Of a stretch of DNA of 38,254 bases, positions 1 to 38,254 are shown piece after piece (the first letter of the stretch is position 1; the number at the start of each line of letters is the position of its first letter). The notes below the pieces were generated by a model. The model worked only from the letters and a program-made list of their open reading frames with translations. It had not been told where the DNA came from and did not search any database. The position numbers and the translations under genes were made by a program. Origin of the DNA: a virus; the IMG/VR virus record IMGVR_UViG_3300017708_000698, positions 1-38,254 of that record; one strand, 5' to 3'.

Positions 1-3000
1 CTGCTATTTTTATCATCCCAAGCCTCAGGCGCTTCTATTTTATTCAAACCGTTTATTCTATTAGGCGCAAGATAAAATCTAACTTTCCAGTCACTACCGT
101 CGGCTATAACTTCTCTAGAATGATAGCAAGCAAATCTAGTATTAGTTGCCTGATGTAATCTAATCCAACCCGATGCTGGTAATTGTTCTAATGTTGTTTG
201 TGAACCACTCGATGGGCTATCTATGTAATTACCAGTAGCGCTATTATTTACGTAAGTAGATGTGCCAGCAAGCGGTATCCACCCGTATCTATCTTGACGC
301 ATTGCATTACCCATAGATGGCATATGTGTGCCGCCGAGTGACTTGAGTGCCCCAGCGCCGGGGAATGCGTTTATTGCAGCACCTAGTACAGTAGCGAGTT
401 CTTCACCGTTCTGACAACGTGTCGCATCTACTACGATGTATTCCATCTTTGCATCTGCCGTTGCTACGGCCTCACTACCGTTTCCTATGTAATCTAGAAT
501 GCGCCCCGTAAGCACACCCGATGTTCTAAATGCAGTGGGATGTATTTGGTTTGCACGTTCCCAATTACTACTCAATACTCTAGCGGCAGATTTACCCGCG
601 TGTGGTGGATTAAATGTAAGTTGGTTGTCTAACCATGAGCCACCCGGATGAAAACCACCATCCATGTGCCACACTGTATCTGCCGCCATAGCAATACCGA
701 ATCCGATAGTAGGCGTATGCATCTTAGGATGTATATGTGTTAAGTCATATCCTATTTGCGCTGTACCTGTAATATCATATGGTGTATTGTCGTTGAACTG
801 TTGACCGTAGTGCCTACCGTGTTCAGGTCTTTGTGAGAACTTACCCTTCCAACAATATCCAGCAGGGCTTTCCCAATTTACCATCGCTCTCCAATGGAAG
901 CCCGCAGTAGCGTCATAGTATACCTTACTTGGTGGCATAAAATTATACTTATCATTATCAATTTGATTCGGGAACATGTGTCTTGAATTACCTATTGTTT
1001 CGTCTAATGGTATAGAAGCCCACGTACTACCGCTTACGATAACTCTACCCGGAAACGGCTCTTTGGTATTAGCGGCGTTACCACTATCTGCGTCTGCTAC
1101 TTCTTGTGTAAATGGGAATGCTTGACCCGGACCAAATATTAGGTAAGTGGTCTTACTATCTGTACCATCTGCGTGGTCCTCATATCGTGCAGTCGGATGA
1201 GCAAACCTTAGTACAAGTGGTACTGGTTTCGCTTTTATCTCACCTGTACTATACGTTACACTACCTTTAGATAAATCAGGTGCTAGTATGTTCTGTTGAT
1301 TGAATGCAGGTGGTGTAATACTACCACGATGTTGATTACACAACGCAGCGCCGGGGAAGAAAGCAAACATTGCATTTCCGTCTAACATAGCGTAACTCGT
1401 AGATATTTCATTTGCATTCTGTAATCCAGTTACACCAGTTGGTCCAGTAGAATATGGATGGGTGTAGAAAGTAGAATAGTCGTTCTGCGTACCATCGTTT
1501 ACGTCGAGTGTTACACCGCTAAATCCACCACCAAAGAACAACGGTACACTGTGGTCTTTGCTACTCTTACCACCACGGAAGTAGACTATTGGCTCAGAGA
1601 ATACGCTACCGATAGAGCGCAGCCCATCGAACTCTTTCTTTACATGGTGTTGTAATAGGTTTGCATTACCCGGTGCGCTGGGAAAATTATCAGATGTAAA
1701 TGCTGTTGACCAATTTAATTCTGTTTCACAAGCAGCACCACCGATACTTTCTGTTCGGATAAAGTGTTTATCGTTTAACCATACTTTCTTTCTTTCACCA
1801 ATAGGGTGTATTCGATGATTAGTAGTTGTAATACCACTTGGTACTAAAAATGGGAACATATTTGCGCTAACGGTTAATTTCGTAGCCCAATCGCTTTGAC
1901 TAGCACCATAGTGTATTTGTGGATTATCTATCATAGGTAAAATGTGGTCACCACATGAACGAGTGAAATTAATACCTTTTAGATTTTCTTTCCAAGATTT
2001 AGTGTCTACATTAATATTAGAAGAATCAACTAAGTTAGGCGACGCTGTATTAGAGTTAGGTCCGTATGCAACGGTTTTTATTTCTAACAAATTGTAGGGT
2101 ATATATCCACAATCTATACCTTTACTAGAATCTATATCTGAATCTGTAATAGCACGTGATGTGTGAAATTGCCAACCAAAGTTATTCTTTTCAGATGATA
2201 TGATTTCGCCAAACTCAAGATGGGCTGCGTGTATCCCAAAGTCCTTTCGTAAATTAGCGGTATACTTTGTACTTAGAGGTACTATCGGACTTTGTATATT
2301 AAACGCTTTAATTCGTATCGCGTTTGCAGATACGCCCCAATCACCAAATGTACGCCCGTCAGTAGCATACATCTCTCTACAATCAAACACATGTCCTTCT
2401 TCTGTATTTACTTCATTACCTGCGTTTATTGCAGCAGCAGTTGCGGCAGCCATCAACTCATCGGTAACAAGAGTAGTCCAGTTTAAGACAGGTGTAATAA
2501 GTATTTCAGATGGTATAGTGGGTAACCCATTACATCCGTAGAACTTGTATATTGCACAACCGTTTGTAACGGTAGGAAGAACTGTTCTTGTATTGTAAGA
2601 AATTGTATGTCCTACATCAGCAGTCGAATCAAAATCAGTTATTTGTATAATTCCTTTTTGTTTTGGAAATCCTAAGTAACCAGCAATATCTCCAGCAGCA
2701 TTTACGCCGCGTTGCTCTATTATATCATCGCCACCATGAGTTGCGCTTCCAACTCTAAACGGTGCTTTATCAAAAGTAACAGTCATTGTGTCGCCGCTTA
2801 TTGATGCGCTGACATGAGTAACAGCGCCGGGCGTAGATACACCTCTCCATCTAGCACCTTTCCAATTCTGTGCAGTTTCACTCACTGTGCCTGTTGCTTC
2901 AAGTCTACCAGTAGCATCGCCAGTACCATGCATGTGTTTACCTATTGTGAATCCGCCTTGACCCACATCTCTATCATCAAAGAAAATGCAGACTTCTTCT

Positions 3001-6000
3001 TCTATTGTATTAGGTAATACCGTATTTTGATTTGCAAACGTATCTTCTGCTTTCCGATAAATGTATCTTATTCCGTCTTCTGAACCTAAATTATCTCTAA
3101 ATCTAAATCCATACAATTCGCCCTTACCTACTGAATCAGATAATTTATCGGCAGTTGGTACGTGAGAACTGTAATCTGTTCTAGGAGAAGAACCATATCT
3201 CTTGTCAAACTTAGTATCTCCGTTTTTACCAAAGCCCCAAGTTCCGGCATCCGGTGCCCAACCCGGTACACCGCTTGCTACTAATCCGCCAAAGTTTATT
3301 CTTGAGATAGCCTTTTTACCAACTCTTAAACCCTTGACTAATGAAGATGATGAACCTTTAATGTCTAAAGATTCTGTGTTTATTGTGTTATGGCTCTTAC
3401 CACTTATAGAATCAGACACTGCTCTCAATACGCTACTATCTTCAAACTCAGCGACACTTGCTATGTCTTCGCCGCTTTCTACCGATGTAACGTATTGTTG
3501 TAGTGTGGTAATGGGGGCAAACGGTCTACCATGCTTGTTCAATGGCATAGGTGCTGGGTGCATATTTTCACCCTCTCTTTCGTCAGGCAAAGCCCAAAAG
3601 TTACGCCATCTTCCACCATGTCCTACTAAGAATTGTGGTTGATAGACACTCTGTCCTTTACTATTATCAAGCCACACACAGAAGTTTCTACCACTTGCGC
3701 CCGGCACTGTACTATGTATGACAATGGTGTACCCTGTATCCCCATTTAGGTCTTGTACCTCTCTACCTATGTGAGCGCGTATGTATCCCATGTGAGTACC
3801 CTTGTCACCATTATCTACATTCCAAAACGGTGAAGGGTCGTGTGCTGAACCAGTTAGTAGTCTACCGTTTAACGCCGCATGTTGATTGATTAATCTAACA
3901 GCCTCTTCTGTTGCAGACAATGTATCTACAACACCGTCTTTTTGACTAATCTCACCTAAATCCAATGTTAAACGTCTAACGAAGTCCATGTCTTTCCACT
4001 GCGGTAGATGTTGTAATCTACTCTCAGTATGACTGGTCAAATCTAAAGATGAACTTCTAATACCCTTTAGACACAAGAATGCTGGTATAACTCTAGTACC
4101 ATCAGGTGTATCGAAGAAAGTAGATGGGTCTCTAAGTGTAGCACCAGTAGTACCTTCTCTAAGTTCTATTAATTTTCTAGTAAATATATCAGACTCATCA
4201 ATAGGTATTCTTGAAAAAGCATGATACAAGTTTGCGGTTTTATACAATGCAACACTATCGTTAGTTCTAGGCGTTAAACTATATCCTGTTGAAAGTCCAC
4301 TAACTTCTCCACCATAGGAATATCCCGTATGTACGTGATGACCGTGTGCTTTACCGTATAATCTAGCGCCATCTATTTTTCTACCATCTGTTGGTAAAGC
4401 CGTACTCAAACTAGCAATAGTTGTACTATCGATTAAATCGCTAGTATGTCTATTCGCTAAATCGTGTGCGTAAGCGCTTTCTATATACTTAGATTGTTGA
4501 GTACTTCGTATGTATGGGTTTTGAGATAAAAAGCCGTTTGTAACATCTATTTGCGTAGTCCATGGACTTGGACCTGAACCGTTGTACGCAGCGTTGACTT
4601 TGTGTAATTCTGTTCTACTTGTACCGCCGCTTTCTACCACTTCTTTAGGCCAACCTATTTGTGTAGCCTGTGAACTAGTCTGCACTTGCATGTGTATATC
4701 TTGGAATGCGATGAACTCTTTGTCATGTGCCACATTGTATAGTAATACACGTGTGTGCTCGTCGGTAGATAAGTAAGGGTCGATATAGGCTACAACAGGT
4801 GCTTGTGCTGATGTAAGTCCAAGTGCTAGATAGTTCTCTTCAACTGTTCTGTTTACGTGTTGCACATAGTTTCTTGCAGTTTCTAAACAAGTATTACCAA
4901 TCAAGAAGTTTTCTAAAGGTATGCTGTCTCTTGGATTAGTTGTATCTAATTCACCTGCACCATTATCAAACGCATTCCATACTTGTGACTCGTCTAACAC
5001 ACCTCTACTCTTAGCAAACAAACCCTCAACCGCATGTGGGTTGTTATACGACATATTTGCCCATACGGTATCACCGTTACGAAATCCTCCGGGCGCATAT
5101 GGATTAATCCATGTGGCGTTTAGTACAGCGTCTTTATCTTCATAGTCGCCAGTCCATACTGCAAGTTTAGCATTAGATGGAATAATTGGCCCAGTAGCAG
5201 TTAAAGTAACCGTTTGAGTGCCGTTTGCATCAGCACTACCAATACTACTAACTAACCCTATTCTTCGTATTTTGTCCGTTCCGGTATCTTCCCAATAGTA
5301 GAGCGTATCGCCTTTTTTGACGTTCATACCATGTAGGTCATTGACGTTTTTACCACTAGCACCGTCAATAGTTATGGTAGATGATGTGCTTCCATTTGCA
5401 GTAATTGTGACATCAGTGATGTTTAGGCTGTTCTTCAATTCACGATAGTATTGAGAACCATCAGCAACTTCTGCTGTAATTGCTGTACCAAGAATACTTC
5501 TACATTTTCTTGCTAATGTTATTTTAGCACCTTCGGGCAAACCGTCTGTTTGTAAGTTTTCATCATCGCTAACGGTTCTTGCTGTTCCAGCGCCTATGGT
5601 TATGGTGGTTGCTGTTACCGCCGTTACCACCCCTACAATAACACCCCCATCATCGTAAAGATTACTACCTACTGAAAATACAGTAGTAGCATCCACCCCT
5701 TCAACGTCAAATGCTGAGGTAGTACCTCCGGCTGTTATGTTTTTCTTAATCACGCCCGTAGAGTATTTATTTGGGGTAAATCCTGTTGATGTATTGTAAA
5801 CAAGCACAATACTGTTATCAGGTACTGCTGGTATTATACCGCCAGCACTATTGAAACCTAGCGCTGTTATATGACCGTGATATTGGAACTTGTGGGTGGT
5901 TCCATTATCATCGTATTGTACTTCGTACCCTAAATCTCCAACAGCAGAAGGGGCATTGGCTAACACATCGTATCCCAAGTTAGGAAACTGAGCGAAATCA

Positions 6001-9000
6001 TCAGCATTCAGAGTCACTATTATTGCTTTATCCCCACCTGCTAACGATTCTGTTTTTGTGGTTAAAGTCGTACCATTAGCACGCTTAGATTGTATTTTTG
6101 CAGCGTGTGGATTACTTTCAGGTCCAGCCTTAAACTCAACTGCGCTAACATACTGACGTAATCCATAATCTACATTACCCCCTTGTGTTTTAACACTAGC
6201 AGCATCGTGATAATATTCATCTCTATCTTCATAATCAGATGATGGTGTAAAATCATCAGAACTAATCGGAATCCCATTATCATCAAAAGTAGCACCGCCC
6301 ACGAATACAGCGATACCCGCCTCTAAACTTTCGTGGAAACCACTGCTATATCCGTATGTATTCGGGTTATCAAATAACACAAGATGGTCGCTACCAATTG
6401 ATTCATACCAAGACCATTCGCCATTAGCAAGCCATACTTTTCTATATCTGTAAGCGTTTTGTATACCTTTGTAAGACGCTGTACTTGTAGATGTGGAGGG
6501 GAATACACTAACGTCTTTTACGTATAATTTATCATTAGATGCGTCATATTCAGTAATCGTAGTTGAATTAATATATTCTCTATTCGCTAATGCTATTGAA
6601 TAAGCGGATTGTACTTCTCTATCTGCTGGTACAGTATCTATCATTCTCCGACCAACAGGGCTAGGATTGTACGTGTGTGCGGTGTGTGTAGCATCTACAT
6701 GAATCTTAAATGCGTTATCAGGACCAACAGATGGGGCAAAGAATTGTTTAGAGAAAAACGGTATTTCTGCAACTGCTCTAGTACTAGCGTATTGAGTACC
6801 TAGTTGGTAATCATGTTGCACATCATTCATAGTTTGATGCATTCTATCGTTTACAGTAGTGCCGTTTTCTAATTTGCTTTGTTCACCGAAATTAGGTTCA
6901 TTGTATATTGTAAAATTACTTTCTACACTTAAATCACCAGTATAAGCATTTTTACTAAATCCGGTTTGATTTAGTAAACCCGCTATGGTGGTATGTTCAG
7001 TACCATCTGCTTCAATAAAATCTCCACTTCCTTCTGTGGCTGCACTAAAAACGAATGTACTTCCGGTTTTAGTATCGTATTTTGCACTACTTCCGTCAGA
7101 AAAATAGACTTTACCATAACGAGTAAATCCATACGTACCCCAACTGGCTAAGTCTTCGCTTTTATTATTCAAAGGCACAACGTGTAAAGTAGACGTTCCA
7201 CTAGATACCGTGAACTTGGTTACAGTAACCGCATACGACCTGCGTGTAGAGTACGCTTCGTGTGCTAACATACTGCGCTGGAATACTGGCCTAGTATCCA
7301 TAGCGCCTTGACCCGGACCACCAAGTGTAACAGTGACAACAGGTGCATTAGGCTCTATCTCTTTGACTATATGCGAGTCAGGACTACCTTTGCCAGTAAA
7401 ATCAATTGAATTGGATACTAGGCTATCTCCTACACCGATGCAACTTAGTGTAGTGTAACCGCCCTCATCACCTTCACTCTCTTCTATCGACCTTACTTTC
7501 GCTCTACTCATTAAGTAAAGTATAGTTGCGCTATTAAACGTAGTAGATAAATTAACATTAGCAAGTTGCATACTTCTTCTTCGGTCAGTAGGCTGAATGA
7601 AGATTCTAAAATCAGCGTTATCTCTACCTGTTAAAATGTGATTATCTATTATATCGTATGTTTCGTGAATAGGGGATGAAGAAGATACAGTTCCGGTATC
7701 GAACTGCCCAGCAGACCCGCTATCTAACACTACATCAGGGGCTATTCTAGAATAATTACCTTTATCGGTCAAGGTTTTAGTTTGATTTATTTTGTTTAGA
7801 AACAATTTATTGAATGCAGATTCATGTACGCCGCTTGTACTCACAGATTCAATTATGGCTTTCGGTGTACCGTTTTGTATAGAATCTGCATTATTTCTTG
7901 GGGTATAATTAACGGGCGTTAACGATTCATCAACTTCTGTATCAGCAGAATATCCTTCCGATGTGTCTCCCACTAAACCATGTTCCTGTACTATTGGACT
8001 ATCAATACCCACATCGCTTCTATTCACATCTATGTATCCGCCGGGCGCATGTAACGTCATACCTGAACTAATCGCATGAATTATAGAATCGTAAATATAC
8101 TCTGAGCCACTCACTAATGTATCGGATGAAGGTACGGTTTTTTCCACCATTAGTAGAGGCTGCACAGTACCGCTCATACTTGCCCCAGTCAAATCAATCG
8201 CATTGTAATGTATCTCTACAAATGGAGAAAGAGATGGTGTCAAGTCTGTTAATCTAGGTACGTGTAATATAGCGACTCTACTTTCTTTAGAAGGCGTAAC
8301 GTGATAATCTCTAATGTTGCTATCATGGTGTGTTTCATCGTTATTCGCATCGTACTTGTTGTATTGAGGTATTGGACCTTTTAGAGCGAAGGGTGTATAA
8401 TTAAAATTAGGACCACCTATTGCGATTAACTTTCTTTTCCCAGTAGGCGGGCTACCAGTACCGTTGTAAGAATTGTATGCTACTGTTACTGTGCTAGAAC
8501 TAACAACGTTTTCTATGACCACACTATTAAAATCTCTATACACATCTACTAGACTATTTACGCTAACTTGTTTTTCTATTCCTTTATGCATATCGCTATA
8601 CATCACGTCAACAATATCTGCGTTACCGTTTCCTTGTTGGTCTATTATTTCATCAATAGCCTTCGGTAACATACGCAAGTAACTATGTCCTTCGACATGA
8701 TTCTTGATGTGTCTACCGCTATGTCCTATTTGGAAATCTTCGCTTAGAGTCGTAGGCCACACTACCGCAAATGGATTATTTGCATCAGATGTGCTTGTGG
8801 CAATTGCACTAGAATAAACAAATCCGTGGTTTTCAAAATCACTTTCATCAATTATCATTTGCCCAGTTCTATCTATAATCTGAGAACCGTAATGCGGGGG
8901 TTGATACGGATTGCCAGTCGAAGAATCAAGCAACATATCTGCACTTACCACAACAAAGTGGTTATCGACACCTGAGGTTCTAGTGTGTAATGCACTACGC

Positions 9001-10184
9001 AAACCGTTTGCAGATGTAGCAAAATCAAGATGAATACTGGATACTAACATATTACCCGTATTCACATTAATATTATGCAATCTTACTCTCTCAGGCGGTT
9101 TGTTATTCGGTGCTTTTGTATCGGGGTCAATCCCATCGGGATTGATTAGAAGGTTATATGGCGTATGTGACACAGAATGTTCAACAAGAGTACCCGATAG
9201 AGAATCTAACACCTTGTAATCTCCACTTGAATAATTATGAACTCCTGTCGTATCTTTAGAAAATACATAATTACCTGACACACTAGACAATCCAGTGAGT
9301 TTTTTCGCTAAATCAATAGCATCGGTTGTGCTCATACTGATTTGTGATATTGTTACACTCTGTCCGTCTATCTGCGTGCTGTTATTGGCAATTGAAGAAA
9401 ACGTATATACTGTTTCAATAGGGGCAATAGGCTCTTCAAATCTGTATAGAAGTAAAGTGTCACTATCAGATAAAGGACTGTTGCCTTCTATCATTGATGT
9501 TTTGAATGATGTATTAAGATGAATACCCTCCATTATCCCTCTAAACTGACCACCTTTACCACCAATGTATGTTTGCTTAGTTGATTTTTTTAATATTAAA
9601 CCTCTATTTTTTATAGATTGTCTTACAACTAATTCTCCATTAATGAATAAGTCTATTGCATCACTTTTCACAGCCGCTATTACATGAATCAAAGGTCTAT
9701 GATTTTTGTTTAATTCAGTTGCATCGTCTCTACTTCCAACAAATCTATTGTATGAATCTTGTAGACCCTGATACTCAATATGAGGGTACACAGTTCCTTC
9801 GTATCTATCTGTTTCTAAGGTTGCCGTGGTCAGAAAATAACTTTCTTCACCACCTTCACCTTCCATGTATACTTCAAAAGATGCAGGTCCGGGCGTGTCT
9901 ATGTGACCGAGTGAAAGTTTGTACTGACCTTCTTTCTCTATTATTGTACCGCCGCAATCGGGCATCACCCACGCTTCTATCGTTAGAAATCCATTATTTA
10001 TTCCCGATGTTGCAGAATTATCGCGTGTAGATAATGGAGCATTTTCAGATAAAATAACTCGCACATCATCAGTACCTCTTGTGGTTCTATGACCTAACTC
10101 ACTAAAATCGCCTTCGGGAACTATAATGCTGTCAGTAATACCGTTAAAGAAAAATCCATGTGTTTTACGACTAATTACTGTCAT
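1..10184 (-). CDS. Giant LamG-domain tail fibre/adhesin, 3' end outside window
   Basis: One uninterrupted reading frame starts at ATG 10184, with AAGGGGGT just upstream, and is still open at base 1, giving at least 3394 residues with the C-terminus missing. I read the frame in several places (near 10.1, 8.4, 7.0, 6.0, 5.0 and 0.1 kb) and found continuous, protein-like sequence. Residues about 12-250 look like a concanavalin A-like LamG domain: FLTIEAWV (66-73), IDLFINGELV (177-186), YIGG...FRGIMEGIHL (206-223) and LLLYRFEE (244-251). The rest is beta-rich, Gly/Thr/Ser/Asn-rich sequence that I cannot assign. LamG folds bind glycans or proteins. With its position after the tape measure and a tail protein, this suggests a receptor-binding tail fibre or tip protein on the virion surface. 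Its size is extreme for a tail protein. Function is inferred; the single long frame is seen directly. Confidence 0.9.
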   Translation of the reverse strand, partial: MTVISRKTHGFFFNGITDSIIVPEGDFSELGHRTTRGTDDVRVILSENAPLSTRDNSATSGINNGFLTIEAWVMPDCGGTIIEKEGQYKLSLGHIDTPGPASFEVYMEGEGGEESYFLTTATLETDRYEGTVYPHIEYQGLQDSYNRFVGSRDDATELNKNHRPLIHVIAAVKSDAIDLFINGELVVRQSIKNRGLILKKSTKQTYIGGKGGQFRGIMEGIHLNTSFKTSMIEGNSPLSDSDTLLLYRFEEPIAPIETVYTFSSIANNSTQIDGQSVTISQISMSTTDAIDLAKKLTGLSSVSGNYVFSKDTTGVHNYSSGDYKVLDSLSGTLVEHSVSHTPYNLLINPDGIDPDTKAPNNKPPERVRLHNINVNTGNMLVSSIHLDFATSANGLRSALHTRTSGVDNHFVVVSADMLLDSSTGNPYQPPHYGSQIIDRTGQMIIDESDFENHGFVYSSAIATSTSDANNPFAVVWPTTLSEDFQIGHSGRHIKNHVEGHSYLRMLPKAIDEIIDQQGNGNADIVDVMYSDMHKGIEKQVSVNSLVDVYRDFNSVVIENVVSSSTVTVAYNSYNGTGSPPTGKRKLIAIGGPNFNYTPFALKGPIPQYNKYDANNDETHHDSNIRDYHVTPSKESRVAILHVPRLTDLTPSLSPFVEIHYNAIDLTGASMSGTVQPLLMVEKTVPSSDTLVSGSEYIYDSIIHAISSGMTLHAPGGYIDVNRSDVGIDSPIVQEHGLVGDTSEGYSADTEVDESLTPVNYTPRNNADSIQNGTPKAIIESVSTSGVHESAFNKLFLNKINQTKTLTDKGNYSRIAPDVVLDSGSAGQFDTGTVSSSSPIHETYDIIDNHILTGRDNADFRIFIQPTDRRRSMQLANVNLSTTFNSATILYLMSRAKVRSIEESEGDEGGYTTLSCIGVGDSLVSNSIDFTGKGSPDSHIVKEIEPNAPVVTVTLGGPGQGAMDTRPVFQRSMLAHEAYSTRRSYAVTVTKFTVSSGTSTLHVVPLNNKSEDLASWGTYGFTRYGKVYFSDGSSAKYDTKTGSTFVFSAATEGSGDFIEADGTEHTTIAGLLNQTGFSKNAYTGDLSVESNFTIYNEPNFGEQSKLENGTTVNDRMHQTMNDVQHDYQLGTQYASTRAVAEIPFFSKQFFAPSVGPDNAFKIHVDATHTAHTYNPSPVGRRMIDTVPADREVQSAYSIALANREYINSTTITEYDASNDKLYVKDVSVFPSTSTSTASYKGIQNAYRYRKVWLANGEWSWYESIGSDHLVLFDNPNTYGYSSGFHESLEAGIAVFVGGATFDDNGIPISSDDFTPSSDYEDRDEYYHDAASVKTQGGNVDYGLRQYVSAVEFKAGPESNPHAAKIQSKRANGTTLTTKTESLAGGDKAIIVTLNADDFAQFPNLGYDVLANAPSAVGDLGYEVQYDDNGTTHKFQYHGHITALGFNSAGGIIPAVPDNSIVLVYNTSTGFTPNKYSTGVIKKNITAGGTTSAFDVEGVDATTVFSVGSNLYDDGGVIVGVVTAVTATTITIGAGTARTVSDDENLQTDGLPEGAKITLARKCRSILGTAITAEVADGSQYYRELKNSLNITDVTITANGSTSSTITIDGASGKNVNDLHGMNVKKGDTLYYWEDTGTDKIRRIGLVSSIGSADANGTQTVTLTATGPIIPSNAKLAVWTGDYEDKDAVLNATWINPYAPGGFRNGDTVWANMSYNNPHAVEGLFAKSRGVLDESQVWNAFDNGAGELDTTNPRDSIPLENFLIGNTCLETARNYVQHVNRTVEENYLALGLTSAQAPVVAYIDPYLSTDEHTRVLLYNVAHDKEFIAFQDIHMQVQTSSQATQIGWPKEVVESGGTSRTELHKVNAAYNGSGPSPWTTQIDVTNGFLSQNPYIRSTQQSKYIESAYAHDLANRHTSDLIDSTTIASLSTALPTDGRKIDGARLYGKAHGHHVHTGYSYGGEVSGLSTGYSLTPRTNDSVALYKTANLYHAFSRIPIDESDIFTRKLIELREGTTGATLRDPSTFFDTPDGTRVIPAFLCLKGIRSSSLDLTSHTESRLQHLPQWKDMDFVRRLTLDLGEISQKDGVVDTLSATEEAVRLINQHAALNGRLLTGSAHDPSPFWNVDNGDKGTHMGYIRAHIGREVQDLNGDTGYTIVIHSTVPGASGRNFCVWLDNSKGQSVYQPQFLVGHGGRWRNFWALPDEREGENMHPAPMPLNKHGRPFAPITTLQQYVTSVESGEDIASVAEFEDSSVLRAVSDSISGKSHNTINTESLDIKGSSSSLVKGLRVGKKAISRINFGGLVASGVPGWAPDAGTWGFGKNGDTKFDKRYGSSPRTDYSSHVPTADKLSDSVGKGELYGFRFRDNLGSEDGIRYIYRKAEDTFANQNTVLPNTIEEEVCIFFDDRDVGQGGFTIGKHMHGTGDATGRLEATGTVSETAQNWKGARWRGVSTPGAVTHVSASISGDTMTVTFDKAPFRVGSATHGGDDIIEQRGVNAAGDIAGYLGFPKQKGIIQITDFDSTADVGHTISYNTRTVLPTVTNGCAIYKFYGCNGLPTIPSEILITPVLNWTTLVTDELMAAATAAAINAGNEVNTEEGHVFDCREMYATDGRTFGDWGVSANAIRIKAFNIQSPIVPLSTKYTANLRKDFGIHAAHLEFGEIISSEKNNFGWQFHTSRAITDSDIDSSKGIDCGYIPYNLLEIKTVAYGPNSNTASPNLVDSSNINVDTKSWKENLKGINFTRSCGDHILPMIDNPQIHYGASQSDWATKLTVSANMFPFLVPSGITTTNHRIHPIGERKKVWLNDKHFIRTESIGGAACETELNWSTAFTSDNFPSAPGNANLLQHHVKKEFDGLRSIGSVFSEPIVYFRGGKSSKDHSVPLFFGGGFSGVTLDVNDGTQNDYSTFYTHPYSTGPTGVTGLQNANEISTSYAMLDGNAMFAFFPGAALCNQHRGSITPPAFNQQNILAPDLSKGSVTYSTGEIKAKPVPLVLRFAHPTARYEDHADGTDSKTTYLIFGPGQAFPFTQEVADADSGNAANTKEPFPGRVIVSGSTWASIPLDETIGNSRHMFPNQIDNDKYNFMPPSKVYYDATAGFHWRAMVNWESPAGYCWKGKFSQRPEHGRHYGQQFNDNTPYDITGTAQIGYDLTHIHPKMHTPTIGFGIAMAADTVWHMDGGFHPGGSWLDNQLTFNPPHAGKSAARVLSSNWERANQIHPTAFRTSGVLTGRILDYIGNGSEAVATADAKMEYIVVDATRCQNGEELATVLGAAINAFPGAGALKSLGGTHMPSMGNAMRQDRYGWIPLAGTSTYVNNSATGNYIDSPSSGSQTTLEQLPASGWIRLHQATNTRFACYHSREVIADGSDWKVRFYLAPNRINGLNKIEAPEAWDDKNS

Positions 10185-10195
10185 TCGATACCCCC

Positions 10196-11320
10196 TTAAC
10201 CTATTAACAACTTATCTATTGGTGCAAATATCATATTAAAATTATAAACAGATTCTCCGGCATCGTATGTAATATCAAACTTTTGAATCGACCCTGCAAT
10301 TCCCGTAGTAGTGCCCAAAAGACTTTCTGCAAACTTCACACTTGCAGGTTCGTCATTACCTTCCGACGTTTTTTCTTTACCGTTAAAAAATAATCCAGTA
10401 GGCATAAAGAAGTTTCTTGCAACATATAAATCACCACCAGTTGCTTTAATTGAAGAATTGTAAGGTATTTGTATACCAACAATATAATCTTTTTCACTAT
10501 CAACACGAAAAGATGAAATTGGATTCAACACCCCTCTTAAAGAACGTCTTGTACTATTGTTAATAACACCATACAAATCCATAGCCTTATCACCAGCAGA
10601 TTTTTTTACACTATCCGTACCTCCACCAAATGTCGCTCTATCAGGAAAATCAAGAAACGGATTACCATTAACCATAGTTGTGATTTTGAAATTAGGCGTT
10701 GTTCTTCTCATAGTGGTAGCACTACCTTTAGCAACCATTACAATGTTCACTACACAATTCATTGATACAGATTCATAATTAGTACCTTCACCTAGTGTAG
10801 CAGTAAAATCAGAACTTAGTTGATTATTAATATAATCTACAACTGCTGTTGCTAATTGAACTGATGTAGCGTCACTTGTGTTGACAAGTACAGTAGGGGT
10901 GCTATCTGCGCCACCATTAGATGAATAGGCAGTTGCGCCAGCAGAAGCAGTATTAGTGAAAGATATTGTTTTTTCTTGACTAGCCACTGCTGTGCTTAAA
11001 GTTTGCAGATGTAATTTATAATTAAGTAATGCTTCTAAATTAGAAGCCATGGTAAATCGCTGCCCTTCTTTTTGTTTACCAAAGTTAATTGAAGCGCTAT
11101 GGGCAGTGGCTAATGTTCCTTCTCTATCGTCTGCAATAATACCTTGAATATTTATCATGGCTTTATTTACGTTTAAGTCCATACCTATACGAAAACTTCC
11201 TGTAAGTGGTAAAGCAGACCCTCCGACTTTACGGCTAGTACTGAGAACCATAGTTGTAGCGTCTAGTTCAATGGTGTTACCATTTTCTTGTACTAATCTA
11301 ATCGGAATGCCCCCAGCCAT
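10196..11320 (-). CDS. Tail structural protein (candidate distal tail/baseplate)
   Basis: A 374-residue protein starting at ATG 11320 behind AAGGTGA; the GGTGA overlaps the end of the tape measure gene. The N-terminus has the pattern GSFRIGMDLNVNKAMI followed by INIQGIIADD (about residues 41-66), a short beta-strand segment, and the remainder is predicted mixed alpha/beta with a Ser/Thr/Ala-rich middle. No catalytic motif or signal peptide is seen. It lies between the tape measure protein and the giant adhesin, where siphovirus genomes usually encode the distal tail protein or hub that caps the tail tube. The role is inferred from position; I do not recognise the family. Confidence 0.85.
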   Translation of the reverse strand: MAGGIPIRLVQENGNTIELDATTMVLSTSRKVGGSALPLTGSFRIGMDLNVNKAMINIQGIIADDREGTLATAHSASINFGKQKEGQRFTMASNLEALLNYKLHLQTLSTAVASQEKTISFTNTASAGATAYSSNGGADSTPTVLVNTSDATSVQLATAVVDYINNQLSSDFTATLGEGTNYESVSMNCVVNIVMVAKGSATTMRRTTPNFKITTMVNGNPFLDFPDRATFGGGTDSVKKSAGDKAMDLYGVINNSTRRSLRGVLNPISSFRVDSEKDYIVGIQIPYNSSIKATGGDLYVARNFFMPTGLFFNGKEKTSEGNDEPASVKFAESLLGTTTGIAGSIQKFDITYDAGESVYNFNMIFAPIDKLLIG

Positions 11321-11324
11321 TCAA

Positions 11325-12146
11325 TCACCTTCCTCTTCCTACACCACCAAGACCACGTGACATTTCTTGTTGTACTAAGTCGCTAATTTCTCTAGCCAAT
11401 TCTCTTTTATCAGTACGGTCAGTAAGTCCACTTAGATTGAATGTCATATCAAACGCATTGTTCACCCCACCCGAAACAGCACCTCCGGTAACAGCGTCTA
11501 TCCCTTTACCTATTCTTAATGCATTTCCTACTATGGGTATACCTCCTAAAATAACGCTAGGGTCTGATACTCTATCAAATACAATTCCTAATTTTCTATC
11601 ATAAATATCTCTCATTTCGGTAGCGGCATTATCCCAAGCATTTTTAATTTCGTTAAATCTAGTTATTGCTGACCCAAATAAACTATCAAAAACCCCGCCA
11701 ATAGTATTATCCCATATAGTACCCATACCACCAGTAATAATATTCCACAATGTTTCAAGACCTTTTAACGCAAGCCCTGCTCCTATTTTCAAGTTATTCC
11801 ATATTACACCAAGAGTACCATTCCATATATTCTTAATATTATTTAGCGCTTCGGTCCAATTACCAGTTAAAACATTAAACGCTAACATCGCACTTTCTTT
11901 CATCAAATCCCATATCGGCGCTACCGTTTTATCCCATAGTATTCTAAATGTATTAGTGAGTGGTTCAAGAGCCTCTTGAATATCTTTAACAGCATTACTT
12001 GCAATTTTAGCACCAGCATCGAAGGCTTTACCAAGCGCACTTCCTATATCGCTTGCTATACTACCTAATCCTTTCATTATACTACTCACAGCGCTTAGAG
12101 AATCGGTTAAATATTGCATGTCTTTTAGTAATGAAACTAGACCCAT
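11325..12146 (-). CDS. Short tail tape measure protein
   Basis: A 273-residue protein starting at ATG 12146 with a strong GGGGGAGGAT site. It begins with an amphipathic Ser/Gly/Ala helix region (1-60). Then comes a Trp-rich helical stretch with tryptophans at 71, 79, 97, 108, 116, 134, 145 and 171, several of them 11 residues apart (97/108, 134/145), a spacing typical of tape measure proteins. The C-terminus (about 235-265: FNLSGLTDRTD then a charged helix) resembles the end domain that contacts the tail tip. It directly follows the tail chaperone pair, the classical position. It would span the tail lumen and fix tail length. At about 0.15 nm per residue, 273 residues predict a tail near 40 nm, short for a siphovirus; another tape protein could exist outside the window. 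Confidence 0.8.
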   Translation of the reverse strand: MGLVSLLKDMQYLTDSLSAVSSIMKGLGSIASDIGSALGKAFDAGAKIASNAVKDIQEALEPLTNTFRILWDKTVAPIWDLMKESAMLAFNVLTGNWTEALNNIKNIWNGTLGVIWNNLKIGAGLALKGLETLWNIITGGMGTIWDNTIGGVFDSLFGSAITRFNEIKNAWDNAATEMRDIYDRKLGIVFDRVSDPSVILGGIPIVGNALRIGKGIDAVTGGAVSGGVNNAFDMTFNLSGLTDRTDKRELAREISDLVQQEMSRGLGGVGRGR

Positions 12147-12147
12147 A

Positions 12148-12441
12148 CTAATCCTCCCCCTCTAAAAATGAATAATCGAAATCCACTATATCACCACTTT
12201 CTGTATTATTTTGTAAGTTTTGTTTTTTCTCTGCAAGACGCTCTTCTTCTTCAATAGCAAGTGCCCATGATAGGGATTGTTTGAATACCGCGTCGCTCAT
12301 CTGATAAACCTCATGTAGTGATATGTTGTAATGTTTCGCTACGATGTATGCGAACAACTGCATCTGCATTTCTAAATCGCTAGGATTTTTAATTACCTTT
12401 TTCTTTAGAAATTGCCGAACTCTCAGTTGCTCGCTTTCGTA
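12148..12441 (-). CDS. Tail assembly chaperone T portion, made by -1 frameshift from G
   Basis: This frame encodes the C-terminal half of a G-T fusion. Its first ATG (12369, 73 residues) has no ribosome binding site. The same frame is open upstream without a stop to base 12468, through the slippery site, and reads YESEQLRVRQFLKKK then VIKNPSDLE before that ATG, which is protein-like. Ribosomes slipping -1 at 12441-12447 would give a 212-residue product: 115 residues of G plus 97 residues here. The T part contains a hydrophobic helix (LFAYIVAKHYN), an SLHEVYQMSD segment, and an acidic tail. In lambda and many siphoviruses the equivalent G-T protein recruits tube subunits onto the tape measure protein, and the tape measure gene is immediately downstream here too. 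Independent initiation at 12369 remains possible but less likely. Confidence 0.75.
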   Translation of the reverse strand, partial: YESEQLRVRQFLKKKVIKNPSDLEMQMQLFAYIVAKHYNISLHEVYQMSDAVFKQSLSWALAIEEEERLAEKKQNLQNNTESGDIVDFDYSFLEGED

Positions 12442-12785
12442 AAACCCCCCTGCATTGCCTCCGCCAGTTCATCGGGCTTTGGTAATAGAGAGGCTATTTG
12501 TTGACCGACATATGCGTTAAGGCTCATCATGTCGTCTATTGTAAGTTCAGGATTTGTTCTTACAACCCAGTTTGAAAATGCATAACGCCAGTATCCCTCA
12601 AGATTCAAAGATACTTCACCGTCAGCCATCTGAAACATACTTTGTGCTGCTTGTTGTACATCAAAGAAAGTTAATTCTCTAATCCATACTTCCATCATTA
12701 AATCAGGATTTTCTTTGTCTACACGGATTTCGTGTCGCTGTTCATTCTTCTTCGCCAGTAAGTTCTGTTTGTCTACTATCGTCAT
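12423..12785 (-). CDS. Tail assembly chaperone G
   Basis: A 120-residue protein starting at ATG 12785 with GAGGAAGTGA upstream, inside the end of the SAP-domain gene (44-base overlap). The central part is helical with aromatic residues (MEVWIRELTFFDVQQAAQ at about 31-48, GYWRYAFSNWVV, then a helix after NPELTIDD) and an LPKPDELAEAMQ end. This matches the pattern of phage tail assembly chaperones that hold the tape measure protein in solution during tail assembly. Six codons before its stop is the slippery run that lets some ribosomes continue into the T frame. The chaperone call rests on position, size, sequence pattern and the frameshift together, not on one decisive motif. Confidence 0.82.
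   Translation of the reverse strand: MTIVDKQNLLAKKNEQRHEIRVDKENPDLMMEVWIRELTFFDVQQAAQSMFQMADGEVSLNLEGYWRYAFSNWVVRTNPELTIDDMMSLNAYVGQQIASLLPKPDELAEAMQGGFTKASN
12441..12447 (-). promoter_or_regulatory. Programmed -1 ribosomal frameshift site GGGTTTT
   Basis: In the G frame the mRNA reads CAG GGG GGT TTT ACG. The heptamer G GGT TTT fits the X XXY YYZ slippery rule: after a -1 slip the two tRNAs re-pair on GGG TTT and the next codon is TAC in the T frame. The two frames overlap only between 12468 and 12423, and the heptamer lies inside that window. Only a weak hairpin (AACT, 3-base loop, AGTT) is seen downstream, so any stimulatory structure is unclear. Frameshifting at this gene pair is well established in tailed phages. 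Confidence 0.75.
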
Positions 12786-13491
12786 CTGTTGTCACTTCCT
12801 CGGTTGCAGCCTCTTGCGAGGGGGCATCCGGTGTTACATCAGCAGACTCTTGCGAATGGGCTTCTGTTACACCTTGTGTCGGTTGCTCGACAATACCTGC
12901 GTCATCGTGTCGTAGCCTTAACACTACCTCAGATTTAGTACCGCGAATAGTGATTCCGCGTGCTTTACATTCTTTTTGGAGTTCTCTTACGGTGAAAGAG
13001 TTGTAATCAATTTCCCCACCAAACGGATTATCAACTTCGGGGACTATCATCATTTCTTCATCATCTTTAGTATTATTTTTGACAGGTCTTTCAATAACAA
13101 TTCCCACTGTATCTTCGATAGCGTTTTCAAAAACTTTAACAACTTCTTCCACCTTCTCTTGTATCTCTTCTACTACGTCTTCTACTACTTCGCTTATTGC
13201 GCCCCTAGCAGCCTCTACCCATGAAGGTTCTTCTTCCTCTATTTTCTCAATGATTGTTTCAACAGGCGTGTCTTCTATCTCTCTAGCAATCGGCTCAAAC
13301 ACAGTTTCTTCGGTAATTGTTTTACCTTCGTTAATCATTCTTAGAACCATAGCGTCTACTACGTTTCTAGAATTAGTTTTGAACAACTCTTCGTTGTACG
13401 GTATATCGACACTATCGATTAACCAATAAACATACTTTTCGTGAGAATTACGAGAGTAGAATTGAACTCTTTTTACAGCAGTTGGTAACAC
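12742..13491 (-). CDS. SAP-domain protein with acidic coiled region (tail module)
   Basis: A 249-residue protein using a GTG start at 13491, chosen because GAGGTGA stands four bases upstream. Residues 1-75 are a mixed folded region (VYWLIDSVDIPYNEELFKT). About 76-132 is a strongly acidic Glu/Val-rich helix. Residues about 163-197 (YNSFTVRELQKECKARGI, then a KSEVVLRLR end) form a clear SAP helix-extension-helix motif, normally a DNA-binding element. The C-terminal 50 residues are disordered, acidic and Ser/Thr-rich. It lies between tail tube and tail chaperone genes and overlaps the latter by 44 bases. The role is unknown: a minor tail or neck protein that touches DNA, or an assembly factor, are both possible. 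The SAP call is good; the function is inference. Confidence 0.85.
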   Translation of the reverse strand: MLPTAVKRVQFYSRNSHEKYVYWLIDSVDIPYNEELFKTNSRNVVDAMVLRMINEGKTITEETVFEPIAREIEDTPVETIIEKIEEEEPSWVEAARGAISEVVEDVVEEIQEKVEEVVKVFENAIEDTVGIVIERPVKNNTKDDEEMMIVPEVDNPFGGEIDYNSFTVRELQKECKARGITIRGTKSEVVLRLRHDDAGIVEQPTQGVTEAHSQESADVTPDAPSQEAATEEVTTDDDSRQTELTGEEE

Positions 13492-13500
13492 TATTTCACC

Positions 13501-15780
13501 TCAAGCATGTATGACTGTATCAACAGCAATAACCTTGACTGACTTAGGTAGAATCTTTAGTTTAGCCATTAATGGTCCTTTATCCTCAGGCACAGGCAAC
13601 GGCGCTTCAACAATGTAATAGTCATCCATTAGTATGTCAATGGATTCTGCTGTACCACTAGATACTTGTTTTGTGAATGATAAGCGTATCATATCTGTAT
13701 CAACACTATCGGTAGAATCTTCATCGAAGTTTTCCACTGCTCTTCGCATATTGTGATAGAACAATGGGTCGTCTACGATTATCTCCATCTCAAGGTCATA
13801 CTCTGTTTTACCCTCTACTGCTAGTGTAGGGTTACGAGTGCCAGCAAATGGAACTTGGTCGGTAGCACTGTTCGCTATGTTAGATGCGCCAATAGTATAG
13901 TACTGCTCTACACCAGTCTTACCATTTAAGGTGAATGAAACAACTTGACCTAGTGTTGTGCCTAGCATAGATATAGAACCATTGTAAAACATGAACGGTT
14001 TCTGTGTACCTTTACCTATACCCGATATTTTTCTTTCTACTTCTGTGTGAGCAGTATCCTCAAAGAGTCTGTGCGTATTGTATCTATCTCCCTTGTTACT
14101 TGCTTCTAATCTACCAGTATCTGTGTAACACAACGCTGAATCGAAGTTTGCTGTCAATCTTAGAGCAGCGTCTGTATCTGTGGTAAGTGAGAAATCTTTG
14201 ACTTTACAGCCTCTAAAGACACGTGTTAGTTGTTTTGAATCTCCTGTACCACCATCGGTAGTACCAATATTACTATCTATGTCTCTTCTTCTAATACTGA
14301 CTTCCATAGCAAAAGAAGGTACAGTTGTACGAGAGAAGAACAAATGACTGACTGGTTTAGTGATTGCCCCTGTGGTCGTGTTTCTATGTGGACTACCATT
14401 GCTATCATCTGCTGCATATCTAGCAAACTCTACTACTGTATTATCATCATACGAATATTGTAACGGGTCATCTAACCAAACTTTACCAGCACCACCAGTT
14501 ACAGTAATGGCTACAATTCTTCTTGCTTCTTCTTTTATTGCTTTATCAATTATTTGCGTAGCGTTTACATTAGGCCAAGCATCAGCAGCAAGCCCCCCAC
14601 CAACACCAGTATCTCTGTATGTTTGCACATCTACCATATTTATGACATTAGTAGCAGAGTTACCTGTGGCATCCCCGCCAGTGACTAAGGTATTTCCGAG
14701 TAAGAAAATGTAGTCGCCCACGCCTATATCTGTTCCACCAATTGCTGGATTAGTGCTACCGCTACTATCGAATGTTATGTAAGAATCTCCTGAATAAACG
14801 GCAGAAGATAAAGAAAATGTATCATTAGTATGCCCATCTTGTCTAACTTCCGGTGCGCTTACAACTTCGTGCCCTAGACAATAATAGAACCATCGACCAT
14901 TGTGTATGTTACACTCAAATGAGCCACCAACGTTAGTAAATCTGCCCGGCACTTGAACTGCTACATCTCTACCAAGCCCAACAACATGGTATCTCTTGAG
15001 GTCTACTTTAGTCTCAGGAAGTGCGACAGTGCTTACTAGTCCAACGAATTGGTCAGTCAATACACTCTCGGCAGATTCGTTTGCAGCATCAGCGTGTTGC
15101 ATACCCACGTCCATCGCAGGTGTCGTGAAAGGTAAGATAGTCATTACATCATTAGCCTTAGAATCTTTATCTAGTGTTTCATGAAGAGTTTTTAACGCAG
15201 GTGTAATAGTAATTTCGGTACATCCGTTGTTATCACCACTTGTAGCAACTTCTTGTTTAATTATAGTAAACATCCTACCCGATACCGCATAGTCGTCTTG
15301 CGTATCCCATTCAGGACTACCGCTTCCTATTGTGAATATTACTTTACTACCGACTAACATACCGTTTGGGTATTCAAGAATACCTTGAAACACAGGGGTA
15401 TCTTCTTGCCCACCTCTAAAAGAAATAACACTGGTGTCATTTACTGTATCTTTATCGCCACCACCAGCGATGAACTTAAAATCAGGGTCAAAAGTAAGCG
15501 TCTGATTTTGACTACCATTAGTCGTTGTTGCTGATAATTGAAACGTAGTAGTGCTTAATATAGCCGCAACGTATGCATCAGTTGGAATACCTGTACCTGT
15601 TACTCGTAATCCAGTAACTATATTTCCATTAGCGGGATGCGTTATTGTTGTTTCATCATTGTAAGTACATGAGGCTTGAGTGAAAGATGTACCTGCTGCA
15701 TAATCGTGTTCTAATTTCACTCCAGTTTCGTGACCGAATGTAATTTCGGACAAATCACCCTTGTATACTGTTGACGGCAT
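13501..15780 (-). CDS. Major tail tube protein, unusually long
   Basis: A 759-residue protein starting at ATG 15780 with GAGGTGAGAG upstream; the preceding gene ends 15 bases before it. The sequence is beta-rich with few helices. It contains strand patterns typical of tail tube subunits, e.g. SFAMEVSIRRRDI and LTRVFRGCKVKDFSL followed by TTDTDAALRLTANFDSAL in the second half. A Thr/Gly-rich N-terminal region and several long loops look like inserted surface domains. Its place, after the tail terminator-like gene and before the tail chaperones and tape measure, is that of the major tail tube protein. Known siphoviral tube proteins are usually about 150-350 residues, so this would be a much enlarged version. 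A sheath protein is a less likely alternative, since no separate tube gene follows. Confidence 0.72.
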   Translation of the reverse strand: MPSTVYKGDLSEITFGHETGVKLEHDYAAGTSFTQASCTYNDETTITHPANGNIVTGLRVTGTGIPTDAYVAAILSTTTFQLSATTTNGSQNQTLTFDPDFKFIAGGGDKDTVNDTSVISFRGGQEDTPVFQGILEYPNGMLVGSKVIFTIGSGSPEWDTQDDYAVSGRMFTIIKQEVATSGDNNGCTEITITPALKTLHETLDKDSKANDVMTILPFTTPAMDVGMQHADAANESAESVLTDQFVGLVSTVALPETKVDLKRYHVVGLGRDVAVQVPGRFTNVGGSFECNIHNGRWFYYCLGHEVVSAPEVRQDGHTNDTFSLSSAVYSGDSYITFDSSGSTNPAIGGTDIGVGDYIFLLGNTLVTGGDATGNSATNVINMVDVQTYRDTGVGGGLAADAWPNVNATQIIDKAIKEEARRIVAITVTGGAGKVWLDDPLQYSYDDNTVVEFARYAADDSNGSPHRNTTTGAITKPVSHLFFSRTTVPSFAMEVSIRRRDIDSNIGTTDGGTGDSKQLTRVFRGCKVKDFSLTTDTDAALRLTANFDSALCYTDTGRLEASNKGDRYNTHRLFEDTAHTEVERKISGIGKGTQKPFMFYNGSISMLGTTLGQVVSFTLNGKTGVEQYYTIGASNIANSATDQVPFAGTRNPTLAVEGKTEYDLEMEIIVDDPLFYHNMRRAVENFDEDSTDSVDTDMIRLSFTKQVSSGTAESIDILMDDYYIVEAPLPVPEDKGPLMAKLKILPKSVKVIAVDTVIHA

Positions 15781-15794
15781 GGCTCTCTCTCACC

Positions 15795-16244
15795 TCATGG
15801 GATTAACTCTGCAAAGATAACAACTTCTATCTGAAAGGTCATTCTATACAGTTTTTTGCTTCTATCTGATAAATCGGTACGTGTTTTGTACACAAGTCTA
15901 TCGAAATTGACACCATCACCTTTTCTTTTAAGATGTACGCATCTTCTTAATTCGTTCTCCATCTTTTTCAGTTGGTCTCTACTTCTCGTAGTACGCATAT
16001 CTACTGTAATGTTGATACGTGTAGTGACAAAATCATACAACATTTCAGGTAACTCTTCGTTATGTGCCGTTTCAAAGACCATTACATAATCCGTTCTATC
16101 AAGGTCAAGTCTCTTTCCACGCTCAGGTGTTTCGTCTGCTACATCGATAATAACGGGCTTGAAATTATTAGTATTGGCTCTATTCCAATTATTCTTTAGC
16201 ACACCTAGTACTACATCAATACCTTCATCGAATGTTGCTACCAT
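15795..16244 (-). CDS. Tail terminator/completion-like protein
   Basis: A 149-residue protein starting at ATG 16244 with a strong AAAGGAGT site, overlapping the end of the previous gene by seven bases. It has an N-terminal helix (DEGIDVVLGVLKNNWN), then alternating strands and one helix: DYVMVFETAH, the helix in NEELPEMLYDFVTT, RINITVDMRTTR, and a final MTFQIEVVIFAELIP strand. This alpha/beta order and length fit tail terminator proteins (lambda gpU, HK97 gp10 type), which cap the tube and join tail to head. It sits directly upstream of the tail tube gene, as expected. The call rests on fold pattern and gene order; it was not confirmed by any residue-level signature. Confidence 0.7.
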   Translation of the reverse strand: MVATFDEGIDVVLGVLKNNWNRANTNNFKPVIIDVADETPERGKRLDLDRTDYVMVFETAHNEELPEMLYDFVTTRINITVDMRTTRSRDQLKKMENELRRCVHLKRKGDGVNFDRLVYKTRTDLSDRSKKLYRMTFQIEVVIFAELIP

Positions 16245-16570
16245 TTGTAAAACTCCTTTCTACGTTTTTCGCGCTCAAAGGCTTTGAAATTGGGTATTAA
16301 TTTTCCACCATCATTTCTAAGTTTGTATTCTATAAGAGCGGGGGATTCACTCATCATCCGTTTATTGACTCTATCTTTCAAACTTCTTTCTTCTTCAATA
16401 GTCATTTCTCCCGACTCTAATTTTTTTTCTGAACGTTCAACGGCTTCTCTATATTCAGACGGTCCTTTTGTCACAACTTTTTGTAAATCGGTTTGGATTT
16501 CTTTTTTGCTTAGTTCTAAAGTTATGGCTTTTTTCCATTCTTCGTAAACTATTTTCTGTGTATCACTCAA
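16238..16570 (-). CDS. Small helical neck-region protein of unknown function
   Basis: A 110-residue, highly charged, almost wholly helical protein (YEEWKKAITLELSKKEIQTD; TIEEERSLKDRVNKRMM; ending EREKRRKEFYKW). It starts at TTG 16570, with GAGGTGG nearby, inside the end of the 602-residue gene (8-base overlap). The first ATG in frame would remove about half of the protein, so TTG is preferred. It lies between the candidate head-tail adaptor and the tail terminator, where phages encode head-closure or minor head proteins. I do not recognise the family and assign no function. Confidence 0.75.
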   Translation of the reverse strand: MSDTQKIVYEEWKKAITLELSKKEIQTDLQKVVTKGPSEYREAVERSEKKLESGEMTIEEERSLKDRVNKRMMSESPALIEYKLRNDGGKLIPNFKAFEREKRRKEFYKW

Positions 16571-18371
16571 AGGCTACCACCTCTATGTAACGCGGGAATG
16601 TCTTTTCTATATCCATTTTATAGAGTTGAATCTTAGACGCTAGGTCTACGTTTTGTGTACCTTCGGGTATCAATACGCTTCGGTCATCACTCATCAGTAA
16701 ATCGATAGCAACCATCTTTGTACAAATATCCTCTATGGCTTTGTCTACGTATCTCTCACCGTATATGTATGATGTCTTAATCGCATTCCACTCAAAGAAA
16801 GGGTATGAGTTATTGAAGTAGATAATACCCATTTCATGGTCTATCCACCAATCTCGTAATCTACCTTGGTCGCCACTTGCGCTTCCGCCTTGTAAATCGA
16901 CTTGTAGTCGCTGTTGGGTTAAAGTACCAGTAATATCAGAAAGAGCAGAACCTACAACTATGGTACAACCAGTAAATGATGTTGAAGTCTTACCTGTGTA
17001 TGAAAAGACCTTTCCGTTCTCATCAACCACAACACCCGCATCAGCAAACGCACCTTGGGAAATTGACGTAATAGTAAACTGAGCACTACTATTACTACCA
17101 GTTATAGTAATAACGTCGTTAACTGAGTATCCTTCTCCGGGGGATTCGATAGTAACCGATTCAATAACCCCACCATTTGCTGTCGTATTGACAGTGAGTC
17201 CACTACCACTACCGCCGCTTGTACTCACATTTGATGCGCTAGAGTACCCAGTACCTCCGACTAGACTACCAAATGCTGTTACACTGTCTTTACCTATGGT
17301 TGATGTAGTGTTTATTGTAGTGCTACTCAAACTACTGAAAGTTGCAACTGAGCCAGCAGTTTGACTCAATTCTATATTACTATCAGTAACTACGATACTA
17401 CACGATTCACCAGCAGTAGTTTGTCTCATACTACTAATCTTTACAATACCTGTACCATAGTCAGAATTAGCAGTAGCGAGAAACTCATTATGTACTGCCA
17501 CGTTACTAGTGCTACCTTCTAATGTAAAGTTAGGAGAAAAGACAACATCGGTTTTACCTACTCTATCTTCTTTATTGATTAAGTCTGCAAGATTCTGCGC
17601 AGTTGTTACTTTATCAAAATCAGCACGCCAATTCGCAGTACCAGTGCCGATTGTCAACAAAGATGCGCTTCCATTGCCGGGTGAAATGACTATTGAGCCT
17701 GTTAATGCTCTTACATCATCGGGTAACTTTATTCTAGCCTCGGCAGCAGCAATTTCTCTATAATCATCTCCTTGCCATAGTTCTAGTCTCAAGACTTGTT
17801 GCACATTTCTAAACAACAAAGGACTAGTACCTACGTAATCAGTATAGTATCTACGTCTATACGGTTTGTATGTATCGAAGTTAATGTATTCCGCTTGCAC
17901 CAAATACGGTCTCCAAGCATTGTGAGTTCTGTTGTCGATGTGGTCTTGCATACGAAGTATAACTTCATCAACTTTCTTTTTTGTAATACCTCTAACTCTT
18001 CCATCGGTAAACGAGGCTTGATTCTGCACATAGGCGTTATCTGCAACCTCAAAATTAGCATGAGTGATTGAATCTGCAAAACCTAATCTAACACCATTAA
18101 TTGTTGACGTTATTCCGTTGATGGTTCTTTCTAATCCTAATGGGTCTGCATCACTATAAATCAATAAAGTATCACCGACAGTAAATCCGATGTTTCTATA
18201 ATCAGCACCAGTGACAAATATACCAGTTGCTTCGGAATCAGAACTAACTAGTATTGCTTCTTGCGGTCCTATGTCTAGTAAGTCAGCAACTTTCTGTGCT
18301 GTGGTGTAGACAACTGCTGTTGGGTCAAGAGGTCTTGTTTCTCCTTCACCCGGACTAAACACTTGTGGCAT
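16563..18371 (-). CDS. Candidate head-tail adaptor with large inserted beta domain
   Basis: A 602-residue protein starting at ATG 18371, overlapping the previous stop as TAATG, with GGAGGGGGG upstream. After a beta-rich start (1-125), residues about 126-150 form a helix (TKKKVDEVILRMQDHIDNRT), and the last 60 residues form further helices (DKAIEDICTKMVAIDLLMSD ... YKMDIEKTFPRY). Between them lies a long Ser/Thr/Gly-rich region. Part of it, at about 371-430, has the GGTGYSSASN ... GGVIESVTIESPGEGYSVND pattern found in structural proteins of marine phages. Helices at both ends resemble the helical bundle of HK97 gp6/SPP1 gp15-type adaptors that dock under the portal, with a surface domain inserted. 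Position between capsid and tail genes agrees. The adaptor role is inference; virion protein is the safer label. Confidence 0.8.
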   Translation of the reverse strand: MPQVFSPGEGETRPLDPTAVVYTTAQKVADLLDIGPQEAILVSSDSEATGIFVTGADYRNIGFTVGDTLLIYSDADPLGLERTINGITSTINGVRLGFADSITHANFEVADNAYVQNQASFTDGRVRGITKKKVDEVILRMQDHIDNRTHNAWRPYLVQAEYINFDTYKPYRRRYYTDYVGTSPLLFRNVQQVLRLELWQGDDYREIAAAEARIKLPDDVRALTGSIVISPGNGSASLLTIGTGTANWRADFDKVTTAQNLADLINKEDRVGKTDVVFSPNFTLEGSTSNVAVHNEFLATANSDYGTGIVKISSMRQTTAGESCSIVVTDSNIELSQTAGSVATFSSLSSTTINTTSTIGKDSVTAFGSLVGGTGYSSASNVSTSGGSGSGLTVNTTANGGVIESVTIESPGEGYSVNDVITITGSNSSAQFTITSISQGAFADAGVVVDENGKVFSYTGKTSTSFTGCTIVVGSALSDITGTLTQQRLQVDLQGGSASGDQGRLRDWWIDHEMGIIYFNNSYPFFEWNAIKTSYIYGERYVDKAIEDICTKMVAIDLLMSDDRSVLIPEGTQNVDLASKIQLYKMDIEKTFPRYIEVVAFE

Positions 18372-18790
18372 TACTTACCCCCCTCCAAGTTTAGAGGTGT
18401 ATCAAAATAAGTAGGGTCTCTATTTGGATAATTGGGTTTTATTCTAAAATCAGGGTGCTTCGGGTCGTAATGCCCAGTTGCTGCTCCACCGTACCGCTTG
18501 ATGTCTTCTACATTTCTTTCGTCATAAGGTACGTACTCAGGACTGCCAGTTCTTTCTTGTATTCCATAATCGGGTTCTTCTAGTCTCTGTATTTGAACTG
18601 AGCCGAGAGGACTCTTTGCTTGTTTCCTACGAGCCATAGCCAACGCAGCCGGATGAATTGTACCTAGACCGTATACATCAGGCTCGATTTCTCCAAGTTC
18701 AGGATAACCATACGTGTCTTCATCAGTTGAGAATAATTGCTGTTCAGGTAGAGCCTTGAGAACCGACCAAGCAATATCAAACTTGTTCAT
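18371..18790 (-). CDS. Uncharacterised virion-module protein
   Basis: A 139-residue protein starting at ATG 18790 with GGAGGCGAGG upstream; its ATG overlaps the stop of the zinc-ribbon gene as ATGA, and its own stop overlaps the next gene as TAATG. So it is translationally coupled on both sides. The N-terminus MNKFDIAWSVLKALPEQQ is a helix. The rest is rich in Pro, Tyr, Asp and Gly (PELGEIEPDVYG, PDYGIQERTGSPEYVPYDE, NYPNRDPTYFD) and probably extended or disordered. No known domain is recognised. Its location suggests a minor head or neck component. Confidence 0.8.
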   Translation of the reverse strand: MNKFDIAWSVLKALPEQQLFSTDEDTYGYPELGEIEPDVYGLGTIHPAALAMARRKQAKSPLGSVQIQRLEEPDYGIQERTGSPEYVPYDERNVEDIKRYGGAATGHYDPKHPDFRIKPNYPNRDPTYFDTPLNLEGGK

Positions 18791-19086
18791 AACCTCGCCT
18801 CCTCATTACGGCTACCGAGGTTATACTCCATAGGTTTGTTGCATGAACCGCAAGTTGCTCTCCATAAGAAGTGTAGCAATCCACAGTGTTTACAGCGCGT
18901 ACCTGCTCCTATATCGAGTACATCTGCGATTTCACTAGTTCTAGCCCTCTGTTTAGAGGTAATACCAGCCAAAGGAGAGTCTGTATTCACAGTATGAGCG
19001 TCGTATGTAATATCTGCGCGTACTGTTTGTTTTGCTGCTCTGCTAATGTCATCGATATCAAGCGTTTGTAACTCGAACCCTGACAT
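18787..19086 (-). CDS. Small zinc-ribbon protein
   Basis: A 99-residue protein starting at ATG 19086 with AAGGTGG upstream. The C-terminal part has two CxxC knuckles at residues 65/68 and 79/82 (RCKHCGLLHFLWRATCGSCN), a compact zinc ribbon. The N-terminal 60 residues show no motif. It is coupled to the next gene by an ATGA overlap. Zinc ribbons usually bind nucleic acid or brace a small fold; in the middle of a capsid/neck gene block a structural role is as likely as a regulatory one. The function is unknown. Confidence 0.85.
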   Translation of the reverse strand: MSGFELQTLDIDDISRAAKQTVRADITYDAHTVNTDSPLAGITSKQRARTSEIADVLDIGAGTRCKHCGLLHFLWRATCGSCNKPMEYNLGSRNEEARL

Positions 19087-19105
19087 TCACTCACACCACC
19101 TTCTA

Positions 19106-19300
19106 TTATGCTTTCTGATATACTACTAAGAATATATTACCCAATACTGTAATCGGCTCTACTGAAATTATCTTTGCACTAGCATAACCAGTTAATGCTT
19201 CAATGTCAGTAGTCATAGCAGTGCTTAACGCACCGTCATTACCTGCGCCTGAGAAGTCTCTAGGGCTGTAAGGTCCAATTACTTGTATTGCTTTAACCAT
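19106..19300 (-). CDS. Small beta-rich candidate decoration or minor head protein
   Basis: A 64-residue protein starting at ATG 19300 with GGCGGTGA upstream. It has an initial strand (KAIQVIGPY), a Gly/Ala/Thr loop, a helix around TTDIEALTGYAS and two strands (KIISVEPITVL, IFLVVYQKA). There is no transmembrane segment or cysteine. It belongs to a run of three small proteins after the major capsid gene, a place often used for capsid decoration or stabilising proteins. No family is recognised; the role is inferred from size and position. Confidence 0.72.
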   Translation of the reverse strand: MVKAIQVIGPYSPRDFSGAGNDGALSTAMTTDIEALTGYASAKIISVEPITVLGNIFLVVYQKA

Positions 19301-19316
19301 CTAGGTCACCGCCTAA

Positions 19317-19595
19317 TCAGCGCTTTCCTAGTGCCCACCATGAGCCAGTGTTGCCACTAACACAATCTATTGTAAGAGAGCCGGGTGCTGCGTCTGTAAC
19401 GATTGCAAATGCACCGTCTACACCGCCTCCAGTAATATCTCCGAATGTGTCGCCCATTACTCCGCAAGCAAGTATTTCTGTTAATCCAGTTACTATTGTT
19501 CCTGTCGCAACGCTTGCTGCGTTCCAGTCTCCGGTAACCATCATTAAGTCACCTAATACGTGTGTTCTGTTATCTGTTGTACTGCTAAATGCCAT
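19317..19595 (-). CDS. Small Gly/Thr-rich candidate decoration protein
   Basis: A 92-residue protein starting at ATG 19595 with a good GGAGGA site. The sequence is low in charge and rich in Gly, Ala, Thr and Val (GDWNAASVATGTIVTGLTEI; GDITGGGVDGAFAIVTDAAP), ending NTGSWWALGKR. It looks like a single beta-sandwich of the kind seen in capsid cement or decoration proteins and phage spike/fibre tips. It lies two genes after the 131-residue protein, which has a similar composition, so both may decorate the head. No specific family is recognised. Confidence 0.8.
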   Translation of the reverse strand: MAFSSTTDNRTHVLGDLMMVTGDWNAASVATGTIVTGLTEILACGVMGDTFGDITGGGVDGAFAIVTDAAPGSLTIDCVSGNTGSWWALGKR

Positions 19596-19599
19596 TTTC

Positions 19600-20040
19600 T
19601 TATTCCTCCGTTGTTTCTGTTTCTACTGCTTCTTCAATTGCTTCTTCTACTGGAGTCTCTTCGACTACAATTTCTTCTACAATTTCAGGAGCGGCTTCGA
19701 CTACGACTTCTTCGACAGGGGCTGGGCTTAAGACACCTTCCACCATTGCAAGCAATGAGGACTTTGTTTTATATCCATTAGATACTTCCATACCCTTATC
19801 TCTCAACCATGTAGTAATGTCTGCTTTTACCCAGCCACTATCAGGTATTCCGTCGTTTAGTAAATCGTATGCCGCACCTTCTATTACAAACAATGTTGGT
19901 TTTAGTTGCCTTTTATTAGCATCTAACCAATCTTGTGTAACCTCTACTACTTGACCCCTAATCCAGTCACCCATAGAAGTGTCTGCATTAGGTCTCATGT
20001 AGAGATTACCAATGTATGTAACTGTTGGCAGTAAAACCAC
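19600..20040 (-). CDS. HeH/LEM-domain protein with acidic tail (head module)
   Basis: A protein of 146 residues if GTG 20040 is the start. The N-terminal 60 residues are a small folded region. About 65-104 (IPDSGWVKADITTWLRDKGM then KTKSSLLAMVE) fits the HeH/LEM helix-extension-helix motif found in phage head proteins and DNA-binding proteins. Residues 108-146 are a Glu/Val/Pro tail with hardly any positive charge. The start is uncertain: GAGGTGG overlaps the GTG codon and instead stands five bases ahead of an in-frame CTG (20031), which would make the protein three residues shorter. It is encoded two genes after the capsid gene, so it may be a minor head protein; the acidic tail could mimic DNA or bind basic partners. 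The domain call is moderately sure, the role is not known. Confidence 0.85.
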   Translation of the reverse strand: MVLLPTVTYIGNLYMRPNADTSMGDWIRGQVVEVTQDWLDANKRQLKPTLFVIEGAAYDLLNDGIPDSGWVKADITTWLRDKGMEVSNGYKTKSSLLAMVEGVLSPAPVEEVVVEAAPEIVEEIVVEETPVEEAIEEAVETETTEE

Positions 20041-20041
20041 C

Positions 20042-20437
20042 TCAGTTGTAAAGTACCATTACTGTTGTAGCGTTTGATGAACCGCTTAGGTATTGTAATG
20101 TTGCTGTTAGTCCTGTAAAAGATGCCCCAACTGATACTGCTGCTGTACCAGCGTCAGTGCACATAACACTCAAAATCGCTGATGCGCCACCGGAGAGGAT
20201 GATTGTTTCACCATCTGCTCCGCCTGTTACGTTGATTAATGCCATCTTAGGTGCTGGGTCGTATCCGTTTGCCCCATCGCTGTTTACTGCGCTGAATGTA
20301 CCCGGACCACCGCCCGGATATGATGTGTCTGCTGCACCATCTAACCACTCAGTAGTGCTGTGAGAACCTGCTCTAAGTTCCCATGCACCTACTAGTGTTG
20401 CTGTTGCCGTTCCGCTTAATGTCAATGTATCTGCCAT
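20042..20437 (-). CDS. Candidate capsid decoration (cement) protein
   Basis: A 131-residue protein immediately after the major capsid gene, starting at ATG 20437 with a strong GGAGGA site. It is almost all beta-type sequence, rich in Ala, Thr, Gly and Ser with few charges (LTLSGTATATLVGAWELRAG; ETIILSGGASAILSVM; GLTATLQYLSGSSNATT). No catalytic motif or membrane segment is seen. Small abundant proteins encoded next to the major capsid gene are often decoration proteins that stabilise the shell at three-fold axes. A good translation signal fits high expression. The assignment is inferred from place and composition. Confidence 0.82.
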   Translation of the reverse strand: MADTLTLSGTATATLVGAWELRAGSHSTTEWLDGAADTSYPGGGPGTFSAVNSDGANGYDPAPKMALINVTGGADGETIILSGGASAILSVMCTDAGTAAVSVGASFTGLTATLQYLSGSSNATTVMVLYN

Positions 20438-20474
20438 ATTTTTTTCCTCCGTTTATATTATCTCCAAGACAACC

Positions 20475-21644
20475 TCACTTAAGGTCTCTTACGCTCCCTT
20501 GTGCTCCGAAGAAAGTGGTCCATAGTTCTCCCATGGTACGGTATAGTCCTTCTTGGCCTAGTCTGTTAATTGCGAATGGGTCACCAGTTTCGATACCACT
20601 CTCAAAGTATTGTGTTGGAATTGCTGTACTAAAGTGCAAATAGTCTGTGTCTAGGTAGTAGATTCTTGATAGTGTATCTGCTGCCATGTTCTTTGTTGGG
20701 ATGATTGGTACACCGTTGTATGTTGCTACGATGAAACCAGCCTCGATTCCGGGTACACCCTTTACACCGTTGTAGGTAGGGGTAACTCTCTTCTCTTCCA
20801 TGAATCTCTGTTGTGATTGTAGAAGTTGCTGGATTCTCATTAGAGTATCGTATCCAGTTAGCATAACTTTCGGGTTTCCACCACGAATCCACATCTTTTG
20901 GAACATCTCATCTAGTAAGTCTAGAGATAGTGTTCTGTCAGTAGGTGTACCGCTAGAAGCGTTAACACTCATTTCTGCGTTTGACCATGAGTTTGCACTC
21001 CTGTCAATACTGTACATATCCATATCCCCATCTGCGCTAACGTGTCCTGATGCTGCACTTAGTCCAGTTGTTGCGTTTGCACTGTTTTGGAAACCGGAAG
21101 TAACTCGGTCAAGAGACTCGAAGTTGTTACCTGCGACTGTATCTACGTCAGTACACATCATTTTGTTGATTACCTCAGCGTGATGTTTACCCATTTCCTC
21201 TTTCATTACAGAGCGTATGTCTCCCATTCCGTCATCTTTGTCAGCAAGGAAGATTGCAGTTTCAGACATATCGAATGTGTGTGCGATAGTCTTTGGTTTT
21301 GCTGCTACATGTTGGAATGTAGGTTTGATTGTTTCAGGTAGTGTTGCGTTCTCTGCAACTCCGCTTCCAGTAATTGCACCAGCATTTGGTCTGCCAGTGA
21401 TAACGCGCCATCCGCTTCTATCCCACGGTTTCTTTGGTAGTATAGAGAATGCATTGAACTCTTGGTTCAATTGTGACCATACTTTGCGACCATAGATTGC
21501 TTGGTATGTTCCACCTGTTGTTGACAGCATAGGGCTGTCGGCCTTGAGTAATTCACTACCGGAGTATGAGTAACCCATTGCGTTACCTGCTCCATAGTAG
21601 TATCTTTCCATGTCAGTTATTGTTCGTACATAATTTCGTGCCAT
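20475..21644 (-). CDS. Major capsid protein, HK97 fold
   Basis: A 389-residue protein starting at ATG 21644 with AAGGAGAT, one of the best ribosome binding sites in the window. It follows the protease-scaffold gene directly, the canonical order. Typical features of HK97-type shells are an N-terminal region before GGTYQAIYGRKVWSQLNQEF, a KTIAHTFDMSE segment (E-loop/P-domain area), a long spine-like helix (MKEEMGKHHAEVINKMM), and a late A-domain pattern ATYNGVPIIPTKNM then SRIYYLDTDYLHF. It forms the icosahedral shell. Whether the protease trims its N-terminus cannot be told from sequence. The fold call is from order, length and pattern; a structure prediction would settle it. Confidence 0.9.
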   Translation of the reverse strand: MARNYVRTITDMERYYYGAGNAMGYSYSGSELLKADSPMLSTTGGTYQAIYGRKVWSQLNQEFNAFSILPKKPWDRSGWRVITGRPNAGAITGSGVAENATLPETIKPTFQHVAAKPKTIAHTFDMSETAIFLADKDDGMGDIRSVMKEEMGKHHAEVINKMMCTDVDTVAGNNFESLDRVTSGFQNSANATTGLSAASGHVSADGDMDMYSIDRSANSWSNAEMSVNASSGTPTDRTLSLDLLDEMFQKMWIRGGNPKVMLTGYDTLMRIQQLLQSQQRFMEEKRVTPTYNGVKGVPGIEAGFIVATYNGVPIIPTKNMAADTLSRIYYLDTDYLHFSTAIPTQYFESGIETGDPFAINRLGQEGLYRTMGELWTTFFGAQGSVRDLK

Positions 21645-21679
21645 TTTCTTTATCTCCTTTTATTTTTTAATATCTAATC

Positions 21680-23059
21680 TCACTCGAAAGCCTTTGATGC
21701 CAAGTTATGAACTTCATCCCATGACATGTTAGCCAAATCCTCCGTTGATGGAACAGTTACTGCTGGTGCAGTAGATTCCGATTTTGTGATTGCTTCTCCA
21801 GTTTCTGCTGGAGTAGTGATTGCTTCAATGCGCTCTGAAAGTGCACTAATTGCTTTTGTTATCTCGTCTAGAGGACCGCGTGCATCGTATGCTGCTGCTT
21901 CCGCTTTTGCGATTTCTGCTGAACGCTCAGAAGCGTATCTGTTGGCAAAGTTGCTTTCTAAAGAGCCACGGAACTCTTCTTCAAGAGCAGCCGCTTTGTA
22001 TACTTCGTATGCAGACTCGATGTCTGAATCTGATAATGTTGCAGGGTTAATGAAATCTGATTTCTTAACGTCACCAGCACTTCCAGTTGTTTTACCAAAA
22101 GCGTTAGTAGATGGTTTTCCACCTTCTTGTGCTCGACCTTTTACTTGCCCAGTGTGTTGTTCGTAGTTTGCATCCCATTCTTCGGGTGTAGAACCTAGAT
22201 TTGCTTTTTCTAGGTTATCAAAGTGAACACGTGCCTCAGCAGTGTCAACTCCAGCACTCTTTAGAGTGTCTTCCATCCAGTTAAGATAGTCAGATGTGAT
22301 AACATCAGAATATTCTGACTTTTCTACATCAGCATCTTCTTTCTTTTTGTCATCTTTTGCATCTTCTTTCTTACCGTCTTTCTTGTCAGCGATAGCCTCT
22401 TTCAATGCTGCTGGCATTTCGCCTTTCTCCATATCGTCAAGCCTACCTTCTAAACGAGATAGTACGCTGCCAAGTTGTTTCATCATTTCATTATCGTTTT
22501 CTGTTTCTGTCAATTTATTCACTTCCGTGTTATTTTTATCTTCTTTGAGTATGCTGAATGTTGCTTCGGGATTGATGCCTTTTTCACAAATCGTTATTTC
22601 GTGTAGTTCCAGTTTACTAATTTCTTGGTAATCTCCTCGTTTTGGGTCTGATTTTCTGACTCTCTTAAACGCTTGACCACCGATACTGAATCCTCTGAGA
22701 ACGCCTTTTCTGATTTCTGCTGAAACCTCTTTTGCTTTCTCGATGTCGTCACGCAGTTTTACTACCACAAACATTCCGACATCATCGACTTCGCTTTTCC
22801 ACAACCTCCCTTCGTTATCTGTATAATTCGGTACTACATCTCCAACTTGTATATTACTGTGAGCCAATTGAACGTTTCTGTATGACGGATTTTCCATGAA
22901 CTTCCGAAATGCGTGTTTCAATGCCTCCTTTGTTATTACGTCGCCTTGCTTGTCTACAACTTCCACACTGGCATAGCCAGCGACGATGAGGTCATTAGCA
23001 CCCTTAAGGATACCAATTGTCTCTTCGCCAGTTCTGAATAGTTGTTTACTACCGAGCAC
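21680..23059 (-). CDS. Prohead protease (S78-like) fused to scaffold domain
   Basis: A 459-residue protein with a GTG start at 23059 (AAGGG five bases upstream). Residues 1-170 are an HK97-type prohead protease: LIVAGYASVEVVDKQGDVIT, catalytic-type His67 in QLAHSNI, Ser125 in RGFSIGG, and the following LELHEITICEKGINPEA region. Residues about 190-459 are a Lys/Glu/Asp/Ala-rich, coiled-coil-type scaffold, ending with a short helix pair: coiled stretch ITKAISALSERIEAI, a Pro/Thr/Val linker, then LANMSWDEVHNLASKAFE at the very C-terminus. That last motif recurs in the 115-residue protein at 29096-29443. The scaffold would template capsid assembly and be digested when the protease fires. The major capsid gene lies 35 bases downstream. 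Confidence 0.92.
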   Translation of the reverse strand: MLGSKQLFRTGEETIGILKGANDLIVAGYASVEVVDKQGDVITKEALKHAFRKFMENPSYRNVQLAHSNIQVGDVVPNYTDNEGRLWKSEVDDVGMFVVVKLRDDIEKAKEVSAEIRKGVLRGFSIGGQAFKRVRKSDPKRGDYQEISKLELHEITICEKGINPEATFSILKEDKNNTEVNKLTETENDNEMMKQLGSVLSRLEGRLDDMEKGEMPAALKEAIADKKDGKKEDAKDDKKKEDADVEKSEYSDVITSDYLNWMEDTLKSAGVDTAEARVHFDNLEKANLGSTPEEWDANYEQHTGQVKGRAQEGGKPSTNAFGKTTGSAGDVKKSDFINPATLSDSDIESAYEVYKAAALEEEFRGSLESNFANRYASERSAEIAKAEAAAYDARGPLDEITKAISALSERIEAITTPAETGEAITKSESTAPAVTVPSTEDLANMSWDEVHNLASKAFE

Positions 23060-23104
23060 ACTAACCCTTGTTACGTAATGCCTTACTACATATATGCTGC
23101 GGGA

Positions 23105-26100
23105 CTACTCATCAAGGTTTTTATCATCGAAAACGCTAGACTGCGAGGCTGTTTGTTCTTTTTTCTGTTTTCTACCCGGATAATCTTCCGGTTTCTCCAA
23201 GTCCTCAGTAGGTCGTTTCTTCATATCCCAATCAGGTAAAGACTGTTCTGCTGTCAAAGAAGTAGGTCCACGTGGGCTTTCTACACCCCCTCCAACATCT
23301 ATCCCTAAACCACGTCCGGCCATGTTACTATGTCCTTTTTCCATCTTATCTAGTGCTCTCTCGATAAGTAAAAGCGCTTTTGCCATTTCATTAGGCTTCA
23401 TAATTAAATTGCTATCTTTCTTTGGTTTTAGAATCCCAGCACTTTGTTCTTCTATTTTATCAGAATCAATGTGATTAACAGTCACCTCGCTATCTCCCTT
23501 TACTTCTAACTCTTCTTTTAACAATTCAGTTAATCCTTCTTGCCAATAAGACTCAAGACTCTTTGCTAACTTTAACGAGTAGTCCGAGGCGGTAATTTCT
23601 CCTATCGCAGCAACAGGGTTGACTGCTTGATTATCTACAATATCATATTTCACGACATCTTCGGGCAATCTAATAATAAAGTGACTATCATCAATCTCCA
23701 TAGTAAATGGAACATGGTAAGTAATATCAGATTTAGCAAGCATAACCCACTTCGGGTGTTTCTCTTCACCTTTCATGTATGTAGACTTAGCATCACGTAG
23801 TAATAATTTATCAGAATCTTTGCCTAATTCTTTTACAGCATCTTCTAATCCAACCTCATCTGTGATTCTAATGTCGGATGGACTAGGTACAAAGACAGGA
23901 TGATAACTTTCAAATTGTCCTCTTAAGATTTTAATTCTCTCGCGTGTAGTTAGTTCAGTTACATCATCCGTATCATATAACAGAATGTCATTAATGTAAA
24001 ACTCACCATCATTTAATATCCCGTCTAAAACAAAGTTTTTCTTACAGGCTGCTCTAAACGACGCTCTCATTTCATCTTCACAAGATTGCTTTATGCCGTT
24101 TTCATCTTCTAATTCAACACGTCCATTCTTTTTACTAACCTTACATCTTTTTCCATCTTTCTGTATAGAGACTACCCATTCTCCTGTAAAACCTCTCAAT
24201 TCGGACATATCTTTAATATCAAATATTCTATGTAAAGGTTCTATCAAAGGTATTTCCTTTGGTAAATCTGCTTTTGAAACATCCATCATATCGTTGCTAG
24301 GCGTATTACCATATTCATCTTGAGTTAACTGGGTAGGATTTTGTTGAAATGGTTCTGCGTTTGTTAACATAGATTCAATGTGTTGAGGTGAATGTGTATC
24401 TTTGTGTAAAGATTGTAAATATGTTAATGGTAGAGAATGAAACTTTTCTTCTGAGGTATTTGTACCAACACTAATATTTCCATCGTAATCATGTTCTACA
24501 CCTATTTCGGCTTGACCGCTCCATCCCCAATCCATCAAACCGCTAGTAAAGTGGTCTTGCGGTACAGCCCCTTCTAAACTTCTAAGAGGTTTTACTGGCG
24601 CTGTCATCCAACCTATTTCTTTCTTAGTTGCAATGGGTACATTTGGTTTCAAATCGATATCCGGGCTAGTATCAAAAGAAAGAATATTACTTGCAATATC
24701 TTTTCTTCTTGCGTGATGGTATTCTAATGATGAGTGTCCTCTTTGACTTTGATGTAATAGCGTTCCTTCATTGCTTCTATTATGAGCATTAGGAACTTTG
24801 CTAAGTTTAGTCAATGGTGTTGGTGCTTGATGGTATTGTAAACCATATCCCCCTAACTTCATTTCATTTCTTGCATTTTGATGTAAAAACCCTAAAGCAT
24901 TGTATATAGGATTTCTTTTGAAATCTACCATCGCTCTCTTGTGTGGACCTGCTGGCCTTGAAGGTGGAAAACTAGCCTGTCCTTCTCTCAATACATTATC
25001 TAAATGAGTGTGAACATCGCCGTGTCCTTTTCCTTCAAACATTTCTTTATCTTTCGGATTCCATTGCATCGGGTTACCATCAAGGCCACTCATTGTAGCA
25101 AGTTGACCTATGCTGTAAGCATGTACTGGACCGGATAAAGTTTGTAAATATCTTTGAGCATGTTCTTTATGAGCATCGTCGTTAGGTAAATCTAACATTT
25201 CTAATACATCTTGTACCCCATGTTTACTTGGGTCAATTACGTTATTTGTTAATGGGCCTAAAGTTTTCATTTGATTTGCTAAATTGTAATGGGTATCAGA
25301 CGACATATCTTCTTCTTTCTTAGAATAATGATGAGCGCGAATAGATATATTATGTTCCCCGTCCATGAAAAGACCACGTTGCGCATCTTTTACTGCTCTT
25401 AATGTATTGAGTAATGCTTTTGGATTATCGGGATGGAATGCATCGGGATGTTCTTTTTCAATCGCGGGTTTTATTTTTGTTCTAAAATATTGAGCAACTG
25501 CTTGTCTATCGTCGGTATGAGCCTCTTCCATCATATTTCTCACACCACCAAAGTCACGGATTTTTTTGGCTTGTCTACCATACTCTCTTGCTCTTTTTTG
25601 TTTCATCTCTATGTTAGATTTAATTTCATTTATTTTGTCTCGCAAAGAAGTTATGATTTCAGAATCCCCTGCCCCATTTTCTTCTATGTCTAATTCGTTC
25701 TGCAACATCTCTAAATCTTCTATGTCTTTTCCACTCACTACATCCGCTACATTCTTTTTAGGCGCAGTAGGGAGATTAGTCATTACTTTATTTAATTCAT
25801 CTGCGGTAGAGAGAAAACTAGGGTTATTTTCTATATCTGCGTATCTAAGAAAATTATTAGCAGGTGAATTAGGCGCTGAGGTTCTACGATTTAGAGTAGT
25901 AAATAAATGCGAATGACCCGCCAACATACCGATTGATGTTTCGTTTTTTCCCACACTACTAGTCGCTGTATATGGATTATATGTAAAAATACCTTTTTTA
26001 TCTAAGTCTTTTCCTGTGCGAGTTCTTCCTTCGATACCACTCCAACCTTCTTCTTCTTCATCTCCGTATTCTAGTATTGGCGCTAAACCCGGTGAACGGG

Positions 26101-28435
26101 TATGGTCGTGGTCAGAACTGTTAGTTTTGTTGTTTCTACCTTTACCGACTTTACTACCAGTTTTATTTTGAGAATGTACAGTAGCGTCTGTTTTTGATAA
26201 TATACCTAGAGCGCTTGTATGATTACTTACCCCATTTTCTAAGTAATGAGAATGTAAATGTCCGTATGCGCCTATTGTTTTAGGATTGGCTTCTAACCTT
26301 CCACCTTCTGCTTTTTCTCCTAAAGCAGATATATTTCCTTCAAAATCATGCGCTTTGAAATCATGTAAGATTTCTGCTAATGTAGTGATAGGTCTACCTC
26401 GACCCCCAACGTTTGCAAAAGCGTGTGAGAAAGGATACGCTAAGGTTCTATACTTCCCGTCATGGTCATAAAAATGTTTTTCGTCACCTTCTTTCAATAA
26501 AGGATTATCTTTTCGTGGACCATGCGGAGTTCTAAACGTAGTTAATGCGTTTCTTATAGGTTTAGACATTTCAGCAATACCCATGTGTGCTTGTAATTCT
26601 TCTTTCACCCTTTTCATCACGTCTTTCGATAAAAAAGGTTCTTTTTGCCCCTTAAACATAGGATGCATAGACGGTGATAAATCTCCTTCATTGTAACCCA
26701 CAAGTTTGTGTAAGCCGTCGGGACTCAAAAGAATATGACTAGCATCTGATAATTTTTTAGCAAAAGCCTCTTTTAACGTACCACCTTCTTTCAAAACTTT
26801 TTCATACTCTTTAATATCACTTGGACTAAAAGGTGGTAAGTTTCTTTGCGCTGGTCCATGTTCACCCGCTTCAAGATGTTCTAATAATTTATCACCTTCA
26901 TAGTGGTCTTCTAATTTATTCATAAGATGTTGGTAAGCAGTTTCGTCATAATTTTTTATTCTTTTTTCGTTACCTTTTTCGTCTTTTACATACGAATAAG
27001 GCTCACCTTCGTGTACGAAATTATCTTTTAGATAAACTCCTTGCAGCGCTTTGCCTACCATTCCTTCTGTTCCGAGTCTAGTATTATCAGTATCTGCTTC
27101 TATATGTTTAGCCTTATTAGCGCCCGGATGTTTTTGACTTCTAGTCCAATGGTCTACTTCTGCATTATTTCTCATTTGCATATTGGCTTTTATTCTATGC
27201 ATGTGTATTCTTTGACCATCAGGTAAAGTAACAGACTGATGCGCTGGGTCGTCTGTACCGTATTTATCTACATGTTCTATAACTAAACTTCTTTCTTTTG
27301 GAGATAAAAACTCTAATCCTTTATTCCACGTATCCCAACCCAAACCGTGACCATGAGGTATTTTTTCTGCATCGGCTAAAGTAGACTTACCCCTTGCATC
27401 TAAATCATCATAAGGATTATCACTAATTTTAGGTTCTATCGTTTCTGTAAAAATATCATTACTATCTAATTTTTTCATTCTATCGTTAAAATGGGCTTCT
27501 TCTAAATCCATATCTTGACTTTCTAACTCTTTTACAAGTTTAGGATTTTCTTTTTGCCATCTTTTGAAGTCTCTTAACCTTAGAGTATGCTGGTGTTTAG
27601 TGTCACTTTCATGCCCATCATTACCACCTAAGAAAGATAGTTGTCTTGATTTTCTGTTTTTGTTTACACCATGATAAACACCATGGTCTTTATCTCTATC
27701 TCTTTCATTGTAGTCTAACTTGTGGGCGTTTTCTATCTCCATACCTTTTTCCGCCCACTTATTATCCGATAGATAATATTCTCTCAACATATTTTCCCAT
27801 TCAGGCATTCCGGTATCGACTCTTCTTTTACGAATTGGGTGGTGTTTCTCATCAAACGGGTTAGCATCTAGATAGTGGTCTTCTGTAAATGCCATAGGTT
27901 CAATAGATGTATCGCCGAAGGCAATTCTAAAAGGATTAAATTGAGGCCACATAGAGTGTTTCATTGTGTGTGGAATCATATTTCTTGCACGATATGGACC
28001 ATATTTTTCCCCATCTTTTTGTGGACTATGTAGTGGATAATTATACTTTTTATTATCGTTTTCATCCCAAGTCCGTTTTACTCTTCCAATCGTTTTTATT
28101 CTTATTGGTTCATCTCTTCCTTCTTCTTGTATGTATCTAAATACAGTATCTCGCCATTTGTGGTCTGTACCATATGATTTAGCCATCGCTGGTCTAAAGT
28201 TGTGCATTGTACCAAACTCTGTTTTTTTCTCTTTAGCCTTAGATAGAATATATTCACTGAAAGAATCGCACACAACGTCAACATCTATTTTTTCATACGT
28301 GATGTTATGATTCTCTAAGTTCATCTTAGAAATTAAATAATCTCCAACCTCTTGTTCCGGTGGAGTATTATCGTAAATTGCTTTTAGCAATTCAGTGCGG
28401 TGTCTGATGTAAACTTGTATCGCATCTTCTTCCAT
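23105..28435 (-). CDS. 1776-residue virion-module protein with degenerate DNA-ligase-like domain
   Basis: I place the start at ATG 28435 (GAGGG/GGAGG upstream); an upstream TTG at 28483 would overlap a small zinc-protein gene. Residues 1-1390 are hydrophilic, unusually rich in His, Asn and Asp, with a coiled-coil near the middle and no recognised domain. Residues about 1395-1590 match the order of ATP-dependent DNA ligase motifs: VVSIQKDGKRCKV (1421-1433, motif I KxDGxR), FVLDGI (1468-1473, III), FYINDILLYD...TTRERIKILR (IIIa region), KLLLRD (IV), STYMKGE and KWVMLAK (V). The nucleophilic Lys of motif I is Gln (1425), and the Glu of motifs III and IV are not conserved, so it is probably not an active ligase. 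The C-terminus is a charged, disordered tail. Placed between packaging and capsid genes, it may be an internal or ejected virion protein; this is inference. Confidence 0.88.
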   Translation of the reverse strand: MEEDAIQVYIRHRTELLKAIYDNTPPEQEVGDYLISKMNLENHNITYEKIDVDVVCDSFSEYILSKAKEKKTEFGTMHNFRPAMAKSYGTDHKWRDTVFRYIQEEGRDEPIRIKTIGRVKRTWDENDNKKYNYPLHSPQKDGEKYGPYRARNMIPHTMKHSMWPQFNPFRIAFGDTSIEPMAFTEDHYLDANPFDEKHHPIRKRRVDTGMPEWENMLREYYLSDNKWAEKGMEIENAHKLDYNERDRDKDHGVYHGVNKNRKSRQLSFLGGNDGHESDTKHQHTLRLRDFKRWQKENPKLVKELESQDMDLEEAHFNDRMKKLDSNDIFTETIEPKISDNPYDDLDARGKSTLADAEKIPHGHGLGWDTWNKGLEFLSPKERSLVIEHVDKYGTDDPAHQSVTLPDGQRIHMHRIKANMQMRNNAEVDHWTRSQKHPGANKAKHIEADTDNTRLGTEGMVGKALQGVYLKDNFVHEGEPYSYVKDEKGNEKRIKNYDETAYQHLMNKLEDHYEGDKLLEHLEAGEHGPAQRNLPPFSPSDIKEYEKVLKEGGTLKEAFAKKLSDASHILLSPDGLHKLVGYNEGDLSPSMHPMFKGQKEPFLSKDVMKRVKEELQAHMGIAEMSKPIRNALTTFRTPHGPRKDNPLLKEGDEKHFYDHDGKYRTLAYPFSHAFANVGGRGRPITTLAEILHDFKAHDFEGNISALGEKAEGGRLEANPKTIGAYGHLHSHYLENGVSNHTSALGILSKTDATVHSQNKTGSKVGKGRNNKTNSSDHDHTRSPGLAPILEYGDEEEEGWSGIEGRTRTGKDLDKKGIFTYNPYTATSSVGKNETSIGMLAGHSHLFTTLNRRTSAPNSPANNFLRYADIENNPSFLSTADELNKVMTNLPTAPKKNVADVVSGKDIEDLEMLQNELDIEENGAGDSEIITSLRDKINEIKSNIEMKQKRAREYGRQAKKIRDFGGVRNMMEEAHTDDRQAVAQYFRTKIKPAIEKEHPDAFHPDNPKALLNTLRAVKDAQRGLFMDGEHNISIRAHHYSKKEEDMSSDTHYNLANQMKTLGPLTNNVIDPSKHGVQDVLEMLDLPNDDAHKEHAQRYLQTLSGPVHAYSIGQLATMSGLDGNPMQWNPKDKEMFEGKGHGDVHTHLDNVLREGQASFPPSRPAGPHKRAMVDFKRNPIYNALGFLHQNARNEMKLGGYGLQYHQAPTPLTKLSKVPNAHNRSNEGTLLHQSQRGHSSLEYHHARRKDIASNILSFDTSPDIDLKPNVPIATKKEIGWMTAPVKPLRSLEGAVPQDHFTSGLMDWGWSGQAEIGVEHDYDGNISVGTNTSEEKFHSLPLTYLQSLHKDTHSPQHIESMLTNAEPFQQNPTQLTQDEYGNTPSNDMMDVSKADLPKEIPLIEPLHRIFDIKDMSELRGFTGEWVVSIQKDGKRCKVSKKNGRVELEDENGIKQSCEDEMRASFRAACKKNFVLDGILNDGEFYINDILLYDTDDVTELTTRERIKILRGQFESYHPVFVPSPSDIRITDEVGLEDAVKELGKDSDKLLLRDAKSTYMKGEEKHPKWVMLAKSDITYHVPFTMEIDDSHFIIRLPEDVVKYDIVDNQAVNPVAAIGEITASDYSLKLAKSLESYWQEGLTELLKEELEVKGDSEVTVNHIDSDKIEEQSAGILKPKKDSNLIMKPNEMAKALLLIERALDKMEKGHSNMAGRGLGIDVGGGVESPRGPTSLTAEQSLPDWDMKKRPTEDLEKPEDYPGRKQKKEQTASQSSVFDDKNLDE

Positions 28436-28446
28436 GACATTCCCTC

Positions 28447-28593
28447 TCAGCCTCCGGTATTGTACCTTTGGTAATAAGGACAATCTCTAAGCGCAAGTCC
28501 CTTTGCTTGTTTACAACCTTCGTACGCTGTTGCACCACACATTTTACATGGGTCCATCTGTGCAACGCCTTTCTTGACGTACACTTTATTCAA
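28447..28593 (-). CDS. 48-residue four-Cys zinc-site protein
   Basis: A short gene. From TTG 28593 (GAGGG six bases upstream) the frame reads MNKVYVKKGVAQ, then MDPCKMCGATAYEGC, and ends DCPYYQRYNTGG before TGA at 28447-28449. A shorter form could start at the internal ATG. The four cysteines (CxxC, then two more) suit one zinc ion. It begins 2 bases after the 166-residue Cys-rich gene and ends 11 bases before the 1776-residue gene, so it fills the only gap there and is likely translated in series. The terminal GGAGG forms the next gene's binding site. The function is unknown. Confidence 0.65.
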   Translation of the reverse strand: MNKVYVKKGVAQMDPCKMCGATAYEGCKQAKGLALRDCPYYQRYNTGG

Positions 28594-28595
28594 TC

Positions 28596-29096
28596 TTATC
28601 CCTCAACAAGACGGTCTACTGTATCATGGGTGTTAACTTTCAAAGTATCTAGATTGACACTTTCGCTAGATGCACCTTTGTTAGCAATATCTTCTGAATC
28701 TAAAAGACTTTGATTTGTGTGATAAAAAGCGTTGTATGTTTGACCGCCAGTTTCTATGTTGAATTGCACACCTTCCGGCTGTGTACCGAAACTCGTTTCT
28801 TTATGATGAGTACCTTTTGCAACTTTACCATGAGCCTTGTCACACTGCGCTTTTTGCTTGTCAGAACACTCGGAGTGTTTCTTGCCGAAGTGCTTCATGC
28901 AGTACTTGTCTTTTTCAGCCATCTCTGCTTTCTTCATAGAGGTGCATCCTGTTTTCATCATACAATCCATTTTTTTCATACCGCAAGAAGGACACTTTGC
29001 TTCTTTTTCAAGAGTATCTAATCTTGCTGCTATTTCTTCTGCTTTTCTTAACATCTCATATGCCTTTGGTGAGGCTGCTTCATATCTAGGTTTCAT
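28596..29096 (-). CDS. Cys/His-rich putative zinc-binding protein
   Basis: A 166-residue protein starting at ATG 29096, overlapping the previous stop as TAATG, with AAAGGAGATG upstream. After an N-terminal helix (YEMLRKAEEIAARLDTLEKE), residues about 35-90 hold seven or more Cys with His and many Lys/Met (CPSCGMKKMDC, TGCTS, KYCMKHFGKKHSEC, QCDKAHG). This is a metal-binding region, probably for two or more zinc ions. The remainder (FNIETGGQTYNAFYHTNQSL ...) is polar and unassigned. It lies among small genes between the portal and the ligase-domain protein. No family is recognised; a minor virion or assembly protein is likely. Confidence 0.82.
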   Translation of the reverse strand: MKPRYEAASPKAYEMLRKAEEIAARLDTLEKEAKCPSCGMKKMDCMMKTGCTSMKKAEMAEKDKYCMKHFGKKHSECSDKQKAQCDKAHGKVAKGTHHKETSFGTQPEGVQFNIETGGQTYNAFYHTNQSLLDSEDIANKGASSESVNLDTLKVNTHDTVDRLVEG

Positions 29097-29443
29097 TAAT
29101 ACATCTCCTTTACTTCTCTATGTTGTTCAGCCATATCATGTATGTCATCCCAACTCATTTCGTGAATCTGTTCGTTAGAGTATTTATCAGGGTTATTTTC
29201 GTCTTGTTTCAGTATAGTACCTGAGGATGTTTCCATATCTGCTCTAAAGGCATCAACACTAACATCTTCCGACAATGGTGTAGAATAAGGTACGTAACCT
29301 GCTTTTCTCAAAATTATTTGCGGGTTATCCATTGCTTTTCGTAGCATAGCATTTTCAGCACGAACAGATTGAATATCCCTATCCATGGTTTCCATTTTAG
29401 AAATTAGAGCATTCATTAAACGCTCAGTTACATCTTCTTCCAT
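29096..29443 (-). CDS. Scaffold-like small protein with shared MSWDDIH motif
   Basis: A 115-residue protein starting at ATG 29443 with GAGG upstream. Residues 1-40 form a likely coiled coil (ERLMNALISKMETMDRDIQS). A polar middle follows, then near the C-terminus EQIHEMSWDDIHDMAEQHRE (about 89-108). This nearly repeats the C-terminal LANMSWDEVHNLA of the protease-scaffold protein. The architecture, coiled coil plus linker plus this motif, is also shared. It could be a second scaffold or a capsid- or portal-binding assembly factor. The motif similarity is seen directly; the role is inferred. Confidence 0.8.
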   Translation of the reverse strand: MEEDVTERLMNALISKMETMDRDIQSVRAENAMLRKAMDNPQIILRKAGYVPYSTPLSEDVSVDAFRADMETSSGTILKQDENNPDKYSNEQIHEMSWDDIHDMAEQHREVKEMY

Positions 29444-29452
29444 TCTAAAGCC

Positions 29453-29830
29453 TCAGTTACCGGAAGAATAACGTCCGTATGTGCCTCTTGCTGGCTTCAT
29501 TTGTGAATTAGTTCTTGAGGACATAATTGTTCCTTTTAATTGTCTATCTCTCATTGAAGGGTCAAAGTTAGTGCCAGTTTTGTTAAACTTTAGAACTGGA
29601 CTTCTGTGTTCCCATCCATTGTCGGGAGTAACTACTTCTGTTTCTGCTTTCTTTATTGCAAACTCTAAGTCTGTTTCCATGTTAGTTGCATACTTTAATA
29701 ATTCATTCAGATGTTGGCGCGCGTCGTCTGCATTACCGTCTTCTAAAGCCTTAGTAAAAGCCTCATTATGTGCGGTCATTTTTCTAGCCATTGGATGCAT
29801 TTTCAATAAGTCCATGTGGTTCACTACCAT
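29453..29830 (-). CDS. Small virion-module protein of unknown function
   Basis: A 125-residue protein (ATG 29830) or 120 residues if translation starts at the internal ATG 29815, which is better placed after a GGTAGTGA stretch. Its first part is helical (MARKMTAHNEAFTKALEDGN; DDARQHLNELLKYATNME). The last third is basic and probably disordered (SRTNSQMKPARGTYGRYSSGN). It follows the portal gene after 25 bases, and its stop is 9 bases before the next start. No known domain is seen. A packaging or portal-associated function, or a small-terminase-like role, is conceivable from the helical N-terminus but not supported further. Confidence 0.75.
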   Translation of the reverse strand: MVVNHMDLLKMHPMARKMTAHNEAFTKALEDGNADDARQHLNELLKYATNMETDLEFAIKKAETEVVTPDNGWEHRSPVLKFNKTGTNFDPSMRDRQLKGTIMSSRTNSQMKPARGTYGRYSSGN

Positions 29831-29855
29831 TTGCGTGTATGCGATGCTACTTTAA

Positions 29856-31586
29856 TTATGCGCCTTTTATCCGTCTAGAGTTCATTAAAGCGCGAGAATT
29901 GTTTTGTGCAACTGAATTAGGAGGGCCACGTTGTTGAACACTGGTTACTGGCGAGCCAATACCCGGACTTCCTCTATTTTGAGGAGAGGCTGGGCCTCTT
30001 GGAGTACGGATACCCATACCCTCTCCACCCGGCTGAGATGGCGGCATCGCATTAGCCAACAAACCCGGAGGACTTGCACCCATTTGTTGAGCCATTGGCC
30101 CACCACTTCCGGGCGACATCCCTTGAGGCGGTTGCATTCCCGGCGGCATCGGAGGTGCGCCATCTTGTTGCTCATTCATCTGTCGATAAGTAAATCGTAT
30201 ATCTCTATCTCCCTGTTCCATTAATTCAGGCTTGTATCCAAGCATCATCATTCTTTGTGCAAGGTTAACTTCCATCTCATCTCTTCGTAATCGAGTAATC
30301 TCGTCTTCTTCTTCATTCGGATAAAGCGTCAACTTCCAATCTGTTACTTCCATTTGTTTTAACATTCTAGGAAATAGAACTTGCGTGTAGACTTTCTGAC
30401 CAAACTCAACAGCCCTGTTAGTTACAAGTATTTGCATACCTTCGTTATTTAATCCACCGGATTTTCCGCTATCAATCATAAAGATGCTGCTTACACCAAA
30501 GAATGCCGCTATTCTATTACGCATCTCATCTCTAACAGGAATATATTGCATCTCTTCTAACGTATCCATGAACTTTACCCAATTCACACCACCTCTACCA
30601 GTTTGGCTTTCAATACCAATTTTAGGTATGTAGTGTGGGTCTCTTTCCATTTTTTCGTCTACACTTTTCCAAAATGATTTCATCGATTCTAGATTATCTG
30701 TGGTTACAGAGATAATTCCTTTTGGACTTCTTCTCTTCTGATATGAGGTATACATGTAATTATCCATTGCAGTAAGTGTCATAGCCTGTCTCCACATTGT
30801 GTTTACAGGACTTCTACCGTACAATTTAGACGGATTGTATTTACTAATGTGTATTACTTCTCCTTCTAAGTAATACTGTGTTTTACCACTACCAGCCATA
30901 TTTGCATAGTGCGCTTCTTGCATATTATTGCCGCAAACTTCACACTTGTCATCTTGACCCGGATAGGAGATTTGGTCTCTATGAAGAGGACATACTTTGT
31001 ATCTTCCACCTCGCACACCGCGCTTATCAGATATAATTCTCATAAAGATAGGGTCGCCTCTAATCAATTCTTTAACCCTGTAAAACTTAATGTCCGATGT
31101 TTCGGGGTCTACGAAATATTCTTTTACACAGATTAAGAAAGCATCATCTACTATTTCTAAATCTCTTTCTATCTCTTGCAACACGTGCATGAAATCTTGT
31201 TCCATAGAGTTTTGTTGCTCTAGTAACCACTTAGGGTAGATTAGTTGTTGTACGTCAGGTTGTTTTACTTCCCCTCCACATAACTTACAACTATCTACTT
31301 CGTGAGTATATTCTTCACCGCAGTCCTTGCACTTGTGCTGAAACTTCTTTTCCCAATAATAACCTCTTCTAAATATCTCTTGTCCTAGTTTAGAAATCAC
31401 AGTTCTAAGAATCAAGTTTTCTTGTGATACTGCATAAAGCGCTGGAATAGTAATACCTTGTGCTAATACAGGCTCTTGAATACCAGTTGTGTATAACGGC
31501 ATTTGCGGCTCAGGAGTTGTTCTACTTCTAAACGGACTACCTAATGCAGAGATTAATCGACCTATTCTTCCTTGTTCTTCTGCCAT
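29856..31586 (-). CDS. Portal protein with two zinc knuckles
   Basis: A 576-residue protein starting at ATG 31586 with GGAGGCGA upstream, two genes after the terminase. Portal-like features are the N-terminal region with NLILRTVISKLGQEIFRRGY, a DDAFLICVKEYFV strand region, KYNPSKLYGRSPVNTMWRQA in the wing/stem area, and a long helix region up to RMMMLGYKPELMEQGD. It forms the ring at one vertex through which DNA is pumped. Unusually there are two zinc sites inside the first half: Cys86/89/100/103 (KCKDCGEEYTHEVDSCKLCG) and Cys199/His202/Cys215/Cys218 (VCPLHRDQISYPGQDDKCEVCG). Residues about 470-576 are Pro/Gly/Gln/Met-rich and disordered. Portal identity rests on order and pattern; zinc sites are seen in the sequence. 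Confidence 0.85.
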   Translation of the reverse strand: MAEEQGRIGRLISALGSPFRSRTTPEPQMPLYTTGIQEPVLAQGITIPALYAVSQENLILRTVISKLGQEIFRRGYYWEKKFQHKCKDCGEEYTHEVDSCKLCGGEVKQPDVQQLIYPKWLLEQQNSMEQDFMHVLQEIERDLEIVDDAFLICVKEYFVDPETSDIKFYRVKELIRGDPIFMRIISDKRGVRGGRYKVCPLHRDQISYPGQDDKCEVCGNNMQEAHYANMAGSGKTQYYLEGEVIHISKYNPSKLYGRSPVNTMWRQAMTLTAMDNYMYTSYQKRRSPKGIISVTTDNLESMKSFWKSVDEKMERDPHYIPKIGIESQTGRGGVNWVKFMDTLEEMQYIPVRDEMRNRIAAFFGVSSIFMIDSGKSGGLNNEGMQILVTNRAVEFGQKVYTQVLFPRMLKQMEVTDWKLTLYPNEEEDEITRLRRDEMEVNLAQRMMMLGYKPELMEQGDRDIRFTYRQMNEQQDGAPPMPPGMQPPQGMSPGSGGPMAQQMGASPPGLLANAMPPSQPGGEGMGIRTPRGPASPQNRGSPGIGSPVTSVQQRGPPNSVAQNNSRALMNSRRIKGA

Positions 31587-31587
31587 A

Positions 31588-32730
31588 TTATATCGCCTCC
31601 GCCCACTTTGTTATATCGTCGGCTTGCACTCCCCATTCCGAAAGGAGAGCATTCGACTTATTAGTATCATCAGACCAATTGTAATATCTAACCACTTTCT
31701 TTAATTCTTCTTTCTTTAATCCATCGTTTTCTTCTATGTATGCTAAAACCGCTTTTGCTTGTGTTTTCTTCATTTCTAAAAACGGTAATATACCCTTCAA
31801 TAGTTTACTAATATCTGCCTTAGAATAAAATTGTAATCTATGTTGACTTCTTTGATTATCTTTGTATATTTTTTGGTCTAATTGTAAAACACCGCAATCT
31901 AAAGTTTTTTGCAATTGTTCACAGTGTACTTTACCTCTTGAACCAGTAGCGATAAATCCGGCTCTAGGTTCACCTCTCCCTGTAATTGTAATATACCCAT
32001 CTGCATCTAAGAAACCCGCAGCATACGCCCATGGGTCTTTTATGATTAATCCAGTTCTATCCATTTTTACAAATGTGCCTCTAGATGCCCCAGCCATAAT
32101 ATCTACCTCTTCTCCATACATACTGAGTAATTTTGCTAATTTCATAGATGTCATACTTTTGTGTAATATATTTCTATCATATAGATTAGCAAATAACGTT
32201 CTACCGCTCATAGTACCTTTTTCTAAAAGTATTTCAGCACTTTTTACTAACGCTTCTCGGTCTTTTTCATTTAGTCTATCCATTTGATGAAGTGTACTTT
32301 TCCATACTTTTCTTGCATCTCTTTTACCATCCATTGCGGCCACCCATGCTTTTTTCTGTTCGTCTTGCCACACATCTTCATATTCTTCAAGCATTTTCAA
32401 AGCGTCATCCGATTTTTGCCATTGGTGACAGGCTCTTTGTAAACTAACTCTACGAGAGTCGCCAAACTTTCTCAAGGCTTTCATATTGTTATCAGACATT
32501 CCTAATTCTTTTATCACATCAGAGTATTGCTCACACCAACTATGCATTTTTAGAGTAGCATCTAATTCCATACTTTTCATAGCCCGTATATCTTCTATGG
32601 CTTTATCGATAAACTCTTTTTCATCTTTGTTGCTTCTTCTAGCCTTTCTAAGTCGATGTACTAACTCTGTCGCAGAATAACCTAAATTGGCTTCAAACCA
32701 ACCATCGTTATTCTTAGAAAAAGTATTCAT
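31588..32730 (-). CDS. Helical domain plus LAGLIDADG endonuclease-like domain
   Basis: A 380-residue protein starting at ATG 32730. Residues 1-200 are charged helices, with a possible winged-helix part around 190-230 (TSMKLAKLLSMYG). Residues about 232-335 are a single-motif LAGLIDADG fold: YAAGFLDADGYITI (236-249), which matches the I-CreI-type motif, with Asp244 in the metal-binding position, and ILPFLEMKKTQAKAVLAYIE (314-333), which matches the helix and strand end of that fold. Single-motif proteins act as dimers. The gene is wedged between terminase and portal with one base to the portal start, so it is a resident of the packaging module rather than a free intron endonuclease. A role in DNA recognition or cutting during packaging is inferred. 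Confidence 0.85.
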   Translation of the reverse strand: MNTFSKNNDGWFEANLGYSATELVHRLRKARRSNKDEKEFIDKAIEDIRAMKSMELDATLKMHSWCEQYSDVIKELGMSDNNMKALRKFGDSRRVSLQRACHQWQKSDDALKMLEEYEDVWQDEQKKAWVAAMDGKRDARKVWKSTLHQMDRLNEKDREALVKSAEILLEKGTMSGRTLFANLYDRNILHKSMTSMKLAKLLSMYGEEVDIMAGASRGTFVKMDRTGLIIKDPWAYAAGFLDADGYITITGRGEPRAGFIATGSRGKVHCEQLQKTLDCGVLQLDQKIYKDNQRSQHRLQFYSKADISKLLKGILPFLEMKKTQAKAVLAYIEENDGLKKEELKKVVRYYNWSDDTNKSNALLSEWGVQADDITKWAEAI

Positions 32731-32731
32731 T

Positions 32732-32809
32732 TTAAGAACTCCAGTACACCCAATTCTCTATCCAAAAAGTATTGTTTTCCCATTCATCTTTCATTATTGT
32801 ATCATTCAT
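32732..32809 (-). CDS. Possible 25-residue Trp-rich micro-protein
   Basis: A very short frame filling the gap between terminase and the LAGLIDADG gene. ATG 32809 is preceded by AGGTGA, which overlaps the terminase stop. It reads MNDTIMKDEWENNTFWIENW and ends VYWSS before TAA at 32732-32734, leaving one base to the next ATG. Four tryptophans in 25 residues is striking. It may be a real coupled micro-gene or only a translated spacer that carries ribosomes forward. Length is too small to judge by sequence alone. Confidence 0.4.
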   Translation of the reverse strand: MNDTIMKDEWENNTFWIENWVYWSS

Positions 32810-32818
32810 CTTCTTCAC

Positions 32819-34300
32819 CTATGGTATCATTATCGAGTCATTTTTGCTTTCGCCCTTAAACCACTCATCAAATCCGGGCATGTAATCATCTAAGAGTGTA
32901 ATGCTTCCCTTGAACTCCTTAGATGCCCAATTTGCTAGTGCTAAACTCATCGCCAAGTCATCATGTACGCCTACACTTTCTAGTTTACCATTTTTCTGCA
33001 TTCCAAATCTATTCAACTCTTGTTCAACTTTATGAGTGTAGGCTCTACTCCTTTCATCACCATATGGTAATTTGATGTGACCTTGTTCAAATGCGAGTAA
33101 TAAACTCATAAATAACGACTCTTTACGAGTACGAGTAGTCATAAATACTCTAATTGGCATATCCGCTCTCAACTCTCTCATTTCTTGTTCTAACATACGT
33201 TGAAAGTTATTACCTTCAAGTTGAATTAAATCAGGACTAAATCGACTATTTAGTAATACCATCATTCTTTTCTGAGCCATAGAAGACATACCTCTCTCAT
33301 GTACCACGTGAACTATTTCTTTTGTTGCTTCACCGGGCTTTTGTCGCATCACAGTTATAGCGGTAAAATCGGCATTTTTATCAGATGATATAGCAGGGTC
33401 GTGTCCTACAAAATGCTGACCAAAGACTCCGTTTGCTTCACCTTCCTCGTTATAGAAAGTTTCAGCCCTGTCAATCAAAACAAGTTTAGGGTCTCTGCAT
33501 TTTTCTAATAATGGGCCGGGGAACATACTCGCCACGTCGTGAATCGGCTCACATAGGTATTCACGGCTAAACTGTATTGCTGGCATAGACATTCTTCTTT
33601 TCTCTAAAGATTCTAAATCCCATCTTTCAGGCCATAACGCAATTCCTTCTTGGTTTATTGCTGGATAAGTTTCTACTCTAAAAGTTTCTTTTTGTTCTAA
33701 TTCAGCGTATAAATCGTTGTAACTGAAAGGAGTCCCCACCATCATTAATTTACTACTGTGGTGGAGTACAGGTAACAAAACACCATAAAACCAATCTGCT
33801 GTTTTAGCAAGTTCGCTCGCAGTAGTACCCCATAGAATATCGTCACACACAACAATGTCAGGGTGGAAACCACGTGTAGCACCTCCAACTGACTTTGCCA
33901 TCATACGGCTACCATTGGAAAACTCGAAGTAAGATTTAGCCCAAGGTTTACCCTGTGGCTTCAAATCTCTAAGTATATCGTGTCCTTCTATTGTATTACG
34001 TACAAAGCGCATGTGTTCAAGAGTTTGTTCAAGAGAGTGTGAGAATATCATAACGTGAGTATTAGGTTTGAATGCGGCTAACCATAAAGCATACATCATA
34101 AAGAAAACAGATTTTCCGTGGTCTCTCGACGCTTTAACACAAAAATACTGAGATTCTTCTAATCCTACTTTCCAAGATTCGTGATGGTGATTATACATGA
34201 AACCTAGCATATCTACAAAGAAGTACTTGAAGGATTTCTTAGACATCTCTTTATCCATATTAAGAATAAAGGTATCCATTTCTTCCTTATTCTTAGACAT
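32819..34300 (-). CDS. terL: Terminase large subunit
   Basis: A 493-residue packaging ATPase-nuclease starting at ATG 34300 with AGAGGT upstream. The ATPase domain has a Walker A at 58-64 (SRDHGKS), a Walker B at about 149-154 (IVVCDD), and a coupling motif at MVGTPFS (187-193). The RNase H-like nuclease domain has acidic residues Asp301 (VGHDPAISSD), Glu362 (LIQLEGNN) and Asp447/448 (VHDDLAMS). It cuts concatemeric DNA and powers its translocation through the portal encoded two genes later. Length and motif order are normal for the family. No small terminase subunit is recognised next to it. Confidence 0.95.
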   Translation of the reverse strand: MSKNKEEMDTFILNMDKEMSKKSFKYFFVDMLGFMYNHHHESWKVGLEESQYFCVKASRDHGKSVFFMMYALWLAAFKPNTHVMIFSHSLEQTLEHMRFVRNTIEGHDILRDLKPQGKPWAKSYFEFSNGSRMMAKSVGGATRGFHPDIVVCDDILWGTTASELAKTADWFYGVLLPVLHHSSKLMMVGTPFSYNDLYAELEQKETFRVETYPAINQEGIALWPERWDLESLEKRRMSMPAIQFSREYLCEPIHDVASMFPGPLLEKCRDPKLVLIDRAETFYNEEGEANGVFGQHFVGHDPAISSDKNADFTAITVMRQKPGEATKEIVHVVHERGMSSMAQKRMMVLLNSRFSPDLIQLEGNNFQRMLEQEMRELRADMPIRVFMTTRTRKESLFMSLLLAFEQGHIKLPYGDERSRAYTHKVEQELNRFGMQKNGKLESVGVHDDLAMSLALANWASKEFKGSITLLDDYMPGFDEWFKGESKNDSIMIP

Positions 34301-34301
34301 T

Positions 34302-34901
34302 TTAACCTCTTAAATCTTGTATTTGAAAAGCATTATTTCTTTGTTTTCCGTAATTATCTAATAACGATTGTTGAGTAGAATTAGCAGGTGTTAATGTTTC
34401 AACATTTTGTTTAGGACTAGCAATATTGGAAAGTGCCCCAGTCACTCTATTATTCGCATCGATTACATTTACCATTCTTCTTTGATTTTCTCTGTTGGCT
34501 TCGTCATACGCTTCGTTAGATTCTCTAGCATCTCTTCTTACACCAACACGACCGCCAAACTTAGCACCTACATTTTCTAGTCCTTGAGAACCGTAATATC
34601 CACTCAAAGCACCACTACCAAGAGAACTAATTGCACCGGGCTGCCCACTTGCAGTAGTATTGTAAAATGAGTTTAATGCCCCAAGACCCGCCATTCCATA
34701 TCTAGCATATCTACCTAGATTTCCATATCTTTGTGCTAATCGACGTTGATTACTATTAGAAGTCCCATACTGCGAATAATCTACATTTTCAGGACTAGTA
34801 CCAACCATAAGTTGTGTTCCACTACTAGGGCTATAAGCCATAGATGCGTTAGAAAGCATAGAGTTTGACTGTTCTTTTCTAATAACGTAAACTTTACCCA
34901 T
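34302..34901 (-). CDS. Gly/Asn-rich virion-module protein of unknown function
   Basis: A 199-residue protein starting at ATG 34901 with GGGGGTG upstream; one base separates its stop from the terminase start. It begins with a short basic strand (MGKVYVIRKEQSNSMLSNAS). Then comes a Gly/Tyr/Ser-rich helix region (RYGNLGRYARYGMAGLGALN; GSGALSGYYGSQGLENVGAK) that may be membrane-interacting or channel-forming, followed by a charged helix (DARESNEAYDEANRENQRRM). The end is Asn/Gln-rich. Immediately before the terminase one expects a small terminase subunit, but no helix-turn-helix is visible. A small internal or ejected protein is another possibility. No function is assigned. Confidence 0.8.
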   Translation of the reverse strand: MGKVYVIRKEQSNSMLSNASMAYSPSSGTQLMVGTSPENVDYSQYGTSNSNQRRLAQRYGNLGRYARYGMAGLGALNSFYNTTASGQPGAISSLGSGALSGYYGSQGLENVGAKFGGRVGVRRDARESNEAYDEANRENQRRMVNVIDANNRVTGALSNIASPKQNVETLTPANSTQQSLLDNYGKQRNNAFQIQDLRG

Positions 34902-37283
34902 TTAGACACCCCCGAATGAAACCTTGACCACTTTAACTACTCTATCGGAATAGCCGTATGTCTTAGATATTCTCTCCCAATCGCCTTTAGTGTTTAATAT
35001 TGTACTAACATCCATAGATGTAATGTCTAGCATTTTCGCTAAGTAAAGAATGTCTGTAATAGAATCTACGCTTAAATTATTAGAAGGTAAATGCTTGATG
35101 ATTTCATCATCTCTTCGAGCATCTTCTATTTGTAATATTTCTACCGCTTTGATTAGTCTGTCTTTTGCTGCACTAGGATTGTCGCTGCTTTTTGCATATT
35201 GAGTAATAAAACGCTGATAAGGGTCACCAACGTTTTGTTGAAATTGTTGCATTCTATCGGGTGTTATGCTTCTCTCAGGTAAACCCGACTGACTCATTAC
35301 ATCTGCTACTTGACTTCGAGGTGCACTAGCAAATTGTAATCTTTGCATTTGTTGCGGCGTTAGATTCAAAGATTGAGGTTGTGTTATTCTTTGTCCTCTT
35401 TCTCTTGTCATTTGTTGAGGGTAAAATCCCCTATCTTGCATTGGTGGTGGTTGAGGCTGTGGCTGTGGTGGTGGCGCACCACTAGTTGCAGCCGGAGGTG
35501 CACCGCCGGAAACTGGAACAGGTGCACCGGATATACCTTTTTCGTTACCCGCTCTAGGTTTTAACGTACTTTCTTCGGGTTGCATAGACGCACCAACTGG
35601 TGTCATAGACGATGCCATGTCTGAATATCTAATATGTTCAGGTACACCTAATTGCCCTCTATCTTCATGTGTACCTCCCTGAATTATATTATCTACAATC
35701 GGTTGTAGTTGTTGTAATTCTTCTTGTGGGGGTATTTCTTTTCTTTCATGCCCTCCCGCTATGGTGTGAGTATGGAACAAATGGTCTAACATCATTTTTA
35801 CATTAGGTGCAGCCGCTCTTGTTTCAGGTGTATCGTACAATCTAATATTCGCTGCTTGTAAATCCTCAGGCGATAAATCATCTTCCGTGTGATTGATTCC
35901 CTGAGATGCTGCGAGTACAACGTTGCTCCATGCATCTTTTGCTCTATTATGATGACCAATTTTTCCATTCAACTGATGTTCTACACCAATCCTATCGCTA
36001 TGACTCATAAAATGGTCAAGCCCTTTTCCTTCTTCTGCTGTATCTCCATATCTTTGCCCATATAGATGATTCATTCTACCAACAGTAGAGCCGCCTTGTT
36101 TTATATTTCCATCAGCATCAAAAGTCGGTCTTCTATTTTCACCGTAAACTGCTTGAAATGCTGGAAACTGAGATAAGTAGTTGGCCGCTTCTATTTGTCC
36201 TTCACGTGTTTGTAATAATGCTTTTAGCGGTTTACCATTTATTTTACCCGGTATATTTGCTAAATGTTTCATAGCAGCCGCGCTATCAACTACTAAATTA
36301 CTCATAGCAGCATCTCTGTCTACGCCACTTGCTTGAGCCATGTGATGTAGAAAACTATCAACTGTTTTTTGTCTTATTTGTCTTCTTGCATTAGGGGCAG
36401 CATCACTTTGAGGAATATAGTAAACGTTAGGATAATGATGGGCTACCCCCCAAGATGAAATATTTTGAAAGGCTCTATTATCAGGCATTCTCCCGCCCCA
36501 CTTTGCCGCTTGATTACCGTGTATTCTACCATCTTGCATTTTACCGGAATCAACTGCTTGTGCTCCGAATTGCATTCCACCTTCTCCATCAGGAACTAAA
36601 TGTAATCTATGTGGTTTTACATAAGGTTTCTTTACCCAACTATGTTTTTGCGGATTAGGGTGTCCCAGTTGTGCCATAACTTCTCCAAGTTGATTATTGA
36701 AAGGTACAGCATAAGATTCTAGATATGTGCCGAATCTATGTTTATCACCGTGACTGTTTGTATAATTTGTAATTAAATTACCATCTTGAGTATAATTACT
36801 TCTCACTCTATGGTCTTGCTCTTGTAATGGTGCTAAATGCATTTTTCTCCAAGCAACACTATCTACATTAGGTAAATGATTATCTTCTTTATGGTCTTGA
36901 TTATGCATATCTATGGCCTTTTGGATTACATCTTTCGCTGGCGCTTTTATCCCATGTTCTAACAAAGAGTCCCCAACTGCACGTATTATTCCGTCAATAC
37001 CATGCATGTGTTCTCCGCCGGATTCATCAGCGTATATTTTCTCTCCATGCATACCTATTTTCCAATCGCCCGGATATACATGACCTACGCCCGGAATACC
37101 TGATTCGTTTTCTCCATGAGCGCCAGTGTGAGCAAACGCTGGAATATCCATTCCATTGGGGTCAGAATTATGGGCTTCGGGAGGTGGATACCTTAGGTTT
37201 TGTAATTGACCAGCAAATAAATTATAATTACCATCGCCCTTTCTAAGTAAAAGAGATTTCATAATTATAGTAGATTTAATCAT
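34902..37283 (-). CDS. His/Asn-rich 793-residue protein, possible internal virion protein
   Basis: Starts at ATG 37283, overlapping the previous stop as ATGA (GGCGGT upstream); an internal ATG at 37262 lacks a binding site. Residues 1-130 contain a dense His/Gly/Asp region (AFAHTGAHGENESGIPGVGH; GEHMHGIDGIIRAV). The middle is hydrophilic with helices (SFLHHMAQASGVDRDAAMSN). About 600-650 is a Pro/Gln/Ala low-complexity linker. The C-terminus is helical and more compact (RLIKAVEILQIEDARRDDE; DILYLAKMLDITSMDVS). Composition resembles the first 1390 residues of the 1776-residue protein. There is no signal peptide or enzyme motif. An internal head protein ejected with DNA is a reasonable idea but unproven. 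Confidence 0.82.
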   Translation of the reverse strand: MIKSTIIMKSLLLRKGDGNYNLFAGQLQNLRYPPPEAHNSDPNGMDIPAFAHTGAHGENESGIPGVGHVYPGDWKIGMHGEKIYADESGGEHMHGIDGIIRAVGDSLLEHGIKAPAKDVIQKAIDMHNQDHKEDNHLPNVDSVAWRKMHLAPLQEQDHRVRSNYTQDGNLITNYTNSHGDKHRFGTYLESYAVPFNNQLGEVMAQLGHPNPQKHSWVKKPYVKPHRLHLVPDGEGGMQFGAQAVDSGKMQDGRIHGNQAAKWGGRMPDNRAFQNISSWGVAHHYPNVYYIPQSDAAPNARRQIRQKTVDSFLHHMAQASGVDRDAAMSNLVVDSAAAMKHLANIPGKINGKPLKALLQTREGQIEAANYLSQFPAFQAVYGENRRPTFDADGNIKQGGSTVGRMNHLYGQRYGDTAEEGKGLDHFMSHSDRIGVEHQLNGKIGHHNRAKDAWSNVVLAASQGINHTEDDLSPEDLQAANIRLYDTPETRAAAPNVKMMLDHLFHTHTIAGGHERKEIPPQEELQQLQPIVDNIIQGGTHEDRGQLGVPEHIRYSDMASSMTPVGASMQPEESTLKPRAGNEKGISGAPVPVSGGAPPAATSGAPPPQPQPQPPPMQDRGFYPQQMTRERGQRITQPQSLNLTPQQMQRLQFASAPRSQVADVMSQSGLPERSITPDRMQQFQQNVGDPYQRFITQYAKSSDNPSAAKDRLIKAVEILQIEDARRDDEIIKHLPSNNLSVDSITDILYLAKMLDITSMDVSTILNTKGDWERISKTYGYSDRVVKVVKVSFGGV

Positions 37284-38254
37284 GGAGTTCTACCGCCTCG
37301 ACTTGTTAAGTGGTCTAGAGGGTTGATTCCAAAAGTACGAGGGTCATTAGTTGCATCTTCGGTTGCACCTTCCGGCCTAGTAGTTTCTTTAGTAGGCGCA
37401 TTATTATGCGCTGGTAAATTACTAGCAGAGCCTACGTTTTTTTCACCCTTACCTTTTTTCTTAGTCTCTTTACGTTTTAGCGCTCTTCGAGCCTCGTTTA
37501 CTAACTGTCTAAGTTCAGCAGTGTCATAGTATGATAGTCCCCGCTTTTGTAATTCGCTACCTTTTCCGACTTCACTAGTCATTACAGGCGCACCTTGTAT
37601 CGAAGAACTAGGTAATCTAGGTCTGTAAGTTGGACTTTGACCGGACATACCTTGAACACCAACGCCCATTCTTGGTTGTGACATTACAGGTGGACTAGGT
37701 ATACTAGGTGAAGGTAATGTAGCCCTGCGCGGTGAAGATGGGGGCATTAGTGGTGGTGGTCTAATAGACCTAAGTGCAGGTCTTCTCATTTGTTGCGCTT
37801 GTCCGGGTAGTAAACTTTGTAATGTACCACCGCCAGTCAAACCTGCTTTGTAAGAACGTGCACCGAATCTTGATGGTGTAGATGAGACTGTTCGTATGTT
37901 ACCTAAACGCTTTCGTGCCTCAGATTGACCGAGGTATTGTCTGTATCTTTGTACATCTTTAGACATAGGTTGTTTAGTTTTTACACCCCTGTGAGACATT
38001 TCAACAGCAAGATGCGCTCTACTTAATCCAGTTTTCTTCCCACCAGCAATACCACGCATTCTCGCTTTTGCTCTTCTAGATGTAGCGCTGCCCGGTGTCA
38101 TTCCACCCGGTGGTCTCTTGAACTCACCAGTTGAAGGTCGCCATCTTTTCTGCTTTTCTTTATGTGCTTTTCTTGCTTTTGCCCCTTTCCCTCTTTTCGG
38201 CTTTTTACCAACAAAGCCCTGTCTCTCGTTTTTGAGTAATTGGAATGCTATTTC
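37280..38254 (-). CDS. Basic, Pro/Ser-rich protein, 5' end outside window
   Basis: The reading frame has no stop from 38254 to the TGA at 37280, so at least 324 residues are present and the start lies outside. An ATG at 38101 is in frame, but the upstream part reads as protein (EIAFQLLKNERQGFVGKKPK, then a Lys/Arg-rich stretch), so I treat it as part of the gene. The N-terminal 100 residues are very basic (RRAKARMRGIAGGKK). The middle is Pro/Ser/Arg-rich and disordered (RSIRPPPLMPPSSPRRA). Near the end a helix (DTAELRQLVNEARRALKRKE) precedes a Lys-rich and acidic tail. It could bind DNA inside the head. No family is recognised. Confidence 0.8.
   Translation of the reverse strand, partial: EIAFQLLKNERQGFVGKKPKRGKGAKARKAHKEKQKRWRPSTGEFKRPPGGMTPGSATSRRAKARMRGIAGGKKTGLSRAHLAVEMSHRGVKTKQPMSKDVQRYRQYLGQSEARKRLGNIRTVSSTPSRFGARSYKAGLTGGGTLQSLLPGQAQQMRRPALRSIRPPPLMPPSSPRRATLPSPSIPSPPVMSQPRMGVGVQGMSGQSPTYRPRLPSSSIQGAPVMTSEVGKGSELQKRGLSYYDTAELRQLVNEARRALKRKETKKKGKGEKNVGSASNLPAHNNAPTKETTRPEGATEDATNDPRTFGINPLDHLTSRGGRTP

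Follow-up and report, generated by a model that had tools for sequence, protein, structure and literature searches.

The scaffold of 80alpha and the CpmB protein of SaPI1 have in common a C-terminal RIIK helix-and-hook, by which both bind the same cleft and N-arm of the capsid protein (PMC5644958), and the P22 scaffold gp8 carries a C-terminal capsid-binding helix-turn-helix (PMC9965877). In T4, a common capsid targeting sequence brings the internal proteins into the prohead core (PMC3012670), and in herpesviruses the protease–scaffold fusion and the scaffold (UL26/UL26.5) have the same C-terminal residues for binding the major capsid protein, MCP (PMC12005531). The magroviruses, which infect marine group II archaea, have genomes of ~90 kb, are related to haloviruses and encode a family-B DNA polymerase (PolB), a prohead serine protease, a portal and an MCP (PMC10160649).

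The window analysed here, a virus contig of 38,254 bases, belongs to a tailed virus and is most likely from a magrovirus of marine archaea. Tailed viruses that infect marine group II archaea are abundant; to our knowledge, nothing experimental has been reported on how their heads assemble, and we know of no structure, interaction or virion proteomics for magroviruses. A first-pass annotation of this DNA had noticed that a scaffold and a 115-aa protein share the motif MSWD(D/E)(I/V)H, and both copies are indeed present: LANMSWDEVHNLA sits in the scaffold-fusion open reading frame (ORF) and IHEMSWDDIHDMA in the 115-aa ORF, p115. Its further view, that no motif of this kind had been described, has to be given up, with 80alpha SP and SaPI1 CpmB, the P22 scaffold and the T4 internal proteins all serving as precedents. 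The head genes with which we are concerned are the following.

20475-21644, minus strand: MCP, the favoured docking partner (SU10_MCP Pfam match, 2.8e-12; 33.6% identity to the HVTV-1 MCP)
21680-23059, minus strand: 459-aa fusion of an S78-type prohead protease with scaffold (Pfam and PHROG matches)
29096-29443, minus strand: p115, a 115-aa coiled-coil protein, probably accessory scaffold- or core-like (ORF call; 138 distinct homologues)
29856-31586, minus strand: portal, lying two genes from p115, as alternative docking partner (Phage_portal, 1.9e-10; phrog_18178, 4.4e-65)

Among named phages, the MCP of the window is nearest to those of haloarchaeal HVTV-1 and its relatives, at ~32-34% identity. 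IMG/VR relatives of the window reach 116 kb, and PolB was found in 10/10 of the large relatives tested. A Cpn60/thermosome-type chaperonin of ~500 aa (Cpn60_TCP1) is likewise encoded in 10/10. We place the contig most likely among the magroviruses because the HVTV-1-like MCP, together with the PolB, chaperonin and size of the relatives, fits the published description; the characters of the group (~90-100 kb, halovirus-like head genes, PolB) were scored on, and found in, the relatives of up to 116 kb. The gene content points to a marine group II archaeon as host. Relatives were gathered via the MCP (80 of them), with more then added via p115 and scaffold profiles, giving a final set of 138 distinct p115 and 159 distinct scaffold sequences, all with complete C-termini. 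In the cellular genomes searched, a single relative of p115 turned up, at 38% identity; its contig (PAUP01000076.1) belongs to a metagenome bin labelled as a Cytophagaceae bacterium and is probably of viral origin and misbinned.

The 459-aa protein has an N-terminal S78 domain, a coiled-coil C-terminal part and an adjoining MCP gene, the combination that marks an S78 protease–scaffold fusion. It matches Peptidase_S78 (PF04586, 2.8e-9) and S78_2 (PF14550, 1.6e-7), both above the curated cut-offs, as well as the PHROG head maturation protease phrog_23555 (5.8e-14), and its gene lies directly upstream of that of the HK97-fold MCP. Behind the protease domain, the C-terminal part is charged, variable, helical and of low complexity. 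The elements of interest in the fusion protein are these.

22520-23002, minus strand: protease domain, ~residues 20-180 (Pfam range 23-178 and conservation)
21815-22030, minus strand: scaffold coiled-coil helices, residues 344-415 (AlphaFold2, pLDDT mostly 66-84)
21779-21790, minus strand: scaffold linker ITK↓S, a putative protease site ~20 residues before the motif Trp (K426 invariant)
21686-21751, minus strand: scaffold hairpin PSTEDLANM-SWDEVHNLASKAF, residues 437-458, as predicted by AlphaFold2 (P437, M445, W447, V450, H451 and A454 invariant)
21707-21727, minus strand: scaffold core motif MSWDEVH (motif scan)

For p115 itself, Pfam returned no match and PHROG one weak match of unknown function; named phage records held no relatives, and solved structures gave only weak coiled-coil matches, mainly to GpsB. 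The protein can be divided as follows.

29327-29437, minus strand: p115 N-terminal coiled-coil helix, residues 3-39, with invariant L-I-x-K-M-E at 13-18 (AlphaFold2 and conservation)
29243-29323, minus strand: p115 middle segment NPxxLLRKAGFVxxxTPLSEDVxxDxFR, residues 41-67, a second conserved block (column entropies)
29204-29218, minus strand: p115 linker ILK↓Q, residues 76-80, a putative protease site (K79 nearly invariant)
29126-29176, minus strand: p115 hairpin NEQIHEM-SWDDIHDMAE, residues 90-106, as predicted by AlphaFold2 (N90, W98, I101, H102 and A105 invariant)
29138-29158, minus strand: p115 core motif MSWDDIH (motif scan)

The TAA stop of p115 overlaps the ATG of the next gene, which encodes a 166-aa protein (p166; 28596-29096, minus strand) with a CPSCGxxxxDC cysteine cluster; translation of this gene may be coupled to that of p115. 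The interval from p166 to the scaffold holds the gene of a 1792-aa protein (p1792; 23105-28483, minus strand) that matches nothing in Pfam or PHROG and gave no match in a single-sequence search of the PDB; judged by eye, its IQKDGK and, later, LLLRD...YMKG, encoded at ~23564-24346, resemble motifs of ATP-dependent DNA ligases. On the far side of the portal gene, in the terminase–portal interval, the ORF at 31588-32730 (minus strand) has a C-terminal domain resembling LAGLIDADG/homing endonucleases (GFLDADGYI), with a weak Pfam match to LAGLIDADG_3 and a PHROG match to an HNH endonuclease (5e-7).

The motif is universal in this lineage. When related genomes were searched for it, as the first-pass annotation had suggested, W..[IV]H..A was found in 138/138 distinct p115 and 159/159 distinct scaffold C-termini, and this conservation in all relatives rules out a chance match. 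The proposal thereby survives the first ground for refutation that the annotation had itself named, a motif that relatives do not conserve. Both families share the core M-[S/D]-W-x-[E/D]-[I/V]-H-x-[L/M]-A. In p115, the Trp is invariant together with N (W-8), I (W+3), H (W+4) and A (W+7); in the scaffold, the residues that never vary are, besides the Trp, P (W-10), M (W-2), V (W+3), H (W+4) and A (W+7). The key motif columns of p115 have entropies of 0-0.4 bits and those of the preceding linker mostly 2-3.4 bits. The motif is also confined to these two proteins: a six-frame scan of the window with [MLI]S[WFY][DE][DE][IVLM][HN] or W[DEN].[IVLM][HNQ].[LMI]A matched only at these two places. Across 48 distinct virus records, each between 37 and 116 kb long, a pattern at the DNA level that encodes W-x-[acidic/polar]-[I/V]-H-x-[hydrophobic]-A occurred exactly twice in 45 and once in the other three, whose contigs end before p115. 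The reversed pattern, run over the virus records as a control, did not occur at all. With exactly two copies per record, the motif does not mark cargo proteins at large. The same restriction would be left unexplained if the hairpin docked on a chaperone instead of a virion protein; the Cpn60/thermosome-like chaperonin encoded by all ten large relatives would offer such a dock, but we know of no scaffold that docks on a chaperonin, and we regard this reading as scarcely plausible.

A single position separates the two families absolutely, W+3 being Ile in all 138 p115 sequences and Val in all 159 scaffolds. Such a fixed difference could mean that Ile-type and Val-type hairpins are tuned to different sites (pentons and hexons, or portal and MCP), with p115 setting capsid size or marking a special vertex, and small motif differences between 80alpha and SaPI1 have been hypothesised to bias capsid-protein competition (PMC5644958). 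However, the two hairpin types differ only modestly, by a single Ile/Val change, swaps in chimeras of 80alpha and SaPI1 were largely interchangeable (PMC5644958), and HVTV-1 forms a T=13 head (PMC12810830) with neither p115 nor the motif, so this proposal appears quite improbable. The two hairpin types could also, though in our judgement doubtfully, form a two-address code that puts two assembly proteins at different procapsid positions; if so, an archaeal virus would always carry, in its own genome, a dual-scaffold arrangement that is otherwise known from a phage plus its satellite. Parallel change of the two hairpins along the protease tree is weak, with 0 and 1 changes on the same branch. 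At W-1, 8/8 scaffold changes lie on branches where p115 is already of the Asp/Glu type, none being on the same branch, and scaffold Asp occurs only where p115 has Asp, Glu or Lys, clustered in the tree; such patterns are no more than a hint that the two hairpins change in parallel.

Sharing of sequence between p115 and the scaffold is limited to their ends. A profile–profile comparison (E 2.5e-7 as a single comparison) aligned 33 columns, with the ILK(S) site at one end and the hairpin at the other, and nothing else, which bears out the initial impression of two otherwise unrelated proteins with a shared C-terminal module and rules out homology over their whole length. In iterative searches among 12,994 ORFs, each family retrieved the other with E of ~6e-4 to 8e-4. 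The order of parts also agrees between the AlphaFold2 monomer models, where, as had been proposed, the module follows a coiled coil and a flexible linker in both proteins. For p115, the model has helices at 3-39 and 41-47, a low-confidence region, and then a helix at 90-94, a turn and a helix at 98-106, with pLDDT of ~84-91 across residues 11-40 of the coiled coil. For the scaffold tail, it has helices at 344-390 and 394-415, a low-confidence linker, and then a helix at 439-443, a turn and a helix at 447-458; mean pLDDT for the scaffold model is poor (49.9), with ~77-81 over the last 20 residues. Although modelled independently, the two hairpins have the same predicted geometry. On the strength of the profile comparison and these models, we describe both proteins as coiled coil, linker and hairpin. 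The shared element had been called a short terminal helix, and what stands of this is a C-terminal helical module, predicted to be not a single helix but a helix-turn-helix of ~18 residues, in which the Ser (or Thr, Asp or Glu) directly before the Trp is the likely N-cap in both hairpins. Both hairpins lie at the C-terminus after the linker, the scaffold copy within ~20 residues of the end.

The linkers in front of the hairpins carry a conserved site of their own. All 79 distinct scaffolds (79/79) have hydrophobic-x-K-[S/A] ~20 residues before the Trp (S in 70, A in 9). Of the distinct p115 tails examined, 68/68 likewise have a hydrophobic-x-K before the hairpin; the Lys is followed by S, G or A in 51, while some of the remainder have a second Lys closer to the hairpin. 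K79 is nearly invariant amid an otherwise variable linker. The p115 of the window has K-Q at this place, and in phi12 and SaPIbov5 the HK97-like proteins are reported to be cleaved after K or R, K↓Q included (PMC8569155). A further candidate site, K47↓A48, lies in the middle block of p115, where L-x-K-[A/S] is kept in 93%, and the N-arm of the MCP has LLK34↓A, with LLK[A/S] in 98% of relatives. Sites of the hydrophobic-x-K-[SAG] type are also conserved near the start of p1792, while the presumed tail genes farther downstream have hardly any; the count includes four conserved scaffold sites within the folded protease domain, which are probably structural. Judged from sequence, the fused protease would cut the linker sites and so free the hairpins. 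Residues 1-35 of the MCP are nearly invariant in the relatives and end in the conserved LLK↓AD, and by eye the HVTV-1 MCP has SK↓AD at an apparently matching place, which suggests that the N-arm may be cleaved in both the window MCP and that of HVTV-1.

In p115, a conserved Lys site lies between the second conserved block (NPxxLLRKAGFV...TPLSEDV...DxFR) and the hairpin. This order would also suit a core-targeting tag that binds the scaffold or its coiled coil, p115 being a cargo or internal protein that is freed by cleavage of the tag as in T4; the block could then be the payload, and the T4 internal proteins are a precedent (PMC3012670). Against such a tag, the scaffold bears the hairpin too, which would then need to bind the very protein that carries it; T4 tags several proteins, when here the scaffold shares its hairpin with a single one; and the p115 model consists largely of coiled coil and coil of low confidence, in which no payload domain can be recognised. 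We consider the tag a rather unlikely explanation.

We interpret the shared element instead as a procapsid-docking hairpin, carried by the scaffold and by p115 as an accessory scaffold or core protein, with the MCP its probable partner and cleavage probable during maturation, and judge this to be the likeliest account of the locus, if by no means a secure one. The scaffold domain, fused to its S78 protease, would self-associate through the coiled coil, and its C-terminal helix-turn-helix would clamp the inner face of the MCP, most likely at the N-terminal arm. The N-arm is favoured because the position and anatomy of the magrovirus scaffold match those of the P22 and 80alpha/SaPI1 scaffolds, in which a C-terminal hairpin or helix makes the contact with the N-arm of the MCP; gene neighbourhood matches as well. 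Through its paralogous hairpin, p115 would take its place in the same lattice of shell and core. It might connect the shell with the portal region, and a position near the portal is possible because its gene lies two genes from that of the portal. After assembly, the protease would probably cut the linker sites of the [ILV]-x-K-[S/A/G] type, separating both proteins from the shell.

The same closeness of the genes would agree with a hairpin that binds the portal, the scaffold and p115 being recruited to the portal ring or nucleating around it, and C-terminal hooks of the P22 scaffold are seen on the portal surface, where they mediate portal–coat contact (PMC12005531). In the solved P22 and 80alpha/SaPI1 procapsids, however, the hairpin or hook contacts mainly the MCP (PMC9965877, PMC5644958), and no sequence feature here indicates contact with the portal; binding to the portal is, in our view, an improbable alternative to docking on the MCP. 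The motif was not found in HVTV-1 or in the Methanofastidiosa virus vir519, which have an MCP of the same family with a similar N-arm. It is thus not required for an N-arm of this kind, and the hairpin appears to be lineage-specific.

Taken together, the locus offers a specific, universal and testable candidate docking element for magrovirus heads, makes the so far unannotated 115-aa p115 a likely assembly protein, and comes with predicted protease sites in the scaffold, p115 and the MCP. The open-access titles, abstracts and passages available to us contained no report of a docking motif in magroviruses. What is new is that two paralogous candidate docking hairpins are universal in one archaeal virus lineage, with a class-specific residue fixed.

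Compared with the known systems, HVTV-1 also has a related MCP, whose gene immediately follows that of an S78-like prohead protease with a C-terminal part that is long and acidic, but its gp119 ends without the motif, no p115 homologue was found, and its MCP N-terminal extension is longer. The herpesvirus UL26 and UL26.5 proteins have a common C-terminus because their genes overlap, whereas here the hairpin is carried by two separate, otherwise unrelated genes. The capsid targeting sequence of T4 is likewise a short conserved tag on a second class of protein; it is N-terminal and found on several diverse cargo proteins, whereas the present element is C-terminal and occurs on one protein besides the scaffold (two copies per genome). 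P22 gp8 resembles the magrovirus scaffold in that it is coiled and flexible, ends in a hairpin and goes with an HK97-fold MCP, which the P22 hairpin binds, but its contact is largely electrostatic (R293, K296), whereas the core here is made of Trp, His and hydrophobic residues with acidic ones. P22 is not known to have a protease or a second hairpin-bearing protein. The consensus M[SD]Wx[ED][IV]Hx[LM]A lacks a basic cluster and shows no homology to the RIIK or RKLK motifs; lacking that cluster, the hairpin would work like the P22 and 80alpha motif without being its homologue. The closest likeness is to 80alpha and SaPI1, where two different small helical or coiled proteins also carry a short C-terminal motif after a flexible linker. 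There, the genes are split between a phage and a satellite that compete, and binding to the MCP is established; here, one virus has both genes, the arrangement is universal in the group, the motif sequences are unrelated to those of 80alpha and SaPI1, and binding to the MCP is predicted. This comparison suggests that the principle of "two scaffolds, one capsid clasp" known from 80alpha/SaPI1 operates within a single archaeal lineage in which both proteins are always present.
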